A program made the translations under genes and the position numbers. From assembly GCA_020073485.1 (NCBI GenBank), contig JAIQFB010000006.1, forward strand, positions 1 through 64,000: a DNA stretch of 64,000 nt, read 5' to 3'. Origin of the DNA: Terriglobia bacterium (GTDB lineage Bacteria > Acidobacteriota > Terriglobia > Acidiferrales > UBA7541). Shown one piece after another: positions 1 through 64,000 of the stretch (position 1 is its first letter; every line of letters starts with the position of its first letter). Below the pieces are notes generated by a model. It saw only the letters and a program-made list of their open reading frames with translations, made no database searches and was not told the DNA's origin.

Positions 1-1
1 T

Positions 2-1756
2 GGCTTGGTGTTGCAAGACAACGGCGGCAACAATCTCACGGTGTCCGCCAATGGATCTTTTACCTTCATGGCCGCACTTGCCGACAGCATGGCCTATAGC
101 ATCACGGTGTTTTCGCAGCCTTCAAACCCGCCGCAAACCTGCGGCGTAACCGCTGGTGGGAGCGGAACGGTCGCCAGCGCGAATGTCACGAGCGTGGTGG
201 TCACCTGCATCGCCTTAACTAACGACGGCACGGTCTCCCCGCTTGATTATGGTGGAATCGCTGACGCCATTACTATATCTCCTGTGGATTTGTCCGGCGG
301 CGGAAGTACGCTTGTTTCCGTCGGCCTATTTACGCCCGATCTGGTTGGAAAAGTTGTCGTCTGCATGTTGAACAACGACAACCAAGATGGGTTGAGCTTA
401 ACCACGGTGACCGGCTATACAGATTCCAGCCACATTGCGGTGGCGGGAATCATTGTTCGCGCTCGTGCTAATCACGCCTGTACGTTTGCAAGCCAGAACT
501 TCCGTAACGCTCTTCTCGCCGCACAAGCCGTGGTACTTCCAGGTGGCACGCTTCAACTCCCTTGTGGATATATGCTGATCTCTGGCGGACAAATCCTTTC
601 CACGAATCAGTTTACCTCCGCGACGAGCGGACCTTTTAGCATTTCAGGGTGTCCCGGTAAGGGCACGCGCTTCATCATGGATTGGGCGACCATGAGCACA
701 ATCACAACAGCAGCCGTGTCACTAACAGGACTCGGTAATTACATCAGCGATCTCGTATTTGATTCCATCGGGGGTGGCAGCTTTCAGCCAGGAGGTTCCA
801 GCCTGAACGCGGTCATAGCCATAAGCGGACACGTTGAGAACTTAGAAGTAAACCATTGGTTTGCTGCTGGTGGAACTGGAACACAGGCTTGCTTCACGTC
901 GGGGCAAGACGGTAGCTCGTGGCGCAACATCTTATCAGCGGATTGCAATGTTGGACTACATTTGTTCAATCGTGGCTCGTTCAATCAAGACGGCGGTAGA
1001 ATCGTCGGGGGAACTACTGCCTCAATGATAGTCGAGGGGCAAGAAGACGATCAGGTAATCATCGGTGGTGCTTTTGCGGGTCCTGTCCAAATCTACAGCA
1101 ATGCGGGTAATCCGACCACGATCACCTTCCTCGGGGTTAATGTTGTTGGTCCTACGGGTGCTGCTGCACTACAAATTAGAGACTCAACAGGACCCCTAAA
1201 TGTTAATTGGAGTGGAGGAACCATCGGTTGCTCGGGAAATGCCGTCTGTAAATCGAATTCAAGTGGGGTTTCGATCGGCACCAACGTCACTTTCAGAGCA
1301 TCGCAAACACGATTCGATTCTTCCGGGACAGGTAGCGGTATTATCAACTCTGGAACCTTCGTAGACGATTGCGGGAATTACTTTACGCAAACCGGTGCGA
1401 GCCAATATACAGGATCAGGAGTTCTGATCGGGTGCACAAGTCCCTCGTCGTTTCCTATCTGCCAGCTTGGCGGCGCGACCGGAACGGTTTCTCCGGCAGA
1501 TTGTCTTCAAGCCCAAAACGGTGTCGTCGCTGTCCCATCATCGCAGACCACGTACACTGTCAATACGAACGCTGTGACAGCCGCCAGCCAGATCATAGTC
1601 CAACAGACCACTGACAACACAGGAATCTCTTCAGCAACCTGCGGTCCCAGCACGATTGCGCCGACAGTTACAAGCCGGACAGCAGGAACCAACTTTACAA
1701 TCTCCCTAAACTCTGTGGCCGCCGTCACCTGCTTCCAATTCACCATTGTAGACTAA
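2..1756 (+). CDS. Secreted beta-helix-like protein, 5' truncated
   Basis: The reading frame is open from the first bases of the window, so the start lies upstream. The TTG at base 5 is in frame but is not a convincing start. The first 70 residues resemble the short Cys-containing repeat domain (LTVSANGSFTF ... VTC) common in surface lipoproteins of Acidobacteria and myxobacteria. The remainder is Gly/Ser/Thr-rich with regularly spaced hydrophobic strands, as in right-handed beta-helix (pectate-lyase-like) proteins. No catalytic motif is recognisable, so an adhesin or surface structural role is only a guess. Composition is less G+C-rich than the genes after 4.5 kb. No TM segment is visible in the part present. 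Confidence 0.7.
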   Translation, partial: GLVLQDNGGNNLTVSANGSFTFMAALADSMAYSITVFSQPSNPPQTCGVTAGGSGTVASANVTSVVVTCIALTNDGTVSPLDYGGIADAITISPVDLSGGGSTLVSVGLFTPDLVGKVVVCMLNNDNQDGLSLTTVTGYTDSSHIAVAGIIVRARANHACTFASQNFRNALLAAQAVVLPGGTLQLPCGYMLISGGQILSTNQFTSATSGPFSISGCPGKGTRFIMDWATMSTITTAAVSLTGLGNYISDLVFDSIGGGSFQPGGSSLNAVIAISGHVENLEVNHWFAAGGTGTQACFTSGQDGSSWRNILSADCNVGLHLFNRGSFNQDGGRIVGGTTASMIVEGQEDDQVIIGGAFAGPVQIYSNAGNPTTITFLGVNVVGPTGAAALQIRDSTGPLNVNWSGGTIGCSGNAVCKSNSSGVSIGTNVTFRASQTRFDSSGTGSGIINSGTFVDDCGNYFTQTGASQYTGSGVLIGCTSPSSFPICQLGGATGTVSPADCLQAQNGVVAVPSSQTTYTVNTNAVTAASQIIVQQTTDNTGISSATCGPSTIAPTVTSRTAGTNFTISLNSVAAVTCFQFTIVD

Positions 1757-1887
1757 AATGCAAGGGCTGATCGGGACTGATCGGCCTCGGAATTTTTAAT
1801 CCACTCCTAAGCAATGGCGTCTGTTCCACATGCTATATATCACCTACACCGTTATCTTTCGCGTAGGCAAGTCCATACTCATTCTCT

Positions 1888-2097
1888 ATGCAGAATTTAG
1901 CCTTGTTCTATGAAATTCGAAGTTCAAACAATGCCCTGCTGAAACACGACGGCGTCTTTACCACCCGAGACGCCGTGAAGACTGCCGGACGCGAAGACGC
2001 CAATAAAGATGTGTCATTCGGGTGTTGGAAGGATCATGGTCGGGCAAAATGTAAGGGCCACCACGTGGGAAACGTAGTGGACGGGAAGGTGACCTAA
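1888..2097 (+). CDS. Short doubtful ORF (69 aa)
   Basis: An ATG-started frame without a visible Shine-Dalgarno. The first 35 residues (YEIRSSNNALLKHDGVF, then TTRDAV) resemble small proteins of the type 'YEIR..dG.vL..DG.F.TR..A'. The remaining 34 residues look unrelated, as after a frameshift. It may be the broken end of a small gene. I do not recognise a family and assign no function. A non-coding chance ORF is equally possible. Confidence 0.2.
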   Translation: MQNLALFYEIRSSNNALLKHDGVFTTRDAVKTAGREDANKDVSFGCWKDHGRAKCKGHHVGNVVDGKVT

Positions 2098-2144
2098 TAC
2101 GGTAAAAAGTGAACCGACACCCGGCGGCGGTGAAGTCTTAGGGG

Positions 2145-2354
2145 CTTGCCGCAGATTTGCGCGAACCCTATCCTCCCGCCGTTTCGGAGAATGAAGAAGG
2201 CATGCTATGGCTGGAACGTTGAAAGAGGCCGGGCGGTGAAACTGGGCACGCCAAAGAGGCGAATAAGAAGGCGAAAAAGTTACTGCCTAAACTCTGGGCT
2301 ACTGCTTATTCACTGCCTAAACAGGTCCGATTAGAGCCCGATCATTCCACTTAG
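2145..2354 (+). pseudogene. Decayed coding remnant with internal TGA
   Basis: In the frame that starts at 2145 the translation has protein-like composition (LAADLREPYPPAVSENEE, later HAKEANKKAKKLLPKLWATA). It is interrupted by TGA at 2220-2222 and preceded in frame by TAG at 2139-2141. This looks like a gene eroded by frameshift and nonsense mutations. The family is not recognised. It lies just upstream of the tRNA-Ser fragment in the A+T-rich patch. Confidence 0.25.
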
Positions 2355-2409
2355 CTGCCAATTATCGCCGATCTAACCCTTTAAGAACCAATCGGTGCCG
2401 TCAAATCCA

Positions 2410-2453
2410 GCGATTTTCAAGACCGCCGGATTCAACCGCTCTCCCACCCCTCC
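2410..2453 (-). pseudogene. tRNA-Ser(UGA) 5'-half fragment (repeat copy 1)
   Basis: Read on the minus strand from 2453, the sequence begins GGAGGGGTGGGAGAGCGG. This is a tRNA-Ser acceptor 5' strand and D-arm. It continues to an anticodon stem GCGGT, loop CTTGAAA (anticodon TGA) and stem ATCGC, which pairs with one G-U. Nothing after that matches a variable arm, T-arm (no GGTTCGAATCC) or 3' acceptor strand. Forty bases (2414-2453) recur at 4390-4429 with three mismatches. The intact tRNA-Ser gene is not in this window. An att-site remnant is the most economical reading. Confidence 0.75.
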
Positions 2454-2701
2454 GTCTGCCTAGTTTAACTGGCAAGGCCCCAGGGTTCCAACAACGAAGA
2501 CTGGGGCATCCAACAATTCAAAATCATACAAAGCCCGGGCCATCCGCTTTGCGACGAACACAATTTGATTCACTCAGAACGAGTTCAGGTGTATAAGGTG
2601 CCCATCTGGTTGGTCAAGACGGAGATCGTTGGAATCGCTCCTGCCCTCGGGCTGCAGCACAAGACTTAATACTGCCCCGTGAGAGGATATGGAGGAGTGC
2701 C

Positions 2702-3103
2702 ATGATGAAGACAAATAAGTGCAGGACCCTTTGCATCGTAATTGTTGGCCTGTTGGCGGTTTCCGTTCCGGTGTTCGCGCATCACGGTGGTGCGTCGTAC
2801 GATACGTCGAAAACGGTCACGGTGAAGGGAACGGTGACGGAATATATTTGGACGAATCCTCACGTTCTCGTGAAGCTCGACGGCAAGGACGACAGCGGCA
2901 ACACGGTGCATTGGGTTGTCGAAGGTCAAAATCCGGTGTCCATGATGGCAATCAGCTGGACCAAGAATACATTCAAGCCAGGGGATGAAGTCGAAATTGA
3001 CGCCATGCCGGCCAAGAATGGTAATCCTGTCGCGTTCCTGGGGACCGTTAGCCCAACCGCCCCGAGAAAACGCATCGTGATCAATGGCAAACAGTTCCAG
3101 TAG
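2702..3103 (+). CDS. DUF6152 family secreted protein
   Basis: 133 residues with a strong ribosome-binding site (GGAGG) before tandem ATG codons; starting at the second ATG (2705) is equally good. An N-terminal signal peptide ends VFA, and predicted signal-peptidase cleavage leaves a mature protein starting His-His-Gly-Gly. The small beta-rich domain that follows (VKGTVTEYIWTNPHV, then HWVVEG, FKPGDEVEI) matches the DUF6152 pattern, an OB-fold-like periplasmic family of unknown function. Its paralogue near 44.5 kb shares the HHG start, the NPH motif and the LKPGD turn. It is followed by an uncharacterised secreted protein, a pairing repeated at the second locus. A metal-binding role through the N-terminal His is an inference. 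Confidence 0.85.
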   Translation: MMKTNKCRTLCIVIVGLLAVSVPVFAHHGGASYDTSKTVTVKGTVTEYIWTNPHVLVKLDGKDDSGNTVHWVVEGQNPVSMMAISWTKNTFKPGDEVEIDAMPAKNGNPVAFLGTVSPTAPRKRIVINGKQFQ

Positions 3104-3238
3104 GAATTCCTCAAGCAAGCGAACTTTCCGCAACGACTAGCGGCCCGAGCCTATCACCGTTTGGCCGGTGATTTCGATTGTCTTAGTCGCTAGTAGATTC
3201 ACAGGATTGGGACCGAAACTGGCGGAGGGATTTCATAA

Positions 3239-4189
3239 ATGTCAAAGCGCTTGGTGGTCTCGGTAGTTGCCCTGCTTGCAGGATTGACGATCTCTCCTAG
3301 TCTTTCTCCCATCCTGGGCGCGCAAACCGCTTCGCCCATAGCTGCGGCGGGGCAAGAGGCGAAGCCGGATAAATGGAACAGCATCCCGCCGATCAAACCC
3401 GCATACGCCGGAAAGAAGTCAGCCCCGGCTCCGCGCCGCGATCTATCCGGGGTATGGGACGCAGCTGAGGCGGACGGGGGACGCCAGCCGAGCGGCGCGC
3501 TGGAACACGTGGCGCTGACAGCACCCCGGGGACAGGGCGTCGAAGGGGGGCGGCCCGACGAGACGGGCATAATGCGTCCCCTGCATTACACGCCCTTAGG
3601 CCTGGAAGCGCTAAAGGCCAATAAGCCCTCTGGGCCGAGCGTCAGACAAGTCCCCGCCGCACTCGCGAATGATCCGTTGGATCAATGCGACCCAATCGGG
3701 TTTCCTCGCATGGAACTTTACGAATTGAGAACCATTGAGCTCGCTCAAACCGCGAACCAAGTGATTTACTTGAATTCATTTTATGGTAACTGGCGCATCA
3801 TTTGGACGGATGGACGAGAACTCCCCAAGGATCCGGAGCCGCGCTGGAACGGGTACTCCGTCGGAAAATGGGTGGACGACTACACTTTCGTGGTCGAGAC
3901 GGTCGGGCTGAATCCAAGAAGCTGGCTCGATCACGCGGGCCGTCCGCACAGCGAAGATTTACGGGTGGAGGAACGGTTTCACCGGGTGGACCATGACAAT
4001 ATGGAACTCACGGTGACGATCTTCGACCTGAAGATGTATACGGAGCCCTGGCAGGGTCTTAACAAGTTCCCCCTCCACTTGCAACCACCCGACTTCGATA
4101 TGCCGGAGTTGATCTGCTCACCAGTAGATATGGCGGAGTACAATAGGCAGGTTGGGAACGCCGTCCTTCCTCCGTCCGAAAAGAAGTAG
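3239..4189 (+). CDS. Secreted protein of an uncharacterised 'DLSGVW ... IWTDGR ... HSEDL' family
   Basis: 316 residues, ATG with GGAGGG upstream and a signal peptide ending LGAQ. Conserved blocks shared with the paralogue at 43.4-44.3 kb are DLSGVW (about residue 70), CDPIGFPR, R-x-IWTDGR, SVGKW with FVVETVG, WLD-G-HSEDL, and ERFHRVDHD. The near-invariant polar residues (D, H, E, R) suggest an enzyme or a ligand-binding beta protein, but no characterised homologue is known to me. It is probably periplasmic. It lies 135 bases after the DUF6152 gene, in the same orientation and inside the tRNA-Ser repeat pair. Function is not assigned. Confidence 0.8.
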   Translation: MSKRLVVSVVALLAGLTISPSLSPILGAQTASPIAAAGQEAKPDKWNSIPPIKPAYAGKKSAPAPRRDLSGVWDAAEADGGRQPSGALEHVALTAPRGQGVEGGRPDETGIMRPLHYTPLGLEALKANKPSGPSVRQVPAALANDPLDQCDPIGFPRMELYELRTIELAQTANQVIYLNSFYGNWRIIWTDGRELPKDPEPRWNGYSVGKWVDDYTFVVETVGLNPRSWLDHAGRPHSEDLRVEERFHRVDHDNMELTVTIFDLKMYTEPWQGLNKFPLHLQPPDFDMPELICSPVDMAEYNRQVGNAVLPPSEKK

Positions 4190-4389
4190 CAAACTTGAAT
4201 CTTTATTTATTGCTGTGACACTCAAGAGCGCGAGCGCCCAAAACTCGGAGACTGTCGCCAAATTGTCGCTGAAGACCGCACAAAATCAGCAAAGCCAACG
4301 GACTTCATACAATTTCAAGTCGCGCCATCTGACGGCTGGCAAATGGATTTAGTCGAATATTATGTCAGATAACAAAGCATCGATTTAAG

Positions 4390-4429
4390 TTTTCAAGACC
4401 GCCGAATTCAACCGCTCTCGCACCCCTCT
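4390..4429 (-). pseudogene. tRNA-Ser(UGA) 5'-half fragment (repeat copy 2)
   Basis: This 40-base block matches the block at 2414-2453 at 37 of 40 positions and in the same orientation. Read on the minus strand it begins AGAGGGGTGCGAGAGCGG and ends with the anticodon loop CTTGAAA plus one A. Here the match to tRNA stops immediately after the loop: the next bases (CTTAA) cannot pair with the anticodon stem. The two copies bracket the DUF6152 pair, like attL/attR of a small integrated element. Chance is very unlikely at this identity. Confidence 0.75.
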
Positions 4430-4478
4430 GTTTTTGATTGTAACTTGTTACGCGTGTTAGCTTCGCATTTGTGACAGT

Positions 4479-5621
4479 TCACTCATCCCCTGGCACAAGC
4501 GGGAACGGGACCGGCTGGCGGCGTTTTGCCGAAAGATCGAGGGCTTTGGTCAGCATCAGGCGATTGTGCGCCTCGCGGGCGGTGGCGTGCTGCGTTTTGG
4601 CGCCTAGGGCTACGCGATTGAGCCAGGAATCGGTTTCCTCGCGCATGGGGCCGCGGAGTTCACCAAGGGCGATGTCGCCTGGGGGGTAGCTGCCCATGAA
4701 ATCGACGAGTCGGGTTTTGTCGGGGGCGTAGCCTTCCGATTGCGGGGCGCTTACGGCGAGGACGATGTCGCGATGCGTGTCGTCGATCGTGAGCACGCCC
4801 TCGGTGCCGACGATTCCTACCTCCAGGCTGTACACGGCGGCGGGCCAAGTGACCGGAAGCGCCCACGAGATATTGAGGTGATAGATGCAGCCGTCGCTGA
4901 ACATGATCATGCCGGCGGTGGCGTCGATGCCCTTATAGAGCGGCCCGAGGACTTTGTCGACCGAGCGGGCGTAGACTTCGACGGGCGTTTTGGCTTCGAG
5001 GTACCACATGGCGATATCGAGCGCATGAGTGCCGGAGATCACCATGGGCGAGATGGTTTCCGGCGCGTTGCTGCGCTTGTAGTTGTCGATGGCCACAAGG
5101 CGGTTCATGAAGGCGCGCGAGGTGACCAGAGTTACATCGCCGAGCGCGCCGGTGCGGACTTTTTCCTTCGCGGCCAGCCAGCGCCTTCGGAATCGTTGCG
5201 TGTAGCCGACGACTGCATCCACACCCGACGATTCGATCGCTTTTAATACCGTGAACGATTCGGACAGTTTGGTTGCGAGCGGTTTTTCGATCAACATCGG
5301 CAGGCCGCGTTCGATCGCGAGCATGACCGGGTCGACATGCAGGTGCTCATCGGTGGCGATGATCGCGGCGGTGACTTCCGGGCGTTTGAGCAGCTCCCGG
5401 TGATCGGCCGTGACGAAATCGGCGCCGATTTTGGCCGCAACTTCACGGGCGCGATCCGGGTTCTTTTCCGCGATGCCGATCCAATCGACGGCGCTGTGGC
5501 GCGCCGCGACTTCGCCTCGAAACAGCCCGACGCGTCCCGCCCCCACGATGGCAAGACCAATCCGTTTCGCTTTTTGCCTCAACGCACGTCTCCTTGATTC
5601 GAGGTCGGATGATACATGCAA
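4479..5621 (-). CDS. Gfo/Idh/MocA family oxidoreductase
   Basis: 380 residues, the usual length for this family. An N-terminal Rossmann fold shows VGAGRVG (Gly27, Gly29, Gly32) for NAD(P), followed by the family's EKP signature (Glu112-Lys113-Pro114). A C-terminal alpha/beta substrate domain (GTHALDIAMWYLE) carries the usual GxH-x2-D block. It probably oxidises a cyclitol, sugar or amino-sugar. The substrate cannot be read from sequence. It is divergent from the MFS transporter upstream, which may carry the same substrate. It is probably cytosolic, with no signal peptide. Confidence 0.88.
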   Translation of the reverse strand: MHVSSDLESRRRALRQKAKRIGLAIVGAGRVGLFRGEVAARHSAVDWIGIAEKNPDRAREVAAKIGADFVTADHRELLKRPEVTAAIIATDEHLHVDPVMLAIERGLPMLIEKPLATKLSESFTVLKAIESSGVDAVVGYTQRFRRRWLAAKEKVRTGALGDVTLVTSRAFMNRLVAIDNYKRSNAPETISPMVISGTHALDIAMWYLEAKTPVEVYARSVDKVLGPLYKGIDATAGMIMFSDGCIYHLNISWALPVTWPAAVYSLEVGIVGTEGVLTIDDTHRDIVLAVSAPQSEGYAPDKTRLVDFMGSYPPGDIALGELRGPMREETDSWLNRVALGAKTQHATAREAHNRLMLTKALDLSAKRRQPVPFPLVPGDE

Positions 5622-5807
5622 ATTCGCATAAATTATTTTTGCAGCGTATCAGGTTATCACGCGCCATTCCAGAAAGGAGCATGTAAGGCAGGGGAGCGGG
5701 TGCCGATGATTATGACGAAGCTGCGCCGCGCCGGACTTATTTTGCGTCTTGCGATACTATCGGTCGCACATGTTGCACCACATGGATTGCACAAACCGGG
5801 TCACCGC

Positions 5808-7046
5808 ATGAAGGTGCGCTGGCGGATTTGCTTCCTGCTGTTTTTGACCTGGCTGATGTCGTACATCGATCGCAGCCTGATGCCCATGGCGATCCCGTTG
5901 ATTGGCCAGGAATTTCATTTGAGTCCCACCGTGATGGGTGTAGTCCTGAGCGCTTTCTTCATCGGCTATGCCTCGATGCAGATTCCTGGCGGCATGATTG
6001 CGGACAAGTTCGGCGCGCGGAAGACAATTACTCTGGGTATTGCTTCCTGGTCTCTGTTCAGTCTTTTGACGGGCACGATCGGCAGCCTGGCGAGCCTCAT
6101 CCGGGTGCGCATCCTGTTCGGGCTCGGCGAAGGGATGCATCCGCCTGCCGCGTTCAAGGCGCTTTCCGCATGGTTCAACAGCGCGGAGCGGGCGCGGGCC
6201 AACGGATTGGTGATGTCGTCCAACACGATCGGGCCCATGATTGCGCCGATTCTGTTTGCCACGGTGATGGGAGCATTCGGCTGGCGCAAGGCGTTTTATC
6301 TGGTGTCCATTCCGGGATTTCTCATTACGCTTGCCGTGTACTGGTATTTGCGGGATACGCCGGCGGAACATCCGCACATGACCGCGGGGGAGCTCGCGGA
6401 AATCGGCGCCGAAAGCGAGAGCCAGGGAAAAATTTCTTTTTCCGAATTAGTCAAATACAAGGCTCTGTGGCAGCTCTTTTTTATTTACATGGCCTGGGAC
6501 GTGACCTGGTGGGGTTTTCAGGCTTGGCTGCCGTCGTATCTGCTCAAGGTTCGGCATTTTACATTGGTGAACACGGGCGCTGTGGCGGGCTTGCCATTCG
6601 CGGCCGGATTCATCGGCTTATTGATCTCTTCTTACATTGCGGACTGGACGGGGAAACGCAAGGCTGTCCTGGTTTCGGTTTTGGTGGGAAATGCGCTGTT
6701 CATGCTGCTGACGGCGACCGCGAGCAGCGCCACGATGGCTGTCATTTTTCTGACGGCGACCGGATTTTTTCTTCCAGCGATCCAGGGTCCGTTCTGGTCC
6801 TTGGCCATGGATCTGCTGCCTTCGAGAGTGATGGGTTATTCGTCGGGGTTCATCAATACCGGCGGCCAGATCGCGGGGATCGGGTCTCCGATTATTATCG
6901 GGGCGCTAATTCAGTGGACGGGCCACTATGACGCGGGATTCCTGTTCATGGCGCTTTCGGCTGGATTGTCCGCGTTGCTGGTGGCCGCGATCAGGGCGCC
7001 CAAGGTGCAGGCGGGCGCTCGCGCGGCTGCGGTGTCCGTGAAATAA
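5808..7046 (+). CDS. MFS transporter, ACS-like (organic anion/sugar acid)
   Basis: About 412 residues from this ATG, with 12 predicted TM helices. The first helix (ICFLLFLTWLMSYIDRS) carries the Asp-Arg typical of the anion:cation symporter branch. The TM2-TM3 loop has GGMIADKFGARKT, matching the MFS signature. I chose the start that places a short basic leader before TM1. The frame is open back to 5616, and the ATG at 5706 has a better purine stretch (AGGGGAG) upstream, so a 34-residue longer protein is possible. It is divergent from the Gfo/Idh/MocA gene, which suggests uptake of that enzyme's substrate. The substrate itself is inferred only at class level. Confidence 0.85.
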   Translation: MKVRWRICFLLFLTWLMSYIDRSLMPMAIPLIGQEFHLSPTVMGVVLSAFFIGYASMQIPGGMIADKFGARKTITLGIASWSLFSLLTGTIGSLASLIRVRILFGLGEGMHPPAAFKALSAWFNSAERARANGLVMSSNTIGPMIAPILFATVMGAFGWRKAFYLVSIPGFLITLAVYWYLRDTPAEHPHMTAGELAEIGAESESQGKISFSELVKYKALWQLFFIYMAWDVTWWGFQAWLPSYLLKVRHFTLVNTGAVAGLPFAAGFIGLLISSYIADWTGKRKAVLVSVLVGNALFMLLTATASSATMAVIFLTATGFFLPAIQGPFWSLAMDLLPSRVMGYSSGFINTGGQIAGIGSPIIIGALIQWTGHYDAGFLFMALSAGLSALLVAAIRAPKVQAGARAAAVSVK

Positions 7047-7101
7047 TTGCTGCGCGGCCAGTCAGTTGAATTTCGCTTTCCACGCAGCCGGAAAGGTTTT
7101 T

Positions 7102-8709
7102 CTACTTCGCCGATTTCCCGGCCGGGCTCGCCAGATAAAAATATCCGACCTTATTGTTTGACGGGCTGCCGTACCACATTCTTCCCTCGGAGTCGCGAAA
7201 GAATTCGCGAATCGTATTTTCGGAATGCGGGAAGGGGTATTCGGAGATCTTGCCGGTTTTCGGATCGATGCGGCCGAGGACGTCCATGTAGTAGGACGAA
7301 TACCAGACGTGGTCGTCGGTGTCGATTCCGATGCCGTAGGGGAAAACGTCCTTGCCGCCGGGCAGATCGTATTCCTTGAAGGTTTCGGTCTTGGGATCGA
7401 AGCGGCCGACCTTGCCGTTCTGATATTCGCCGAACCACAGGATGCCGGCGGAATCGAATTCCAGGCGGCGCTCGTAGCCGTCTTTTGTGGGGACGGTCCA
7501 TTGCTGGATTTTCAACGTTTTCCAATCGGCTTTGCCGATCTGGCCGGTGCCGGGATTGGTGAACCAGATGTTGCCGTCCTTGTCGGGTTCCAAGCCGTAG
7601 GTGTGGCCCGCGACTTCCCAGAAGTCCCTGAATTTTCCGGTCTCGCGGTCGAAGCGGCTCAGGGGATATCCGGTGGACCAGGCGTTGCCGTCAGGATCGA
7701 AGCGCACGGTGTGCTTCGATCCGCCGTCCTCGAATCCTTCCTTGCCCGGCAGATAGGCATCCTGATACTCGGTGATCTTTTGCGTCTTGGGATCCCAGCG
7801 GCCCAGTTTGTTGGGGCCTTGCTCGGTGAGCCAGACCGAACCATCCGCGGCTTCCACGGCGGAATGCACGGCGGCGGTGCCTTCGTTGGGAACGGGGAAG
7901 TCCTCGATCACTCCTGTTTTCGGATCGAGGCGCGAGATTTTATTTGCGATTCCGAAATTCGGGATCCAGAGATAGCCGTCCTTGCCGGGCGCCGCGCTGA
8001 AGGGCATGCGGCTGGGGCCGGGCATTTCATATTCGACGTAGACGATATTCAACGCGTCGCCCGTGAATTTGCGCGCAGTGTTCTTGTATTCCGGAAGATC
8101 GGCGGGGGACTTTGCCAGCGTGGCGTCCTGCCCGAACGAGCTGTTCAGGAATTCGGCCACGTCCTTGGCGTTTTTGTCGTCAAATCGCCAGCCCAGGCTG
8201 AAATGCATGGCGTCGCGCATGAACTGCACGCGGTCCTGCCAGCCGTCCATGTCGCGGCGCATGGAAGCCATGCGCGTCTGGAATCCGTGGCAGACGAAGC
8301 ATCGCGCGAACAGAGTGTCTTTTCCCGTCGATGCGGGGATCAGCTGTTTTGCCTGGTAAATGGAAAGCTCGCTCCAGCGGATAGGGGCCTTCAGCAGGGC
8401 GAGGTCTTGCGACGCTTCCTGATTCTCCGTGAGGGCCACCGCGGGAAGCGGGTCGGTACGGAAACCCGTGGCCCGGGACGTAACCCGGTACTCTCCGGCC
8501 GGAAGTTTTTCCACGCGGTAGCGCCCCTGGCTGTCGGAAAGCACGATGAACGACATGCGCGTCTTGGCGTTCTGCGCCTGGACAAACGCTCCCTCAAACG
8601 GCGCGCCATCCGGGCCTTTTACCGTGCCCGTGAGGGTGGCGGCGAGACACGCCGAGCTGAAGAAAATGTACAGGCTGATCACAGCCAGGAAATTTCTGGT
8701 TTGTCGCAT
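7102..8709 (-). CDS. Periplasmic fusion: carboxypeptidase-regulatory domain, cytochrome c-like site, Vgb-like beta-propeller
   Basis: About 535 residues from an ATG preceded by GGAG; an in-frame ATG 12 codons upstream is possible. Order: signal peptide (LYIFFSSACLAA); a CarboxypepD_reg-like beta-sandwich (TLTGTVKGPDGAPFEGA, residues about 25-105); a c-type haem site CFVCH (about 137-141) in a helical segment; then repeated blades of the type 'G.IW.....GkiGRfDpkT' (about 220-530), as in virginiamycin B lyase/NHL-type propellers. The haem site implies periplasmic electron transfer. The propeller may bind a substrate. It lies in a cytochrome-rich minus-strand block but is separated from it by the PH-domain gene. 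Confidence 0.82.
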   Translation of the reverse strand: MRQTRNFLAVISLYIFFSSACLAATLTGTVKGPDGAPFEGAFVQAQNAKTRMSFIVLSDSQGRYRVEKLPAGEYRVTSRATGFRTDPLPAVALTENQEASQDLALLKAPIRWSELSIYQAKQLIPASTGKDTLFARCFVCHGFQTRMASMRRDMDGWQDRVQFMRDAMHFSLGWRFDDKNAKDVAEFLNSSFGQDATLAKSPADLPEYKNTARKFTGDALNIVYVEYEMPGPSRMPFSAAPGKDGYLWIPNFGIANKISRLDPKTGVIEDFPVPNEGTAAVHSAVEAADGSVWLTEQGPNKLGRWDPKTQKITEYQDAYLPGKEGFEDGGSKHTVRFDPDGNAWSTGYPLSRFDRETGKFRDFWEVAGHTYGLEPDKDGNIWFTNPGTGQIGKADWKTLKIQQWTVPTKDGYERRLEFDSAGILWFGEYQNGKVGRFDPKTETFKEYDLPGGKDVFPYGIGIDTDDHVWYSSYYMDVLGRIDPKTGKISEYPFPHSENTIREFFRDSEGRMWYGSPSNNKVGYFYLASPAGKSAK

Positions 8710-8911
8710 CGTGGCTCCGTCTCTCTCCCTTTTTGCGCGCCGCACAACAGAGAACGCCCTTTGTTGAGGCGTGGTTTCCGGAATGATTCTGCTGAGCGCG
8801 ATTATTATGTGGCATGCCAGCGGATTTTTGAAGCACGGTTTTCAGTCGACACTGATTCCCATAACGAAAGCAAGACCCTGGTGGGTGGCTAACCATTTTG
8901 AGAGCGTCAAA

Positions 8912-8933
8912 TTCTTCGAAAAACTTCGAAGAA
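8912..8933 (-). terminator. Perfect hairpin after the PH-domain gene
   Basis: A 9-base perfect inverted repeat (TTCTTCGAA / TTCGAAGAA) with a 4-base loop, 49 bases beyond the stop of the minus-strand PH-domain gene. On the minus strand it is followed by TTTGACG. It could be a weak intrinsic terminator, but the T-run is short. The rest of 8710-8982 shows nothing else recognisable. Confidence 0.45.
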
Positions 8934-8982
8934 GGGACCAGCCGGTCATAGAAAGCGCGCCGTTCGATCCCTCAATGCGAAG

Positions 8983-9495
8983 CTACAGATTCGACAATGT
9001 GGTAGGTGAACTTAAATCCGTTACCGTTCTTAGTTTCGCTCTTCTTAGCACTTCTTCCTTGAACCTTCCCGGGTCCGCATGGTACCGGCTATAAGCAATA
9101 CATTCGCCGTTCGAACCGTATACCCAAAAATCGCCAGCCGAGTTTTTCTCAAGATCGACAACCGCATCCCATGGAATGTATCGTTTGGGTTTCCACCATA
9201 AGTGTCTCGTAACTCCGGTGGAATCAATTGTAATTGTGCTCGGCCAACCGAGGCACAGGAGAATAAGGAGTCCAGCTCCGCTCGCCGACACCCACAATTC
9301 TTCATGGCCTATGCTCCGGACAAGTAGTACGAAAAGCGCCGTGATCCCGAACCCCGTAAGCAATCGGGCGACAATCGGGAATCGAAAAACAAGTACAGAT
9401 CTTAGATCTGACACCTTCGTTGAAAATGCTTCTGCATACAAGAGTCTAAGTAGGACGATAACGGTCGGCCCAATCCAATACATATTGCCGGTCAT
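8983..9495 (-). CDS. Membrane protein with PH-like domain
   Basis: About 170 residues from the chosen ATG; an AAGGA lies about 13 bases upstream, while the open frame extends 29 codons further without a better start. It has two or three hydrophobic segments (MYWIGPTVIVLLRLLY; TALFVLLV; GLLILLCL) in the first 90 residues. A short beta-rich C-terminal domain follows (TITIDSTGVTRHLWW, YIPWDAVVDLEK), resembling the bacterial PH/YcxB-like fold found after TM pairs. No enzymatic motif. Its role is unknown. It may be a monocistronic gene between the Vgb-like fusion and the cytochrome pair. Confidence 0.65.
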   Translation of the reverse strand: MTGNMYWIGPTVIVLLRLLYAEAFSTKVSDLRSVLVFRFPIVARLLTGFGITALFVLLVRSIGHEELWVSASGAGLLILLCLGWPSTITIDSTGVTRHLWWKPKRYIPWDAVVDLEKNSAGDFWVYGSNGECIAYSRYHADPGRFKEEVLRRAKLRTVTDLSSPTTLSNL

Positions 9496-9528
9496 CTCTG
9501 CGCTTGGTCCTTCATCTAATGGCCGGGT

Positions 9529-9559
9529 GCCCCAGTCTTCGCTTTTTGAAGGCTGGGGC
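9529..9559. repeat. Palindromic element, GCCCCAG/CTGGGGC stem
   Basis: Arms GCCCCAG-T-CTTC and GAAG-G-CTGGGGC close on a 7-base loop, with one internal mismatch. The plus strand continues TTTTGAC. It resembles the dispersed GGTGCCCCA..TGGGGC palindromes common in acidobacterial intergenic regions. It lies between the cytochrome c stop and the PH-domain gene start, so it may also act as a transcription terminator. Confidence 0.6.
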
Positions 9560-9601
9560 TTTTGACTTGATTCCCAACGCAAAAGAAAGCCCGTCCGTTC
9601 G

Positions 9602-10633
9602 TTATGGCGCGAGTGAAGCCAAGTAGGCGGTGATTGCCAGTATATCGTCCTGACTCAAATTCTGGACGACAGGGCGCATGAGTTGTGTGCCGGGACCGTT
9701 GCGCGTGTATTGCTGCATATCGTAGAGCTGGCGCGCGAGGTAGCTGGGGGAGCGGCCGGCGAGCGGGGGGAAATTGCCGTTGCCTTTCAGGCCCTCGCCG
9801 TGACATGCGGCGCAGGCGACGGTTTTTCCGGAGCCGCCTCGCACGACCAGGTCCTCGCCGCGCTTGAGGCTGCCGGTGGGGACATAGGCGATCCACGAGG
9901 ACCTGGGGCTGTGGAGCTCGGTCTCCTCCAGACTTGTTGGCATTTCCAATAGGCGGTTGCCGAGCGGTTCGGTCTCATTTCCTTCCACGGGGGCCCAGAA
10001 GAAGCCGCCCACATTGTGGTTCTTCGGCACGGTATCGGTCTCGATCACTTTGATCCATGGGGTCATCTTGATCGAGGAAAAGTATTTTGCGGCGGCGATG
10101 GCCTCTTCCTGGGTCAAGCCCGCCGCGTTGCCGGCCATCGTTGCGGTGTTTCTCTTGCCTTGATCCGCGCTTTTTCGTGCGCCAGCTTTGAAGTCGGCCA
10201 GTTGCTCCAGGATGTAGCCCTCGGGCAAACCGGCAATGCCGGCGTTTTCAGGACGCCCTTTGACGTTCGTTAAGTGGCACCAGGCGCAGCTGCCGATCCA
10301 CGGGTTTGCGGTTGGGGAGCGGCGGTGCGCCACGATGGTGGGCATCGGAGGATGGTCGTTCGGAAACCAATCAAGGACGGTGGAGCTATCGGCAAGCTGT
10401 TTCCCGGTATAGGACTGGCTGCTGCCCGGGAGATGTGAGACAGCTGCCAGCTGATCCTCTGTCGGCGGCGCGGGCGGCGGAGGCGGCGGGCCGACAGCCA
10501 CGGCGTAGGCCCAGGGCACAGGATGCTGGGCGGGAGGTTGGGCTTGCTGAGGCGGCGCCGCGATCGCCGCGGCGGAAAACAGCGCCATCACAGCAAACGA
10601 AGCGAGAACTTGCGGCCGAAAATAATTCGCCAT
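9602..10633 (-). CDS. Dihaem cytochrome c, periplasmic
   Basis: 343 residues. The ATG (MANYFRP) sits 5 bases after a strong GGAGG; the longer frame only adds a TTG inside that site. A signal peptide ends AAIAA, followed by a Pro-rich linker (residues 27-57). Two class I cytochrome c domains carry haem sites CAWCH (116-120) and CAACH (274-278), with candidate axial Met residues downstream. The layout resembles the tandem cytochrome c4/c553-type electron carriers of periplasmic oxidoreductases. It is encoded directly downstream of the reaction-centre-type cytochrome gene with a 32-base gap, so it is probably cotranscribed from the promoter near 11.98 kb. The partner dehydrogenase is not in the window. 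Confidence 0.87.
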   Translation of the reverse strand: MANYFRPQVLASFAVMALFSAAAIAAPPQQAQPPAQHPVPWAYAVAVGPPPPPPAPPTEDQLAAVSHLPGSSQSYTGKQLADSSTVLDWFPNDHPPMPTIVAHRRSPTANPWIGSCAWCHLTNVKGRPENAGIAGLPEGYILEQLADFKAGARKSADQGKRNTATMAGNAAGLTQEEAIAAAKYFSSIKMTPWIKVIETDTVPKNHNVGGFFWAPVEGNETEPLGNRLLEMPTSLEETELHSPRSSWIAYVPTGSLKRGEDLVVRGGSGKTVACAACHGEGLKGNGNFPPLAGRSPSYLARQLYDMQQYTRNGPGTQLMRPVVQNLSQDDILAITAYLASLAP

Positions 10634-10665
10634 AAACGCCTCCAAAAAATTGTTCTGCCCGACGG

Positions 10666-11823
10666 CTAGCGCGATGCGGGTTTCGCGAATTTGTCCGCGG
10701 CCACCGGCGCGTTCGCCTTGATCTCGGTTAATTCCGTGGTCGATTGCCCGTCCACCCAGGTAGCCTGCCAGTGGAAGGGCATCTTGACTCCGGAGACGGC
10801 GCGATAATCGGAATAATCAACGTGCAGGGGGATATGCCCCACCATCGTATCGATAAACCGCGTCTGCCGCAGCAGCAGGCCGGAATCCTTATCGAAGAAC
10901 AGCTTCACGCGGGTTCCGCCGGCCGCAATGCCTTCCACTACCTGTGCTGGGTGATTATCGATCGTGACCGGCGGGAAGCCGGCGTGCCAATTGCTTAAAT
11001 TCTGCTTGAGCGTCACGGGGAAAGCGAGATTGGCGTCCAGCTTGGCGCCGTCCAGGTCTCCCGCGGTCAGCAGGATCATGGGCACGGGTTCGTTCACAGA
11101 CGCGATCCAAGCCTCGCGGCCGTCGGTGGTCGTCGTGGCGGCGCCCGCAGCCAAATGATTGGTTACCGTCAGCTGATTGGGAGCCTTGGCGTAAATTTCC
11201 GAGGGGACCTTTTGAAACTCGGTATCAAACCCGTTGTAGGTTCCCTTCGCGGTGAAGCTGGTCACTTTGGCCAGTTGCTGCGCTCCGCCGATGGCTTGAA
11301 TGAATTTGTCGAGGATTTTTTCGGCGGCGGCGGACGTGTCGGCATTTCCCGGAAGAACTTCCACGAGGTCGGGATCTTGCGCGGGGGGAGGCCCGTACTG
11401 GTCGGCCAGACTCGGTATGACTGCGGGGATCTGGTAGCCGCGATGGCAGGTGTAGCAGGTGACCTTCCGCTCCATGCCGAAATCGGCGCGATTGATGAGA
11501 TTTTCCATCAGGACCATGCGGCGCGCAGTCTGCTTGAGCGGCGTGTCGTCGGCGTAATGATCCCAATTGCCGGCGCTTTCCTTGGCGTGGCAATCAATGC
11601 AGTTCATGTTCAGGGACGCGGCGAAGAAGCCCATCGTACCCATGAATTCATTCACGGGAATGCCGCGGAGCACTTGGATGTTCTTGAAAGCCTCTTCCGA
11701 CATTTGCGGCTTTTGACCCGCGCCGGCCGGCGCGGATTGGCTGCTCGCCCAGGGGGCGGCCAGGAGGCACACGATCAGGGTTCCCATGGCACAACGAATC
11801 AATCGCCCGCATTGGAGCTTCAT
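10666..11823 (-). CDS. Reaction-centre-type dihaem cytochrome fused to a lipoprotein-sorting-like domain
   Basis: 385 residues with a signal peptide ending WASSQS. Residues about 40-135 show the pattern of the photosynthetic reaction centre cytochrome c subunit family (PF02276-like): helix VNEFMGTMGFFAASLNMNC, haem site CIDCH (75-79), helix QTARRMVLMENLI, and haem site CYTCH (123-127), with Met residues placed as axial ligands. The family's usual four haems are reduced to two. The C-terminal about 210 residues form beta strands like LolA/outer-membrane lipoprotein-sorting proteins. No other photosynthesis gene is present. It probably serves chemotrophic periplasmic electron transfer with the cytochrome c encoded downstream. 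Confidence 0.85.
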   Translation of the reverse strand: MKLQCGRLIRCAMGTLIVCLLAAPWASSQSAPAGAGQKPQMSEEAFKNIQVLRGIPVNEFMGTMGFFAASLNMNCIDCHAKESAGNWDHYADDTPLKQTARRMVLMENLINRADFGMERKVTCYTCHRGYQIPAVIPSLADQYGPPPAQDPDLVEVLPGNADTSAAAEKILDKFIQAIGGAQQLAKVTSFTAKGTYNGFDTEFQKVPSEIYAKAPNQLTVTNHLAAGAATTTTDGREAWIASVNEPVPMILLTAGDLDGAKLDANLAFPVTLKQNLSNWHAGFPPVTIDNHPAQVVEGIAAGGTRVKLFFDKDSGLLLRQTRFIDTMVGHIPLHVDYSDYRAVSGVKMPFHWQATWVDGQSTTELTEIKANAPVAADKFAKPASR

Positions 11824-12213
11824 TTTGCCTCCTTCTCTCGCCGTGCGCGATGAGCGCGGAGCCGTCTGGCGATCGAAGCAGATCGGAGTTGGCGCGGTCT
11901 TCCCCAGCGGGTTATTCGGCCGCGCATTTCAATTTGATAAGGTTACTCCGGGTGGTTCGGCCCGCCGACACTATACGCTTCGCCGCTTCCTCGTGCAATG
12001 GAAGCGTGCCGCGTTTTGATGCCGTCGGGTGGACGCCCCCGAGCCCGGGGCGCTTCCCGCATATTTGTACTGGAATGGGCGTCGCGGTCAAGAAATTTTT
12101 GAGAATTTGGCCGCGATTTCCGGGCTGTTAGTCTTTAAGGCATCGCAAACCGACGTCATATGGACACGCGGAGACGCGGGTGGGTCTAATAGTTATTCCA
12201 GCGAGGAATAGCC
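11824..12213. other. Divergent promoter region, 390 bases
   Basis: Separates the minus-strand cytochrome genes from the plus-strand glycosyltransferase. It holds the minus-strand sigma70-like promoter listed separately. A purine-rich stretch (GGAGG, minus strand) lies just upstream of the cytochrome ATG. No coding sequence or RNA structure is recognised in the rest. Confidence 0.5.
11970..11998 (-). promoter_or_regulatory. Sigma70-like promoter of the cytochrome operon
   Basis: On the minus strand: TTGCAC (-35, 11993-11998), a 17-base spacer, and TATAGT (-10, 11970-11975). Spacing is optimal and both boxes match at five of six or four of six consensus positions. It would give a leader of about 140 bases before the reaction-centre-type cytochrome gene. 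Confidence 0.65.
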
Positions 12214-12996
12214 ATGGGAACCCACGCAGAAGAATCGACCCGCCCCAAAGTCATCGTCGTGATGCCTGCGTACAATGCGGCGAAAACGCTGAAAATCACG
12301 TACGAAGCGATCCCGCACCAGACCGTCGACCAGGTGATCCTCGTGGATGACGGCAGCACGGACAAGACCCTGGAGATCGCCCGGGAATTGAATCTCACCG
12401 CGTTCATGCACACGCAGAATTTTGGGTACGGGGCTAACCAAAAAACCTGCTACACGGAGGCGCTGAAGGAAGACGCGGACATCGTGGTGATGCTGCACCC
12501 GGATTATCAGTATGACCCGACGCTTTTGCCGAACGTCATCGCGCCGATCAAGGCGGGCGCGGCCGATATCGTTTTGGGTTCCCGCTTTTTGGCGGGGAAC
12601 ACGATGGGGCAGGGAATGCCCTGGTGGAAGTTTCTGGGGAATAAATTTCTGACGCAGATGGAAAACTGGGCGCTGGGATTGAATTTGGCCGAATACCATA
12701 CGGGATACCGGGCGTTCAGCCGGCGCGCGCTGGAGGAAATTCCGTTTACGTTGAATTCGGATAAATTTGTTTTCGATCAGGAAATGCTGGTGCAGGCGAC
12801 TCACCTGGGATTCAAAATCGTGGAAGTGCCTGTGCCCACGAAATATTTCCCGGAAGCGTCCAGCGCGAGTTTCGTCGACAGCGTGATTTATGGATTGAGT
12901 ATTCTCATGCTGCTGGGGCGGTTCATGGCGCACCGGATTTCTCTGGTGCATCTGCGGCAATTCCAATCCTTCCAATCCCGATACAGGAGAGTGTAG
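12214..12996 (+). CDS. Family 2 glycosyltransferase (dolichyl-phosphate-mannose synthase-like)
   Basis: 260 residues. A GT-A fold is evident from KVIVVMPAYNAAKTL (residues 11-25), VDDGSTD (about 44-50; nucleotide and metal binding), and a DPD-like acidic site in MLHPDYQYDP. GSR and the QEM/DQEM region follow, all in the order expected of DPM1/polyprenyl-phosphate glycosyltransferases. It is probably cytosolic or membrane-associated and transfers a sugar to a lipid or surface polysaccharide. Its TAG stop overlaps the GTG of the following methyltransferase by one base, so the two are translationally coupled. Confidence 0.88.
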   Translation: MGTHAEESTRPKVIVVMPAYNAAKTLKITYEAIPHQTVDQVILVDDGSTDKTLEIARELNLTAFMHTQNFGYGANQKTCYTEALKEDADIVVMLHPDYQYDPTLLPNVIAPIKAGAADIVLGSRFLAGNTMGQGMPWWKFLGNKFLTQMENWALGLNLAEYHTGYRAFSRRALEEIPFTLNSDKFVFDQEMLVQATHLGFKIVEVPVPTKYFPEASSASFVDSVIYGLSILMLLGRFMAHRISLVHLRQFQSFQSRYRRV

Positions 12997-13781
12997 TGAG
13001 CCTTTCCCGTACGCCGGAGACCGCACTGGCCGAGGCCGGCACACCGGAGGATCGCTACGAATTCAAACCTTTTCGGTACAGCAGCCATTACTGGATTTTG
13101 AAGGCGCTGGACACTGAGAAGGGGCCCGTAAAAATTCTGGATGTCGGCACGGCCAGCGGCTACCTGGGAAAAATCTGGACGGCGCGAGGACATTCGGTGA
13201 CCGGAATCGAATTCGATGCCGCGATCGCCGAAAAAGCCAGTCGCTACTACGAGGCGTTTCAGGTTGCGGACCTTGAGACCTTCGCGTTTCCTTACCGGCG
13301 CGAGTTTGATTACATCGTGTTTGCCGATGTCCTGGAGCATCTGCGCAATCCCGAAGCGGTTTTGCGAAGGTGCCTGCCGGCGCTGAAAGACGGCGGGAAA
13401 ATTATTATCTCCGTTCCTAACGTGGCGAATTGGATCATTCGGCTCAGCTTGCTATTCGGGAAATTCGATTACATGGATCGCGGGATCCTGGACCGCACGC
13501 ACCTGCGTTTTTTCACGCTGCGAAGCCTGAGAGATCTGATGGGCGAAGTTTCATGCAAGGTGCTGGATGTGGTTCCCACGCCGCTGCCGTTTCAGTTGGT
13601 GCTCCCATTAACCCAGAGCAAGTTTTTCACGCCTTTTCATGCGGCGCACTTTGCACTTACTTGCGCCTGGAAGAGTTTGTTTGCCTACCAATTCGTGATT
13701 ACGGTTGCGCCTTCCGGGCCGCGCCTGTTGCAGGATTCGGAGGGCGAGCCGATTCACGCCAGGGAGATGACGAACCAGTGA
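12996..13781 (+). CDS. Class I SAM-dependent methyltransferase
   Basis: 261 residues from GTG, with AGGAGA about six bases upstream. SAM motif I is LDVGTASGYLG (about residues 47-57), followed by the acidic residue of beta-2 (GIEFD), then DYIVFADVLEHL (motif II/III) as in UbiG-like C/O-methyltransferases. The C-terminus is hydrophobic and has no clear TM. One-base overlap with the glycosyltransferase suggests modification of the same glycan or lipid-linked sugar. The substrate is not readable. Confidence 0.85.
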   Translation: MSLSRTPETALAEAGTPEDRYEFKPFRYSSHYWILKALDTEKGPVKILDVGTASGYLGKIWTARGHSVTGIEFDAAIAEKASRYYEAFQVADLETFAFPYRREFDYIVFADVLEHLRNPEAVLRRCLPALKDGGKIIISVPNVANWIIRLSLLFGKFDYMDRGILDRTHLRFFTLRSLRDLMGEVSCKVLDVVPTPLPFQLVLPLTQSKFFTPFHAAHFALTCAWKSLFAYQFVITVAPSGPRLLQDSEGEPIHAREMTNQ

Positions 13782-13906
13782 GTTCCGGCGTCATGGACTG
13801 GAAAATGTTTGGGAAAGCATTTCCGTGATTCTATTCGTTGTTGGCCCGGATTTTTCGCCGTGCGCGCCGTCGCCGGGCTGTTGAGGATCGTGTTTGCTGC
13901 GCGGAA

Positions 13907-14101
13907 TTACGCCGCGCTTTTTTGTTTCCGGTTCGCCGACACCAACAGAACGACGCCCGCGACCGCGGCGATGCCGCCGCGCACCGCCCAGCGCGTCTGC
14001 CCGGTCATGAAACTCCCCGGCAGTACGTTGACTCCCTGCAGGAACCAAATCGTGCCGACAAACACGAGAATCGCACCCACGATGTTCAAAGCGACTTTCA
14101 T
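13907..14101 (-). CDS. Small two-TM membrane protein
   Basis: 64 residues from an ATG with an excellent AGGAGG about six bases upstream. TM1 is IVGAILVFVGTIWFLQG and TM2 GGIAAVAGVVLLVSA, with a short loop (GSFMTGQTRW) and a basic tail (NRKQKSAA). Similar tiny conserved integral membrane proteins of unknown function occur in many bacteria. It follows the amidohydrolase-like gene on the same strand with a 40-base gap and may be cotranscribed. Confidence 0.75.
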   Translation of the reverse strand: MKVALNIVGAILVFVGTIWFLQGVNVLPGSFMTGQTRWAVRGGIAAVAGVVLLVSANRKQKSAA

Positions 14102-14141
14102 TCTGTCCTCCTGTCGATGACCGGGACTCCGCCTTCACCGA

Positions 14142-15062
14142 TCATTGCAGCCCCAGGGCCTTCGCCGGATTGGTCTTGGACATCAGATCGATATCTGCCC
14201 GTGATATTCCTTCCTTGAGCAGGGCCTGGAAAAACAGGGCCAGGCCATCGGGATGCAGCGGGTTCGTCGGCTGGCCGAGATCGCTCGAGAGGATGCAGTA
14301 GGCGGGGCCGATGGCGCGAATCGCTTTTGCGAAATCCGGAATTTCCACGACATGGTCCGGGCCGAGCGTGGAGCTATAGACGAATTCGATGAACGCGCCG
14401 TCGCGCGCGGCCTGTTGCATTTGCGGAATGGTCATGCGCACGACGGAGGCCATGGCATGCGTCACGACGATGTGCTGCACTCCCCGCTTATGGGCTTCGC
14501 GGACAATCAGGAGACCATCGGCGGGCGAGGAATGACCCGTTTCGAGCGTCAACTGATGCTTTGCGACGATGTCGATTACCTGCTCCACTTCCGGAAGCAG
14601 ATGGCCGTCCTTGGACACGGAAACATACGGGCGATTTTCCTTGCTGAATTTGACCTGGTTTTCATTGTCGAATGTGGGCATCCAGACGACTTTTCCATAG
14701 CCTCCTTTCATAATGGTCATGCGCTCGACAGCGGCGGGGTTAATTCCGCCGACGGTGAGGTTCAGGTCGATGCCGCCGAAAATTTCTATGCCGGGCACCA
14801 CCTGGCGGACGACGTAGGCCAGAGCGGCGGTCGATTCATAATGATTTTTCAGGACCAGGCCGCGCATGCCTCTTTGCTTGGCCAGGCGCGCGAGGTCGAT
14901 GGCGTCGATCGAGCGCGGCGTGCTATCGGGGCCAGAATGGACGTGGATGTCGATGACGCCGTCCAGATCGGCCTGGGCGTGCGCCGCCACGGCGAAGAGA
15001 CTGAAACAGAGGCCGATCCAGATGAGCCGCCTGCCAGAACGCTGCCACGATTTTAGGTTCAT
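14142..15062 (-). CDS. Secreted amidohydrolase-like protein (DUF6282-like)
   Basis: 306 residues with an N-terminal signal peptide (LIWIGLCFSLFAVAAHAQ). The mature protein begins with a metal-binding block IDIHVHSGPDS (H-x-H-x2-GPD). Later His and Asp residues follow: ETGHSSP, VVTHAM, and SSDLGQ near the C-terminus. These lie in the order of the metal-dependent TIM-barrel hydrolase superfamily. The carboxylated-Lys position is uncertain. It is probably a periplasmic hydrolase of unknown substrate, downstream of an MmgE/PrpD gene on the same strand, so a joint catabolic role is possible. Confidence 0.75.
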   Translation of the reverse strand: MNLKSWQRSGRRLIWIGLCFSLFAVAAHAQADLDGVIDIHVHSGPDSTPRSIDAIDLARLAKQRGMRGLVLKNHYESTAALAYVVRQVVPGIEIFGGIDLNLTVGGINPAAVERMTIMKGGYGKVVWMPTFDNENQVKFSKENRPYVSVSKDGHLLPEVEQVIDIVAKHQLTLETGHSSPADGLLIVREAHKRGVQHIVVTHAMASVVRMTIPQMQQAARDGAFIEFVYSSTLGPDHVVEIPDFAKAIRAIGPAYCILSSDLGQPTNPLHPDGLALFFQALLKEGISRADIDLMSKTNPAKALGLQ

Positions 15063-15119
15063 TTCGTTCTCCTTTTCCCGGCTGGCTTGCCTGTTCTGAT
15101 TCGCCGAAAAACTTCGCGA

Positions 15120-16613
15120 TCAGCCCTGCAACAACGGCCGCAGCTCGCGGATATCCTTCACCTTTTCGAGAGCGAAAATTTTCTCGATGAGCGACGCGGC
15201 GGTTGCGGCGCCCAGGACCGGCGCCATCAGGTCGCGCGCCTTTGCGACGACTTCTTCGCGGGACATGGGGCTGGCGGGCGTGCCGCGCACGGCCACAATG
15301 TGCTCGGTGAGTTTCGCGCCGCCGGCCAGCGTGATTTCGACGATCGCTTCGCGGCGCGGCATGGCTTTTTCCAGGTCCCCGTCGCCAATGAGCTGCACCT
15401 TCGCGCGCAGCTTCAGGACTTCCGGGTCCTTCATGCGAGCCTGGTCGTGCGCCGCCTGAAACGTGGCGGTCTTATCGAGCAGCATTACCGCGACCATGTG
15501 TTGCAGGCAGACGTCCGGCATCTCGCGATTGTCCACGACCTTTGCGGCGGACGCGGCGATTCGCACGGTCACCTGCCGCACCTGGCCCGCATCGAAGGCG
15601 CGCCGCTTCAGCAGGGATTCCAGCGCGTCAAGCGGCGCCTGGATGGGCGCACCCACGGTCCATTTCTTGGTATCCGTTTGCGTGATTTCGTAGCGCTCGC
15701 CGAGCTGGTCGACGAGGCTCTCGGGGCTGGCGCGCAGCGCCTCGGCCTGCAGAAAATTGTCGGCGCCGGAAAAAACGTCGTCGACGCCGGTCCAGCCCGA
15801 TTGCACCAGCAGTGCCGAGGTGACGCCGCCGCGCGCCGGCATGCCGCCGTACACAAAACCTTTTTCAATATGCTGGGTGTCGCGCTGCCACGCGGCGATG
15901 CCGGAACATTGTTGCGCCGTGTAATCGAGTACCCAGCGCATCTGCTGCGCATCAAGGCTCGCCGCGCAGGCCGCGGCCGCCGCGGCGCCGAAAATTCCGG
16001 CAATGCTGTGCGTGCTCCTGTGGCCTTCGCCTTGCAAGGCCGCGCCGCCCAGCGCCGCCACCACGCGCGGGCCGATATCGTAGCCGAGCGCGACCGCGCC
16101 AAGCAGCCGCGCGCCGTCGATGCCGAACTGTTCGCCGGCCGCCAACGCCGCGGGAATTACCGCGCATCCGGGATGCGAGAGCGATGCGGCGTGCGCGTCA
16201 TCGGTTTCGTCCGAGTGCGCGAGCACGCCGTTGGCGAGAGCGGCTTCGATCGCGCCGCACATTTGGTTCGAGCAGACGATCATGGCGATTTTTTCGCCGC
16301 CGTAGTTTCGCGCGAAATTGATCGCCGCGCGTCCCGGGGGAAGCTGGGATCCGGAGACCATGGCGGCGAACGTGTCGAGGATGTGCTGTTTCGCTTTCTC
16401 GATTACAACGTCCGGCAGTGCGCGGCTCGCGGCCTCGCTCATGTACGTGCTGAGCCTGGCCGTCACCGGGCTGACGTCTTCGGCCGCAATTCCCGGCACG
16501 CGAGGAAATGCCATGGCAGCGGTGATCCATCCCGCGCGTTGCAAAACTCTGCGCCGTGTCAGGTTCGCGCCGTTTTCGATTATCGGTTGAAGCGCGCTTC
16601 GATCGCGTCCCAT
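15120..16613 (-). CDS. MmgE/PrpD family protein with Tat-like signal
   Basis: 497 residues from the chosen ATG, which has an AGGAAGGA upstream; the 42 extra codons of the longer frame have no site. The leader shows consecutive arginines (NLTRRRVLQRAGW), suggesting twin-arginine export, although most MmgE/PrpD proteins are cytosolic. The core covers the family's all-helical domain (SDETDDAHAASLSHPG; RSTHSIAGIFGAAAAAA) and the alpha/beta lid (KKWTVGAPIQAPLDALESLL). Known members are 2-methylcitrate or cis-aconitate-type dehydratases/isomerases. The substrate here is unknown. Confidence 0.8.
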   Translation of the reverse strand: MGRDRSALQPIIENGANLTRRRVLQRAGWITAAMAFPRVPGIAAEDVSPVTARLSTYMSEAASRALPDVVIEKAKQHILDTFAAMVSGSQLPPGRAAINFARNYGGEKIAMIVCSNQMCGAIEAALANGVLAHSDETDDAHAASLSHPGCAVIPAALAAGEQFGIDGARLLGAVALGYDIGPRVVAALGGAALQGEGHRSTHSIAGIFGAAAAAACAASLDAQQMRWVLDYTAQQCSGIAAWQRDTQHIEKGFVYGGMPARGGVTSALLVQSGWTGVDDVFSGADNFLQAEALRASPESLVDQLGERYEITQTDTKKWTVGAPIQAPLDALESLLKRRAFDAGQVRQVTVRIAASAAKVVDNREMPDVCLQHMVAVMLLDKTATFQAAHDQARMKDPEVLKLRAKVQLIGDGDLEKAMPRREAIVEITLAGGAKLTEHIVAVRGTPASPMSREEVVAKARDLMAPVLGAATAASLIEKIFALEKVKDIRELRPLLQG

Positions 16614-16927
16614 GAAAAGGATCCTTCCTCGGGCCGGCAGCAGATTCAAGAATCGTCCGATTGCGGCTGCATTGTAACTGAGATTTCCAGCCTTGGTGCG
16701 CCGCCAGGAATCCGGGGCTCGATATACAGCGAGTGTCAATCATGTTGAATGACAGCGCCAGCGGCTAAGGCCGCATATTTTTGCTCGCATTATGGCACGG
16801 CTGAAGCCGGGCCCTACAAAGATCCGGGGCCATCGCACAAACTCTTCAGCCCCCGATGTGGTAGTGATACAGTTTCCCGAATCGATAGCGAGGCCTAATC
16901 CTCATTCGGAATTCATGAAGGAGCGCC
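16614..16927. other. Intergenic, divergent genes, REP-like palindromes
   Basis: Upstream region shared by the MmgE/PrpD gene (minus) and the PH-domain gene (plus). It contains a pair of GGCT-x-AGGCC-type palindromes, listed separately, and otherwise nothing recognisable. Confidence 0.5.
16761..16817. repeat. Pair of REP-like palindromes
   Basis: GCGGCTAAGGCCGC at 16761-16774 and GGCACGGCTGAAGCCGGGCC at about 16795-16814. The second carries the CTGAAG core seen in the other palindromes of this window. They appear to be degenerate copies of a dispersed element between divergent genes. Confidence 0.5.
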
Positions 16928-17425
16928 GTGAGCTACATTGAAAAGCATCTCATCGAGGGAGAGTCGGTTGTCTACACGACGCGGCTGCATTGGATTGTGT
17001 TGCTGGGGCCGATCCTTCTGGCCCTGCTTTTAGGCTTGCCTGGGTTGGCGCTGCTGAGCTTCTACACGGTCGGGGCGGGCAGTCGGGATCAGAATTCTGC
17101 TTACTATGCCGCTGCGGGAGCAATCCTGATCGTTGTTGCAGTCATTTTCCTTGCTGTTGGTCTGGTGAAGAGGAACGCCACGGAAATGACTGTGACTAAC
17201 CGGCGCATTGTCGTGAAAGTGGGAATGGCTGCGCGCAGAACGGTGGAGATGCTGCTTTCGAGGGTGGAGAGCATCGGTGTGGAGGAAAGCGTAACGGGCA
17301 GAGTCTTGGGTTATGGCACGGTGATCGTCCGCGGCACCGGCGGCACGCCCGAATCGTTCGACACCATTGCTCATCCGCTGGAATTCAGGACGCGCGTGCA
17401 GGAGCAGATCGAGAAGTTGAAATGA
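16928..17425 (+). CDS. PH-domain membrane protein (YdbS-like)
   Basis: 165 residues from GTG with AAGGAGCGCC upstream. The N-terminal HLIEGESVVYTTRLHWIV is the typical start of bacterial PH-domain (bPH2) proteins. Two TM helices follow (LLGPILLALLLGLPGLALL; AAGAILIVVAVIFLAVGLV). The PH-like beta domain includes EMTVTNRRIVVKVG, LLSRVESIGVEES, and GYGTVIVRGTGG, strongly matching the family. Such proteins sit in the inner membrane with the PH domain in the cytosol. No function is established. It is monocistronic here. Confidence 0.85.
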   Translation: MSYIEKHLIEGESVVYTTRLHWIVLLGPILLALLLGLPGLALLSFYTVGAGSRDQNSAYYAAAGAILIVVAVIFLAVGLVKRNATEMTVTNRRIVVKVGMAARRTVEMLLSRVESIGVEESVTGRVLGYGTVIVRGTGGTPESFDTIAHPLEFRTRVQEQIEKLK

Positions 17426-17520
17426 ACGAGGCGATACGCCGACGCATTCAGAGTCCTGCAATCTTCGTTGCATTTCGCAGATGAAGTCCCATACATAAGG
17501 CTTGGTCTTGCGAATCGGGA

Positions 17521-18513
17521 CTAGTTCTCGATTTTGGAATATGCAGCTTTCAATTTTTCTGTGAGTCGCAGTTTGACCGCCTCGTCCACGAATGCCGCCC
17601 GCAGCGCTTCAAGATTGCACGCAAGAAACTCCCGATTTGCCCAGCCGAAGTGATCGCGCAAGCGCGCATACTCCTGCGATAACGAAATATTCGTGATCGT
17701 GCGCGCGTCAGTATTGATTCCCAGCGGCACGCCCGACCGGTACAAGGAATCGACGGGATGTTCCGCGTAACTCGCCACGGCACACGTCTGGACGTTGCTC
17801 GACGGGCATATTTCCAGGTGAATTTGGTGCGAGCGAAGGTGATCCAGCAGGGCCGGATCTTCCGCGCTGTGCACTCCGTGTCCGATGCGCGAAGGCTGAA
17901 ACTCGCGCAGGGTTTCCCAAACGCTCTCCGCACCGCGGGCCTCCCCGGCATGAGCTGTGCGGGCCAACCCGTGTTCGATGGCATGGCGGAACGCGGGGAC
18001 ATGCGCGTCGATGGCAAAACCCCTTTCGTCGCCGGCAAGATCGAGAGCCACCACGCGGCTTCCCCGAAAGGATTCGACCAGGCGAGCAGTCTCGAGACTT
18101 TGCGCGGCGCCGAAATGCCGCAACGTGCACAGGATCAGGCGCGCCTCGATCCCGGTCGAGCGAATGCATGATTCGGTGGCGCGGTCCACGGCCGCCACGA
18201 CTTTCTCGGGCAGCATGCCGCGCGCGGTATGCAGCAGGGGAGCGAAGCGGATTTCGGCATACACGAGGCCGTCCAGAGCGAGTTGCTCGAATAGATCCTT
18301 GACGACGAGACGCAGTGCTTCTTCGTTCTGCATGAGCTGAAAGCCTCGCGGAGCTCGCGTAAGGAAATCGGCCAGGCTGGTGCATCGCGGAGGAGCGATG
18401 AATTCGTGGTCGTACTGCTGGCGCGTGACGGAGCGATCGAGCCGAGAGACGACGGAATAGCTGAGGGAACAGTCCAGGTGCAGATGCAGTTCTATTTTTG
18501 GCAGGCGCTCCAT
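17521..18513 (-). CDS. add: Adenosine deaminase family protein
   Basis: 330 residues. Zinc and catalytic residues appear in order: His10-x-His12 (ELHLHLD), HAGEA with His188 and Glu191, GHG at 211-213 (His212), CPSSN, and NTDAR with Asp269. The residue after that Asp is Ala instead of the second Asp of the usual DDP motif, and HLHLD is followed by Cys rather than Gly. Both variants occur in deaminases distant from the mammalian type, so adenosine versus another aminopurine or nucleoside is unsettled. It catalyses hydrolytic deamination in purine salvage, in the cytosol. Confidence 0.82.
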   Translation of the reverse strand: MERLPKIELHLHLDCSLSYSVVSRLDRSVTRQQYDHEFIAPPRCTSLADFLTRAPRGFQLMQNEEALRLVVKDLFEQLALDGLVYAEIRFAPLLHTARGMLPEKVVAAVDRATESCIRSTGIEARLILCTLRHFGAAQSLETARLVESFRGSRVVALDLAGDERGFAIDAHVPAFRHAIEHGLARTAHAGEARGAESVWETLREFQPSRIGHGVHSAEDPALLDHLRSHQIHLEICPSSNVQTCAVASYAEHPVDSLYRSGVPLGINTDARTITNISLSQEYARLRDHFGWANREFLACNLEALRAAFVDEAVKLRLTEKLKAAYSKIEN

Positions 18514-18561
18514 CCAGGGAATTTTATGCGCTGCGGCAAAGACAGGGAATCGGAATATTCG

Positions 18562-18924
18562 CTAGCTGGGGCGAGCTACGGCGGGCGGAGCGGGCCAATC
18601 GGCCGGAACGAAATCGACGCCCCAGAAATGCGGCGCAGGAGTGAGGAACTCGACGCCGACGCGCTGGCCCTTCTCGGTGGCATCGCCGAGAAACACGATG
18701 CGGCTTTCCTGCTCTTCCTGCGTGAAGGGGTTGGTGAGAACCACGATGGAGTCGATCGTGAGCGGCTGGTTCAGGTACATCAATCCGCCGTGCGCGTTGA
18801 TGACGATGGTCTCGCAAGCTTCGCGGAAGCGCCGGTTGTCGGAGTTCTTTCCCGCGACCACCACGCGCACGCGCATGAAGACCCGTGTACTGCGCCGAAC
18901 CTTGTCGAAATCCGTTTCGGGCAT
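18562..18924 (-). CDS. PilZ domain protein
   Basis: 120 residues from an ATG with GGGAG about 12 bases upstream; the frame extends to a GTG 7 codons earlier. The PilZ pattern is visible: RRSTRVFMRVRV (RxxxR-like c-di-GMP binding arm, near the N-terminus) and VINAHGGLMYL (the [D/N]xSxxG-like block). A beta-barrel end follows (RIVFLGD...GVEFLTPAP). It may bind c-di-GMP. The Ser of the second motif is replaced, so binding is uncertain. Single domain, cytosolic. It lies near the deaminase on the same strand but without an obvious functional link. Confidence 0.75.
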   Translation of the reverse strand: MPETDFDKVRRSTRVFMRVRVVVAGKNSDNRRFREACETIVINAHGGLMYLNQPLTIDSIVVLTNPFTQEEQESRIVFLGDATEKGQRVGVEFLTPAPHFWGVDFVPADWPAPPAVARPS

Positions 18925-19110
18925 GGTAAGACCATGCTCCCGCACATCGGGGTGGGCGTCAATCGGGGCGTCGCCCAGGTGTTTCCGTATTGCAAACTGG
19001 GCTTTCTGCTTTTCCCTTTCGCTTGGCAGCCGCTTCTTTCTTTGCGCTGGTACAGGCGGAACGCGCTATGATTCGTCGGAATCTTCACCACCGGATTACA
19101 ATTATTGGAC

Positions 19111-19128
19111 GGGCTCCAAGTAGAGCCC
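19111..19128. repeat. Palindrome GGGCTC-CAAGTA-GAGCCC
   Basis: Six-base arms around a CAAGTA loop, followed by GCACCCG, 22 bases upstream of the M20 peptidase start. The same loop and right flank recur inside the der gene (49237-49258), so both are copies of one dispersed element. Confidence 0.65.
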
Positions 19129-19150
19129 GCACCCGTTGAAGGAGCGGCCA

Positions 19151-20515
19151 ATGAACCTCACGGAATACATCGATTCCAAGCGCCAGGAACATCTGAACGA
19201 CCTCTACGAATTTCTGAGAATTCCGAGCGTCAGCGCGCAATCCGAGCACAAGCCGGATATTGAGCGGGCGGCGAAATGGGTGGCCAGCCGATTGAGTGCC
19301 GCGGGCCTGGAAAATGTGGAAATCGTGCCGACAAAAATGCATCCGCTGGTGTACGGGGAATCGCTGCATGCGCCGGGCAAGCCGACCATTTTGTTCTACG
19401 GGCACTACGACGTGCAGCCGGCCGAGCCGCTGGACCTGTGGACCTCGCCGGCGTTTGAACCGACCATTCGCGGGGGGAATTTGTACGGCCGCGGCACGGC
19501 CGATGACAAGGGGCAGGTGCACATTCACATCCGCGCGCTGGATGCGATTTTGAAGACGGCGGGCAAACTGGCCATCAACCTGAAGGTGATGATCGAAGGG
19601 GAAGAGGAGGTGGGCAGCGTGAGCCTGTGGGAATTCGTGAATGCGAACAAGGCGAAGCTCAAGGCCGACGCCCTGGTTGTTTCCGACACCGGAATGCTTG
19701 CGGCGGGCGTGCCGTCGATCACCTACGGGCTGCGAGGGCTCAACTATTACCAGATTGAAATTACGGGGCCCGCGCAAGACTTGCACTCGGGAATTTTCGG
19801 CGGCGCGGTGCCGAATCCGGTCACGATTCTTTGCGAGCTGGTCGCAAAATTGCACGACAAGAATATGCGCGTGGCCGTGCCAGGGTTTTACGACGACGTG
19901 GCGAAATTGTCGAACGCCGAGCGCAAGGCGCTGAATTCGTTGCCATGGAAGGCCAGCGAATTCCGCAAGACGGTGGGCGCGCCGGGCCTCAGCGGAGAAA
20001 AAGGAGCGTCGATCGTGGAGCAGCTGTGGACGCGGCCGACTCTGGAATTGAACGGGATCTGGGGCGGGTATACGGGCGAAGGCGCGAAGACGGTGATCGC
20101 GTCCAAGGCCTACGCAAAATTTTCCACGCGCCTGGTGCCCAACCAGAATCCGGAGAAAATCACGAAGGCCCTCGAGAGGCAAATACGGAAGCTGCTGCCG
20201 AAGACGGTGAAATTCAAGCTCGAACTGCTGAGCGCCGGCAAAGCGTGGGTTGCGCCTTATACGCACCCGTACTTTGAGGTCGCGCACGATGCGCTGGAGA
20301 AAGGCTTCGGCAAACGCGCCGTATTCATCCGCGAGGGCGGATCGATTCCGTTCGTCACCCAGATGTATGACACGTTCAAGGTGCCCTGCATCTTGCTGGG
20401 TTTCGGATTGCCGGATGAAAACGCACACGCACCGAACGAGCACATTTCCTTGGAAAATTATTTTGGCGGGATCAAGGCTGTGGCGCAGTTCTATGAGGGG
20501 TTGGGAAAGCTGTAG
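19151..20515 (+). CDS. M20 family metallopeptidase (dipeptidase)
   Basis: 454 residues from the ATG preceded by AAGGAGCGGCC. Metal-site signatures of the M20/M28 clan: FYGHYDVQP (His and Asp of metal 1), GRGTADDKGQ (bridging Asp), IEGEEEVGS (catalytic Glu and metal Glu), VSDTG, and a C-terminal ENAHAPNEH (His). The pattern is that of the CNDP/carnosinase-like dipeptidase branch. Between the catalytic halves sits the lid/dimerisation domain (DLHSGIFGGAVPNP). Cytosolic, with no signal peptide; it probably trims dipeptides taken up from soil protein. Confidence 0.9.
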   Translation: MNLTEYIDSKRQEHLNDLYEFLRIPSVSAQSEHKPDIERAAKWVASRLSAAGLENVEIVPTKMHPLVYGESLHAPGKPTILFYGHYDVQPAEPLDLWTSPAFEPTIRGGNLYGRGTADDKGQVHIHIRALDAILKTAGKLAINLKVMIEGEEEVGSVSLWEFVNANKAKLKADALVVSDTGMLAAGVPSITYGLRGLNYYQIEITGPAQDLHSGIFGGAVPNPVTILCELVAKLHDKNMRVAVPGFYDDVAKLSNAERKALNSLPWKASEFRKTVGAPGLSGEKGASIVEQLWTRPTLELNGIWGGYTGEGAKTVIASKAYAKFSTRLVPNQNPEKITKALERQIRKLLPKTVKFKLELLSAGKAWVAPYTHPYFEVAHDALEKGFGKRAVFIREGGSIPFVTQMYDTFKVPCILLGFGLPDENAHAPNEHISLENYFGGIKAVAQFYEGLGKL

Positions 20516-20538
20516 CGAACTTCAAGGTGCGGACTCTA

Positions 20539-20564
20539 GTGGCACAGGCTGAAGCCTGTGCCAC
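20539..20564. repeat. Perfect REP-like palindrome, 12-base arms
   Basis: GTGGCACAGGCT-GA-AGCCTGTGCCAC, a perfect 12-base inverted repeat around the CTGAAG core. It lies 24 bases after the peptidase stop, between convergent genes. It could double as a terminator-like hairpin but has no T-run. Confidence 0.75.
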
Positions 20565-20620
20565 CTCGGCTTTATCCGGAATTATTGCTCTTGCTAAATC
20601 CAACGATTCGAAAAAATCAG

Positions 20621-21331
20621 TTACATGGTCGACAGCGACGCCTGCTTGCCGCGCGCGTATTCTTCGAGCGCTGTGTTCGCCGCGGTGATGACGCTCAATT
20701 GATCGGCAACGGCTTCAAGTTTCGCGCCCGGCACGACCACGTACATTTCATTTTCGCCGAGGCCGGTGTAGACGCGATTGCCGATGCAGCCGAGGCTCGT
20801 CGCTGTGCCCTGCGCCAGGGCCGCGGGAAGCGCCATGCAGGAGGGCCTGCCCAGCAAAGGCAGCGAGCTTGCTGCGCCGGCGCGAATCGAAGCTTCGTTC
20901 AGCAGCATGGAGGCGGAAGATTTGCAGGTGAAGAGCACGACGCTGGGAGCGACCGGCGCATCAGCGAGCGGCGCGAACACGACGGCCGCGGGTTCCTTGG
21001 CGAGGCGCGGAATCCCCGGCACTTCCTCGGGGCGAACGTAGCCGAGATTGAACATCAGGCCCAGCGTGGCCTCGGTTTCCTGGACGCGATCGGGCGGCAA
21101 CTGAATGTTGTGCGTGTAGGCTCCGACGGCGCAATTGAAATGATCGGCCGGCACAGTGTAAAACGTGCTGCCCGCGGCGGCCAGGCGCCAGAAACTGCAT
21201 CCGGCCGGCTCGGTCCCCGAAAATTTCGGCACGCCGGCGGGTATCGCGTCCAGGAATGAAATCGCCACCGGACGGCGGCCCATCGAGAGGCGCGTTGTAA
21301 ATTGCTTTTCGAGTTCTTTCCAATTTGCCAA
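20621..21331 (-). CDS. DUF169 domain protein
   Basis: 236 residues from a TTG start. AAGGAGG lies six bases upstream of this TTG, whereas the longer frame's ATG has none. The sequence (GRRPVAISF, then PAGCSFWRLAAAG, ADHFNCAVGAYTHN, and GCIGNRVYTGLGENEMYVVVP) matches the DUF169 family, which has conserved Cys residues (C-SFW, FNC-VG, GC-GNR). Its role is unestablished, and proposals include tungsten/molybdenum or one-carbon metabolism links. Cytosolic and monocistronic. Two of the conserved cysteines could bind metal, which is an inference. Confidence 0.8.
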   Translation of the reverse strand: MANWKELEKQFTTRLSMGRRPVAISFLDAIPAGVPKFSGTEPAGCSFWRLAAAGSTFYTVPADHFNCAVGAYTHNIQLPPDRVQETEATLGLMFNLGYVRPEEVPGIPRLAKEPAAVVFAPLADAPVAPSVVLFTCKSSASMLLNEASIRAGAASSLPLLGRPSCMALPAALAQGTATSLGCIGNRVYTGLGENEMYVVVPGAKLEAVADQLSVITAANTALEEYARGKQASLSTM

Positions 21332-21648
21332 GTATCCTCCTTGCGTAAAAAACGAACGGCAAGAATAACACACCGCGAGAGGAAGCGAGATTCTCTCGCG
21401 GCGAAAGATGTTTTTGCAATCCTATGTGGCTTCGCAACTTCTTGCGCGTGTTGAAGGTCTGGAACGGAGGCGAAGGCAAGTTCCGGTATGGAGCACCTCT
21501 GAAAGCCGCATCAATTCGGGCTTTTTATATGTTTTTTCTTGCGTTGCGTGGGTACACCCCGTATAGTGCTCGCCGTGCGTGGGCCGCCCGCCTTGAAGCT
21601 GGCGGCAGCGCCTGCAACACTCAATTCTGAGGAGGAGAAGGAAACTAG
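21332..21648. other. Upstream region of the HU gene
   Basis: Contains a small terminator-like hairpin AAAGCC...GGCTTT (21502-21524) followed by TTATATG, and the strong HU promoter listed separately. The leader ends in GAGGAGGAGAAGG. No coding sequence is seen. Confidence 0.5.
21539..21567 (+). promoter_or_regulatory. Sigma70-like promoter of the HU gene
   Basis: TTGCGT (21539-21544), a 17-base spacer, and TATAGT (21562-21567). The leader of about 75 bases ends in a strong purine-rich site before the ATG. It fits a highly expressed nucleoid protein gene. Confidence 0.7.
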
Positions 21649-21939
21649 ATGGCAAAACCAATGAGCAAGTCCAAGATCGTCGCGCACATGGCCGACAAAG
21701 TCGGGACATCGAAAAAAGTGGCTGCGCAGTTCTTCGAAGAACTGTTCAAGCTGGCGGTCAAGGAAGCCAAGGGCGGCGCGGGCAAGTTCGTGATTCCGAA
21801 TATCGGACGCGCGGTGAAGGCGCATCGCAAGGCGCGCATGGGCCGTAACCCGCAAACAGGCGAAGCGATCAAGATCAAGGCGAAGACGGTTGTGCGTCTG
21901 CGCGCGGCGAAGGCGTTCAAAGACGCCGTTCTCGGTTAA
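21649..21939 (+). CDS. hup: HU family nucleoid DNA-binding protein
   Basis: 96 residues with a strong GAGGAGGAGAAGG ahead of the ATG. The N-terminal helices (MSKSKIVAHMADKVGTSKK, AAQFFEELFKLAV) and beta arm (GKFVIPNIGRAVKAHRKAR with GRNPQTGEAIKI) match the HU/IHF family. The arm proline after GRN is present (RNPQTG) and intercalates DNA in family structures. The gene is monocistronic with its own promoter and a terminator about 160 bases downstream. HU versus IHF cannot be separated reliably. The gene symbol is by family. Confidence 0.92.
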   Translation: MAKPMSKSKIVAHMADKVGTSKKVAAQFFEELFKLAVKEAKGGAGKFVIPNIGRAVKAHRKARMGRNPQTGEAIKIKAKTVVRLRAAKAFKDAVLG

Positions 21940-22350
21940 TTCGCGACCTGCAACTCAGATTTCTCGAAACGACGTGCGCGCTGGGTGTTTCGCCGTGATT
22001 CCAGAACCGCTGCTGCGGTTCATGGATGCGATGCGGACACAGGCGAATCACCCGGCACCGCTTTCATCCTCAAGCCGAAATTTCAAATGGTAGTTTCAGC
22101 CCCCGGTGCCCGCCCTCCGGGGCTTTTTTTTGCGCGGACCGCTTGCCGCGCTCGAAGCCATGCCGCATGCCCGGATCGCCACGCCGATTCATAAAAGTCT
22201 GCAGAACCCCTCCCCGCTGGGTTATCTTTGAGCGGTGCCAGGAAGGTTTTCTCATATCGCATCACGATATACGCAGCGGCGAGCCCTGCCGTCGAGCGCA
22301 ATTCCGCGCGCATGGATCCTCGTAGGAAAGCGTCGCGATGGGAATATTCC
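21940..22350. other. Intergenic region between HU and ClC
   Basis: Holds the hairpin terminator listed separately. The bases from about 22140 to the ClC start contain no convincing ORF. The ClC frame is open from 22228, but the codons before 22351 lack a ribosome-binding site. Confidence 0.4.
22098..22131 (+). terminator. Intrinsic terminator
   Basis: G+C-rich stem AGCCCC(C)GG / CCGGGGCT with a loop, immediately followed by eight T residues (22124-22131). A classic Rho-independent form; it would end the HU transcript. Confidence 0.8.
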
Positions 22351-24132
22351 ATGAGCCAGCCAGGCGCGCCCCCTGGAGAAACGCAAGTCCCGCCGTCAAA
22401 CTCCCCGGTTCCCGCAGCCGTGGACAAGGAATCCGGCCGCAACTGGCTGGCCGCCAGGCAGCGTTTCTTCTCCTTTTCCGAAGGGAATCAGTTTCTTTTG
22501 CTTGCCGTCATCATCGGCCTGTTATCCGGGATGGCCGTGGTCTGTTTCCGCATCACCATCGAATGGATTCGACTGGCGCTGCTCGGATCAGCGCCTGCGC
22601 CGCCGCCCATGCGGGTTCTGCTGGTGCCAGCAGGTGCGGGATTGGTCGTGGCCTTTCTGGTGCAGCGATTTTTCCGCGCCGCCCGTAGCAGCGGCGTGAA
22701 TCAGACCAAAGCCGCGGTCTACGTGTTCGATGGCTTCATTCCTTTTCGGACGGCCATCGGAAAATATGTGACATGCTCGCTGGCCATCGGCAGCGGACAA
22801 TCGCTCGGGCCCGAAGATCCGTCGCTGCAAATTGGCGCGGGGATCGCCTCCGTGCTCGGAAGGCGTTTGAAACTCTCCCGTGACAAGTTGAGGCTGCTGG
22901 CTCCGGTGGGCGCGGCAGCGGGGCTGGCGGCGGCGTTTAACGCGCCGATTTCCGCGATGGCCTTTGTCATCGAGGAGGTGCTTGGCACGTGGAGCGCCGG
23001 CGCGCTGGGAGCCATCGTGCTGGCCGCCGTTTCCAGCGCCGTGGTGATGAGGTCATTTCTGGGCAGCGAACCGATGTTTCGCGTTCCGGCCTACACCCTG
23101 GCGCATCCCGCCGAATTGCTATCTTACGCGGTGTTAGGCGTCGTGGGCGGATTCCTATCCGTGGCGTTCACGAAAATCATTGGTTATTTCCGGCCCAGGC
23201 TGCGGAGCCTGCCGGAATGGACGCATTACCTGCAGCCTGCTGTTGCGGGCCTGTTGATCGGGATTGTGGGTTTGCGAGTTCCGCAGTCGATGGGCGCGGG
23301 GTATTCTTTCGTAGACCAGGCGCTGCACAGCCAGTACACCTGGGAAATTCTAGCGGTGCTGGGCTTTGCGAAAATTCTCACCACCAGCCTGTCGTTCGTC
23401 AGCGGCACGCCGGGAGGAATGTTCGCCCCGACACTTTTTATTGGGGCGATGATCGGCGGCTCGATCGGGGGCCTGGAGAATCACTTTTTCCCCCAGGTCA
23501 ATGCCTCGGTGGGGCCGTTTGCGCTGGTGGGCATGGGGACTTTCTTCGCTGGGTTTCTGCGCGTGCCGATTACTTCGGTGTTCATGGTTCTGGAAACGAC
23601 GGGAAATTACTCCATCATTTTGCCGGTGATGATTTCGAATTCGATCGCCTATTTGATCTCTCGAAAATATCAGGAGGTCGCGCTGTTCGATTTGCTGGCC
23701 AGGCAGGACGATCTGGAATTGCCGTCGATGGAGGAGTTGCGCGAGCAGGTGGTGTTGCGGGTGGAAGACGCCATGCGCAAGCCCGCGGTTCCCTCCCTGC
23801 AGGCTGGCGACACGCTCGCCCGCGCCCTCGAGGTTGCCGGAAGTTCTCCTGAAGAAATACTTCTGGTCCGCTTTCCGACCGGCCGCTGGGCCAGCATCTC
23901 CCGGAAGGAATTGCGCGCAAGGGCCGTGGAACTTCCGAAAGGCACGCTGTTGCGCGAAATGCTTTCGACCAGCCGCCTCCCGGTTCTGCATCCCGATCAG
24001 AGGCTCGATGACGTCTTGCGCTATATCCAGGGCCACGAAGTGCTGCCGGTGGTCAGCCGCGCGGGTTCGCGCATGCTCGAGGGAGTCTTGAGCCTGCCGG
24101 ACATTTTGAGTGCATACCAGAAGTCGGCCTGA
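22351..24132 (+). CDS. ClC family chloride channel/antiporter with C-terminal CBS-like region
   Basis: About 593 residues from the chosen ATG (MSQPGAPPGE). Longer starts at 22312 or 22228 exist, but none has a good ribosome-binding site. ClC filter motifs are visible: GSGQSLGPEDPS (146-157), with Glu155 at the gating position, and GTPGGMFAPTLFIGAMIGG in the second half. Hydrophobic helices span residues about 50-460. The C-terminal about 130 residues (VEDAMRKPAVPSL; LREMLSTSRLPVLHPDQRL) form a CBS-pair-like domain. It exchanges or conducts Cl- across the inner membrane. Asp replaces the Gly usual after the gating Glu in GxEGP. Confidence 0.85.
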   Translation: MSQPGAPPGETQVPPSNSPVPAAVDKESGRNWLAARQRFFSFSEGNQFLLLAVIIGLLSGMAVVCFRITIEWIRLALLGSAPAPPPMRVLLVPAGAGLVVAFLVQRFFRAARSSGVNQTKAAVYVFDGFIPFRTAIGKYVTCSLAIGSGQSLGPEDPSLQIGAGIASVLGRRLKLSRDKLRLLAPVGAAAGLAAAFNAPISAMAFVIEEVLGTWSAGALGAIVLAAVSSAVVMRSFLGSEPMFRVPAYTLAHPAELLSYAVLGVVGGFLSVAFTKIIGYFRPRLRSLPEWTHYLQPAVAGLLIGIVGLRVPQSMGAGYSFVDQALHSQYTWEILAVLGFAKILTTSLSFVSGTPGGMFAPTLFIGAMIGGSIGGLENHFFPQVNASVGPFALVGMGTFFAGFLRVPITSVFMVLETTGNYSIILPVMISNSIAYLISRKYQEVALFDLLARQDDLELPSMEELREQVVLRVEDAMRKPAVPSLQAGDTLARALEVAGSSPEEILLVRFPTGRWASISRKELRARAVELPKGTLLREMLSTSRLPVLHPDQRLDDVLRYIQGHEVLPVVSRAGSRMLEGVLSLPDILSAYQKSA

Positions 24133-24224
24133 AATTCAGCGTTTCGCGCGAATCGCGGCTGGATTGCGCCTTCCCGCTGCTGGTCCCAAAATGCGGCGAA
24201 TGGCATAATGACCGCGGACACCTG

Positions 24225-25589
24225 ATGCCTCATACCCCACAATATTCCGGCCTGCTGACCGACCTGTATGAATTGACCATGGCGGCGGGCTACCTGGAAA
24301 CAGGCTTCGACGCTCGCGCGACCTTTGAGCTGTTTGTCCGCTCCCTGCCGCCCCGCAGAAATTATCTGGCCGCCGCCGGCCTCGACCAGGCGCTGGATTT
24401 CCTGGAAGGTGTCAGTTTTTCTGGAGATGAGATTGCGTACCTGCGCACGCTGCCTGTCTTTCAGGCCATCGGCGACAATTTCTTTGATTACCTGGCCCGA
24501 TTCCGGTTTTCGGGCGATGTGTGGGCCATGCCGGAGGGCACCGTATTTTTCCCGGGAGAACCGATCCTGCGGGTCACCGCGCCGGTCATCGAGGCGCAGA
24601 TCGCGGAAACGCCCTTGCTCGCCGCAATTAATTTTCAAACCATGATCGCCAGCAAAGCGGCGCGCGTGACGCAGGCCGCGGCCGGAAAAAACGTGATCGA
24701 ATTCGGCACTCGCCGCGCCCATGGCACCGAAGCCGGAGTGCTGGCCGCGCGCGCGGCCATGATCGGCGGCTGCCTGGGCACCTCGAACGTTGCCGCAGGC
24801 AAGCAGTTTGGGATTCATGTTTACGGCACGCAGGCGCATTCCTGGATCATGGCGCACGAGGATGAAGAGGAAGCCTTCCGCAAGTTTCTCGACGTTTTTC
24901 CCGATCAGGCCGTGCTGCTGGTGGATACCTATGACGTTCACGCGGCAGTGGAAAAAATCATCGCCATGGGCCGCAAACCCAGGGGGATTCGCCTCGACAG
25001 CGGAGATTTTGCCGCGGACAGCAAATGGGCTCGAAAGCGGCTGGACCAGGCGGGGTGGAAAGATGTGATTATTTTCGCCTCGGGCGATCTGGAGGAGGAC
25101 CGCATCGCCCAACTGCTGGCCGAAGGCTCACCCATCGACGGATTCGGCGTGGGCACGGCGCTGGTCAATTCGATTGATTCTCCGTCCTTGGGCGTGATTT
25201 ACAAACTGGTGGAGATTGAATATCGCGGTGCGGTGCGTTCGGCGGCAAAATTCAGCAGGGAAAAAGTCACTTATCCGGGCAAGAAGCAGGTCTATCGATT
25301 TCACCGGCCCGACGGGCAATTCGAGAGCGATATCATCGGACTTGAGGACGAGCGTTTCCAGCATGCGGAAAAACTGCTGCAACCTGTGATGACGGGCGGC
25401 AAGCGCTGCCTGCCGCGCACGAATTTGTTCGAGGCCCGGGACCGCTGCCGAAAGCAGGTATTGCAGTTGCCGGAGCAGCTGCGGCATTTGACCTCCGAAC
25501 TGGAATCCAGCCCGGTTTCGCACAGCGAACAACTCGAACATTCGCTCAGCGAAGCCCGCCGGCGGTTGCAGGCTGCGGCGCGCATTTAA
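24225..25589 (+). CDS. pncB: Nicotinate phosphoribosyltransferase
   Basis: 454 residues. Signature blocks: TDLYELTMAAGYLE (N-terminus), INFQTMIASKAAR, EFGTRRAHG with the phosphorylated His at 166, RLDSGDFAADS (phosphoribosyl-pyrophosphate and nicotinate site), IFASGDLEEDRI, and GFGVGTALVNS. It converts nicotinate and PRPP to NaMN in NAD salvage. The next gene, 26 bases downstream, is nicotinamidase-like, consistent with a two-gene Preiss-Handler operon. Length and order fit the bacterial/plant-type enzyme. Start ATG has no strong ribosome-binding site, but alternatives are worse. Confidence 0.93.
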   Translation: MPHTPQYSGLLTDLYELTMAAGYLETGFDARATFELFVRSLPPRRNYLAAAGLDQALDFLEGVSFSGDEIAYLRTLPVFQAIGDNFFDYLARFRFSGDVWAMPEGTVFFPGEPILRVTAPVIEAQIAETPLLAAINFQTMIASKAARVTQAAAGKNVIEFGTRRAHGTEAGVLAARAAMIGGCLGTSNVAAGKQFGIHVYGTQAHSWIMAHEDEEEAFRKFLDVFPDQAVLLVDTYDVHAAVEKIIAMGRKPRGIRLDSGDFAADSKWARKRLDQAGWKDVIIFASGDLEEDRIAQLLAEGSPIDGFGVGTALVNSIDSPSLGVIYKLVEIEYRGAVRSAAKFSREKVTYPGKKQVYRFHRPDGQFESDIIGLEDERFQHAEKLLQPVMTGGKRCLPRTNLFEARDRCRKQVLQLPEQLRHLTSELESSPVSHSEQLEHSLSEARRRLQAAARI

Positions 25590-25614
25590 AGGAAACACGG
25601 AGAGGGAGTGAGGC

Positions 25615-26259
25615 ATGGTTTCGCGGTCCGTGATTTTCTGGGATGTCGATACGCAGGCGGATTTCATGCTGCCGGGCGGGAAGCTGTACGTTCCCGGCGC
25701 CGAGAAGATCATCCCGAATTTGAAGCGTCTCACCGATTCGGCCCGGCAGGGGCGCGTTTTGATTGTGGGCGATGCGTGCGTGCACGCTCCCGACGATCCC
25801 GAATTTAAACAATTTCCTCCCCACTGTGTTCAGGGTACGCCCGGCGCGAAAATCATCCCGGAAACTCTTGCGGATCGCACGTGCACGATTCCCAGTCAAT
25901 CGGACGCCTCCATTCCCTCGGACCTCTCCGCTTACCAGCAAGTGATCCTGGAAAAGCAGACGCTCAACGTGTTCGACAATCCTCATGCGGAAACCGTGCT
26001 GGAGCGCGCGCGGAAATTCACCGATGCGGACGCGGAAATTTTCGTTTTCGGCGTGGTGACGGAGTATTGCGTGCGGCTGGCGGCGAAGGGGTTGCTCGAG
26101 CGGGGGCGCCGCGTGGCTTTGGTGAGCGACGCCATCGAGACGCTGAAGCCGGAAGAGGGCGCGAAAACCATCGCGGAATTGACCGCGCTTGGAGCGAGAC
26201 TGGTCACCACGGACCAGGCGCTCGCCGCGCTCGACCAGTCCCTGTCACACTCTGGCTAG
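25615..26259 (+). CDS. Isochorismatase-fold hydrolase, likely nicotinamidase
   Basis: 214 residues, ATG preceded by GAGAGGGAG. Cysteine-hydrolase triad: Asp12 (VDTQADF), Lys114 (LEKQTLNVFD), and Cys152 (VVTEYCVR). The adjacent nicotinate phosphoribosyltransferase argues for nicotinamide to nicotinate conversion. The usual metal-site motif D-x-H-x(n)-H is altered to D53-x3-H57 with His70 (FPPHC) nearby, so metal binding may differ. The PPHCVQGTPGA block is typical of nicotinamidases. Alternative: another isochorismatase-like amidase. Cytosolic. Confidence 0.85.
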   Translation: MVSRSVIFWDVDTQADFMLPGGKLYVPGAEKIIPNLKRLTDSARQGRVLIVGDACVHAPDDPEFKQFPPHCVQGTPGAKIIPETLADRTCTIPSQSDASIPSDLSAYQQVILEKQTLNVFDNPHAETVLERARKFTDADAEIFVFGVVTEYCVRLAAKGLLERGRRVALVSDAIETLKPEEGAKTIAELTALGARLVTTDQALAALDQSLSHSG

Positions 26260-26284
26260 AACTTGTCTTGTGCAATCCGCCTCA

Positions 26285-26338
26285 GGGGCTAAAACCCCGC
26301 TTTTATTTGCATTCTGATGTCGCGGCTGAAGCCGCGAC
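26285..26338. repeat. REP-like double palindrome
   Basis: GGGGCTAAAACCCC (26285-26298) followed 20 bases later by GTCGCGGCT-GA-AGCCGCGAC (26319-26338), a perfect 9-base inverted repeat with the CTGAAG core. Typical of dispersed acidobacterial intergenic repeats. It lies between convergent genes. Confidence 0.65.
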
Positions 26339-26385
26339 CCACAATGCCCATTTCCGTTCTCGCGTGTCGCTGAGATCGGGAGTGG

Positions 26386-28059
26386 TCAGCGGGAAGTCGC
26401 TGGAGAGGCTGCATGCATTTGCTGCAAGACTTGCTGAGCCTGCGCATCGCCGGGATCGAGGCGCAGCGCCGTCTCCGCGTCCGTGCGGGCGGATGCAAGT
26501 TCGTTGCGCTGAAACCGGATGAAGGAGCGGCTCGACCAGGCGCGCGCGAACCCGGGCGATTCTGAAATCTCCTGATTCAAGAAATCCAGGGCGGCGTCGA
26601 CGTGACCGGTCTTCGAGAGGATCACGGCGAAATCCACGACCATGGAATCGTAGTGGGGATTGTCCCGCGCGCTCATGTGCAGCGCCTTTTCCATCAACGC
26701 CCCGGCGGCCTGGTAATTTCCCTGCCATGATTCCAGGAGGCCAAACGAAGCCAGCGTATCGGGCGAATCCGGATAAATCCGCAGTGCAATTTGGAATTCC
26801 TTGCGTGCCAGGTCAAGTTGATTGCGGATCATGTATTCGCCCCCGAGATTGGCATGCATCTTCGCGCTGTTGGGAACGGCGCGTACCGCCGATGAATAGA
26901 GGGCCAGATTGTCACGCCAGTCTGTATTGCGCGCCACTGTTCGCGCGGCTAGCGCCAGCAAGACTGCCATGAGTAATCCGCATGCCAACATTCGCTGGCG
27001 TTCCGCGAGCCAACTCCACGCCAGCGCCACCAGTACGCAGAATCCCGCGGAGGGCAGATAGGCGAGCCGCTCGCCCATAATGGTTCCAGTCGGCATCAGG
27101 ATATTTGCCGTCGCTGCAAATCCCGCCAAATAAATTCCGCCTGCCAGGGCTAATCCCGCGTGGCGTTTCCGAAGGGCCCAAATCCACAGGGTTACTGCTG
27201 CGGCCGCCGCCAACGCTGCGGGCAGCGTATGACGCCAGTCGCGGTACATCGGGATCTGGTTGAACGAGTAGTCGCAGGACATCATCACGGGATAGAAATG
27301 CAGCCAGACGTATTTCCAGGCCACGCGCAGTGCGTTGAGAATTCTCCACAACGGAGGAAGGCTTGCGAGCGGGTTGTCCATCAGCGAGATACTCGGCTGG
27401 CCGAAGTGTCCTCCCTGCGCGTTCCGGAGCAGCGCGAGGTACAACACCGTGACTCCCGCGACGCCGGCGTATCGCCGGAGCGGCTTCCAGCGCCCGGTTG
27501 CGTAATCACCCAGCAGGACGAGTGGAAATGCAGCCACGGCCGATTCTTTAGAGAGCATCGCCAGCGCAAAGCACAGCAGCGCCGGAATTTCGCGGTCGCG
27601 CAGGTGCAGGATCCATCCCGCCAGCAGGAATCCGGCGGCCAGCATTTCGGCGCGGCCCATGACCGAGGCGACCGCTTCACTATGAATCGGATGCACGGCG
27701 AATAGCAACGCCGCCGCGAAGGCGATATTTTTCCCCTGGGGATGTCCATCAAAGATTTCCTTCAACACCAAGTACAGCAGCCAGACCACCATCGCGTGCA
27801 GCAAGAGATTCAGCAGGTGGTAACCGAGCGGCTCGGTTCCCCCCAGCGCCCAACTCATCGCGATCGAGGCGAAAGTAAGCGGCCGGTAGACGGAGGTGAT
27901 CTTGTTTTCGGAAAAAAGCAATTGCAGTGAAGGCTGCGTGGTTTGAGGATTGCCCATGACATATAGCCCGTCGTCCATGGTGAACTGGTTTCGCAGCGTG
28001 TTGCCGTAGACCAGCGCCACCGCCGCCAGCAGTATTCCGATGAGCAGACGATCCTTCAT
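26386..28059 (-). CDS. Polytopic membrane protein with C-terminal TPRs (TMTC/O-mannosyltransferase-like)
   Basis: 557 residues. An N-terminal region of about 10 TM helices starts with an acidic pair in MDDGLYVMGN (Asp29-Asp30), as in GT-C glycosyltransferases. Conserved loops HPIHSEAVASVMGRAEML and GERLAYLPSAGF match the TMTC/DUF1736 pattern. The C-terminal third (residues about 400-557) is TPR-like (NLGGEYMIRNQLDLARKEF; ALRIYPDSPDTLASFG). It is probably an inner-membrane mannosyl- or glycosyltransferase acting on periplasmic or lipid-linked acceptors. Specificity is unknown. Confidence 0.78.
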   Translation of the reverse strand: MKDRLLIGILLAAVALVYGNTLRNQFTMDDGLYVMGNPQTTQPSLQLLFSENKITSVYRPLTFASIAMSWALGGTEPLGYHLLNLLLHAMVVWLLYLVLKEIFDGHPQGKNIAFAAALLFAVHPIHSEAVASVMGRAEMLAAGFLLAGWILHLRDREIPALLCFALAMLSKESAVAAFPLVLLGDYATGRWKPLRRYAGVAGVTVLYLALLRNAQGGHFGQPSISLMDNPLASLPPLWRILNALRVAWKYVWLHFYPVMMSCDYSFNQIPMYRDWRHTLPAALAAAAAVTLWIWALRKRHAGLALAGGIYLAGFAATANILMPTGTIMGERLAYLPSAGFCVLVALAWSWLAERQRMLACGLLMAVLLALAARTVARNTDWRDNLALYSSAVRAVPNSAKMHANLGGEYMIRNQLDLARKEFQIALRIYPDSPDTLASFGLLESWQGNYQAAGALMEKALHMSARDNPHYDSMVVDFAVILSKTGHVDAALDFLNQEISESPGFARAWSSRSFIRFQRNELASARTDAETALRLDPGDAQAQQVLQQMHAASPATSR

Positions 28060-28175
28060 GAAAGACCCTTCACGCCGTATTCATGATGCGATTGAAAAGC
28101 GGGGAACGGGCGGCGAGCTTGGAAGACTGTAGTCTTTTCGTTACTTCATCCGGGAAAAATCGATGGGGCGTTGCG

Positions 28176-29450
28176 TCATGCGTCCGCAGCGGGGAGATCG
28201 GTCTTCACCAGGAAATGGTATACCCACATCAGAAGCGTGGTCGCGACGCCGATTCCGGTTACGGCCCACCATACCTGGGCGGGGCGATGCGCCACTTCGC
28301 CGTAATAATGCATCAGGCGGCCGCCGAGCCATCCGCCCACCAGCGATCCGATGCCGATCGGCAGGAATGCGAATCCCATGTACGTTCCCTGCTGCCCGGG
28401 CGGCGCGAGGCGTGAAATATATTCGTAATAGCGCGGCGAAAGCATGATCTCGCCCAGCGCGACCACGAAAATGGAGAGCACCACGGCCCACACCGCCGGA
28501 TGAAACGCGACAATCAGCCAGCCCAGGGCCGAGATCAGTATCCCGAGCGTGATGGCGCGAAACGCCGGAATTTTCTGCGTCACATAGGTCATCAGGAACT
28601 GGAAGCAGATCACTGTGGCGGCATCGGTGATCAGAATCATCTCGACGTCGGCGTGCGGATCGATGTAGCCGTGAATGTAGATTGGCAGAATGATGTATTG
28701 CTGCCAGAAGACGATCCAGTAGCCGGAAAAAATCAGCAGGAAAATCATGAAGCGCGGATTGGTCATCACCGTAAAAAGATTTTTCGCCGTGTCCGCCAGA
28801 CTGGCTGTCTGGACTTCGCCGGAGCGCCGCGGCTCCCGGAAAAACAGAAGCACGGCGAAAAACATCAGCAGTACGCTGAGGGCGGAGACGCGGAACACAT
28901 TCTCGACACCCAGATGGCGGTGCGCCCACGAAGCGATGTACGGCCCCGCCGTGCCGCCGATATTTACCAGCGTGTAGTAGATCGAGTAACCGATCGACCG
29001 CACATTCTCCTTGGACGCGCGCGCCGTGGTGCCCACCACGCACGGCTTGACCATCGCGATGCCCAGCGCCGGCAGCACCAGAACGAACGCCACCAGGCCG
29101 ATCAGCGGCACGGCGGCGCGCACCGGCGCCATCCACGAGGCTCCCAGCGAGCCGAGCAGAAAATACGCGCAGCCGAGAATCAGGTAGGCGAGGGAAAGCG
29201 CGCGCCGGAATCCGAGCCGGTCCGCGACCGCGCCACCCAGAATCGCCAGGAACCAGACCATGCCCCCAAACAGGCCGGCGAGCGATCCGGTCTGCTCGGT
29301 GGGAATGCGCAGCGATTCGTGGAGATAATTGGCGAGGGAGGAGAACGCACCATAATAGGCCAGGCGCTCGAAAATTTCGCTGACGTTCGCCACCCAGAAC
29401 GCGGGCTCGAACCCGTCGCGAATTTCCCGCAGGCGCTGGCTGAAACTCAA
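28176..29450 (-). CDS. MFS transporter, POT-like
   Basis: About 424 residues from a TTG preceded by GGGAG at five bases. The longer frame starts at an ATG (29612) inside the upstream gene and adds a 54-residue region unlike an MFS N-terminus, so the TTG is preferred. The TM1 region FERLAYYGAFSSLANYL resembles the ERFxYYG motif of proton-dependent oligopeptide transporters. GGAVADRLGFRRAL matches the TM2-TM3 signature. About 12 TM helices. Peptide import is plausible but unproven; the second POT motif is not obvious. Confidence 0.8.
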   Translation of the reverse strand: MSFSQRLREIRDGFEPAFWVANVSEIFERLAYYGAFSSLANYLHESLRIPTEQTGSLAGLFGGMVWFLAILGGAVADRLGFRRALSLAYLILGCAYFLLGSLGASWMAPVRAAVPLIGLVAFVLVLPALGIAMVKPCVVGTTARASKENVRSIGYSIYYTLVNIGGTAGPYIASWAHRHLGVENVFRVSALSVLLMFFAVLLFFREPRRSGEVQTASLADTAKNLFTVMTNPRFMIFLLIFSGYWIVFWQQYIILPIYIHGYIDPHADVEMILITDAATVICFQFLMTYVTQKIPAFRAITLGILISALGWLIVAFHPAVWAVVLSIFVVALGEIMLSPRYYEYISRLAPPGQQGTYMGFAFLPIGIGSLVGGWLGGRLMHYYGEVAHRPAQVWWAVTGIGVATTLLMWVYHFLVKTDLPAADA

Positions 29451-29569
29451 ACGTGTCTCCCGTTCGTCCGGCGCAGAGACTGAGGAAGCAGCCGGAACGT
29501 GCGCGATTGTAGCGGAAGGCGCCACGCAGCGCCAGAATTCGCGGCGTGCAAGCCGGGTTTGCCGGATAC

Positions 29570-30073
29570 TTATCCTCTCCTTGAAAACCGCCGGAACATC
29601 GACACGACCCACACGACGTTGAACACCAGGAACGCGACGATTGCTGACACGATCGGCGCGGTGGGCATCCGGGGCGGGCTCTGGAAATTTGCCCGCATCG
29701 CCAATCCCATCGCAAAAACTTCCAGCAGCAGGAATGCGCAGCCATACCAGGCAAAGAACTTTTCAAAATAAGCGAAGGTTTCGGCACGGCGCTCTGGGGC
29801 CAGCCAATATTCCTTGTTCGGCAAGTTGAGGCGTTTTTCCGGCGTCGCGGCAATCCTGCGGTGCAGCCAGAATTCGAGGAACAACGCGGGCAGCAGAATG
29901 ACGCCATAGGTCATCAGGAACTGTGATTTGGTCATCCAGCCGTTAGCGGCGCCGGAAGCGGCAAAGTGCGACGCCATGCGCTCCGGCAGAAGCGGGAAAT
30001 CATGAACAAACTGCAGCAGCCCCGCGGCAAGTATCGCAAAGAAAAGGAATCTAGGAATTCGCAGATCCGCCAT
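29570..30073 (-). CDS. DUF1648-like membrane protein
   Basis: 167 residues from the ATG with GAAGAGGG upstream. Four TM segments (FLFFAILAAGLLQF; FLMTYGVILLPALFLEF; YGCAFLLLEVFAMGLA; IVSAIVAFLVFNVVWVVSMF). The LPERMASHFAASGAANGWMTK stretch (P...HF...G..ng) is the DUF1648 motif, seen in some transcription-regulated membrane proteins. No function is known. The following MFS gene starts 120 bases downstream on the same strand and may be cotranscribed. Confidence 0.72.
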   Translation of the reverse strand: MADLRIPRFLFFAILAAGLLQFVHDFPLLPERMASHFAASGAANGWMTKSQFLMTYGVILLPALFLEFWLHRRIAATPEKRLNLPNKEYWLAPERRAETFAYFEKFFAWYGCAFLLLEVFAMGLAMRANFQSPPRMPTAPIVSAIVAFLVFNVVWVVSMFRRFSRRG

Positions 30074-30435
30074 TTTGCCCTCTTCCAACAGGCTACCGGG
30101 AGATGTTCCGACCTCACAATAGAACTTGTCCGAAAGCGTAATGGAAAGGATCCGGTTGGCCTTGGAGGATGCCGCACCGATGGGTTGTAAGGGTGCGGGT
30201 TTAGAGTCAAGCTCAGCGCAGACGCTGCCCGGTAGGGCAGGACCGCCCTCCTAAAGATGGCTGGAGAACAGCTCGGGGAATTTCAATCACCATTTGGCCT
30301 CTGCCCACTGCTTGTGTAATGCTATAGCGCTTCGGAACTCCCATGGTCCATGACCGGGTGTCTCAGGATAATGGGATTCGGCCGGCTGTTTGATGGAATC
30401 ATCAGGATGAGAATGAATTCGACGGGGCTTGCAGA
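30074..30435. other. Intergenic, divergent promoter region
   Basis: About 360 bases between the DUF1648-like gene (minus) and threonine ammonia-lyase (plus). I see no gene, RNA or strong palindrome. Small ORFs here are not supported by ribosome-binding sites. Confidence 0.4.
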
Positions 30436-31677
30436 ATGCAGACGCAACAGACGTTCGGAACATTGCCGATGGTGACACTTCGCTCGATCAAGGATGCCAT
30501 GGAACGCATCCGGGGCTCGATCGTGCTCACTCCCTTCGTGCATTCGGAAAAGTTCTCGCAGCAGACGGGGAACGCCGTTTTCCTGAAGCTGGAAAACCTG
30601 CAGATGACGGGGGCGTTCAAGGAGCGAGGCGCGCTAAACAAGATTCTGTTGCTCACCGAGGAGGAACGTCGCCGCGGCGTGATTGCCGCGTCGGCAGGGA
30701 ACCACGCGCAGGCCGTGGCCTACCACGCTACTAAACGCGGGATCAAGGCGCAGATCTGCATGCCGCTGACCACGCCGCTGGTGAAGGTGTCCGCAACGCG
30801 CGGCTACGGCGCGGAGGTGATCCTGGTCGGCGCAAATTACGACGAAGCGTGCGAGGAAGCGCTGCGGCGCTCGAAGCAGCACGGCCTGACGTTCATTCAC
30901 CCGTTTGACGACGAAGCCGTGATCGCGGGCCAAGGCACGCTGGGCCTGGAAATGCTCGAGCAGCACGGTGACCTCGATGCCCTGGTGATTCCCGTGGGCG
31001 GCGGCGGCCTGATTGCAGGTGTGGCCTGCGCGGTGAAGGAGATCAATCCGAAAATCCGGATCATCGGCGTGCAATCCTCGAAACTGCCATCGATGAAGGC
31101 GGCGCTGGAAAAAAATGAGCTGGTCACGCTGCCGGCGAATAAAACCATCGCGGACGGTATCGCGGTTCGCGTCGCGGGAACACTGACGTTTCCGCTGGTC
31201 CGCAAGTACGTCGACGAAATCGTGACCGTGGACGAAGAAGAAATCGCCAGCGCGATTCTCCAGTTACTCGAAAAAGAAAAAATGCTTGCCGAGGGCGCGG
31301 GCGCGGCGGCCACCGCCGCGGTGTTGAACAAGAAGACGCCGAACCACGGGAAGAAACTCGGAGTCCTGGTAAGCGCGGGAAACATCGATGTTTCGCTGCT
31401 CTCGCTGATCATCGAGCGCGGGCTGGTGAAGGACGGGCGGCTGGTGCGGCTGCGCATTCACCTGCCGGATCATCCCGGCGCGCTGCAGCGGCTGGCCGGC
31501 GTGATCGCCGACCAGAAGGCAAACATCGTGGAGACCAAGTACGATCGCGCGTATTACGGCGTGGTGTTGGGCGACACGGTGATCGACATCACGATGGAAA
31601 CGCGCGGGCCCGAGCACGTCGCGGACCTGACCGCGGCGCTGGAAGCGGCGGGGTATCCCTTCGAGCGCGTACAATAA
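30436..31677 (+). CDS. Threonine ammonia-lyase with ACT domain
   Basis: 413 residues. PLP fold type II: Schiff-base Lys62 (TGAFKERGA), ASAGNHAQ (85-92), and phosphate loop GGGGL (188-192). A C-terminal ACT-type regulatory domain follows (RLRIHLPDHPGALQRLAG, residues about 340-413), as in TdcB/IlvA-type enzymes. It converts threonine to 2-oxobutyrate and ammonia, feeding isoleucine synthesis or threonine catabolism. The neighbouring 2-amino-3-ketobutyrate CoA ligase-like gene suggests threonine breakdown. Start is the first ATG; a second at residue 12 is possible. Confidence 0.9.
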   Translation: MQTQQTFGTLPMVTLRSIKDAMERIRGSIVLTPFVHSEKFSQQTGNAVFLKLENLQMTGAFKERGALNKILLLTEEERRRGVIAASAGNHAQAVAYHATKRGIKAQICMPLTTPLVKVSATRGYGAEVILVGANYDEACEEALRRSKQHGLTFIHPFDDEAVIAGQGTLGLEMLEQHGDLDALVIPVGGGGLIAGVACAVKEINPKIRIIGVQSSKLPSMKAALEKNELVTLPANKTIADGIAVRVAGTLTFPLVRKYVDEIVTVDEEEIASAILQLLEKEKMLAEGAGAAATAAVLNKKTPNHGKKLGVLVSAGNIDVSLLSLIIERGLVKDGRLVRLRIHLPDHPGALQRLAGVIADQKANIVETKYDRAYYGVVLGDTVIDITMETRGPEHVADLTAALEAAGYPFERVQ

Positions 31678-31727
31678 GAATTTCCATCGCCGGCCAGCGT
31701 TAGGGAGCCGCGACGAGAAAGACTGCC

Positions 31728-32927
31728 ATGACCGCCACAACCTCAGATCCACTTTCTTATTTGCAGGATCAGCTCCGCGAACTCGACGCAAAAGGGCTCC
31801 ATTTCCGTCTGCGCGTGCTCGATGGCGAGCAGAAACCAGTCGCGCGCTTTGACGGCAAAGAAGTCATCAACCTCAGCTCGAATAATTATCTCGGCCTGAC
31901 GACGCACAAGACCCTTCGCCGCGCCGCTATCGAAGCGATTCGCACGCACGGCGTGGGAGCCGGAGCGGTGCGCACCATCGCCGGTACCATGGACCTGCAC
32001 ATGGCGCTGGAAGAGCAGATCGCGAAGTTCAAGGGGACCGAGGCGTGCGTGGTCTTTCAGTCCGGGTTCACGGCGAACGCCGGAACCGTCGCGGCCGTTC
32101 TGGGGAAAGACGATCTGATCATTTCCGACGAATTGAATCATGCGTCCATCATCGACGGCTGCCGGTTGTCGCGCGCCACGATCAAAGTGTTCAAGCACAA
32201 GGACGTCGCCGATTGCGAACGCATCTGCAAGGAAACGGAAAACTGGACCGGCCACAAGCTGCTGATCACCGACGGCGTATTTTCCATGGATGGCGACATT
32301 GCTCCGCTGCCCGAACTGTGCGATTTGGCCGAAAAATTCAACTGCATCATGATGGTGGACGACGCGCACTCCTCCGGGGTGCTCGGCCGCAACGGGCGCG
32401 GCACGGTGGACCACCTCGGCTGCCACGGCCGCGTGCACATTCAGGTCGGCACGCTCAGCAAGGCCATCGGCGCGATGGGCGGTTACGTCTCCGGATCGCG
32501 TTCGCTGATCGATTTTCTGTACCGCCGCGCGCGGCCCTTCCTGTACTCGACGGGGCATCCGCCGTCGGTCATCGCCACGTGCCAGGCCGCGTTCACGCTG
32601 CTCGATTCGCCCGGCGGCGAAAAGCTGATCAAGAAACTTTGGGCCAACACGAAATTCTTTCAGCGCCGTTTGCGCAAGCTGGGCTTTTCCACGGGTTCAA
32701 CCGAGACACCCATCACGCCGATTCACGTGGGCGACGCCGCGAAAGCATTTGATTTCTCGCGCCGCCTGTATGACGCGGGCGTGTACGCGCCTTCGGTTGG
32801 CTTTCCGACTGTCGCGGAAGGCAAGGCGCGCTTGCGCGCCATCGTTACCGCCACGCACAAGCGCGCGGATCTGGAGCGCGCCTGCGAAATCATCGCGGAA
32901 ACCGGGCGCGGCCTGGGCCTGATTTAG
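31728..32927 (+). CDS. kbl: Glycine C-acetyltransferase / 2-amino-3-ketobutyrate CoA ligase family
   Basis: 399 residues, fold type I PLP aminotransferase-like. Markers: LSSNNYLGL near the N-terminus, AGTMDLHMALEEQIA, VVFQSGFTANAG, DDAHSSGVLG (212 Asp binds the PLP ring N), and GTLSKAIGAMGGYV with Schiff-base Lys245. HGVGAGAVR binds phosphate. Closely related to KBL, 8-amino-7-oxononanoate synthase (bioF) and serine palmitoyltransferase; KBL is favoured by the 50-base spacing from threonine ammonia-lyase, but no threonine dehydrogenase gene is present. Cytosolic. Confidence 0.82.
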   Translation: MTATTSDPLSYLQDQLRELDAKGLHFRLRVLDGEQKPVARFDGKEVINLSSNNYLGLTTHKTLRRAAIEAIRTHGVGAGAVRTIAGTMDLHMALEEQIAKFKGTEACVVFQSGFTANAGTVAAVLGKDDLIISDELNHASIIDGCRLSRATIKVFKHKDVADCERICKETENWTGHKLLITDGVFSMDGDIAPLPELCDLAEKFNCIMMVDDAHSSGVLGRNGRGTVDHLGCHGRVHIQVGTLSKAIGAMGGYVSGSRSLIDFLYRRARPFLYSTGHPPSVIATCQAAFTLLDSPGGEKLIKKLWANTKFFQRRLRKLGFSTGSTETPITPIHVGDAAKAFDFSRRLYDAGVYAPSVGFPTVAEGKARLRAIVTATHKRADLERACEIIAETGRGLGLI

Positions 32928-33187
32928 CGTTATTTGCTTCGCTTTTGGACTTCTGAATTGCGGAAATTGTGGAAACAATTTTCCTCCGTAGAAATTGCTC
33001 GATTGTATAAATCCGACTCAATCCCCGTCCCATTGGCAGGGCGCCTATTTTTATATCCTTCTGAAAATAAAATAGTTGTCCTGTGGAAGATGAATTGCCT
33101 CTGTGAGCGCTACGAGCTGATTCGGGAACATTGAGGGAGCCAAACGTGGTATTTGCTCGTAACTCAACCCATAGGAGAGGCAATTCC

Positions 33188-34075
33188 ATGAAGCGTATTC
33201 TTTCCATTGTAGCGATCGGATTGCTTGGTGTTTCCGGGGCCGCGGCGCAGACTTCCGCCTCGGCACAGGCGGGCGCATCGGCGCAGGGACAAACCACAGT
33301 GCAGGCCGACAAGTCCGGAGCAAAGGCCTCCGGGAGCGGAGCGGGGTCCGCATCGGCTTCCACTAATGCCGGAAAAAACTCGGCGAGCATCGCCAACGGC
33401 ACAAAAATCGACGCAGCCCTGGTAAAGCCGCTCGATGCGAAGCGGAACAAACCCGGCGATCCGGTGGAAGCGCGCACCACGCAAGACGTGAAACAGGATG
33501 GCAAAGTCGTACTGAAAAAGGGCACGCCGCTGATGGGGCACGTCACGCAAGCCCAGGCGCGAGCCGACGGCCAGGCGCAATCGCAATTGGGAGTTGTGTT
33601 CGATCGCGCCATCCCGCGCAAGGGCGAGGAAGTGCCGTTTAGCGCCACGATTCAGGCCCTGGCTGTCGCGCAGTCAGCAACCACGGCGGCCGCGGGGGCT
33701 GACGACGTGATGTCATCCGGCGGAGCGATGGGCGGAATGTCCGGCGGGGCGCGCAGTGGAGGAGGGTTGGTAGGCGGCGTGGCGTCCACTGCGGGCGCAA
33801 CCGCAGGCACAGTCGTGAATACGTCCAGCACAGTTTCCTCCGCCACCGGAGGGACTTTGAACACGGTCTCGCGGTCGACAGGCGCAGTCGGCGGGCTGAC
33901 TTCGGCGGGACAGCTGGCATCCAACAGCAGTGGCGTGTTCGGGCTTCAGGGATTGTCGCTTGATTCGGCGGCTTCCAGCGCGACGCAAGGTTCCATGATC
34001 GTTTCCTCCACGAAAAACGTGCATCTGGATAGCGGCACGCAAATGCTGCTCAGCGCTAGCGGCCAGGCCAAGTAA
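33188..34075 (+). CDS. Secreted Ala/Ser/Gly-rich protein, TrbI-like fold possible
   Basis: About 295 residues from an ATG with AGGAGAGG upstream. A signal peptide (SIVAIGLLGVSGAAAQ) is followed by an Ala/Gly/Ser-rich low-complexity stretch (to about residue 75). A beta-rich central domain (ANGTKIDAALVKPLDAKRNKPGDPVEA, KKGTPLMGHVTQA) is reminiscent of the paralogue at 54.4-55.4 kb. The C-terminal half is again Gly/Ser/Thr-rich. A similar TrbI/conjugal-type beta-barrel repeat is possible but not confirmed. Probably periplasmic or outer surface. Function unknown. Confidence 0.7.
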   Translation: MKRILSIVAIGLLGVSGAAAQTSASAQAGASAQGQTTVQADKSGAKASGSGAGSASASTNAGKNSASIANGTKIDAALVKPLDAKRNKPGDPVEARTTQDVKQDGKVVLKKGTPLMGHVTQAQARADGQAQSQLGVVFDRAIPRKGEEVPFSATIQALAVAQSATTAAAGADDVMSSGGAMGGMSGGARSGGGLVGGVASTAGATAGTVVNTSSTVSSATGGTLNTVSRSTGAVGGLTSAGQLASNSSGVFGLQGLSLDSAASSATQGSMIVSSTKNVHLDSGTQMLLSASGQAK

Positions 34076-34098
34076 TCTCCGTTTTCAATGGAAGCTGC

Positions 34099-34128
34099 CG
34101 CGGCGTCCAATCAGGCGGGGACGCCGCG
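34099..34128 (+). terminator. Stem-loop after the Ala-rich secreted protein
   Basis: Perfect 10-base stem CGCGGCGTCC / GGACGCCGCG with a 10-base loop, starting 23 bases after the stop. The trailing T-run is weak (TCAGTTTC), so termination may be partial. Confidence 0.55.
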
Positions 34129-34227
34129 TCAGTTTCAGGCGTCCTAATCTCCGGTGCCGGGGAGGGGGCGGGTCGAAGGTGGCCGTTGGTACAGGGACTC
34201 TTTGCTCAACCCGTACCCTGTTTTTAC

Positions 34228-34241
34228 CTGATCTAAATCAC
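34228..34241. promoter_or_regulatory. FNR/CRP-type palindrome upstream of lipoprotein gene
   Basis: CTGAT-CTAA-ATCAC fits the TTGAT-N4-ATCAA box of FNR-type regulators at four of five bases per half-site, about 78 bases before the lipoprotein start. No FNR gene is in the window. Chance occurrence is possible. Confidence 0.35.
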
Positions 34242-34318
34242 ACACTGTGCTAGCTTTAGATTGAGGAAGCAAGGGGAACCCTGCTGTACCGGGCCCGCTG
34301 GAAGGCGATTGAGGGATA

Positions 34319-35737
34319 ATGTTTCGTTTTCGTTGGATTTTGACAATTTTCGCACTTTGCCTCTGCGCCATGTTCGCGGGTTGTCGCGCCAACGGCAATC
34401 CATTTGGTTCGCAGAACCAATCCGGGAACTCTTCGGTGGTTCTGGCCGTAACCGATACTCCTCCTTCCACCGTGAGCGTTCTTTCGGCCGAGGTGTCGCT
34501 GACGGGAGCCACCTTGACTCCCGGAAATGTGTCCATATTTTCCGGCTCGACGACGATTGAGTTGACCCGCCTGCAAACAGACGTCGCCTTTCTGGCCACC
34601 ACTGCCAATGTTCCCGCGGGTGCTTACACGGGCGTCATCCTGACGTTCGCAAATCCGATGCTCACCATTGAGAATGACACGAATGCCGCGATCGGGGGCT
34701 GCGCCGTGGGAGCCATTTGCACCATCGCGCCGACCTCGGTCGCAAATTTGTCGACGACCGCATCGCTGGAAATGTCTCCCATCGCCGCGAACAGCACCGC
34801 CGGGCTTTTGCTCGACGTCAATCTGGACAATCTGCTGAGCGCCACGCTGGGCGCCGATTTCAAGAATGGCGTTTCGGTCTCGCCGTTTACACCGGCGGGC
34901 GCCGGCGCTCCGCTGGTGGGAGCGGAAGATGTGGTGGGGCAAGTTACATCGCTGGACGCCGCGCATAATTCATTTACGCTTCAAAATGCGATCGGGACGT
35001 ATTCGCTGGCCGTGGATGGCGCCACGACTTTTTTCCAGGTTCCCGCGAGCACCTGCACGATCACGGGATTCTCCGGCATTCATGTGAATCAGATTCTAAG
35101 TGTCGATATCGGGATCCACGCGGATGGAACTCTGGGCGCGCACAATGTGTTGTGCGAGGATAGCGACAACAGCGATGCGGAAGTCGAAGGCATGATCACC
35201 AGCACGAATGTGGGGTCGCAGGAATTCAACATGGCGGTCCTTGCCGTGTCCTCGACCGGGACCGGATTGACCATAGGCAATCAGATGACGGTGCAATATT
35301 CCGTTGCGCCTCAGACGCCGTTCGACATCGATTTTGCTCATGCGGATACTTTGCAGGTGAGCACCGCCGGATTCATCTTCGCCGCCCCTGTTGACCTGAC
35401 CGTGGGGCAGCAGGTATCGGTCCGGCGGAACTCCGCCTCGACGTCCAGCCTGATCAAGGCGGACCGGGTGCGGCTGCGATCCACGCGGGTCAGCGCGAAT
35501 GTGCAATCGGTTGGCGCGCCCAATATCAATCTCGGGAGCATTCCTTCGATCTTTTCCGGGCACGGGGTAACGCAGATCCAAGTGCTGACTTCCCCGCAAA
35601 CCATCCTAGCCGAGAACAACGCGACTATAGTGTTCACGCAAATTCCGGTTTCCGGCGTTGTTTCCGTGCGCGGGCCGCTGTTTAACGTCAGCGGCACACG
35701 CACGTTGGTTGCGACCAAGGTTGTGCTGAAGCCATAA
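34319..35737 (+). CDS. Lipoprotein with DUF4382- and DUF5666-like domains
   Basis: 472 residues. A signal peptide ends in a lipobox-like MFAGC (Cys22), so the protein is likely lipid-anchored. Residues about 40-190 (SVVLAVTDTPPSTVSVLSAE; LTPGNVSIFSG) match the DUF4382 pattern. Residues about 220-470 carry repeated strands of DUF5666 type (VVGQVTSLDAAHNSFTLQ; AEVEGMITSTNVG; ADRVRLRS). Both are beta-rich and of unknown function. Outer-membrane or periplasmic location is inferred. It is separated from the convergent anti-sigma gene by a bidirectional terminator. Confidence 0.78.
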   Translation: MFRFRWILTIFALCLCAMFAGCRANGNPFGSQNQSGNSSVVLAVTDTPPSTVSVLSAEVSLTGATLTPGNVSIFSGSTTIELTRLQTDVAFLATTANVPAGAYTGVILTFANPMLTIENDTNAAIGGCAVGAICTIAPTSVANLSTTASLEMSPIAANSTAGLLLDVNLDNLLSATLGADFKNGVSVSPFTPAGAGAPLVGAEDVVGQVTSLDAAHNSFTLQNAIGTYSLAVDGATTFFQVPASTCTITGFSGIHVNQILSVDIGIHADGTLGAHNVLCEDSDNSDAEVEGMITSTNVGSQEFNMAVLAVSSTGTGLTIGNQMTVQYSVAPQTPFDIDFAHADTLQVSTAGFIFAAPVDLTVGQQVSVRRNSASTSSLIKADRVRLRSTRVSANVQSVGAPNINLGSIPSIFSGHGVTQIQVLTSPQTILAENNATIVFTQIPVSGVVSVRGPLFNVSGTRTLVATKVVLKP

Positions 35738-35782
35738 CTGGAAAAATCCGCGAACTCCACGTCGAATCCACAAAGACAAAGG

Positions 35783-35809
35783 GCCGGAACGCGGCAAGCG
35801 CGTTCCGGC
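35783..35809. terminator. Bidirectional terminator between convergent genes
   Basis: Perfect 11-base stem GCCGGAACGCG / CGCGTTCCGGC with a 5-base loop. On the minus strand it is followed by CCTTTGTCTTTG, on the plus strand by TCGAATTGTTT. It serves the lipoprotein gene (plus) and the anti-sigma/bactofilin-like gene (minus), which converge here. Confidence 0.75.
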
Positions 35810-35830
35810 TCGAATTGTTTCAGGCTGGGA

Positions 35831-37441
35831 TCAGGCGGGCAGTGGAACGTTCTCCACGCGCGACATCCGGTAGAATCCCATCAGCACGGCGCCAGTCCCC
35901 CACAGCAGGACTACCAACCAAGTGAGCCCGCCGAGAACGGGAATGAGCCGGGCGACGTGCAGGATCAGCAGGCCTAACGCCATACGGCCAATCACCGCGC
36001 CCGTTTGGGTGGACGTTACACCCAGGATTTTGTTTCCCAGCCAGGCGCCGACGAACACTTGCGCCAGATACAGAATCGGCGCGTAGAGCAGCGCGCCGGC
36101 CACTCCTGCGGTCACGCCGATAAACAAAAGGAGGACCCCCAGCACAAACACGAAGATTCCCGAAATAAATGCCAGCGCTCCCACCCCGAGCGGCAGACCG
36201 ATTGCGCCGGTTTCCCGCAAGGTAGATCGGTAGAAACCGGGAAACACCGTGAGCAGCAGGATTCCGGCGAGCAGCGCGGCCCCGTAACCGATGATTTCGT
36301 GGATCACCTTTCTGGTCTCCGAGCGCCTGGACCGGCCGACTTCCTGGGTAATTTCCGTTCGAATGGGGCTCGCCAGTTTGGCTCCCGCTGCTACCGATGG
36401 CTGCTGGTTGCCCTGAAATGTAGCCGGTCCGTCGATCTCCGCCGTGGAGGCCACATCGAGGGTTAATCCACGAATCCACACTTGCCCGCCGATCAAGCCA
36501 TCCAGATCGCTTCTTCCGATTCTTCCCATCAAATCGCGCCGGATCTTTCCCTCCAGGTCCGCTTCGCCCGCGAAGGCCAGCATCCCGCCGCCTACATTCC
36601 CCATTGGCGTCACCGTGATCGAGTTCGCAAAGGCCGTGACATTTTTTCCAATCGAGCCTTGCAGGGTGGCGTGCTGCGAAAAGACGCGCGCGTTTCCGTC
36701 CACGGTTCCGTCAATCAGCGCTTGCCCGGCAAACGCGATGACGTCACCGGTGACGTGACCGGTCACGGTGAGTTCCCGGGTAAAAACAATCAAGTCGCCT
36801 TCCACCGTGCCGTCAATTCGCACCGAAGGTCCAGTGGCAATCAAATCGTTGTGGATGGTTTCGCCGGCCGGAACCAGAACGGCCCGTCCGCGGCGTACTT
36901 CCGCCGCGCCGGCCTGTGGCGGCAACGCCAGCGCGATCAGCAGCGCCGGCAGCACCAGAGCCACGGCCGCGGGACGACGCAGGCGCCGCCTCACCAGGCC
37001 CAGCGCCAGGATCACTACCGCGAGTAAAGCAACAATTTGTAAAATGTCCACGAGATCACCCCATCCTTCCCAGAACGCCCCGCTGAACAGCATCATGCTC
37101 ATCAGGTTCGTTCCGCCGAATCCCGCATTGTTCAATTGATCGAGCCAGGGACCAATTCCATCGTTCCACACCCAATAGGAGGCCGCGGCAAACGCTGCAA
37201 AGGCGAGCGACCACACCCAGGACGGCCAGCCTTGGGTTTGCACGCCAAGCAGCCGCGCCGGAATCGCTTCGTCTTCTTCCGTTAATGCTCCCGATAGAAG
37301 TTTCGATTCGCGTTCCAATGCGTGCAACAAATAGCGGCATGGGGCGCATTCGGCGACGTGGGCGGCAAGCTCCCGGGCGCGCGAATCCTCCAGCTGGCCT
37401 TCGAGATAAAGCAGGCACGCCATTTCGTCAAAATGAATCAC
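35831..37441 (-). CDS. Anti-sigma factor fused to a bactofilin-like and membrane region
   Basis: 536 residues. The N-terminal zinc-finger anti-sigma pattern is H28-x3-C32-x2-C35 (HVAECAPC). TM segments follow (about 75-92 and 136-185), then a beta-helical repeat region at residues about 190-350 (IDGTVEGDLIVFTREL; GHVTGDVIAFAG; GKNVTAFANS), which looks like a bactofilin/polymer-forming domain. Four or more TM helices close the C-terminus. It overlaps the ECF sigma gene by 4 bases (ATGA), so it is probably the cognate regulator; the bactofilin-like part may sense or scaffold the envelope. The order is unusual. Confidence 0.8.
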   Translation of the reverse strand: MIHFDEMACLLYLEGQLEDSRARELAAHVAECAPCRYLLHALERESKLLSGALTEEDEAIPARLLGVQTQGWPSWVWSLAFAAFAAASYWVWNDGIGPWLDQLNNAGFGGTNLMSMMLFSGAFWEGWGDLVDILQIVALLAVVILALGLVRRRLRRPAAVALVLPALLIALALPPQAGAAEVRRGRAVLVPAGETIHNDLIATGPSVRIDGTVEGDLIVFTRELTVTGHVTGDVIAFAGQALIDGTVDGNARVFSQHATLQGSIGKNVTAFANSITVTPMGNVGGGMLAFAGEADLEGKIRRDLMGRIGRSDLDGLIGGQVWIRGLTLDVASTAEIDGPATFQGNQQPSVAAGAKLASPIRTEITQEVGRSRRSETRKVIHEIIGYGAALLAGILLLTVFPGFYRSTLRETGAIGLPLGVGALAFISGIFVFVLGVLLLFIGVTAGVAGALLYAPILYLAQVFVGAWLGNKILGVTSTQTGAVIGRMALGLLILHVARLIPVLGGLTWLVVLLWGTGAVLMGFYRMSRVENVPLPA

Positions 37442-38106
37442 GCCGGGCCTCCCGCGGCGGCATTCGCCGCGCCGCGTCCCTCCAGGATTTCGCGCAACTG
37501 GTGGCGCGCGCGCAGCAGGACCACGCCCACAAACGTCCGGCGCACGCCCAGCGTCCCGGCAATTTCGTCGTAGCTCATCTCCGAGTAATAGCGGAGCACC
37601 AGCGCCATGCGCGACCGCGCGGGGAGATGATCGAGCGCGCGGCGCACCTGCTGGCTGGTGTGCTTCTCGATCAATTGCTCCAGTTGGCCGGGATCGGGAT
37701 GCTCCAGCGGCATGTTTTCGACTTCGCCGGTCTCCAGGTCCTGCCGCACCTTTCTGCGCCGCAGCAGGTCCCAGCAGTGATTCGCGGCCACGGTATACAG
37801 CCAGGCGCTGAACGGCCGGTTGACATCGTATTGCGAGAGCTTCTGCCGGACTTTGATGAAAATATCCATGGTGGCGTCTTCAGCGTCCTCGCGAGTGGGC
37901 ATCGCCCGCCGGCAAAATCGAAAAATGGCGGGCGCATGCAGGCGATACAGTTCGCCCCAGGCATCCGCGTTTCCGGACTGCGCCTGGGCGATCCGCTCCC
38001 GGAGGCCTGCCTGTTCGGCGGGGTTCATCCCCTCGGGATGTCTCCTCGCATCCATCAATGTGTACGCATCGCTGGGGTGAAATATTTCATGTGTGGACGG
38101 TGGCAA
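37438..38106 (-). CDS. ECF-type RNA polymerase sigma factor
   Basis: 222 residues in the longest frame; ATGs at 38055 and 38028 are alternative starts and the latter (MNPAEQAG) is the most usual for this family. Region 2: ADAWGELYRLHAPAIFRFCRR, EDAEDATMDIFIKVRQKL, FSAWLYTVAANHCWDLLRRRK. Region 4: LDHLPARSRMALVLRYYSE, SYDEIAGTLGVRR. The gene overlaps the anti-sigma/bactofilin-like gene by 4 bases in the same orientation, the standard sigma/anti-sigma arrangement. It probably directs an envelope-stress regulon. The target promoters are unknown. Confidence 0.88.
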   Translation of the reverse strand: MPPSTHEIFHPSDAYTLMDARRHPEGMNPAEQAGLRERIAQAQSGNADAWGELYRLHAPAIFRFCRRAMPTREDAEDATMDIFIKVRQKLSQYDVNRPFSAWLYTVAANHCWDLLRRRKVRQDLETGEVENMPLEHPDPGQLEQLIEKHTSQQVRRALDHLPARSRMALVLRYYSEMSYDEIAGTLGVRRTFVGVVLLRARHQLREILEGRGAANAAAGGPA

Positions 38107-38395
38107 AGCGCCCGCCGGACCTGCAACTTGGCCGACATTCAGCCGGTGACTGGCACTTTAGCAAACTGGGGGGCGAGTAGCCATGAGAAGGGGAGCAAAT
38201 ACGATTCTTTCCACACCCGAAGTCCGATGAGACAGGCGGCTGATTTGTGGGGGGAGATTTTTCATTGAAAGTGGGCTCTAACGGCGGGAATTGCTCGCGG
38301 ATCCCACTCGCGCGATCATTACTATTTGGAAATTAAGCTGGTGACAAACACAAATCTTGTTTCGCAACGTATTAGACTGTAATAAGGGAACAATC

Positions 38396-39163
38396 ATGCT
38401 GACCTATCTATTCGGACCGATTCTTGCCACTTTGCCGGCTCCTTGGCGTAGAGCGCTGCCCTGGTTCGCGGAGATTCCATGGGGGAAAGCCGCGGCACTC
38501 AGCGGGCTAGCCGAGTTACTTTCCGCGCTGGTGGCACTGATGTATTGGTATTCGTATGCCATGACGGCTTGGGTGGGGAACGCCGTGGCCGTAGGGTTGA
38601 CCGGCCAAAATGGCCCCGAGGTGTCGCCTCAGGCGATCGGCGGGGTTGCGCTTATGATCTGGGCGACCCACCCACTGACTTGGCTGCTTGGCTTCGCGGG
38701 CATCGAGGGATCCTTGCGGTTGTGCGCGGGCGCATTTGCAGGCAGTCCATGCGGCATTCTTCCACTTTACTTAATCGACAAAATTGTAATTGGACCATTC
38801 CGGCGCCGGAATCCCGCAATGGCGAACGCGGGAGGCGGCATTCGAAACAATGTCTCGTCTTATGCTGGCGCCATACGCGAAAAGATTACCTTGGCGACTC
38901 TCCCCGAAGTTCCCGACGAGATCCGAACCAGGAACACCGCATCCGCCGAAATCCTGGAAATTTTTGGCAGCCGGAGAAAACCTGGTTGGACTCCGCCGCG
39001 TGTTGTGCGCTACCTCGACAGCTATTATTCCCTTGAGGAGGAATCCAGCGGATCCGGATCACGCCCGTTCCGTTACCGGCTACGCAGATTGCCCACGGGG
39101 GTACCCGGGCGCACGGTCCTCCTCTATGCGCCCGCGGATGCGGTGATCCGCAACGCCAGTTAA
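38396..39163 (+). CDS. Membrane protein of unknown function
   Basis: 255 residues from the ATG preceded by AAGGGA; the longer frame (13 codons upstream) has no ribosome-binding site. Hydrophobic segments lie near residues 35-55 (ALSGLAELLSALVALMYWY), 80-105 (IGGVALMIWATHPLTWLLG) and about 105-130. A polar cytoplasmic-like C-terminal half follows (ILEIFGSRRKPGW, RYRLRRLPTGVPG). I recognise no family. It is isolated between the ECF sigma locus and the TPR gene (convergent with the latter). Confidence 0.65.
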   Translation: MLTYLFGPILATLPAPWRRALPWFAEIPWGKAAALSGLAELLSALVALMYWYSYAMTAWVGNAVAVGLTGQNGPEVSPQAIGGVALMIWATHPLTWLLGFAGIEGSLRLCAGAFAGSPCGILPLYLIDKIVIGPFRRRNPAMANAGGGIRNNVSSYAGAIREKITLATLPEVPDEIRTRNTASAEILEIFGSRRKPGWTPPRVVRYLDSYYSLEEESSGSGSRPFRYRLRRLPTGVPGRTVLLYAPADAVIRNAS

Positions 39164-39185
39164 GTCTTCATTTCCTTCGGGGAAA

Positions 39186-41624
39186 CTATGGCCTGGGTCC
39201 GGGCATAGGCCCATCCGTTTGACCCATTGTGGCTCGAATGGTTTTCAAACGTTGCTCCACCTTCGCCGCTTCTTCCGCCCGCCCGAGTTTCCGGAGCACT
39301 TGCGCCTCGCTGGTGAGGGTTTGGGCCAAGACTGGACTATCCGCCCCGAATTGTTTTTCCAGCACGCTGAGCAGTTGGCGGTGGCACGGTTCGGCTTTTT
39401 CGGGTTTTCCCCATTTGTCGTAGAGGTTGCACAAGGACGACAAAATTGGGTTCATGTCGATTCCGTCTTTTCCGAACAGGGCTTCGTCAATGCGCACGGC
39501 TCGCAATAGATAGGGTTCCGCTTGATCGTAATTCTCCTGCAGGAAAGGCACCATCGCCACGGAAAGGAGACTTTTCGCAACCTGGTCGCTATTTTCTCCG
39601 AAAGTTTTCTCATTCACCTGCACAGCGCGCGTAAAGAAGTCCAGGGCGGTCGGGTAATCCTTTTGCCAGAGCGCATTGCCTCCCAGGGCCTGGAGCGGCA
39701 AAGTCATCATGGGCGATTCCGGCCCCCCAAGCTCCTCTGTAATCTTTAATTGCCTTTGGTAGATGGCCTGTGCGCGAACGAAATCACGTTTGGAAGCATA
39801 CAGATTCCCAAGATTCCAGAGGGAAGTGGCCAGCCGGATATCGTGAGGCTGAAGTTTATCGGCAAGTTCCACCGCATCCTTATAGTGTTTCTCCGCTTCG
39901 TCAAAACGCCTTTCCGAATTCGCTTGGACGCCGGCCTGCATGGCCGCGTCCAGCTTGTCGGAAATTTGGGGGCTCACTTTTTCCGAGTGGAGGTCCGCCT
40001 TCAGTTGCGCGGCCGCGGCGGAATTCCCCGAGGTTTTCATCGAGGCAATATGCTGATTGAGGCGAACTTTGGCCGCGTTGTATTGAGATTGAATCTGGGG
40101 GCTCTGGTCGATCCTCGCCGCCTGCTGGTATTGATCGAGAGCCGCGGGCCAGTCTTCGCTTTTTTCGAGCGCGGCGGCAAATTCGAGCCTCACCCGGGCT
40201 TGCCGGGGGTCGATCGAAACGGCTTGCTTGAATTCCGCGATCGCCGCCGGAATATCACCCGAGCCCGCCAGCGCTTGGCCAAGCAATTCGTGCACGTTGA
40301 AATCGCTTGGCGTCCGATTCTCGGCGCGTTTTAATTCCCGCACCGCATTTGGGAAATCTTGCTTCGATATCAGGACTCTCCCCGCGCCCAAATAGGCGTC
40401 CGTTCCGGACCCTTCCAGGGTTTCCGCAATGCGATATTCCCGCAACGCCGCATCGTAATCCTTCTGCTGTTCTCGAATGCCGCCCAGGCCTTCGTGCCCG
40501 TAAGCGCTGGAAGGGTCCAGCGATATCGCTTTTCGATACTCCTGCTCGGCTCCCTGAAAGTCCTGCATTCCGTAGAGCGCCCTGCCCATGCAAAAATGGC
40601 ATATTGCCGCATCCGGCCAGAGCGCTTCCAATTCGCGAAATTCCCTGACCGCCTCGCCGTTCATACCATGCGCCATCAGGGCGCTGCCCAGGTTCTGCCG
40701 AGCCTGGAACATTTTCGGATTCAAGCGCTTGGCCTCTCGGTATTCGCGGATGGCGGAATCCAGATCTCTATTGTCACCGTACGCAACGCCGAGGTTGTAG
40801 TGCACGTCTGCGTCATCCGGTTCGATGGCCAGGGATTTCTTGTATTCCACAATAGCCCGGTCGTATCTCCCCTCATTCTCGAATAGGATGCCCAGATCTT
40901 CGCGGACAGCGGCATAGTCCGGTTTCGTCCTTAGCGCTTCCTCGTATTCGTGTTCGGAGGCGTCAAATTTTCGTATTTCCTGAAAAGCCAAACCTGCGTT
41001 TTTGTGAGCCTCCGCGTTGTCGGGGTAACTCGCCAGCGCCGATCTTGCTTCGCCGAGTGCGCTTTCCTGGTCTCCCAGACGGTACAGAATGTAACTTAGC
41101 TTCGTGTGAGCCTCGGTAAACTCTGGGTCCTGGCGCAAGACTTCCGCGTAAATCGCTGCCGCTTCTTGCCAGTTCTCTTGCCGGCGAAGCACCTCCCCCA
41201 TCACAAATCCCGTTTCCGGCCCGCCACCGTTTTGCAGGGAGCTTGTCAATTCCTGGGTTGCCTTCGCGAAATCCTTTTCCCGAAGGAGTATCCCAGCCGC
41301 TGAAAGGTGCCCGAGCAACTGAGCCTGCGCATTATTTCCCGCCGCAGGGGAGGCATCGCCGGTCTTCGCCGTTTGCAGTGCCGCCAGAACTCGAGCGTCG
41401 CCGCCCGCGTCTGTCACCAGCGACCGAAAGGCATCGCTTGGGCGGAAGGACAATCCGCGCGTTGCTACCTCATGAACGATGTTTTCGTTGAGGGCGTTCC
41501 CCGCAACCAGCGCTATTAGCTCGCGGTCCGTAAGAGGTTCGCTTTTGGTTTGAGCCTGAGCGTGTGGCAATTGCAAGCCAAGTATGAAAATGGCGATCAG
41601 CAGCGGGCCTATGAATCTTCGCAT
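39186..41624 (-). CDS. Large secreted TPR protein
   Basis: 812 residues with a signal peptide (LLIAIFILGLQLPHAQAQ). Residues about 90-560 are tandem TPR units (AIYAEVLRQDPEFTEAHTKL, ALASYPDNAEAHKNAGL). A second TPR-like block of about 42-residue units with longer spacing follows (QPHDIRLATSLWNLGNLYAS; LGGPESPMM), resembling the tetratricopeptide/NPHP3-type repeats found in signalling proteins. Likely a scaffold or peptide-binding protein in the periplasm or outer membrane. No enzymatic domain is seen. Confidence 0.82.
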   Translation of the reverse strand: MRRFIGPLLIAIFILGLQLPHAQAQTKSEPLTDRELIALVAGNALNENIVHEVATRGLSFRPSDAFRSLVTDAGGDARVLAALQTAKTGDASPAAGNNAQAQLLGHLSAAGILLREKDFAKATQELTSSLQNGGGPETGFVMGEVLRRQENWQEAAAIYAEVLRQDPEFTEAHTKLSYILYRLGDQESALGEARSALASYPDNAEAHKNAGLAFQEIRKFDASEHEYEEALRTKPDYAAVREDLGILFENEGRYDRAIVEYKKSLAIEPDDADVHYNLGVAYGDNRDLDSAIREYREAKRLNPKMFQARQNLGSALMAHGMNGEAVREFRELEALWPDAAICHFCMGRALYGMQDFQGAEQEYRKAISLDPSSAYGHEGLGGIREQQKDYDAALREYRIAETLEGSGTDAYLGAGRVLISKQDFPNAVRELKRAENRTPSDFNVHELLGQALAGSGDIPAAIAEFKQAVSIDPRQARVRLEFAAALEKSEDWPAALDQYQQAARIDQSPQIQSQYNAAKVRLNQHIASMKTSGNSAAAAQLKADLHSEKVSPQISDKLDAAMQAGVQANSERRFDEAEKHYKDAVELADKLQPHDIRLATSLWNLGNLYASKRDFVRAQAIYQRQLKITEELGGPESPMMTLPLQALGGNALWQKDYPTALDFFTRAVQVNEKTFGENSDQVAKSLLSVAMVPFLQENYDQAEPYLLRAVRIDEALFGKDGIDMNPILSSLCNLYDKWGKPEKAEPCHRQLLSVLEKQFGADSPVLAQTLTSEAQVLRKLGRAEEAAKVEQRLKTIRATMGQTDGPMPGPRP

Positions 41625-41996
41625 GGTTCCTCCACAAGTACGGTCATTCCCATGCTAATAGGAGTCCGAGTGGCGCAATGAAGGAAACGCCGGTGTGCCT
41701 GCGAAGGTGATACCTGTACTTCAGTACAGGTGGTGGAGAAAGCCGCTGCATTACTGGTCACGCATCGCATCGGAAGGGAAATGTTCGATACCCCGGACCC
41801 ACTGCCTTTTCCAAATCGAACTTCAGAATGCGGATGAAAGAATCGTTCCGCGGATTATTCGAGCAGTGATATCATCCGCCCGATAGCAACGACAATCTAT
41901 GGAAGCTATGGGCGATTGGCTCTTTTCGAGCTGAGACAGCATGCAATGCCTGCTATGCCGCTGATTGAGGGCGGCACTCTTGGGATAGGAGAACAT
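41625..41996. other. Intergenic with palindrome, no gene
   Basis: About 370 bases between divergent TPR and LVIVD genes. It includes a perfect palindrome (41712-41731) and a relatively A+T-rich stretch. The LVIVD frame is open from 41916, but only the ATG at 41997 has a ribosome-binding site. Confidence 0.4.
41712..41731. repeat. Palindrome ACCTGTAC-TTCA-GTACAGGT
   Basis: Perfect 8-base inverted repeat around a TTCA loop, with CTTCAG spanning the loop as in the other REP-like copies. A degenerate member of the family or a regulatory hairpin. Confidence 0.5.
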
Positions 41997-43445
41997 ATGT
42001 CACGTCGAGACATTGCGTTTCCGGGGTGGATGAAAGTATTGGTTGTCGGATGGGCGCTTATCGGACTCGCAATCATTCCAGCTGCCGCTCAATCGCAGCC
42101 TGAAAGCAAGAACATGGACCTGGTTGGCTACAGCGATTTGCAGGGGCGCAGCGCTTACCAGCCGACGATCCACAAGCAGGGCAATCGCTGGATCGCGTAC
42201 ATCGGCCACCACGGCGGTTCGGCGATGAATCCGCTGACCGGCAAAATGGAGGACAACGGCACATCCATCGTGGACGTCACCGATCCGAAGAGTCCCAAAT
42301 ATCTGGCGCATATTCCGGGTGACCCGCGCGTTCCCGGGCCCGGAGAAACCGGCGGCGCGCAGATGACGCGCGTGTGCGACGGAGCGGATCTACCGCACGG
42401 GAACAAGAACAAATTCTATTTGCTGCGCACCCGCGGCACCGACTCCCACGAAATGTGGGACGTCACCGATCCGGCCAAACCCAGCCGGCTCACCGTTATT
42501 CTGAGCGGGCTCGTCGATACGCATAAGAGCTGGTGGGAATGCGACAGCGGAATTGCGTTCCTCGTCTCCGGCAAGCCCGGATGGCGCGCCAAGCGGATGA
42601 TGCAGGTCTACGACCTAAGTGATCCCAGCGAACCCATTTTCATCCGCGACTTCGGCCTGCCCGGGCAGGAGCCGGGCTCAACGGGCTTTCAGCCCGTGGA
42701 CATGCACGGAGCCATTTCCACCGGCGTCAAGGGCAACCGCATTTATGCAGGGTATGGCACTTCTCACGGAGGCGTCTTCGAGATCCTGGACCGCGACAAA
42801 CTGCTCAAAGGCCCCAAGGATCCCACCGAAGCGAACCTCAACTACCCGGTCATCGCCAGATTCGATATGCCGGATGAAGCAGGCTCGCATACCACCTACC
42901 CGCTCATCGGGGTGGAAGTGCCGGAATTTGCTAAGAATGGAGCCCAAGGAAAAAAGAATTTCCTGATTACCGTAGGCGAGACCGTGGATAACGAATGCCG
43001 CGCGTCCCGCCAGATGATGCGCATCTTCGACATCACCGAGGAGTCCCATCCGGTCGGCGTTTCCACATGGACGGTCCCCGAAGCGAGCGGCAATTTCTGC
43101 AGCCGCGGGGGACGGTTCGGCACGCACTCCACCAACGAAAGCATGTCCCCGATCTATTACAAGCGGATCATATTCGTGGCGCATTTTAACGCCGGCGTGC
43201 GCGCCATTGACATTCGCGATCCGTTTCACCCCACCGAAGTCGGCTACTATATTCCCGCCGTGACCCCTTTGACCGACAAGCGCTGCGTGGGCACTGGCGA
43301 CGCCCAGAAATGCAAAATCGCCATCCAGACCAACAATGTGGAAGTGGACGACCGCGGTTACATTTACATCGTGGACCGCGCCAATACGGGGATGCACATT
43401 TTGCAATTGACCGGCGACGCCAGGAAGGTCGCGAACTTGCCGTGA
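41997..43445 (+). CDS. LVIVD repeat-containing secreted protein
   Basis: 482 residues from an ATG with TAGGAGAACAT upstream. A hydrophobic leader (VLVVGWALIGLAIIPAAAQ) follows 10-15 residues. Repeats of the LVIVD type are present (GTSIVDVTDPKSPKYLAHI; MWDVTDPAKPSRL; QVYDLSDPSEPIFIRDFG; RAIDIRDPFHPTEVGYYIP), characteristic of beta-propeller proteins with 'DVTDP' motifs. Probably extracytoplasmic. Its TGA overlaps the GTG of the next gene (GTGA). It forms an operon-like set with the uncharacterised family protein and DUF6152, implying a shared process. Confidence 0.85.
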   Translation: MSRRDIAFPGWMKVLVVGWALIGLAIIPAAAQSQPESKNMDLVGYSDLQGRSAYQPTIHKQGNRWIAYIGHHGGSAMNPLTGKMEDNGTSIVDVTDPKSPKYLAHIPGDPRVPGPGETGGAQMTRVCDGADLPHGNKNKFYLLRTRGTDSHEMWDVTDPAKPSRLTVILSGLVDTHKSWWECDSGIAFLVSGKPGWRAKRMMQVYDLSDPSEPIFIRDFGLPGQEPGSTGFQPVDMHGAISTGVKGNRIYAGYGTSHGGVFEILDRDKLLKGPKDPTEANLNYPVIARFDMPDEAGSHTTYPLIGVEVPEFAKNGAQGKKNFLITVGETVDNECRASRQMMRIFDITEESHPVGVSTWTVPEASGNFCSRGGRFGTHSTNESMSPIYYKRIIFVAHFNAGVRAIDIRDPFHPTEVGYYIPAVTPLTDKRCVGTGDAQKCKIAIQTNNVEVDDRGYIYIVDRANTGMHILQLTGDARKVANLP

Positions 43446-44266
43446 CGATAGATGGACGACTACGAATTCCGGACATACCTAAGCTTTCCATTTTATGGAT
43501 TGGAATTGTTCTTGCCGTCCCTTCCCTAGGACACGCTCAGCAATCCGCGCAAAAAAGCGCGCGGCCGGCCGCCGCGAAGCCCAAAACCGGATCCCCTGAA
43601 CACGACTTGACCGGTGTTTGGGACACGCAGAATCCTCGCGGATTCCAGCCCAACACGGCCGCGTTTCCCGGAGAGGTTCCTCCCCTCACGCCCTGGGGGC
43701 AGGAACAATTTGAAGCCACGCGCCCTGCTTACGGCCCGCGCGCGGTACCCGATTCGACCGATCCAGTGAATCCGACCAAGCTGGGGGCGCACGGATGTTT
43801 TCCGCCGGGCATACCGCGCATTTATCTGCATCCGGTTCCCATGGAATTTTTTCAAATCCCGGGACGCGTGTTCATGCGCTTCGAGTTCGATCACCTGTTG
43901 CGCGAAATCTGGACGGACGGGCGCGGCCATCCGAGCGATTGGAACCCGACGTATATGGGCCACTCGATCGGCAAGTGGGAGGGCGACACGTTCGTGGTGG
44001 ACACGATCGGCTTCAATGATAAGACCTGGCTGGACCGCCTAGGCCACCGCCACAGCGAGGATTTGCACGTCGTCGAGCGGTTTCGCCGCGTGGACCACGA
44101 CACGCTGCAGGACGACATCACCATGGAAGACCCAAAAACGTTCACCAAACCGTGGAAGACTCAAGTCATCTTCGCATTGCGCCCCGATTGGGAAATTCTG
44201 GAGCACGCATGCGCCGACAACGCGAATTTCGACGAGAATCTGCAGATGCAGGGCCAAGGGAAGTAG
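43442..44266 (+). CDS. Secreted protein, paralogue of the 3.2-4.2 kb gene
   Basis: About 274 residues from a GTG that overlaps the preceding TGA; GGAAGG lies about 13 bases upstream, and the frame is open further up without a better start. The signal peptide is LWIGIVLAVPSLGHAQ. Shared blocks with the gene at 3239-4189: DLTGVW, GIPR, R-x-IWTDGR, SIGKW with FVVDTIGF, WLD-LG-RHSEDL, ERFRRVDHD. Probably periplasmic. The same two-family combination (with DUF6152) occurs twice in the window in opposite order. Function unknown. Confidence 0.8.
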   Translation: MTIDGRLRIPDIPKLSILWIGIVLAVPSLGHAQQSAQKSARPAAAKPKTGSPEHDLTGVWDTQNPRGFQPNTAAFPGEVPPLTPWGQEQFEATRPAYGPRAVPDSTDPVNPTKLGAHGCFPPGIPRIYLHPVPMEFFQIPGRVFMRFEFDHLLREIWTDGRGHPSDWNPTYMGHSIGKWEGDTFVVDTIGFNDKTWLDRLGHRHSEDLHVVERFRRVDHDTLQDDITMEDPKTFTKPWKTQVIFALRPDWEILEHACADNANFDENLQMQGQGK

Positions 44267-44320
44267 AGCGCGCGTATCATCGGATGATTTGGCTGGAAAT
44301 AATATCGGGAATTCAAAAGC

Positions 44321-44437
44321 TCAACACAGAGGACACAGAGGATCTCAGAGAAACCGGCCGCTGCGTATTTACCTCCCCCGTTTGGCCCCAACGCCTCAGG
44401 CCTCTCTGCGGGTTTTCTCAGTGTTCTCTGTGGTAAG
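44321..44437. repeat. CACAGAGGACACAGAG-type imperfect inverted repeat
   Basis: Left arm around ACACAGAGGACACAGAGG (44324-44341), right arm around TTCTCAGTGTTCTCTGTGG (about 44414-44432). It resembles the 'CCACAGAGGACACAGAG' dispersed repeat seen in many environmental bacterial genomes. It sits between the family protein stop and the DUF6152 gene. Confidence 0.6.
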
Positions 44438-44473
44438 GTTTTCTTTGCGGTGGAATGTGCGTCAGGAGGCAGC

Positions 44474-44851
44474 TTGAAACGAATCTTGCTTCGTACCGCG
44501 AATGTGGCCCTGCTCCTGGTTTTCTATCAGGGGGCGGTTTCCGCACATCACGGCACTGCCGCGTATGACATGGAGAAGTCGCTGACACTCAAGGGCGTGG
44601 TCACGAGCTACGAGTTCATCAATCCGCACGCCGAAATTCGCGTGGCCGTAACCGACGATAATGGCCACACCGTGAACTGGCTGGCCGAAACCAATAACCC
44701 CAACCGCCTGGCGCGGCGCGGGTGGGGCCGCAACACACTGAAGCCGGGCGACACCATCACCATCATCGGCAATCCGGTGAAGAGTGGCGCTCCCGATCTG
44801 CGTCTCACGAAGGTCATTCTGGCCAACGGCACCGAATTGGATCCGCTCTAG
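44474..44851 (+). CDS. DUF6152 family secreted protein (second copy)
   Basis: 125 residues from a TTG with AGGAGG four bases upstream; an ATG 8 codons earlier is an alternative with no good site. The signal peptide ends VSA, and cleavage would leave His-His-Gly at the mature N-terminus. Shared with the 2702-3103 protein: HHG-x-A-YD, LKGVVTSYEFINPHAE (NPH), and LKPGDTITI. The HWVVEG of the first copy is NWLAET here. It is the last member of the LVIVD/family-protein operon. A metal-binding function through the N-terminal His is inferred only. Confidence 0.82.
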   Translation: MKRILLRTANVALLLVFYQGAVSAHHGTAAYDMEKSLTLKGVVTSYEFINPHAEIRVAVTDDNGHTVNWLAETNNPNRLARRGWGRNTLKPGDTITIIGNPVKSGAPDLRLTKVILANGTELDPL

Positions 44852-44883
44852 CTAAGTTGGGCGTCCTGTGGCAAGCTGAGGAC

Positions 44884-45000
44884 ATGGGAAACAAAGACGC
44901 ACGAGGCCGTGAAAAAAAGAAACCGAAGAAGAAAGAACCTACACGAGCAGAGCTCAGCAGGCCTGCCCCGCGAATTGTAAGAGAAGCTCCTAAATCTTAA
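44884..45000 (+). CDS. 38-residue highly basic small protein
   Basis: ATG preceded by GAGGA, 33 bases after DUF6152. The sequence begins MGNKDARGREKKKPKKKE and ends PRIVREAPKS, with about one third Lys/Arg. Very short basic proteins starting MGNKD with a Lys-rich core occur in various bacteria, which is why I include it although it is below usual gene-calling limits. A possible nucleic-acid-associated peptide; function unknown. Confidence 0.5.
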   Translation: MGNKDARGREKKKPKKKEPTRAELSRPAPRIVREAPKS

Positions 45001-45012
45001 CGGGTGGATCTT

Positions 45013-45092
45013 GAGTGGCGCGGGCTTCAGTCTGCGCGACCTTGATGTCATACGTGTACAAATCAACCCGCGCAGGCTGAAGTCTACGCTAC
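45013..45092. repeat. Inverted pair of REP-like palindromes
   Basis: Two degenerate copies in opposite orientation: GTGGCGCGGGCTTCAG at 45015-45030 and, reading back from 45092, GTAGCGTAGACTTCAG. Both have the CTTCAG core. The second copy contains the stop codon (minus-strand TAG, 45089-45091) of the crotonase gene. Confidence 0.65.
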
Positions 45093-45868
45093 TTTCCCGT
45101 CCATTTCGGCGGGCGCTTGTTCAGGAATGCGTCCATGCCTTCCCGAAAATCACCACTCTGGTAGCACATCAAGACGAGGTCGCGGTCTTCCCCGGGAATC
45201 ATTCTTTCCTTGATGCGGCGCAGGGCTTCCTTGGTGGCGCGCAGAGTGAGCGGGGCGTGAGAGGCTACGGTCCTCGCCAGTTCGTCCGCGCGGCGCTGCA
45301 AACTCTCGTAATCCGGCAGGATTTCGCCGAGCAGTCCGATCCTGCCCGCCTCTTCGGCATCGATCAGCCGCGCTGTGAAGATGATGTCTTTCACGCGCGC
45401 AGGTCCCAGCAGCGATACCATTCGCACGTAATTCGCGATCGAAAGGCAATTACCCAGTGTGCGGCTGATGGGCACGCCGAAACGCGCGTCGGCCGTGCCA
45501 ATGCGAAGATCGCAGCAACCCGCGATCGTGAATCCCCCGCCGGTGCACGCTCCGCCGATCGCGGCGATCGTGGGGACGCGGCAACTTTCCAGCGCGCTCA
45601 CCGTGCGTTCGATGCGCGCTTCATACCCCATTACGTCTTCGCCCGTCGAAAACGCCCGGAACTGCGAAATGTCCGTGCCCGCGGCGAATGCCTTTCCTCC
45701 CGCTCCGGTCAGCACCAGCGCCTTTATTGAGGAATCATTTTGCGCTTGTTCGCAGATCTCCCGAAGCCGCTCGTACATGGCAAAGGTGAACGAATTGCGG
45801 GCCTGCGGGCGGTTGAAGGTGATGCGCCCGATACCGTCTTGAATCTCGTACAAAAGTTCTTCGCTCAT
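45089..45868 (-). CDS. Crotonase-fold protein lacking the canonical hydratase glutamates
   Basis: 259 residues, usual enoyl-CoA hydratase length. The fold signatures are clear: NRPQARNSFTFAM, AGGKAFAAGTDISQF (oxyanion-hole loop), IGGACTGGGFTIAGCCDLRI (second oxyanion loop), and ARFGVPIS. At the two catalytic Glu positions of classical hydratases (GGGCE and QPE) this protein has Thr (GGGFT) and Ile (VPI). Hydration chemistry is therefore unlikely; an isomerase, decarboxylase or thioesterase-like role is possible. It overlaps the CaiB/BaiF gene by 4 bases. The CoA thioester made by that enzyme may be its substrate. Confidence 0.82.
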   Translation of the reverse strand: MSEELLYEIQDGIGRITFNRPQARNSFTFAMYERLREICEQAQNDSSIKALVLTGAGGKAFAAGTDISQFRAFSTGEDVMGYEARIERTVSALESCRVPTIAAIGGACTGGGFTIAGCCDLRIGTADARFGVPISRTLGNCLSIANYVRMVSLLGPARVKDIIFTARLIDAEEAGRIGLLGEILPDYESLQRRADELARTVASHAPLTLRATKEALRRIKERMIPGEDRDLVLMCYQSGDFREGMDAFLNKRPPKWTGK

Positions 45869-47124
45869 CGGGTGTTTGCCTTTTCCGTGCCGGGAATTTT
45901 CACAGCGCCTTGCGCCGCCATCTCGTCGGCCTCGGCGTCGGAGAAGCCGTGCTCGCGGAGCACCTCGCGCGTGTGCTGGCCGAGCACCGGCGCCGCGCGC
46001 CGCACCGAGCCAGGCGTTTCTGAAAATTTAATGGGCAGTCCCAGCGACGGCACGCGGCCTGCCACCGGATGCGTGGTCTCGACGATCATTTCCCTCGCCA
46101 GAGCCTGCGGATCGCGGTGCATCTGCGCGATATCCAGCACAGGTCCTGCGGGCACGCCCGCATCTTCCAGGAGGCGCAGCCACTCGGCCGATGTGCGAAC
46201 TTTAAACAGCGGCGTCAGTGCAGCCTGCAGAGCCGGCAGGTTGCGCATCCGGTCGGCGTTGGTGGCAAAGCGCGGATCGTCACTTAATTTCGGTCCGGAT
46301 TCAGGCGCGCCGAGCACCTCAATGAGCCGCTGCCAATTCCCTTGATTTGCCGCGCCCACGGTGATCCAGCCGTCGGCAGTGGGAAAAGCCTGATAAGGCG
46401 CGTTCAGCGGATGCGCCGTCCCCATCGGTCCCGGCGCGATGCCCGTGGCAAAGCAAATGGCCGATTGCCAGTAGGTGTGGACGATTCCCGCCTCGAACAG
46501 GGAGGTATCCACCATTTGCCCAAGGCCGGTGGACGCGCGCGAATGCAACGCGGCCAGCAAGCCCACGCACGCGAGAATTCCCGCGGTGATATCGGTAACG
46601 GGCGCGCCCGACTTCACCGGCGGGCGGCCCGGACCTTCTCCCGTGATGCTCATGAGTCCGCTCATGCCCTGCGTGACCAGATCAAATCCCCCGCGATCGG
46701 CGTAGGGGCCGGTGCGTCCAAATCCGGAAATCGAACAATAGATGAGTCTGGGGTTCAGCGCGTGCAGCGCGTCATAGCCGAAGCCCATGCGCTCCATCGT
46801 GCCGCGGCGGTAATTTTCGATCAACACGTCGGCGTCCTCTAGCAGGCGCGAGAGAACTTTGCGCCCCGCCTCCGTCTTCAAGTCCAGGGCGATGCCGCGC
46901 TTGTTGCGGTTCATGATGAGGAACGCGGCGGATTCCTCGGAAACGGTCGGCGGGACCATGCGGCGTGAGTCGTCACCGCCCGGCAATTTTTCCACTTTGA
47001 TGACGTCGGCGCCCATGTCGGCCAGCAGCATCGAGCAAGTCGGCCCGGCCATCACGTGCGACAGGTCGATTACTTTCAATCCGGCCAGCGGCCCTTGTGT
47101 TTTCTGCTCCTCGACGTTTGCCAT
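45865..47124 (-). CDS. Class III CoA transferase (CaiB/BaiF family)
   Basis: 419 residues from the ATG preceded by AGGAAAGGTC; the 30 extra codons upstream lack a site. Signatures: LKVIDLSHVMAGP, DMGADVIKVE, SRRM, NRNKRGIALDL, and GGFDLVTQGMSG with the conserved catalytic Asp148. Family members transfer CoA between acyl-CoA and a carboxylate such as formate/oxalate, carnitine or bile acids. The acceptor is unknown here. It is translationally coupled to the crotonase-fold gene (ATGA overlap), which suggests a CoA-thioester catabolic step. Confidence 0.88.
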   Translation of the reverse strand: MANVEEQKTQGPLAGLKVIDLSHVMAGPTCSMLLADMGADVIKVEKLPGGDDSRRMVPPTVSEESAAFLIMNRNKRGIALDLKTEAGRKVLSRLLEDADVLIENYRRGTMERMGFGYDALHALNPRLIYCSISGFGRTGPYADRGGFDLVTQGMSGLMSITGEGPGRPPVKSGAPVTDITAGILACVGLLAALHSRASTGLGQMVDTSLFEAGIVHTYWQSAICFATGIAPGPMGTAHPLNAPYQAFPTADGWITVGAANQGNWQRLIEVLGAPESGPKLSDDPRFATNADRMRNLPALQAALTPLFKVRTSAEWLRLLEDAGVPAGPVLDIAQMHRDPQALAREMIVETTHPVAGRVPSLGLPIKFSETPGSVRRAAPVLGQHTREVLREHGFSDAEADEMAAQGAVKIPGTEKANTR

Positions 47125-47222
47125 GCCTGACCTTTCCTGGTTTTTCCTTCCAGCAATACTATCCTCCCGCGCTGCGAAGGCCAAGGCCTGGTCAGTCGTC
47201 ACCGATAAACTCACCGTTGAAT

Positions 47223-47891
47223 TTATTTGCGCTGGTCGATGCGCACGAGGTAGCTCACCAATGCCATCGAGGAATTTTCCATTTCCACGTCAAAATTTTC
47301 GACCTTGCTGGTGAAATAGTTGTAGCACCACACGGCGGGCACGGCCACAAGCAGGCCAAGAGCCGTCGTCACCAACGCTTCGGAAATTCCCGAGGCGACG
47401 CTCGTGATTCCCGCTCCGCGCGTGGGGCCCGAGGCGCGGAATGCGTTCATGATGCCTACCACAGTGCCGAACAGGCCCACGAACGGAGCCGTTGAACCGA
47501 TCGTTGCCAGGCCGCTCAAGCCACGCTTCAGTTCTGCGTGAATCGTGGCGATGGAGCGATCCAGGCCCCGCTCGGCTGCGTCGATGAGTTCGGCGCGCGA
47601 AGCGTGCGCTGGAGCCGACTGGAATTCCGCAAGCCCGGTGGCCACCATCGCGGCGATATGGCTCTTGCGATTTCGCTCGGCGACCGAAATCGCTTCGTCG
47701 AGTTTCCGATTCTCGAGCACGGGGGTGACCTGCTGCACGAACAGCACCGATTGATGCCGCGCCGCGCGGTAGCGCAAGCCCCGCTCCGCCGCCACGCAAA
47801 GTGAAACCACGGACATCAGGAGCAGCATGATGACTACGCCCTTGGCCGTCCAGCTCATCGCATGCAGCATCCCCGTCAGGTTCCAGTCCAT
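47223..47891 (-). CDS. MotA/TolQ/ExbB proton channel family protein
   Basis: 222 residues with GAGGAGG ahead of the ATG. Three TM segments: VVIMLLLMSVVSLCVAAE, GLATIGSTAPFVGLFGTVVGIMNAF, and ALVTTALGLLVAVPAVWCYNYF. The TAPFVGLFGTVVGI motif is diagnostic of TolQ/ExbB. It probably energises a TonB- or Tol-type system. The usual ExbD/TolR gene does not follow within the window; the next gene on this strand is the CoA transferase. The channel partner must be elsewhere. Confidence 0.85.
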   Translation of the reverse strand: MDWNLTGMLHAMSWTAKGVVIMLLLMSVVSLCVAAERGLRYRAARHQSVLFVQQVTPVLENRKLDEAISVAERNRKSHIAAMVATGLAEFQSAPAHASRAELIDAAERGLDRSIATIHAELKRGLSGLATIGSTAPFVGLFGTVVGIMNAFRASGPTRGAGITSVASGISEALVTTALGLLVAVPAVWCYNYFTSKVENFDVEMENSSMALVSYLVRIDQRK

Positions 47892-48145
47892 AGAAACCTC
47901 CTCATGGCGCCGAAAATCTTTTCACTGTGCTTATAGACACCGGGGCGCCGAATTTGTGCCTCATGGGTTAGAGAAGTTTGGCCGATGGACTGCTTGAAAT
48001 GACGAAGACCGCGATGGTGGTTTCGAAGCTTCTGTTTTGGCGTCCAGTAGGATACAGTAGAAGCTCCCGAGCCTCTCATTTAAGGTTCGTAGTGTCCCCA
48101 AAGACAGAAAAAGAGCACGGGCCCTATTTGGAGCCCGCAGAAAAA

Positions 48146-49804
48146 ATGACTGAAAAGCTTCCATCGGTAGTAATCGTCGGCCGCCCCAATGTGGGCAAAT
48201 CGACTATTTTTAACCGGCTGACCGGCACGCGGCGCTCGATTGTTACCGACGAGCCGGGGATCACGCGCGACCGCATCTATGGCACGGCGACCTGGCAGGG
48301 GCGCACGTTTGAGGTGGTCGACACCGGCGGGATCGTGCCGGACGACAAGGCTGCGATCCCGCGCGAGATTCTGAGGCAGGCGCAGATGGCCATTGAGAAT
48401 GCGTCGCAGCTTCTGCTGGTCGTGGACGCTCGTGCGGGGTTAATGCCGCTGGACATGGAATTGGCGCAATTGCTGCGTCGCACGGGAAAGCCTCTGGCGA
48501 TTCTGGCGAATAAAATCGATACACAGATGCAGGAATCGCTCGCGGCGCCGTTTTACGAGCTTTCCAAGGAAGTTTATCCGGTTTCGGCGGAACACGGCTA
48601 CGGATTCGATGAATTGCTCGAGGCCATTACGGCTCCAGGCAGGCTGCAAACTCAACCCGATTCGTCCGATGTAGAGGAAGAGTCCGAATCTTCTTCTGGC
48701 GGGCTCCACGCAGTGCCCCAACCCGTTGACGCCGCAGGCGCTTCGCAAGAAGAACTCGAAACCAAGAACGAAATCGCGACACAGATCAACGTGGCCATCA
48801 TCGGGCGGCCCAACGTCGGAAAGTCGACTATGCTCAATCGCCTCGCGGGCGAGGAGCGCTCGATCGTTTCGGACATACCGGGAACGACGCGCGACGCCGT
48901 GGATACCATCGTGAATCGCGGCGAACGCACCTACCGTTTCGTGGATACGGCCGGGATTCGCCGCAAGGGCAAGACGAAACTGATTGCCGAAAAATTGAGC
49001 GTGGTCATGGCGCGGCGGCATCTGGAACAGGCGGACGTCGCGCTGTTGATCGTGGACGCGAGTCTGGGCGTGACGGCGAGCGACGCCAACATCGCCGGTT
49101 ACGCGGAACAGTCCGGCTGCTCGGTGATCATCGTCATGAACAAGTGGGACCTGGCGCTGGAAGCCGCGGCGGAAAAGGCAGCGCGCGAATTGAAAAGCCA
49201 GGAAACCAAGCCGCACGTCGTCGAGTTTTCCTATGGGCGGGCTGCAAGTACAGCCCGCACCCGCAGCCGCAAGCACACCTCGGTGGTGCGCAAAAAAGCG
49301 TTTACCGGGAAAGTGAATCCCGCGCAGCTGGTCGAGGACTACGAAGCGATTGTGCGCACGCGCTTCAAATTTCTCGACTACGCCCCGATTGTTTTTCTTT
49401 CGGCGAAGACCGGCGAGCGCACCGAAAAATTATTCGACCTGATCAACCGCGTGGCCGACGCGCGCCGCCGGCGCATCTCGACCGGCGAGTTGAACCGCTG
49501 GCTCGCGGCGGTGGATTTGGACCGCGGCACGTCACCGGCCGCGCGCAAGGTGAAGATCTACTACGTCACGCAGGCGGGGGCATCGCCGCCGACGTTCATC
49601 CTGTTCACCAATCAATCCAAGCGGTTGCATTTCAGCTACGAGCGCTTCCTCGAAAACCAGTTGCGCAGGACGTTCGATTTCCTCGGCGCGCCGATCCGCT
49701 TTCTGCAGCGGATGAAGGAAAAGCGCGATCGTGAGCGAAGCCGCGCGCCGGTTCCGGGCCGGCCCTATAAAGGGCGCAAAACGCGTGACCGAAAGCCGAC
49801 TTGA
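48146..49804 (+). CDS. der: Ribosome assembly GTPase Der (EngA), with an internal repeat insertion
   Basis: 552 residues from the ATG with GGAG upstream; about 100 residues longer than typical Der. Two G domains have P-loops GRPNVGKS (12-19 and 220-227), NKID (first) and NKWD (332-335, second), and the C-terminal KH-like domain. It acts in 50S subunit assembly. Two stretches look extra: an acidic linker (residues about 166-210) and a basic insert after NKWD (about 345-392). Bases 49237-49258 in the latter form a perfect palindrome that also occurs between genes at 19.1 kb, so the insert probably came from an intergenic repeat. Confidence 0.92.
   Translation: MTEKLPSVVIVGRPNVGKSTIFNRLTGTRRSIVTDEPGITRDRIYGTATWQGRTFEVVDTGGIVPDDKAAIPREILRQAQMAIENASQLLLVVDARAGLMPLDMELAQLLRRTGKPLAILANKIDTQMQESLAAPFYELSKEVYPVSAEHGYGFDELLEAITAPGRLQTQPDSSDVEEESESSSGGLHAVPQPVDAAGASQEELETKNEIATQINVAIIGRPNVGKSTMLNRLAGEERSIVSDIPGTTRDAVDTIVNRGERTYRFVDTAGIRRKGKTKLIAEKLSVVMARRHLEQADVALLIVDASLGVTASDANIAGYAEQSGCSVIIVMNKWDLALEAAAEKAARELKSQETKPHVVEFSYGRAASTARTRSRKHTSVVRKKAFTGKVNPAQLVEDYEAIVRTRFKFLDYAPIVFLSAKTGERTEKLFDLINRVADARRRRISTGELNRWLAAVDLDRGTSPAARKVKIYYVTQAGASPPTFILFTNQSKRLHFSYERFLENQLRRTFDFLGAPIRFLQRMKEKRDRERSRAPVPGRPYKGRKTRDRKPT
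49237..49258. repeat. Palindromic repeat inside the der reading frame
   Basis: GCGGGCTG-CAAGTA-CAGCCCGC, perfect 8-base arms, followed by ACCCGC. Loop and right flank match the element at 19111-19128 (GGGCTC-CAAGTA-GAGCCC-GCACCCG). It encodes around residues 364-372 of Der. In-frame insertion of a REP-like element is the likely origin. Confidence 0.75.
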
Positions 49805-49829
49805 ATTGGGGCGATCAAGCCCACAGTAA

Positions 49830-49906
49830 GTAGGACAGGTTTCAGCCTGTCGGATTTGATGATCGGCGAGGAAAATCAAAACCAGACAGGCTGAAGCCTG
49901 TCCTAC
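49830..49906. repeat. Inverted pair of REP-like elements (GTAGGACAGG...)
   Basis: GTAGGACAGGTTTCAGCCTG begins the left copy (49830-49851). The right copy (49885-49906), read backwards, is GTAGGACAGGCTTCAGCCTG. One mismatch in 22. The same 22-base unit occurs at 56425. Between der and the MerR gene. Confidence 0.8.
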
Positions 49907-49985
49907 GTAGCCGTTGACACACGCTAGAATCGGTTTAGGATACGGGTGTTGATCCGCCAGGGCGGCGAGCCCGCCGACGAAAACG

Positions 49986-50414
49986 ATGGAAGGTAACCTG
50001 CAATCCGAGACATCCATGCCGGATAAGAATCTATTCCGGATCGGCGAGGTCAGCCGCCTGACCTCGACCAAGCCGTTCGTCCTGCGTTTCTGGGAGACCG
50101 AATTTCCGATGCTCCAGCCGGTCAAGAGCCCCAAGGGCCACCGGCTCTACCGCCGCGAGGATATTGAGACCGTATTTGTCATCAAGCGTCTGCTATACGA
50201 CGAAGGATTTACGATTGCCGGAGCGCGGCGCCACCTGAGCGATCAGGGCGGGGAGCCGAACGAATCGGCCATCACAGGCGCAAATGGCCATGCGGCAACC
50301 GCGGAGACCGAGCCGCAGGCCGTAGCGACGCAGATGGCCACGCTGAACCGCAAGACGCTCCTGGACCTGCGCGATTCGCTTCGCTCATTGTTGACGGCTC
50401 TGGAATCCGAGTGA
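49986..50414 (+). CDS. MerR family transcriptional regulator
   Basis: 142 residues. The N-terminal winged helix-turn-helix (FRIGEVSRLTSTKPFVLRFW, then LQPVKSPKGHRLYRREDIE, residues about 16-65) fits the MerR fold. The C-terminus is a short helix rather than a long ligand-binding domain (TLLDLRDSLRSLLTALESE), as in the HTH-type MerR proteins often found beside IHF/tRNA genes in Deltaproteobacteria and Acidobacteria. A second ATG at residue 11 is an alternative start. Its target is not apparent; tRNA-Pro follows 80 bases downstream. Confidence 0.82.
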   Translation: MEGNLQSETSMPDKNLFRIGEVSRLTSTKPFVLRFWETEFPMLQPVKSPKGHRLYRREDIETVFVIKRLLYDEGFTIAGARRHLSDQGGEPNESAITGANGHAATAETEPQAVATQMATLNRKTLLDLRDSLRSLLTALESE

Positions 50415-50448
50415 TACGCTGAAGGCCTGTTTTTCCGATGCTGTTGGT

Positions 50449-50466
50449 CGTCCGCCGAAGCGGACG
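50449..50466. repeat. Hairpin CGTCCGC-CGAA-GCGGACG
   Basis: Perfect 7-base stem 28 bases upstream of tRNA-Pro and 35 bases after the MerR stop. Probably a REP-like or terminator hairpin; no T-run. Confidence 0.45.
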
Positions 50467-50493
50467 GGCTACAACAACTTCGTACGAAACAGT

Positions 50494-50570
50494 CGGGACG
50501 TAGCGCAGCCTGGTAGCGCGCACGCTTGGGGTGCGTGAGGTCGCTGGTTCAAATCCAGTCGTCCCGACCA
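50494..50570 (+). tRNA. tRNA-Pro(GGG)
   Basis: 77 bases. Acceptor CGGGACG/CGTCCCG, D-stem GCGC/GCGC, anticodon stem CACGC/GCGTG with loop TTGGGGT (anticodon GGG), T-stem GCTGG/CCAGT (G-T closing pair), T-loop TTCAAAT, discriminator A and encoded CCA. All stems close. The anticodon reads proline CCC (and CCU by wobble). Confidence 0.95.
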
Positions 50571-50786
50571 TTTTCCTCTATACCCTTGGGGTTGATTCGC
50601 TTTCCGCACTTGCAAGCGATTTAGGAAACCACCCACTCCGTCCATCTTGTTGGATTTCCGCCGTTGCTGCTACAGTATTCGGGTAGGGTGGGACGGAGCC
50701 AACGCGGCCTTCAGAACCTTCAGAGGTGGCCAGCGAGCGTTTCAAGTAAGCGCGGATCGCGCTGTTCCCGCATCTAAACTAGGGTT

Positions 50787-51584
50787 ATGGCACACATTCT
50801 CATCACCAACGATGACGGTATCCAAGCAGAAGGCCTGCGCGCGCTGGTCCAAGCGGTCGAAGGCCTGGGCACGATCAGCGTGGTCGCGCCGAGCCATGAG
50901 CGAAGCGCCGCGGCGCAGTCACTGACCCTGCGGCAACCGATCTTCTGGGAGCAGGTGGCCGAGCGGGAGTGGGCGGTCGAAGGCACGCCGGCGGATTCTG
51001 TGATTCTGGCGCTCAATAAGTTGCTGCCGAACCGGCCGGACCTGGTGATTTCCGGGGTCAACCGAGGCGGGAACCTTGGCGAAAACGTGTTTTATTCCGG
51101 CACTGTGGGCGCGGCCATGGAGGCGGCGATCAACCACATCCCAGCTATCGCCGTATCGGTGGCGCACAAGGGCCGGGGCTTCCGGTTCGAGCATGCCGCG
51201 AAATTCGCACGGGATCTGGCGCAACTGGTGCTGGCCGAGGGTATGCCGCAGGGCGTCCTGCTGAACGTGAACGTGCCGCTGGTCTGGAATGGCGGCGTGC
51301 GCTTCACGCGCCAGTCCAAGAAGGTTACGCGCAATATCCTGCAAGAGGGTACCGACCCGCGCGGGCGCGGCTATTTCTGGCTGCTCGAACAGGAACACAT
51401 CGAAGGGCTGGATCCTGCAAGCGATTACGCCGCGATTTTCGACGGCGCCGCATCGATCACTCCGTTGCAGCTCGACCGCACGCACGAGACATCGCTCAAT
51501 CACCTGTCGCATTGGGCCGCCAAGCTGGACACGAGCGTGGAGGCCGACGAGCCTATTGCCGTGACGCGCCCCGGCCAGAAGTAG
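50787..51584 (+). CDS. surE: 5'/3'-nucleotidase SurE
   Basis: 265 residues. Family signatures: the N-terminal MAHILITNDDGIQAEGL (Asp9-Asp10 metal site), VVAPSHERSAAAQS (Ser site), VEGTPADSV, and SGVNRGGNLGENVFYSGTVGAAMEA, which holds the Asn/Gly metal-site loop. It hydrolyses nucleoside 5'- and 3'-monophosphates and short polyphosphate. Cytosolic. Length is normal. No upstream ribosome-binding site is obvious apart from AGGGTT. Confidence 0.92.
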   Translation: MAHILITNDDGIQAEGLRALVQAVEGLGTISVVAPSHERSAAAQSLTLRQPIFWEQVAEREWAVEGTPADSVILALNKLLPNRPDLVISGVNRGGNLGENVFYSGTVGAAMEAAINHIPAIAVSVAHKGRGFRFEHAAKFARDLAQLVLAEGMPQGVLLNVNVPLVWNGGVRFTRQSKKVTRNILQEGTDPRGRGYFWLLEQEHIEGLDPASDYAAIFDGAASITPLQLDRTHETSLNHLSHWAAKLDTSVEADEPIAVTRPGQK

Positions 51585-51825
51585 CTGCGATCCGGAAGTT
51601 CCTCCCGCAGGCAAGAACCCGAATTTCACGGAAATTTTACGCGAACCACTCGCAACTCTCACGCCTGGCAATGGATGATCGCTGTGCGACCCGGGGGCCT
51701 GCTGTGCCGGACTGGATCCCTCTAAAGATAATCTGCATTTTGACGATGTAGCCGTTTGCGGAGCTTCCCGCACTAGAGTAGCCAGCGAACCGACTTCGCC
51801 GAACATGTCCCGCTAAGGAAAAAAG

Positions 51826-52206
51826 ATGAAACCCAGGATTTTGGTGGTGGACGATGACCTGTTTTTCCGGCAGATGCTCAAACAATGGCTGGAGAAGGAA
51901 GGTTACGAGTCGGTCCTCGCCGAGAGCCTGGAAGAGGGCTTCATGGGTATTGCCACGGAACCCTTGCCGGATGCCGTCCTGCTGGATATTCATCTTGGGG
52001 AGAAGAGCGGCCTGACTCTGGTCCACTGGGCGCGCAAGCAGAGGCACCTGGCGCACCTGCCCATTGTGGCGTTGACCGGCGATGACACGCTGAAGGATCG
52101 AAAACGTTCGCACGATGCGGGGTGCGATGCGCACTTCACTAAGCCTATTGATTTCCACGCATTGCGGAAATACCTCGTTTCCCTGGGCGTCTTTTCCACC
52201 ACCTAG
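51826..52206 (+). CDS. Single-domain response regulator
   Basis: 126 residues. A CheY-like receiver: acidic cluster VVDDD (Asp9-Asp11), phosphoacceptor Asp54 (LLDIHL), Thr84 (ALTGD), and Lys106 (FTKPID). No output domain, so it probably acts by protein-protein interaction. AAGGAAAAAAG precedes the ATG. No histidine kinase is nearby, and the partner is unknown. Confidence 0.9.
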   Translation: MKPRILVVDDDLFFRQMLKQWLEKEGYESVLAESLEEGFMGIATEPLPDAVLLDIHLGEKSGLTLVHWARKQRHLAHLPIVALTGDDTLKDRKRSHDAGCDAHFTKPIDFHALRKYLVSLGVFSTT

Positions 52207-52303
52207 TCCGGGAACTCACGCTTTCCGCAACATTTTTTATCTGCCGAACTTACTCAAATTTTTCTTCTAGCCCGGGAAGCCCCGAAGGCTTCATCATTCC
52301 TAC

Positions 52304-54340
52304 GTGAAGCGCCCCGCCGATAGCTATGTGTCCGGCTTTTCGTCCACCGTCGATTTCGGCCGCGAACTATGCGGCAATCTCGCGGAGGCGGAATCACGCG
52401 AGTGGCTGGTGACTAACGGCATTGGGGGATATGCATTCGGGACGGTCGCGGGGCTCGAGACGCGGTGCTACCACGGGCTGCTGATCGCCTCGCTGAAGCC
52501 GCCGCTTGGCCGTACGCTGATGCTGGCCAAGCTGGACGAGACGGCGACCTACGGCGGCGAGCAATTCCAACTTGCCACCAACCGGTGGGTGGGCGGAGAG
52601 GTGGCTCCCGAAGGCTATCGCCTGATCGAGCGGTTCCATCTGGAAGGCGCGACCCCGGTGTGGACGTTTGCACTCGCCGATGCGCTGCTGGAAAAACGAG
52701 TTTTCATGCAGGCGGGCGCAAACACCACGTATGTCCTTTTCCGCCTCGTGCGCGCCAGCGCCCCGATCAATCTTTCGGTCAAAGCTCTCGTGGATTACGG
52801 CGCCGAGCACTGCGCGACAACCGAGGGAGATTTCCCGATTGAAAGTACGAGTGTGGAACGCGGATTGCGCGTCGTGGCATTTGATGGCGCTGTGCCGTTC
52901 TATGTCTTGAGCGGCAGCGGCACAGCCCGGCCGGCCGGCGAGTGGTATCGCAATTTTGACCTTCCGGCCGAGCGGGCGCGCGGGCTTCGCGATCACACCG
53001 ATCATTTCCTCGCGGGAGAATACACCGCGACTCTGGCCCCAGGGGAAACGCTAACGATCGTCGCCAGCACGGACGCCTCGCCTTCACTGGACGGCGAAGC
53101 CGCGTACGCGGAGCGGCAGAAACTGGCGCGCGCGCTGCTGGAAGTTTTCAGGCAAGGGAACAGCAGTGCAGCCCGCCCCGCTCCTCCGGCCATCGAACAG
53201 TTGGTGCTTGCCGCCGATCAATTCATCGCCGCGCGTCCGCTGAAAGATATTCCTGAGGCGCAAACGATCCTGGCGGGGTATCCGTGGTTTGGCGATTGGG
53301 GGCGCGACACGATGATCGCGCTTCCCGGGCTTTGCCTGGCAACCGGGCGCGCCGCAGTGGCGCGGAATATTTTGCGGACGTTCTCGCGCTTCGTGAGCGA
53401 GGGCATGCTGCCGAATAATTTTCCGAGCAGCGGCGAGGCGCCCGCCTACAACACGGCCGACGCAACACTCTGGTATTTTCTGGCCATCCGCGCATATTTC
53501 GAGGCCACAAACGATACGGCGCTGCTGGGCGAACTGTTTCCCGTGCTGGACGCCATCGTGGACGCGCATGTTCGCGGAACCCGCTACAAAATTCACGTCG
53601 ATGCAGCCGACGGGCTTCTATACGCCGGAGAGTCCGGCGCGGCGCTGACGTGGATGGACGCGAAGGTTGAAGGCCGCCCTGTGACGCCGCGCATCGGCAA
53701 GCCGGTGGAGATCAACGCGTTGTGGTTCAACGCCGCTTGGTCCATGACCCTATTCGCGCGCGCCCTCGGGCGTGCCTCGGACCGGTATGAAAATCTTGCT
53801 ATGCGCGCCCGAGCCGGTTTCGATCGCTTTTGGAATCCCGCCAAAGGATTCTGTTTCGATGTAATTGATGGTCCGTGGGGTACGCAGGACAGCAACGCAG
53901 CGTTGCGCCCCAATCAGATTTTTGCGGTTTCTCTGCCTGAGTCCCCCTTGCCGGTTGAGCAGCAGCGGGCCGTGGTCGATGTGTGCGCGCGCGAGCTTCT
54001 CACCTCATTTGGCATGCGCAGCCTGGGCCGGAAAGAGCCGGGGTATCAAGGCCGCTACGCAGGGGGCGTGGAACAACGCGATGCGGCCTACCATCAGGGC
54101 ACGGTGTGGGGCTGGCTGCTGGGTCCGTTTGCGCTTGCCCACATGCGTGTCTACCGGGATGCCGAGACAGCAATGTCCTTCCTCGAACCGTTGTCTCGCC
54201 ACATTACAGCAGCCGGGCTGGGCACAGCCGGCGAGATATTCGATGGCGATGAGCCGTTTGCGCCCAACGGATGTATCGCGCAAGCCTGGACCGTGGGTGA
54301 GACGCTGCGCGCGTGGCGGCAGCTGAATGTCAAAATTTGA
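52304..54340 (+). CDS. Glycogen debranching-type enzyme (GDE_N / amylo-alpha-1,6-glucosidase)
   Basis: 678 residues from GTG. The N-terminal beta-sandwich (SREWLVTNGIGGYAFGTVAGLETRCYHGLLIA) is the GDE_N_bis pattern. The C-terminal (alpha/alpha)6 barrel has WFGDWGRDTMIALPGL (catalytic Asp region), YNTADATLWYFLAI, IGKPVEINALWFNA, and YHQGTVWGWLLGPF near the end, as in GH133 amylo-alpha-1,6-glucosidases. It probably removes alpha-1,6 branches of glycogen or of imported glucans. Other glycogen genes are not adjacent. GTG start has AAGC upstream but no strong ribosome-binding site. Confidence 0.88.
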   Translation: MKRPADSYVSGFSSTVDFGRELCGNLAEAESREWLVTNGIGGYAFGTVAGLETRCYHGLLIASLKPPLGRTLMLAKLDETATYGGEQFQLATNRWVGGEVAPEGYRLIERFHLEGATPVWTFALADALLEKRVFMQAGANTTYVLFRLVRASAPINLSVKALVDYGAEHCATTEGDFPIESTSVERGLRVVAFDGAVPFYVLSGSGTARPAGEWYRNFDLPAERARGLRDHTDHFLAGEYTATLAPGETLTIVASTDASPSLDGEAAYAERQKLARALLEVFRQGNSSAARPAPPAIEQLVLAADQFIAARPLKDIPEAQTILAGYPWFGDWGRDTMIALPGLCLATGRAAVARNILRTFSRFVSEGMLPNNFPSSGEAPAYNTADATLWYFLAIRAYFEATNDTALLGELFPVLDAIVDAHVRGTRYKIHVDAADGLLYAGESGAALTWMDAKVEGRPVTPRIGKPVEINALWFNAAWSMTLFARALGRASDRYENLAMRARAGFDRFWNPAKGFCFDVIDGPWGTQDSNAALRPNQIFAVSLPESPLPVEQQRAVVDVCARELLTSFGMRSLGRKEPGYQGRYAGGVEQRDAAYHQGTVWGWLLGPFALAHMRVYRDAETAMSFLEPLSRHITAAGLGTAGEIFDGDEPFAPNGCIAQAWTVGETLRAWRQLNVKI

Positions 54341-54364
54341 TGATGGGAAGCGGTGTAGGGTTTA

Positions 54365-54392
54365 GTAGCACAGTCAAAAGTGGCTGTGCTAC
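54365..54392. repeat. Palindrome GTAGCACAG...CTGTGCTAC
   Basis: Nine-base arms around a 10-base loop between the convergent debranching and secreted-protein genes. No T-run. A possible REP-like copy lacking the CTGAAG core. Confidence 0.5.
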
Positions 54393-54423
54393 CGGAGCCG
54401 AAACGGCATACCATACGCGGTAT

Positions 54424-55374
54424 CTACCGCCGGAATCTGCCAAATCGCGGACCGAATCCATAGACGCCGTAGAAACCGAAGCCCAATGGGCCCGGATAAA
54501 ATGCATACGGGTAAGCGTAGGGGTAACCGTAGTAGTAAGGAGGCGGCGGATATCCGGGTCCGCCTGGGCCCTCCCTATGTTGCGGGCGGGAGTAGGGCGC
54601 GCGCGAATTGAAATCTTCCTGCGTTACCGGCAAGAATGCAAATTGGCTGCGCTCCGTGTTGATCGTTACCGGCGCCTGTAAGCGGAACGTTAGGATAGTT
54701 TCCGGAGCAATGACCGTAGGTTTTCCGCGCGTTGCCAGCACGCCGATCAGGCCCGCGGCCGCGCCAACACCTGCGCCAATGGCCGCGCCGGTGCCGCCTT
54801 CCGCCACGGCCCCAATGGCCGCGCCGACTCCGGTCGTTGTTCCCACGATGGCGGCGTCCTGTCCGTGCGATGTGCCTGCCGTGGTTTGCAGCATTTGGGT
54901 TTGCAGAGGCACTTGCTGGCCATCGACCAGTGTTAGTTCGCCAAGCTGCACGCCCAGTTGGGAGGTTCCACTCGAGCGCCCCGCTTTCTTGGCCAAGACA
55001 ACCGTGCCAGTTTCGGCCTGTCCGCGGCGCGCGACCACCCAGCCATCCACTACCAACGGCTGGTCCAGAACGGCGCTGAAGATGTCTCCAGGCGTGTTGC
55101 GGTCGCTGGACAGCCAATCGTCCGAGCGCACTCGAATAATCGTGCCTGCCGGCAATGTCAGTGTTGCCGGGGGCAATGCCTGATTGGGTGCCGGCTGGTT
55201 GGTCAGCGCCTGATCCTGAGGATTTTGCTGCTCGATGTTCGCCTGAATTTCGCTAGGCTGATTCTGCTGGGCGGGTAAGGACACGGCGCCAAGCGAAAAT
55301 GCCACGCCTAATCCAAATAAGGCCAGTGTTCTTGAAAGAATGCGATTCTCAGTTTTCAAAGATGGGCTGGTCAT
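54424..55374 (-). CDS. Secreted protein with TrbI-like beta domain and Tyr/Gly/Pro-rich tail
   Basis: 316 residues from the ATG preceded by AGGAG; the upstream 26 codons lack a site. Signal peptide (LALFGLGVAFSLGAVSLPAQ). The beta domain (LPAGTIIRVRSDDWLSSDR, DIFSAVLDQPLVVDGWVVA) includes a Gly-rich helix pair (VGAAIGAVAEGGTGAAIGAG, AGLIGVLATRG), suggestive of membrane interaction. The C-terminus is a Pro/Tyr/Gly-rich repeat. It is a remote paralogue of the 33.2-34.1 kb protein. Probably envelope-associated. Function unknown. Confidence 0.7.
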   Translation of the reverse strand: MTSPSLKTENRILSRTLALFGLGVAFSLGAVSLPAQQNQPSEIQANIEQQNPQDQALTNQPAPNQALPPATLTLPAGTIIRVRSDDWLSSDRNTPGDIFSAVLDQPLVVDGWVVARRGQAETGTVVLAKKAGRSSGTSQLGVQLGELTLVDGQQVPLQTQMLQTTAGTSHGQDAAIVGTTTGVGAAIGAVAEGGTGAAIGAGVGAAAGLIGVLATRGKPTVIAPETILTFRLQAPVTINTERSQFAFLPVTQEDFNSRAPYSRPQHREGPGGPGYPPPPYYYGYPYAYPYAFYPGPLGFGFYGVYGFGPRFGRFRR

Positions 55375-55570
55375 ACATGCTCCTATGCAATTCGGTATTG
55401 GCAGCCCCCGATTTAAGCCGGCCAAGGTCAATCCTGATTCTGATTCTCTCATCCATTTTGATGATTAAGGCATGGGGTTGAGTTGTCCGGCAACAGGCAC
55501 GCGAAATGGCCAGCGGGACCGGAACGCGCTGCTATTAGCTGGGCCGGTGACTGAGATAAAATCGCTGGCC

Positions 55571-56428
55571 ATGACGCCGGAAACCGAGATTCGATTGGGC
55601 ACCTCCGCGTTCACGGCGGCCGGCTGGGAGATCGCTTTTTATCCGCCGGGCATGAAGCCGTCGGACTACCTGAGTTACTACGCAACACAATTCGATACGG
55701 TGGAAGTCGACAGCACTTTTTACCGCACGCCCGCGGTATCCACCGTGAAGGGGTGGTACGCAAAAACTCCGCCGGGATTTTTGTTTGCGGCGAAGGTGCC
55801 GCAACTCATCACGCACGAAAAGGCGCTTCGCGATTGCGACCAGGATCTCAAACAGTTTTTGCAGGCTATGGATTGCCTCGGCGAAAAACTGGGCCCTCTG
55901 CTGTTTCAGTTCGGATATTTCAACAAGAAGGCATTCCCCAGCGTGAAGGAATTCCTAGCGCAGCTCGCGCCGTTTCTAAAGAGACTCCCAAAAGGCTACC
56001 GGTTTGCACTGGAAATACGCAACAAGAATTGGCTCGTTCCCGAATTCGTCGACGCCCTTCGAGACAGACAGGTCGCGCTGGCTCTGGTCGATCACGTATG
56101 GATGCCGCGCCCGCGGCAACTATTTGAAAAGTTCGATCCCATCACGTCGGACTTTGCCTACGTGCGCTGGATCGGGGACCGCAAGGGAATTGAGGAGAAA
56201 ACGAAAACGTGGACAAAAGTGATTCTAGACCGTGGGGCGGATATGGCCGAGTGGGTCGAAGTCCTGAAGCCGGTTCATAAACGCAAGATTCAGATTCTGG
56301 CGTTTGCGAATAATCACTATGCGGGGTACGGCCCCGGCACCATCGAACAATTTCGAGAGCTGTGGCAGAGCAAAGGCGGCGGAAAGATCGCTTCCCCACG
56401 GCGTGAAAAGCAAACGCTGTTTGAGTAG
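55571..56428 (+). CDS. DUF72 domain protein
   Basis: 285 residues from the ATG used (MTPETEIRLGTSAF); the longer frame has no ribosome-binding site. DUF72 signatures: RLGTSAFTAAGWE near the N-terminus, YPPGMKPSDYLSYYATQFDTVEVDSTFYRTP, GFLFAAKVPQLITH, LLFQFGYFN, FALEIRNKNWL, DFAYVRWIG, and FANNHYAGYGPGT at the end. The family adopts a TIM-barrel-like fold and has no settled function. The TAG stop (56426-56428) is supplied by the REP-like repeat that follows. Confidence 0.85.
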   Translation: MTPETEIRLGTSAFTAAGWEIAFYPPGMKPSDYLSYYATQFDTVEVDSTFYRTPAVSTVKGWYAKTPPGFLFAAKVPQLITHEKALRDCDQDLKQFLQAMDCLGEKLGPLLFQFGYFNKKAFPSVKEFLAQLAPFLKRLPKGYRFALEIRNKNWLVPEFVDALRDRQVALALVDHVWMPRPRQLFEKFDPITSDFAYVRWIGDRKGIEEKTKTWTKVILDRGADMAEWVEVLKPVHKRKIQILAFANNHYAGYGPGTIEQFRELWQSKGGGKIASPRREKQTLFE

Positions 56429-56522
56429 GACAGGCTTCAGCCTGTCGCATGTTCTTGTGGCGGGCGAACTCTAAACCCGGCAGGCTGCCCTTCGCAAGCT
56501 CAGAGTGAAAAGCCTGTCCTAC
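56425..56522. repeat. REP-like element filling a convergent intergenic gap
   Basis: Begins with the 22-base unit opening GTAGGACAGGCTTCAGCCTG and ends with the partial inverted copy AGCCTGTCCTAC. It spans the whole gap between the DUF72 gene and the convergent MFS gene. A CGAACTC...GCTCAGAGTG spacer region lies between. Confidence 0.75.
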
Positions 56523-57881
56523 CTAAACCGGCAGTTCTTCGATGACTTCCGTTTCCTTGCGATCCGCGGGCAAATTTCTCTGGCGCAACAGGCTCAGCAG
56601 GGTTGCCGCGGCGGCGCAGAGCGCGGGAATCGCGCCGGCCAGAAGAATCTGCCGCGGGCCCCATCTCAACGTCAGCATGAGCCCGCCAAGCATGGGGCCG
56701 ACAATCGAGCCGATGCGGCCGACCCCGAGCGCCCAGCCCACACCGGTGGACCGGATCGCAGTGGGATAAAACGTCGCGGCGAGCGCGCCGAGCGCTCCCT
56801 GCGCGCTCTGTACCGCAAATCCTAGAACCAGCGTGATGATCATCGTCAGCAAAAACGTTTGTGAAAATGCCAGGGACACAATGAGCAGGGTGGACGCCGC
56901 GAACTCGGCCAGCAGGACCGCGAACGCGCCCCAGCGGTCCGTCATGTACCCGGCCAGGAAAGACCCGGCCATTCCTCCCGCGCTGAACAGAACGACGGCC
57001 GTGATTCCAGCCGAAACGGGAGCACCTGCCTGCTGCAGCAGAGACGGCAGCCAACTCACCACGAAATACAGGATCAGGAGATTCATGAAGAATGGAATCC
57101 AAAGTAAAATCGTTCCGAGCGCGCGTCCGTCGGTGAACAAGGAAATTACGGGCATGGATTTCCGGCGATCCTCTCGCGAAAGCCCGGCGTATAAATCCGG
57201 GTTCGCCAGGTCCGGGGAAACGCGCGCCATGATTTTTGCGATTTTCCGGTGATCCGCCCCGCGCACCTCAAGGAAACGCACCGACTCGGGAAGCACCAGA
57301 ATCAGAACGAAGGACAAAGCCAGCGGCAATAAACCTCCCGCATAAAACACCGACTGCCAGCCCCATCGCGGAAGGATCACCCAGCTTACAAGTCCACCCA
57401 GAACGGCGCCTAACGGCATTCCGCAGAACAAAATGCTCACATACACCGAGAGCATGCGCTTCGGGGCATATTCCGAGAGCAGCGCGACCACATTGGCCAG
57501 CGCGCCTCCCAGGCCAAGCCCCGTAAAAAATCTGAGGATTTCCAATTGCTGGATTGTGGTGGCGCGCGGCGTAAAAGCCGCAAAAATGCCGAAGGAAATC
57601 GTACTAAGGACGATCGGCCATTTCCGGCCCCAGCGATCGGCAAACAGCCCCGCCGTCATCGACGAAATCATCAATCCAAATAGGGCCGCGCCAAAGACCG
57701 GGCCGAATGTGCGGACCGGAATGTGCATCGAACCCGCCATCGATGGCGCCAGAAATCCGATGCTTTGCGCGTCGAAGCCGTCGAGCACGATGACCATGCC
57801 GCACAGCGCCATGGTCGCCATCTGGAAACGGCTCAGGGGCCGTTGGTCGATCAGCTCGCTGACGGTGGTCGCGCGATTCAT
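56523..57881 (-). CDS. MFS transporter, AAHS (aromatic acid:H+ symporter) type
   Basis: 452 residues, 12 TM helices. The TM1 region CGMVIVLDGFDAQSIGFLAP carries the DGFD motif typical of the aromatic acid:H+ symporter branch. GLFADRWGRKWPIVL matches the TM2-TM3 signature. Late helices include YPTAIRSTGVGWALGVGRIGSI. It probably imports an aromatic acid (benzoate, protocatechuate or similar), though the substrate is unproven. No adjacent aromatic catabolic gene is in the window. The stop abuts the REP-like element shared with the DUF72 gene. Confidence 0.85.
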   Translation of the reverse strand: MNRATTVSELIDQRPLSRFQMATMALCGMVIVLDGFDAQSIGFLAPSMAGSMHIPVRTFGPVFGAALFGLMISSMTAGLFADRWGRKWPIVLSTISFGIFAAFTPRATTIQQLEILRFFTGLGLGGALANVVALLSEYAPKRMLSVYVSILFCGMPLGAVLGGLVSWVILPRWGWQSVFYAGGLLPLALSFVLILVLPESVRFLEVRGADHRKIAKIMARVSPDLANPDLYAGLSREDRRKSMPVISLFTDGRALGTILLWIPFFMNLLILYFVVSWLPSLLQQAGAPVSAGITAVVLFSAGGMAGSFLAGYMTDRWGAFAVLLAEFAASTLLIVSLAFSQTFLLTMIITLVLGFAVQSAQGALGALAATFYPTAIRSTGVGWALGVGRIGSIVGPMLGGLMLTLRWGPRQILLAGAIPALCAAAATLLSLLRQRNLPADRKETEVIEELPV

Positions 57882-58003
57882 GCAGGCTCCACGGAACTTG
57901 GTGGTGCTCCCGCTTGGCGGAATTCAGGATATGTGGACGCTAGCATATGCGAGGGAAGCGTTCAACGAAGTTCAGTGGAACGCAATCCAGATGCGAGTTC
58001 AGA

Positions 58004-58111
58004 TTAGGAGGCTGTCCGCGGTAGGGGATACAGACGAAGGTCCGTGAGGCGCGTCAGCTTCCGCGCCTTCCTCACCAGCGTGTCATCCAGCTCGTTGTTG
58101 GTTCTGCTCAT
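58004..58111 (-). pseudogene. Truncated VapB-like antitoxin
   Basis: A 35-residue frame starting MSRTNNELDDTLVRKARKLT. The first 24 residues match the VapB/DUF2191 antitoxin start ('RTNIELDD.LV..A..LTG'). The sequence then diverges (LRLYPLPRTAS) and stops, so the dimerisation and toxin-binding parts are missing. No vapC gene follows. It is probably a decayed toxin-antitoxin remnant. Short but recognisable. Confidence 0.5.
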
Positions 58112-58123
58112 TTGTTCATGATG

Positions 58124-58135
58124 CACCAATTGGTG
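58124..58135. promoter_or_regulatory. Palindrome CACCAATTGGTG upstream of the antitoxin remnant
   Basis: Perfect 12-base palindrome ending 13 bases before the ATG of the VapB-like fragment. Antitoxin operators are often such palindromes, so this may be a relict operator. Confidence 0.4.
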
Positions 58136-58315
58136 AGAATTAGGTGTATCGGGAATCAGCTTGCGGTCGCCTTGGTGTGAGGGAAATCTTCAGAAGAACC
58201 GCCGCCCCGCCGGAAAGCGTTTCCATCTTTTTTTGGATGCATAACATTTTTTCTTTAAGACTGGTTTCTCAACGGCATTCCTTGTGTCCGCCACCTGAAG
58301 CAGGTATGGTACGGC

Positions 58316-59752
58316 ATGGCCGCCGACAACAAATCCGTGAACACACCTTCTCGCGCTTCCAGCCAGCCCGTATCCGCGCCGAAAATTCATACCGGGGATT
58401 ACGGACTGCGCGGCGAGATTCTTTCGCCGATGGAAACGCTGGCGCAATCGGTTTCCACGATTGCTCCCACGTCGACTCCGGCGGCCACCATTCCGCTGGT
58501 GGCGGCGCTGGCGGGCAATGGCACCTGGCTCGCTTATTTCCTGGCCACCATCGCGATCCTGCTAGTGGCCTGGTGCGTCAGCCGCTTCGCGAAATATTCC
58601 GCTTCTCCCGGATCGCTGTACACATACGCATCCATGATTTTGCCTCCGTGGATGGGTGCGGTGGCCGCATGGAGTTTGCTTCTGGCCTATGTCGCCACCG
58701 CGTCGAGCGTCATCGGCGGGTTCTATAATTTTGCAAACCTGCTTGCCGTGCACTTCGCGGGGCGCGAATTTTCAACGGTCGCCCTCGCCTTGCTGGTTAC
58801 GGGAGCTTCCATCTGGACGGCGTGGCGGGACGTCAAAATTTCCGCTCGCTTGATGCTATGGATTGAGGCCGTATCGCTTCTGGTGATTCTCGCGGTGGTC
58901 GTGCCGGTTCTGATCCGTCATGGCATGCATTGGGATTCCGACCAGATTCATCTGAGCGGAATGACCGGGAGCGGTTTGCGGCTCGGACTTGTGCTGGCCA
59001 TGTTCAGCTTTGTCGGGTTTGAGAGCGCCACGACGCTGGGGGCGGAAGCGCGCAACCCGTTGAAAACGATTCCTCGGGCGGTACTGCAAAGCGCGATCAT
59101 CGCGGGTGGATTTTTTATCATTTCTTCGTATGCGGAAGTAGTTGGATTTCACATGGCCGGGCAGGACTTGGGAACCAGCCTGGCTCCCATGCACGTGCTG
59201 GCCGGCGTTGCGGGCGCTCCCGTGCTGGGCGTGCTGATTGATCTTGGCGCGGCGGTGAGTCTTTTCGCCGGAACGCTGGGCTGCATCACGGCGGCGGCGC
59301 GCGTGCTTCTGCTGATGGCGCATCACGGCTTGGCCCACGACGGATTTCGCGAGACGCACAAAGTCAACGACACGCCCACGCGAGCGTTGCTAGCAACCGG
59401 CATTGCGGCGGTTCTCCCAGTCGCGATACTGGCGTACCGCGGTTCCAACGGGCTGGACGTATACGGCTGGATGGGTTCTCTGGCGACGTACGGATTCATC
59501 GTCACCTATGCGTTGGTTTGCGCGGCCCTGCCCCGGTATCTGCGAAATCACGGCGTATATCGACCGGGAGCGCAGATTATTCCCTGGCTGGCATTCCTGG
59601 CGATGCTCGCGGCGTTGGCCGGTAACCTGTATCCCGTGCCCGAAGGGCCTTACGGAAAAATGCCGTATATCTATCTTGCTTATTTGGGAGCGGGAATGCT
59701 CTGGTTCCTGGTGCAGGGACGCTCCAGAAATGAATCTCAATCGAATACCTAG
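58316..59752 (+). CDS. APC superfamily amino-acid permease
   Basis: 478 residues with about 12 hydrophobic helices, for example FFIISSYAEVVGFHMAG and GFIVTYALVCAALPRYL. The first helices carry an APC-like region (GEILSPMETLAQSVSTIAPTS) and the FSFVGFESATTLGAEARNP block (FxGFE) typical of the family's TM6. It probably transports an amino acid or amine by H+ or Na+ symport or exchange. The substrate is not readable. No nearby metabolic gene indicates it. Confidence 0.82.
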   Translation: MAADNKSVNTPSRASSQPVSAPKIHTGDYGLRGEILSPMETLAQSVSTIAPTSTPAATIPLVAALAGNGTWLAYFLATIAILLVAWCVSRFAKYSASPGSLYTYASMILPPWMGAVAAWSLLLAYVATASSVIGGFYNFANLLAVHFAGREFSTVALALLVTGASIWTAWRDVKISARLMLWIEAVSLLVILAVVVPVLIRHGMHWDSDQIHLSGMTGSGLRLGLVLAMFSFVGFESATTLGAEARNPLKTIPRAVLQSAIIAGGFFIISSYAEVVGFHMAGQDLGTSLAPMHVLAGVAGAPVLGVLIDLGAAVSLFAGTLGCITAAARVLLLMAHHGLAHDGFRETHKVNDTPTRALLATGIAAVLPVAILAYRGSNGLDVYGWMGSLATYGFIVTYALVCAALPRYLRNHGVYRPGAQIIPWLAFLAMLAALAGNLYPVPEGPYGKMPYIYLAYLGAGMLWFLVQGRSRNESQSNT

Positions 59753-59772
59753 GCCATGATTGGAACCGGATA

Positions 59773-60270
59773 CTAAGGCTGATCCTCAGTGTCCGGTTGA
59801 ATCAGAAGCACAAGGACGATTCCAATCATGGTAAACATTCGGAACGCCGCGTCCTGGCCATTCCAATTTTTTGACTGCCACATCAGAAACCATTCGCCGC
59901 CGACGGCCAGAAACGCAACCAGCCACATCAGTAGGCTCATCGTCAGTGCTGCAATGGCCGCGCGCTTGGCCCGGTGAAACGCTGTCGCAGGGCCGCGCAA
60001 GGTCTGCGCCAGGCGCACGCCGCCCCACCAGCTCAGCAACATTGTCAATGTTTCCCACGCGATGATGGAAACGTAAAAGGCGGTATGGAATGCCGGGCTG
60101 TTCAGGGCGCGCCACATGCCGCGATTTCCCGGGAAGGTGGAATCCATCATCAGGACGTGGCGCACGAACTGATAGTTCGAGTCGTAGTCGGTGATGTTGT
60201 TGAATACCACGAAGGAGTAGAAAAGGGCGACGCCGAAAACCAGCAGCAGTTTGATGGTTCGCAGGGTCAT
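59773..60270 (-). CDS. DUF2165 family membrane protein
   Basis: 165 residues with four TM helices (LLLVFGVALFYSFVVFNNITD; AFYVSIIAWETLTMLLSWWGG; AALTMSLLMWLVAFLAVGGEWF; FTMIGIVLVLLI). The pattern NNITDYDSNYQFVRHVLMMD and GNRGMWRALNSP is diagnostic of DUF2165, a small integral membrane family of unknown function. Its ATG overlaps the TGA of the cytochrome-like gene (4-base ATGA), so both are cotranscribed and translationally coupled. It may anchor or assist the haem protein, which is an inference. Confidence 0.85.
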   Translation of the reverse strand: MTLRTIKLLLVFGVALFYSFVVFNNITDYDSNYQFVRHVLMMDSTFPGNRGMWRALNSPAFHTAFYVSIIAWETLTMLLSWWGGVRLAQTLRGPATAFHRAKRAAIAALTMSLLMWLVAFLAVGGEWFLMWQSKNWNGQDAAFRMFTMIGIVLVLLIQPDTEDQP

Positions 60271-61196
60271 GGTTTTGCCGCGGAACGGAAAGTCTGAAAA
60301 TACGCCGTCAGCGCGCCGATCGCCGCATCATCGTACGATGGATTGCCGGGCATCTGAGCCTGAGGGTTTTTTGAAATTGGATTGCGAATGTAGGCGCGGA
60401 AATCTTCCGGTGTGGCCTCTGCCATGGCGGCCAGGACCGCCCAGGTAACACCCGATTTTTGACCGCCTTCAGCTCCCGAGTTATGGCACTTGAAGCAATT
60501 CTGGCTTGCGATGCGGTATCCCGCCTGCACGGCGGCGTCCGTCGTGTGGGCCCCGCGCGGCGCAATCGAGCCAAACACGGTTTTTTCGTTGCGGAATTCG
60601 AGCCGCACGACGCCCCACGGAATCTGCGGTTCATCGCTGTGCGAGAGAATTTTAAATGCGGGGAGAAAATTCGCCTGCGAGATCATATAGGGGCCCATAT
60701 CGTATTTGTGTTCCTGCGAGTCCTTAGGCCAGCCCGCGGGCGGCTGCCCGTTTACGGTGAGGACGAGAACCGGATGGTGCGCGGCCAAGTAGGCGCGAGG
60801 GTAGTTCGCCCGGTATTTGTCGTCGCAAATCGCGACGGCCAGGGCCGATGTGGGTGCCGCGGCGATCCGCTTCGCCAATTCCTCCAGGCGCACGCCGGTG
60901 ATCCGCGTCGAGTCCGCAAAGTTGGTGTCCCCGGTGACGTTGAAATCGACTCGCGGCAGCGCGAGCAGATCGTCGCGTGTGAGGAAGCCCGTTGTTCCGG
61001 CCGGCAGGCCCTCCAGCTCGCCGCCCACTTCTAGGTCCGAAGGTGATTGGCGGCTTTTTCGCAGCGTCAGCGTGAGTTTTGGTGCGTGCACGGAAGAAGA
61101 GGGCGCAGCATTCATGCCCGGGGATTGCGCGTATGCAAGGTTCGTAAGCAGCAAAATGAAACAGAAAAAGAGAACGCGCATCGCCAAGTGTAGCAT
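60267..61196 (-). CDS. Fusion of a molybdopterin-oxidoreductase-like domain and a c-type cytochrome
   Basis: 309 residues from the chosen ATG; the frame is open 47 codons further. The signal peptide is VLFFCFILLLTNLAYAQ. Residues about 40-200 resemble the SUOX/YedY molybdopterin fold (FLTRDDLLALPRVDF, RITGVRLEEL, AYLAAHHPVLVLTVNGQPP), but the conserved Mo-ligating Cys is absent where expected (VTGDTNF). The C-terminal 100 residues carry haem site CFKCH (234-238). Cofactor binding is therefore doubtful. It is periplasmic and coupled to DUF2165 through a 4-base overlap. Role unknown. Confidence 0.78.
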   Translation of the reverse strand: MLHLAMRVLFFCFILLLTNLAYAQSPGMNAAPSSSVHAPKLTLTLRKSRQSPSDLEVGGELEGLPAGTTGFLTRDDLLALPRVDFNVTGDTNFADSTRITGVRLEELAKRIAAAPTSALAVAICDDKYRANYPRAYLAAHHPVLVLTVNGQPPAGWPKDSQEHKYDMGPYMISQANFLPAFKILSHSDEPQIPWGVVRLEFRNEKTVFGSIAPRGAHTTDAAVQAGYRIASQNCFKCHNSGAEGGQKSGVTWAVLAAMAEATPEDFRAYIRNPISKNPQAQMPGNPSYDDAAIGALTAYFQTFRSAAKP

Positions 61197-61303
61197 GGCA
61201 CATACTAGCGCAAGGCCGCGCAATCGCAAGGGAGAATCATGCGCGGCGAATGTGTGTGCTAGACTGTCGTGGCTTTTTTGATGCAGGGAGACGGAGAAAA
61301 TCT

Positions 61304-61771
61304 GTGGCGGCGTCAGCAGAAGAAAAATTAAAGGCACTGGGCATCGTCTTGCCGTCGTTGCCCGAGCCGGGCGGCAACTATTTGCCTGCGAAGACTGCCG
61401 GCAATATGGTGTACCTGGCTGGCGTGATTTCCATGCGTGGCGGGGAAGTGATCGCGGGAACGGCGGGCGCGGATCGCACCATCGAGGAAGGCTACGCTGC
61501 TGCGCGCGCCTGCGCCTTGACGCAGCTGGCCGTGCTGAAGCGGCATCTTGGCTCGCTCGACGCCGTGAAAAACCTGGTCGGCGTCAACGGATACGTCAAT
61601 GCCGTCCCGGGATTTCCCGACTCTCCGCGCGTGATTAACGGAGCCTCCGACCTGTTCATCGAAATCTTCGGCGACGCGGGCCGCCATGTGCGCGCGGCGA
61701 TCGGGGTGAGCGCATTGCCGCGCAATGCGCTGGTTGAGTTGCAAATGACCGTGGAAGTCAGGGGGAACTGA
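61304..61771 (+). CDS. RidA family (YjgF/YER057c/UK114) protein
   Basis: 155 residues from GTG with AGGGAGACGGAG upstream. Family pattern: LGIVLPSLPEPGGNYLPA, VYLAGVISMRGGE, ARACALTQLAVLKRHLGSLD, NGYVNAVPGFPDSPRVINGAS, and VRAAIGVSALPRNALVEL. The Arg of the canonical imine-hydrolysis site (normally about residue 105, 'R.A') is not securely identifiable. It precedes a formamidase-like gene by a 1-base overlap (TGATG). RidA proteins deaminate reactive imines/enamines. In this operon it probably assists amide or ureide breakdown. Confidence 0.82.
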   Translation: MAASAEEKLKALGIVLPSLPEPGGNYLPAKTAGNMVYLAGVISMRGGEVIAGTAGADRTIEEGYAAARACALTQLAVLKRHLGSLDAVKNLVGVNGYVNAVPGFPDSPRVINGASDLFIEIFGDAGRHVRAAIGVSALPRNALVELQMTVEVRGN

Positions 61772-62709
61772 TGGCCGAGCATTCTTTGTCCGCATTGCCC
61801 ACGCACTCGCGCTGGAATCGCGCGCTCCGGCCTCGCCTGACGATCGCGCCCGGCGACACCGTGCACATGGAATGCGTGGATTCCAGCGGCTCGCAAGTGC
61901 ATCCCGGGATGACGCTGCCGGAATATCTCAAGATCAATCGCGACCTCATCCACGCGCTCACGGGGCCTATTTTTGTGCAGGGCGCCGAGCCCGGAGATGT
62001 ATTGCAAGTGGATGTATTGGACGTGCAGCACAAAGGGTGGGCCTGGACCAGCGTGGTCAGCGGCCTCGGCTTCCTCAAGCAGCGTTTTGCCGAGCCGTTT
62101 TTGTTTCTCTGGAAATTGGAAGGCGAAGTGAGCCGGTCACTGGCGCCCGCAATGGTGCCGTTGGGGCCTTTCTGCGGCGTGATGGGCGTTGCGCCCGCGG
62201 AGGACGGCGAATTCCGCACGCGCCCGCCCGGAGTATTCGGCGGAAACATGGACGTGCGCGAGCTGTGCACCGGGGCGACGCTGTATCTTCCGGTGCTGAA
62301 CCGCGGCGCACTGTTTTCCGCGGGCGATGCGCACGCCGCGCAAGGCGATGGGGAAGTGTGCATCAACGGGATGGAGTGCCCGGTGGACGCGACACTGCGT
62401 TTTCAGCTGCACAAGGGCCGGCCGCTTTCCGCGCCGATGATCGAAACCCCTGCGCGGCAAAAACCCGACGCGGACGCCGGCGAATGGATCGTCGTTGAAT
62501 CGGCCACCGACTCGACCGTTGCCGCGCGCGCGGCAACTTCCCGCATGATCGATTTTCTCGCCGCGCATTGGGGATTCAGCGAGGTCCACGCGTACTTGCT
62601 TTGCAGCGTGGCCATGAACCTGCGCATCAGCCAGGTGGTGAACGAACCGATGTTCACGGTGTCGGCCGCCATCTCGAAGAAGATTCTGCCGCAAAGGAAG
62701 ATTTTCTAA
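61771..62709 (+). CDS. Acetamidase/formamidase family protein
   Basis: 312 residues. Signatures of the FmdA_AmdA family: PRLTIAPGDTVHMECVD, GPIFVQGAEPGDVLQVDV, GPFCGVMGVAP, PPGVFGGNMDVRELCTGATLYLPV, and GDAHAAQGDGEVCINGMECPVDA (metal site His and Glu region). It hydrolyses short amides (formamide/acetamide) to the acid and ammonia in family members. It overlaps RidA by 1 base and is 3 bases from the next gene, so all three are one operon. Confidence 0.88.
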   Translation: MAEHSLSALPTHSRWNRALRPRLTIAPGDTVHMECVDSSGSQVHPGMTLPEYLKINRDLIHALTGPIFVQGAEPGDVLQVDVLDVQHKGWAWTSVVSGLGFLKQRFAEPFLFLWKLEGEVSRSLAPAMVPLGPFCGVMGVAPAEDGEFRTRPPGVFGGNMDVRELCTGATLYLPVLNRGALFSAGDAHAAQGDGEVCINGMECPVDATLRFQLHKGRPLSAPMIETPARQKPDADAGEWIVVESATDSTVAARAATSRMIDFLAAHWGFSEVHAYLLCSVAMNLRISQVVNEPMFTVSAAISKKILPQRKIF

Positions 62710-62712
62710 CCC

Positions 62713-63108
62713 ATGGAGACGTCCTTGCAGATCAACGACCCTGAAACGGTCGCGGAATTGCAGCAACTCTACCCGCTGTACGAAACTGCTCTGGTCACGA
62801 ACGACGCCGACACGCTCACGCGCATGTTCTGGACCTCGCCACACACCACGCGCTTTGGACAAACCGAAAGCCTGCACGGAATCGATGAAATCACGGCGTT
62901 CCGCAAAGGCCGCGCGCCGGTGAATCTGGCTCGCACCGTAAAACGGCTGGATATCGTCACGTTCGGGCGCGATTTTGGGAGCGTCACGCTGGAGTTTGAC
63001 CGCACCGTCGAGGGACGAGTGGTCCACGGGCGGCAAACCCAGGTGTGGGTACGCTTGTCGGAGGGCTGGCGTATCGTATCGGCACATGTGTCAGTCCTGC
63101 CGGGATAA
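62713..63108 (+). CDS. hpxZ: HpxZ/AtzH-like (DUF3225) protein
   Basis: 131 residues, NTF2-like fold: ELQQLYPLYETALVTNDADTLTRMFWTSP, ARTVKRLDIVTFGRDFGSVTLEF, and GRQTQVWVRLSEGWRIVSAHVS. It matches the oxalurate catabolism protein HpxZ and AtzH family (DUF3225). Its order after RidA and a formamidase-like gene suggests degradation of a cyclic amide or ureide (oxalurate-type), yielding ammonia and acid. The exact substrate is unknown. HpxZ is the nearest recognised name and is given by family resemblance. Confidence 0.8.
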   Translation: METSLQINDPETVAELQQLYPLYETALVTNDADTLTRMFWTSPHTTRFGQTESLHGIDEITAFRKGRAPVNLARTVKRLDIVTFGRDFGSVTLEFDRTVEGRVVHGRQTQVWVRLSEGWRIVSAHVSVLPG

Positions 63109-63525
63109 CGCTTCCGGCGGGCGGAAGTCCTTTTGCTGCGCAAAGATCCGTCGGTGCCGGCGTCGTTGCCCGCGTGCGATCCCTTCCCCCATCGCCATTT
63201 CCCCAGCGGAGTCCGTACCTCGCGGTTGAAATTTTGCACAGCCCTGGCCTTTTTTGCACAATCCAGGCCCATGGCAATTCCGTGAAAGTATGAGATAAAT
63301 CCCCCTCAGGCCCCGGACTCAGAAACCTTCCTGCACCGCGGAAAATTGGAATACAAATTCCTGATAGCGATGATCTAAAGAATGCGTTTTTCTTGAAGGC
63401 GGATTTGGCGTACGTTGCTTGAATTCATTTTGGCTGGAAGTGGAGTTGTGGGGGCTCTCGAAATCACCCGGACTTGGAGTTTGGAAGCATTGGGTGACGA
63501 TTTCGACTTTGGAGGGTAAACGGAA
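63109..63525. other. Upstream region of the TonB-dependent receptor
   Basis: 417 bases between hpxZ and the receptor. It contains the short tandem repeat listed separately and A+T-rich tracts (GATCTAAAGAATG). No gene is seen. A GGAGGGTAAACGG ribosome-binding site closes it. Confidence 0.45.
63232..63269. repeat. Two-copy tandem repeat, TTTTGCACA-x-CC-x-GGCC
   Basis: Copy 1: TTTTGCACA then GCCCTGGCC (63232-63249). Copy 2: TTTTTTGCACA then ATCCAGGCC (63250-63269). About 19 bases each, upstream of the receptor, so a regulator binding site is possible. Confidence 0.5.
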
Positions 63526-64000
63526 ATGAAATTGCAAAAGCGGCAGTTTGCACTGGTTCTGGCGTCATTTTTCGCCATGGCACTTATTCTCGGGCCGTAT
63601 GCGCGCGCGCAGCAGACGCTCGGCGGCATCACCGGCGCGGTAACCGACTCTTCGGGCGCGGTGGTCGTCAATGCCACGGTCACCGTGGTTGGCGATCAGA
63701 CGAAACTCACGCGCGAACAGACCACGAATGCGAGCGGGATCTACTCGTTTGTGAACTTGCCTATCGGGGCGTACACGGTGACAGTCACGCAGGCCGGTTT
63801 CCAGTCGCAAACCATACCGGCCATCGTAGTGCAGGCCAACCGCACCGTCACGCTCAACGCCGAGTTGAAAGTCGGCAACGTCAGCGAGTCGATTACGGTG
63901 GAAGAGACCCCGCTGCTGAATGCCGTCGACACCACCAACGGATACGTCATGGATAAGCTGCAAATCGATGCCGTTCCCCTGCCCACAGGCTCGTTCACGG
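63526..64000 (+). CDS. TonB-dependent receptor with carboxypeptidase-regulatory domain (3' truncated)
   Basis: An open frame from an ATG with GGAGGG upstream, running off the right end (158 codons visible). Signal peptide LVLASFFAMALILGPYARAQ. Then a CarboxypepD_reg domain (GGITGAVTDSSGAVVVNATV; TNASGIYSFVNLPIGAYTV; AGFQSQTIPAIVV) and an Oar/SusC-like N-terminus (LKVGNVSESITVEET). It is typical of the very large TonB-dependent transporters of Acidobacteria. It probably takes up a glycan or protein fragment across the outer membrane. Confidence 0.85.
   Translation, partial: MKLQKRQFALVLASFFAMALILGPYARAQQTLGGITGAVTDSSGAVVVNATVTVVGDQTKLTREQTTNASGIYSFVNLPIGAYTVTVTQAGFQSQTIPAIVVQANRTVTLNAELKVGNVSESITVEETPLLNAVDTTNGYVMDKLQIDAVPLPTGSFT

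Follow-up and report, generated by a model that had tools for sequence, protein, structure and literature searches.

How did two nearly identical front halves of a serine tRNA gene come to bracket a pair of genes in a bacterial genome, and do they mark one mobile element or several? The stretch of DNA analysed here (the window) comprises 64,000 nucleotides at the start of contig C40 in a 46-contig genome, G000, with window base 1 being the start of the contig. On its minus strand it carries two 40-base blocks, at 2414-2453 (left half) and 4390-4429 (right half), which sequence pattern and alignment identify as nucleotides 1-40 of tRNA-Ser(UGA). We report that the region 2414-4429 probably represents an eroded integrative element of a family defined by a conserved end, E, lying in a stack at tRNA-Ser(UGA) in which a second element, B, integrated later; based on sequence comparisons, we assign this reading a probability of roughly 0.87.

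Two tRNA-Ser halves and the element end E

The original prediction described the two blocks as 5' halves of tRNA-Ser(UGA) in the same orientation, matching at 37 of 40 bases and ending just past the anticodon loop, and the alignments confirmed all of this. The mismatches fall at tRNA nucleotides 1, 10 and 25, where the right half has decayed, and identity between the blocks and intact tRNA-Ser(UGA) genes of the same genus ends just past the anticodon loop. A search within the window using the left block retrieved the right one (E-value 4e-13), and with up to three mismatches allowed the blocks occurred at these two places only in the whole 5.05-Mb assembly (reversed-pattern control, 0 matches), while in many relatives the block recurs together with E. 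Neither ARAGORN nor Rfam called a tRNA at either block, as expected because they are halves. The intact tRNA-Ser(UGA) gene that the original prediction proposed to look for was not detected among the 40 typed of 46 tRNA matches in the assembly, the remaining six (69-75 bases) being too short for tRNA-Ser, and none of the 20 occurrences of GTCTTGAAAA in the assembly was an intact tRNA; since the contig begins at window base 1, the intact gene may lie beyond the contig end. Among the relatives, the 5'-half pattern was present at 22 places in 19 of 61 genomes (own genome included), and ARAGORN reported an intact tRNA-Ser(UGA) at 19 of these places, the other three being the two window halves and one place in G009.

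It had been proposed that a DUF6152 gene and its partner exactly fill the space between the halves. Both genes are there, on the plus strand, the DUF6152 gene at 2702-3103 (133 amino acids, Pfam) and the partner at 3239-4189 (316 amino acids, no Pfam, PHROGs or PADLOC family), but the interval also contains E, a segment of approximately 175 bp on the minus strand (4214-4389) that was overlooked at first, directly adjoins the right half and is conserved as an outer att arm in 23 of 89 family genomes. E carries paired sites (GCGACA..GGCGAC, 4254-4269, minus strand) that are a variant of GTGACA-N5-GTGACA; the same motif is present in integrase 3' ends, and we consider these to be arm-type sites that an integrase would bind. 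A third, inverted arm-type site, GTGTCAC, is located at 4215-4221 (minus strand), and at this place two GTGACAC sites persist in the same-genus genome G005. Moreover, there is a 10-bp inverted repeat in E with its left arm at 4364-4373 (minus strand) and the other arm at 4324-4333; this repeat, with its paired changes, flanks a conserved 30-base middle of E (window 4324-4373).

A DNA search with E gave 27 places in the 23 genomes, 19 of which have a single copy, and after omission of three partial places (L258, L259 and L260) a set of 24 oriented places was retained. E follows directly after a tRNA-Ser 5' half at 20 of these (UGA at 16 and GCU at 4), and the half is eroded or absent before E at four. 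That the same E adjoins both UGA and GCU halves shows that E moves, and the use of two different target tRNA genes argues against simple vertical descent. A pattern for the junction between half and E matched 28 places in 25 of the 89 family genomes, which on reading comprised 12 clear junctions of this type, four eroded ones, one half with another end and 11 unrelated places; for two of the 12 clear junctions, in G009 and G118, only approximately the first 20 bases of E are in common and these were missed by the E search. An exact scan of 84,980 species genomes (a scan that may omit records of or near G000 itself) with a 20-base core of E yielded 12 stretches, all with titles referring to Acidobacteria, Acidiferrales/Acidoferrales, Acidiferrum or Terriglobia, and the core was not found in viral contigs.

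The DNA to the left of the left half differs. Positions 1-2413 represent the outer end of element B, which is cut by the contig end and has an open reading frame (5-1756) without family according to gene calls and family searches; this end had no match in the 88 other family genomes. Next to the left half, an 11-bp direct repeat, ACTGCCTAAAC, is present in two copies 30 bp apart (2282-2322, plus strand), candidate arm-type sites of element B. The description of the left DNA as A+T-rich holds in so far as its GC content is lower (0.53 and 0.51 vs 0.59 for the window), but it is only moderately low in GC and not truly A+T-rich. We do not treat the two halves as ends of one insertion: they have unlike ends and are read as two successive integrations at the anticodon loop. 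The interpretation as a small integrated cassette or a stack of insertions that has lost its integrase is thus supported by the comparisons, except that the halves belong to two different insertion events.

The integrase clade and its elements

Using a locally built integrase profile, we detected no integrase in the window cassette, and a search up to 250 bp from its inner half gave no paired arm sites. The right-hand element does have relatives with an integrase, in keeping with the suggested loss, and we infer the mobility of the window cassette from them. In G105 an integrase remnant with the same GTGACA-type pair is positioned just upstream of the displaced half. A longer integrase relative in G019 led to a clade with 22 places in 18 of 89 genomes (cutoff 1e-30), eight of them matching at an identity of at least 65% and seven of these, distributed over six genomes, being near full length. 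Each of the seven extends as far as the 5' end of an intact tRNA-Ser gene (five UGA, two GCU), keeps the integrated frame open to its stop and has the paired sites inside its 3' end. Their aligned ends are 31-34 bp before the tRNA, and the stop codon is 28 bp before it in one case and 4 bp in five, while the frame in G078 extends 14 bases into the tRNA; hence the tRNA-proximal region, where the promoter is expected, coincides in part with the 3' end of the integrase gene. In G065 the eighth match, a remnant of 82 residues, is in a locus without a tRNA; it shares contig and strand with an E and is positioned approximately 2.4 kb inward from it. The layout is repeated in a contig of the viral collection IMG/VR (L325), in which a 358-amino-acid frame ends 13 bp before tRNA-Ser(UGA). 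This contig also has an HTH-like frame upstream of the integrase and a terminase-like gene across the tRNA (names read from the sequences).

The site variants agree within a genome. In G078 the two ends both bear GTCACA; in G104 both bear GCTACA-type sites, and the integrase there is 52% identical, contains a stop and is located at a contig end. In G078 a whole element of 25.4 kb is present on one contig. It begins with the displaced half (49741-49779) followed by E, continues with DarT, DarG, helicase/nuclease-type proteins matching PADLOC models, an ArdC-type protein, a T2SSE protein and a Mutator-family transposase, and ends with the integrase gene (74078-75178; Pfam PF00589, E-value 5.4e-35) and the intact tRNA-Ser from 75165.

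From the parts that can be read directly, i.e. the halves, E, the like sites at both ends in relatives, the position of the integrase and the empty sites (see below), we infer the following chemistry and order of events. In an E-family element, the attachment site would be flanked on one side by E and on the other by an integrase gene reaching up to a tRNA promoter and 5' half. Recombination in the anticodon loop would join the supplied promoter and 5' half to the 3' half of the host, preserving a complete tRNA, and the promoter and 5' half that the host had before would be pushed outward and end up adjoining E. In the window, the right half and E would be what is left over, with the DUF6152 pair as presumed cargo and the integrase and inner sites since lost; the right half is accordingly read as the host 5' half displaced by the E-family cassette. 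Element B, having a different end, would then have integrated likewise into the restored tRNA, leaving the left half, which we read as the 5' half supplied by the DUF6152 cassette and later displaced by element B to the left.

Similar brackets are present in relatives. At eight of the 24 oriented E places a second 5' half or an intact tRNA-Ser is present on the same strand 1.0-8.3 kb beyond E, closed by an intact tRNA-Ser in G083 (3.06 kb), G075 (1.54 kb), G081 (1.04 kb) and G017 (8.29 kb) and by a second half followed by another end in G113 (1.01 kb), G021 (1.59 kb), G117 (6.68 kb) and the window (1.93 kb). Six of the eight, including the window, still have a half that can be recognised before E, with the 5' fragment upstream, as is correct for this polarity; the half is eroded in G081 and absent in G017. 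A ninth bracket, in G078, was found through its integrase. Hence, displaced fragment, element and intact tRNA follow each other on the same strand in G083, G075 and G078, and the layout is partial in G081 (eroded fragment), G017 (E and intact gene without the fragment) and the window (two halves). The cargo includes a Band_7 protein (G083), a PIN protein (G081), a WXXGXW protein (G075), AbiEi/AbiEii (G117) and, between two tRNA-Ser halves in G021, a Pycsar PycTM/PycC pair (L278:18190-19415). Seven of the eight brackets lack an integrase according to the locally built profile, and in the same proportion no paired arm sites were detected up to 250 bp from the inner half; G117 has one poor match to the sites (3 mismatches) and a broken integrase, which has other repeats near it and so is no more than possibly linked to E.

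These small brackets raise the question whether E-family integrases also move integrase-less cassettes (the DUF6152 pair, the PIN toxin, the Pycsar pair, Band_7) in trans. The tRNA-Ser gene would then be a one-way platform in this lineage with cargos piling up on its 5' side, and other strains would repeatedly be the source of a fresh promoter and of nucleotides 1-40 for tRNA-Ser(UGA). We regard this as unlikely, and the integrase-less brackets make it less probable because they are without inner arm sites.

Three further arrangements were observed. On contig C61 of G007 (L202, L203) half/E is 25 kb away from an intact tRNA-Ser and on the opposite strand, the arrangement that an inversion would give; at L200 a tRNA-Ser has E on its 5' side and an integrase fragment on its 3' side; and in G009 (contig C1, L088 2740-10117) a half with a different end is followed by 7.3 kb with NrfD/cytochrome c genes and an intact tRNA-Ser(UGA).

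The tRNA scan, which covered 12 of the 22 integrase loci, placed more distant integrases beside tRNA-Met (L305) and tRNA-Leu (L316), while no tRNA was detected at the scanned loci L303, L304 and L310. In L305 (G071) and L316 (G014) the integrases end beside the 5' ends of the respective tRNAs, and the 5'-side habit may reach beyond tRNA-Ser. A search of plasmids gave one distant integrase only.

Empty sites and the proposed order of integrations

Comparison with related genomes for an empty site, as originally proposed, was informative. Gene X (18565-19065, minus strand; no Pfam family) is taken to have been the original neighbour on the upstream side of tRNA-Ser(UGA): a match to it lies 77-221 bp upstream of an intact tRNA-Ser(UGA) in G003, G006, G018, G027 and G029, and with gene X beside an intact tRNA-Ser in five genomes, empty sites exist. 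Among the 20 E places that are UGA-type or eroded, gene X is on the same contig in eight (G000, G007, G017, G078, G081, G083, G113 and G115), in every case on the outer side of E, on the same strand and 1-15 kb away; the remaining 12, with gene X on a different contig or undetected, are uninformative on the order. Gene X and the right half are 14 kb apart in the window with no further tRNA-Ser half between them, which counts against the reading.

In G005, which belongs to the same genus, an uninterrupted tRNA-Ser with the same upstream sequence occupies the position of the left half (contig C6), i.e. the empty site for element B. Here the DUF6152 pair, with 85% DNA identity to the window, adjoins the intact tRNA-Ser and the right half is absent. 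This would fit a pair that is old and native, with element B as the sole real insertion and the right half with E as a separate small insertion, and related pairs do occur elsewhere. However, the two GTGACAC sites of G005, which resemble the end of E, follow right after the partner gene, and in G003, of the same genus, gene X is directly beside the tRNA, leaving no room for the pair. We consequently find a native origin of the pair improbable. The GTGACAC sites are instead read as a stub of E, and a pair with such a stub suggests that the cassette probably entered before the split between G000 and G005, with G005 then losing most of E. The relatives showed no empty site for the DUF6152 cassette itself, in which its present outer neighbour, a Gfo/Idh gene, would stand beside an intact tRNA. 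The DUF6152 pair has distant relatives elsewhere and could therefore have been captured otherwise; for the pair as it stands in the window, the best reading is an element that has eroded and lacks an integrase, lying in a stack on the 5' side of the tRNA, with cargo as the likely role of the pair.

Another possibility is that the displaced promoter, 5' half and E form a chimeric small-RNA gene that has been retained, so that the repeats are kept for function and are not scars only. Several genomes have preserved both the promoter-like sequence and the half well, and the inverted repeat of E is 91.4% paired with 11 doubly changed cells, a result reached by 0 of 500 shuffles. On the other hand, in 110 of 500 shuffles at least as many pairs had both sides changed, RNAalifold predicted no consensus structure for E, the halves are eroded or missing at the four E places referred to above, and a symmetric protein site would give paired changes too. 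This reading was tested and is not favoured; we judge it very improbable. Finally, an assembly chimera of the metagenome bin, which the start of the window at a contig end and two G005 contigs with 294 bases in common (3 mismatches) at one and the same tRNA might suggest, has a negligible probability given that the half/E junction recurs in many other genomes, including records from several different projects.

On the second of these G005 contigs, the 5' side of this tRNA is occupied by a different integrase, and the population may therefore be mixed. The integrase beside tRNA-Ser in G005 (L085) was considered as an E-family enzyme and rejected, its identity to that enzyme being 32% over 164 residues. 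Its relatives are located on either side of tRNAs; in the available locus sequence none of six 5'-side cases (L123, L126, L127, L128, L136 and L139) has a 5' fragment, and a seventh, at a tRNA-His in G000, has one.

Relation to known tRNA-associated elements

Integron gene cassettes are small cargos without a recombinase of their own that are added sequentially at one site. The window cassette is likewise a small recombinase-less cargo in a series at one site, but the target is a tRNA gene and related elements encode their own integrase. Tycheposons, too, are cargo-carrying elements at tRNA genes that use tyrosine recombinases.

The remark that 5'-half polarity is unusual agrees with Islander, which lists 159 islands with a 5' fragment vs 3760 with a 3' fragment (PMC4383910). 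As described there, the tRNA-gene islands share with the E family a tyrosine integrase, a tRNA that is split and restored, a displaced fragment at the far end and a crossover in the anticodon loop; the window cassette differs in that it lacks an integrase and is shorter than 2 kb, and the Islander filters would reject it (PMC4383910). In archaea, the att site of pTN3-like integrases is a tRNA gene's 5' half, and the restored tRNA is severed from its original promoter, as in the E family (PMC8371274, PMC5495485). Integration of pTN3 disrupts the integrase gene, in contrast to the E family, in which the frame is open to its end beside the tRNA and the arm-type sites and the tRNA promoter region lie within the integrase 3' end. 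One of these sources, a review, states that a similar situation is seldom met in bacteria, citing Williams 2002 (PMC8371274). Front-half polarity is thus known but rare. In the literature searched, which covers few subscription papers, no description of the E family and nothing naming such an element in Acidobacteria was found; a Solibacter paper mentions islands near tRNA genes (PMC3174227).

What our data add is a coherent element family with both ends, an integrase, two target tRNAs, empty sites and eroded remains. Its readable cargo (DarTG, Pycsar, AbiE, PIN) points to one way in which defence genes may build up in soil Acidobacteria, and the family offers a direct test case for how integration at the 5' half keeps a tRNA expressed. 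Island finders that require an integrase would miss its eroded members.

Other tRNA genes show related arrangements. G000 has a 15.4-kb element at a tRNA-His (C35:15755-31280; L224, L130) with a displaced 5' fragment (nucleotides 1-44), an integrase immediately on the 5' side of the intact gene, repeats of the GGGTAC type close to either end and a 3' fragment 5.5 kb away on the other side. At L123 a tRNA-Thr is flanked by an integrase on each side. Also in G000, a tRNA-Arg(CCU) is preceded by its own 5' half with 137 bp between them (C31:95906-96160; L018), a very small remnant.
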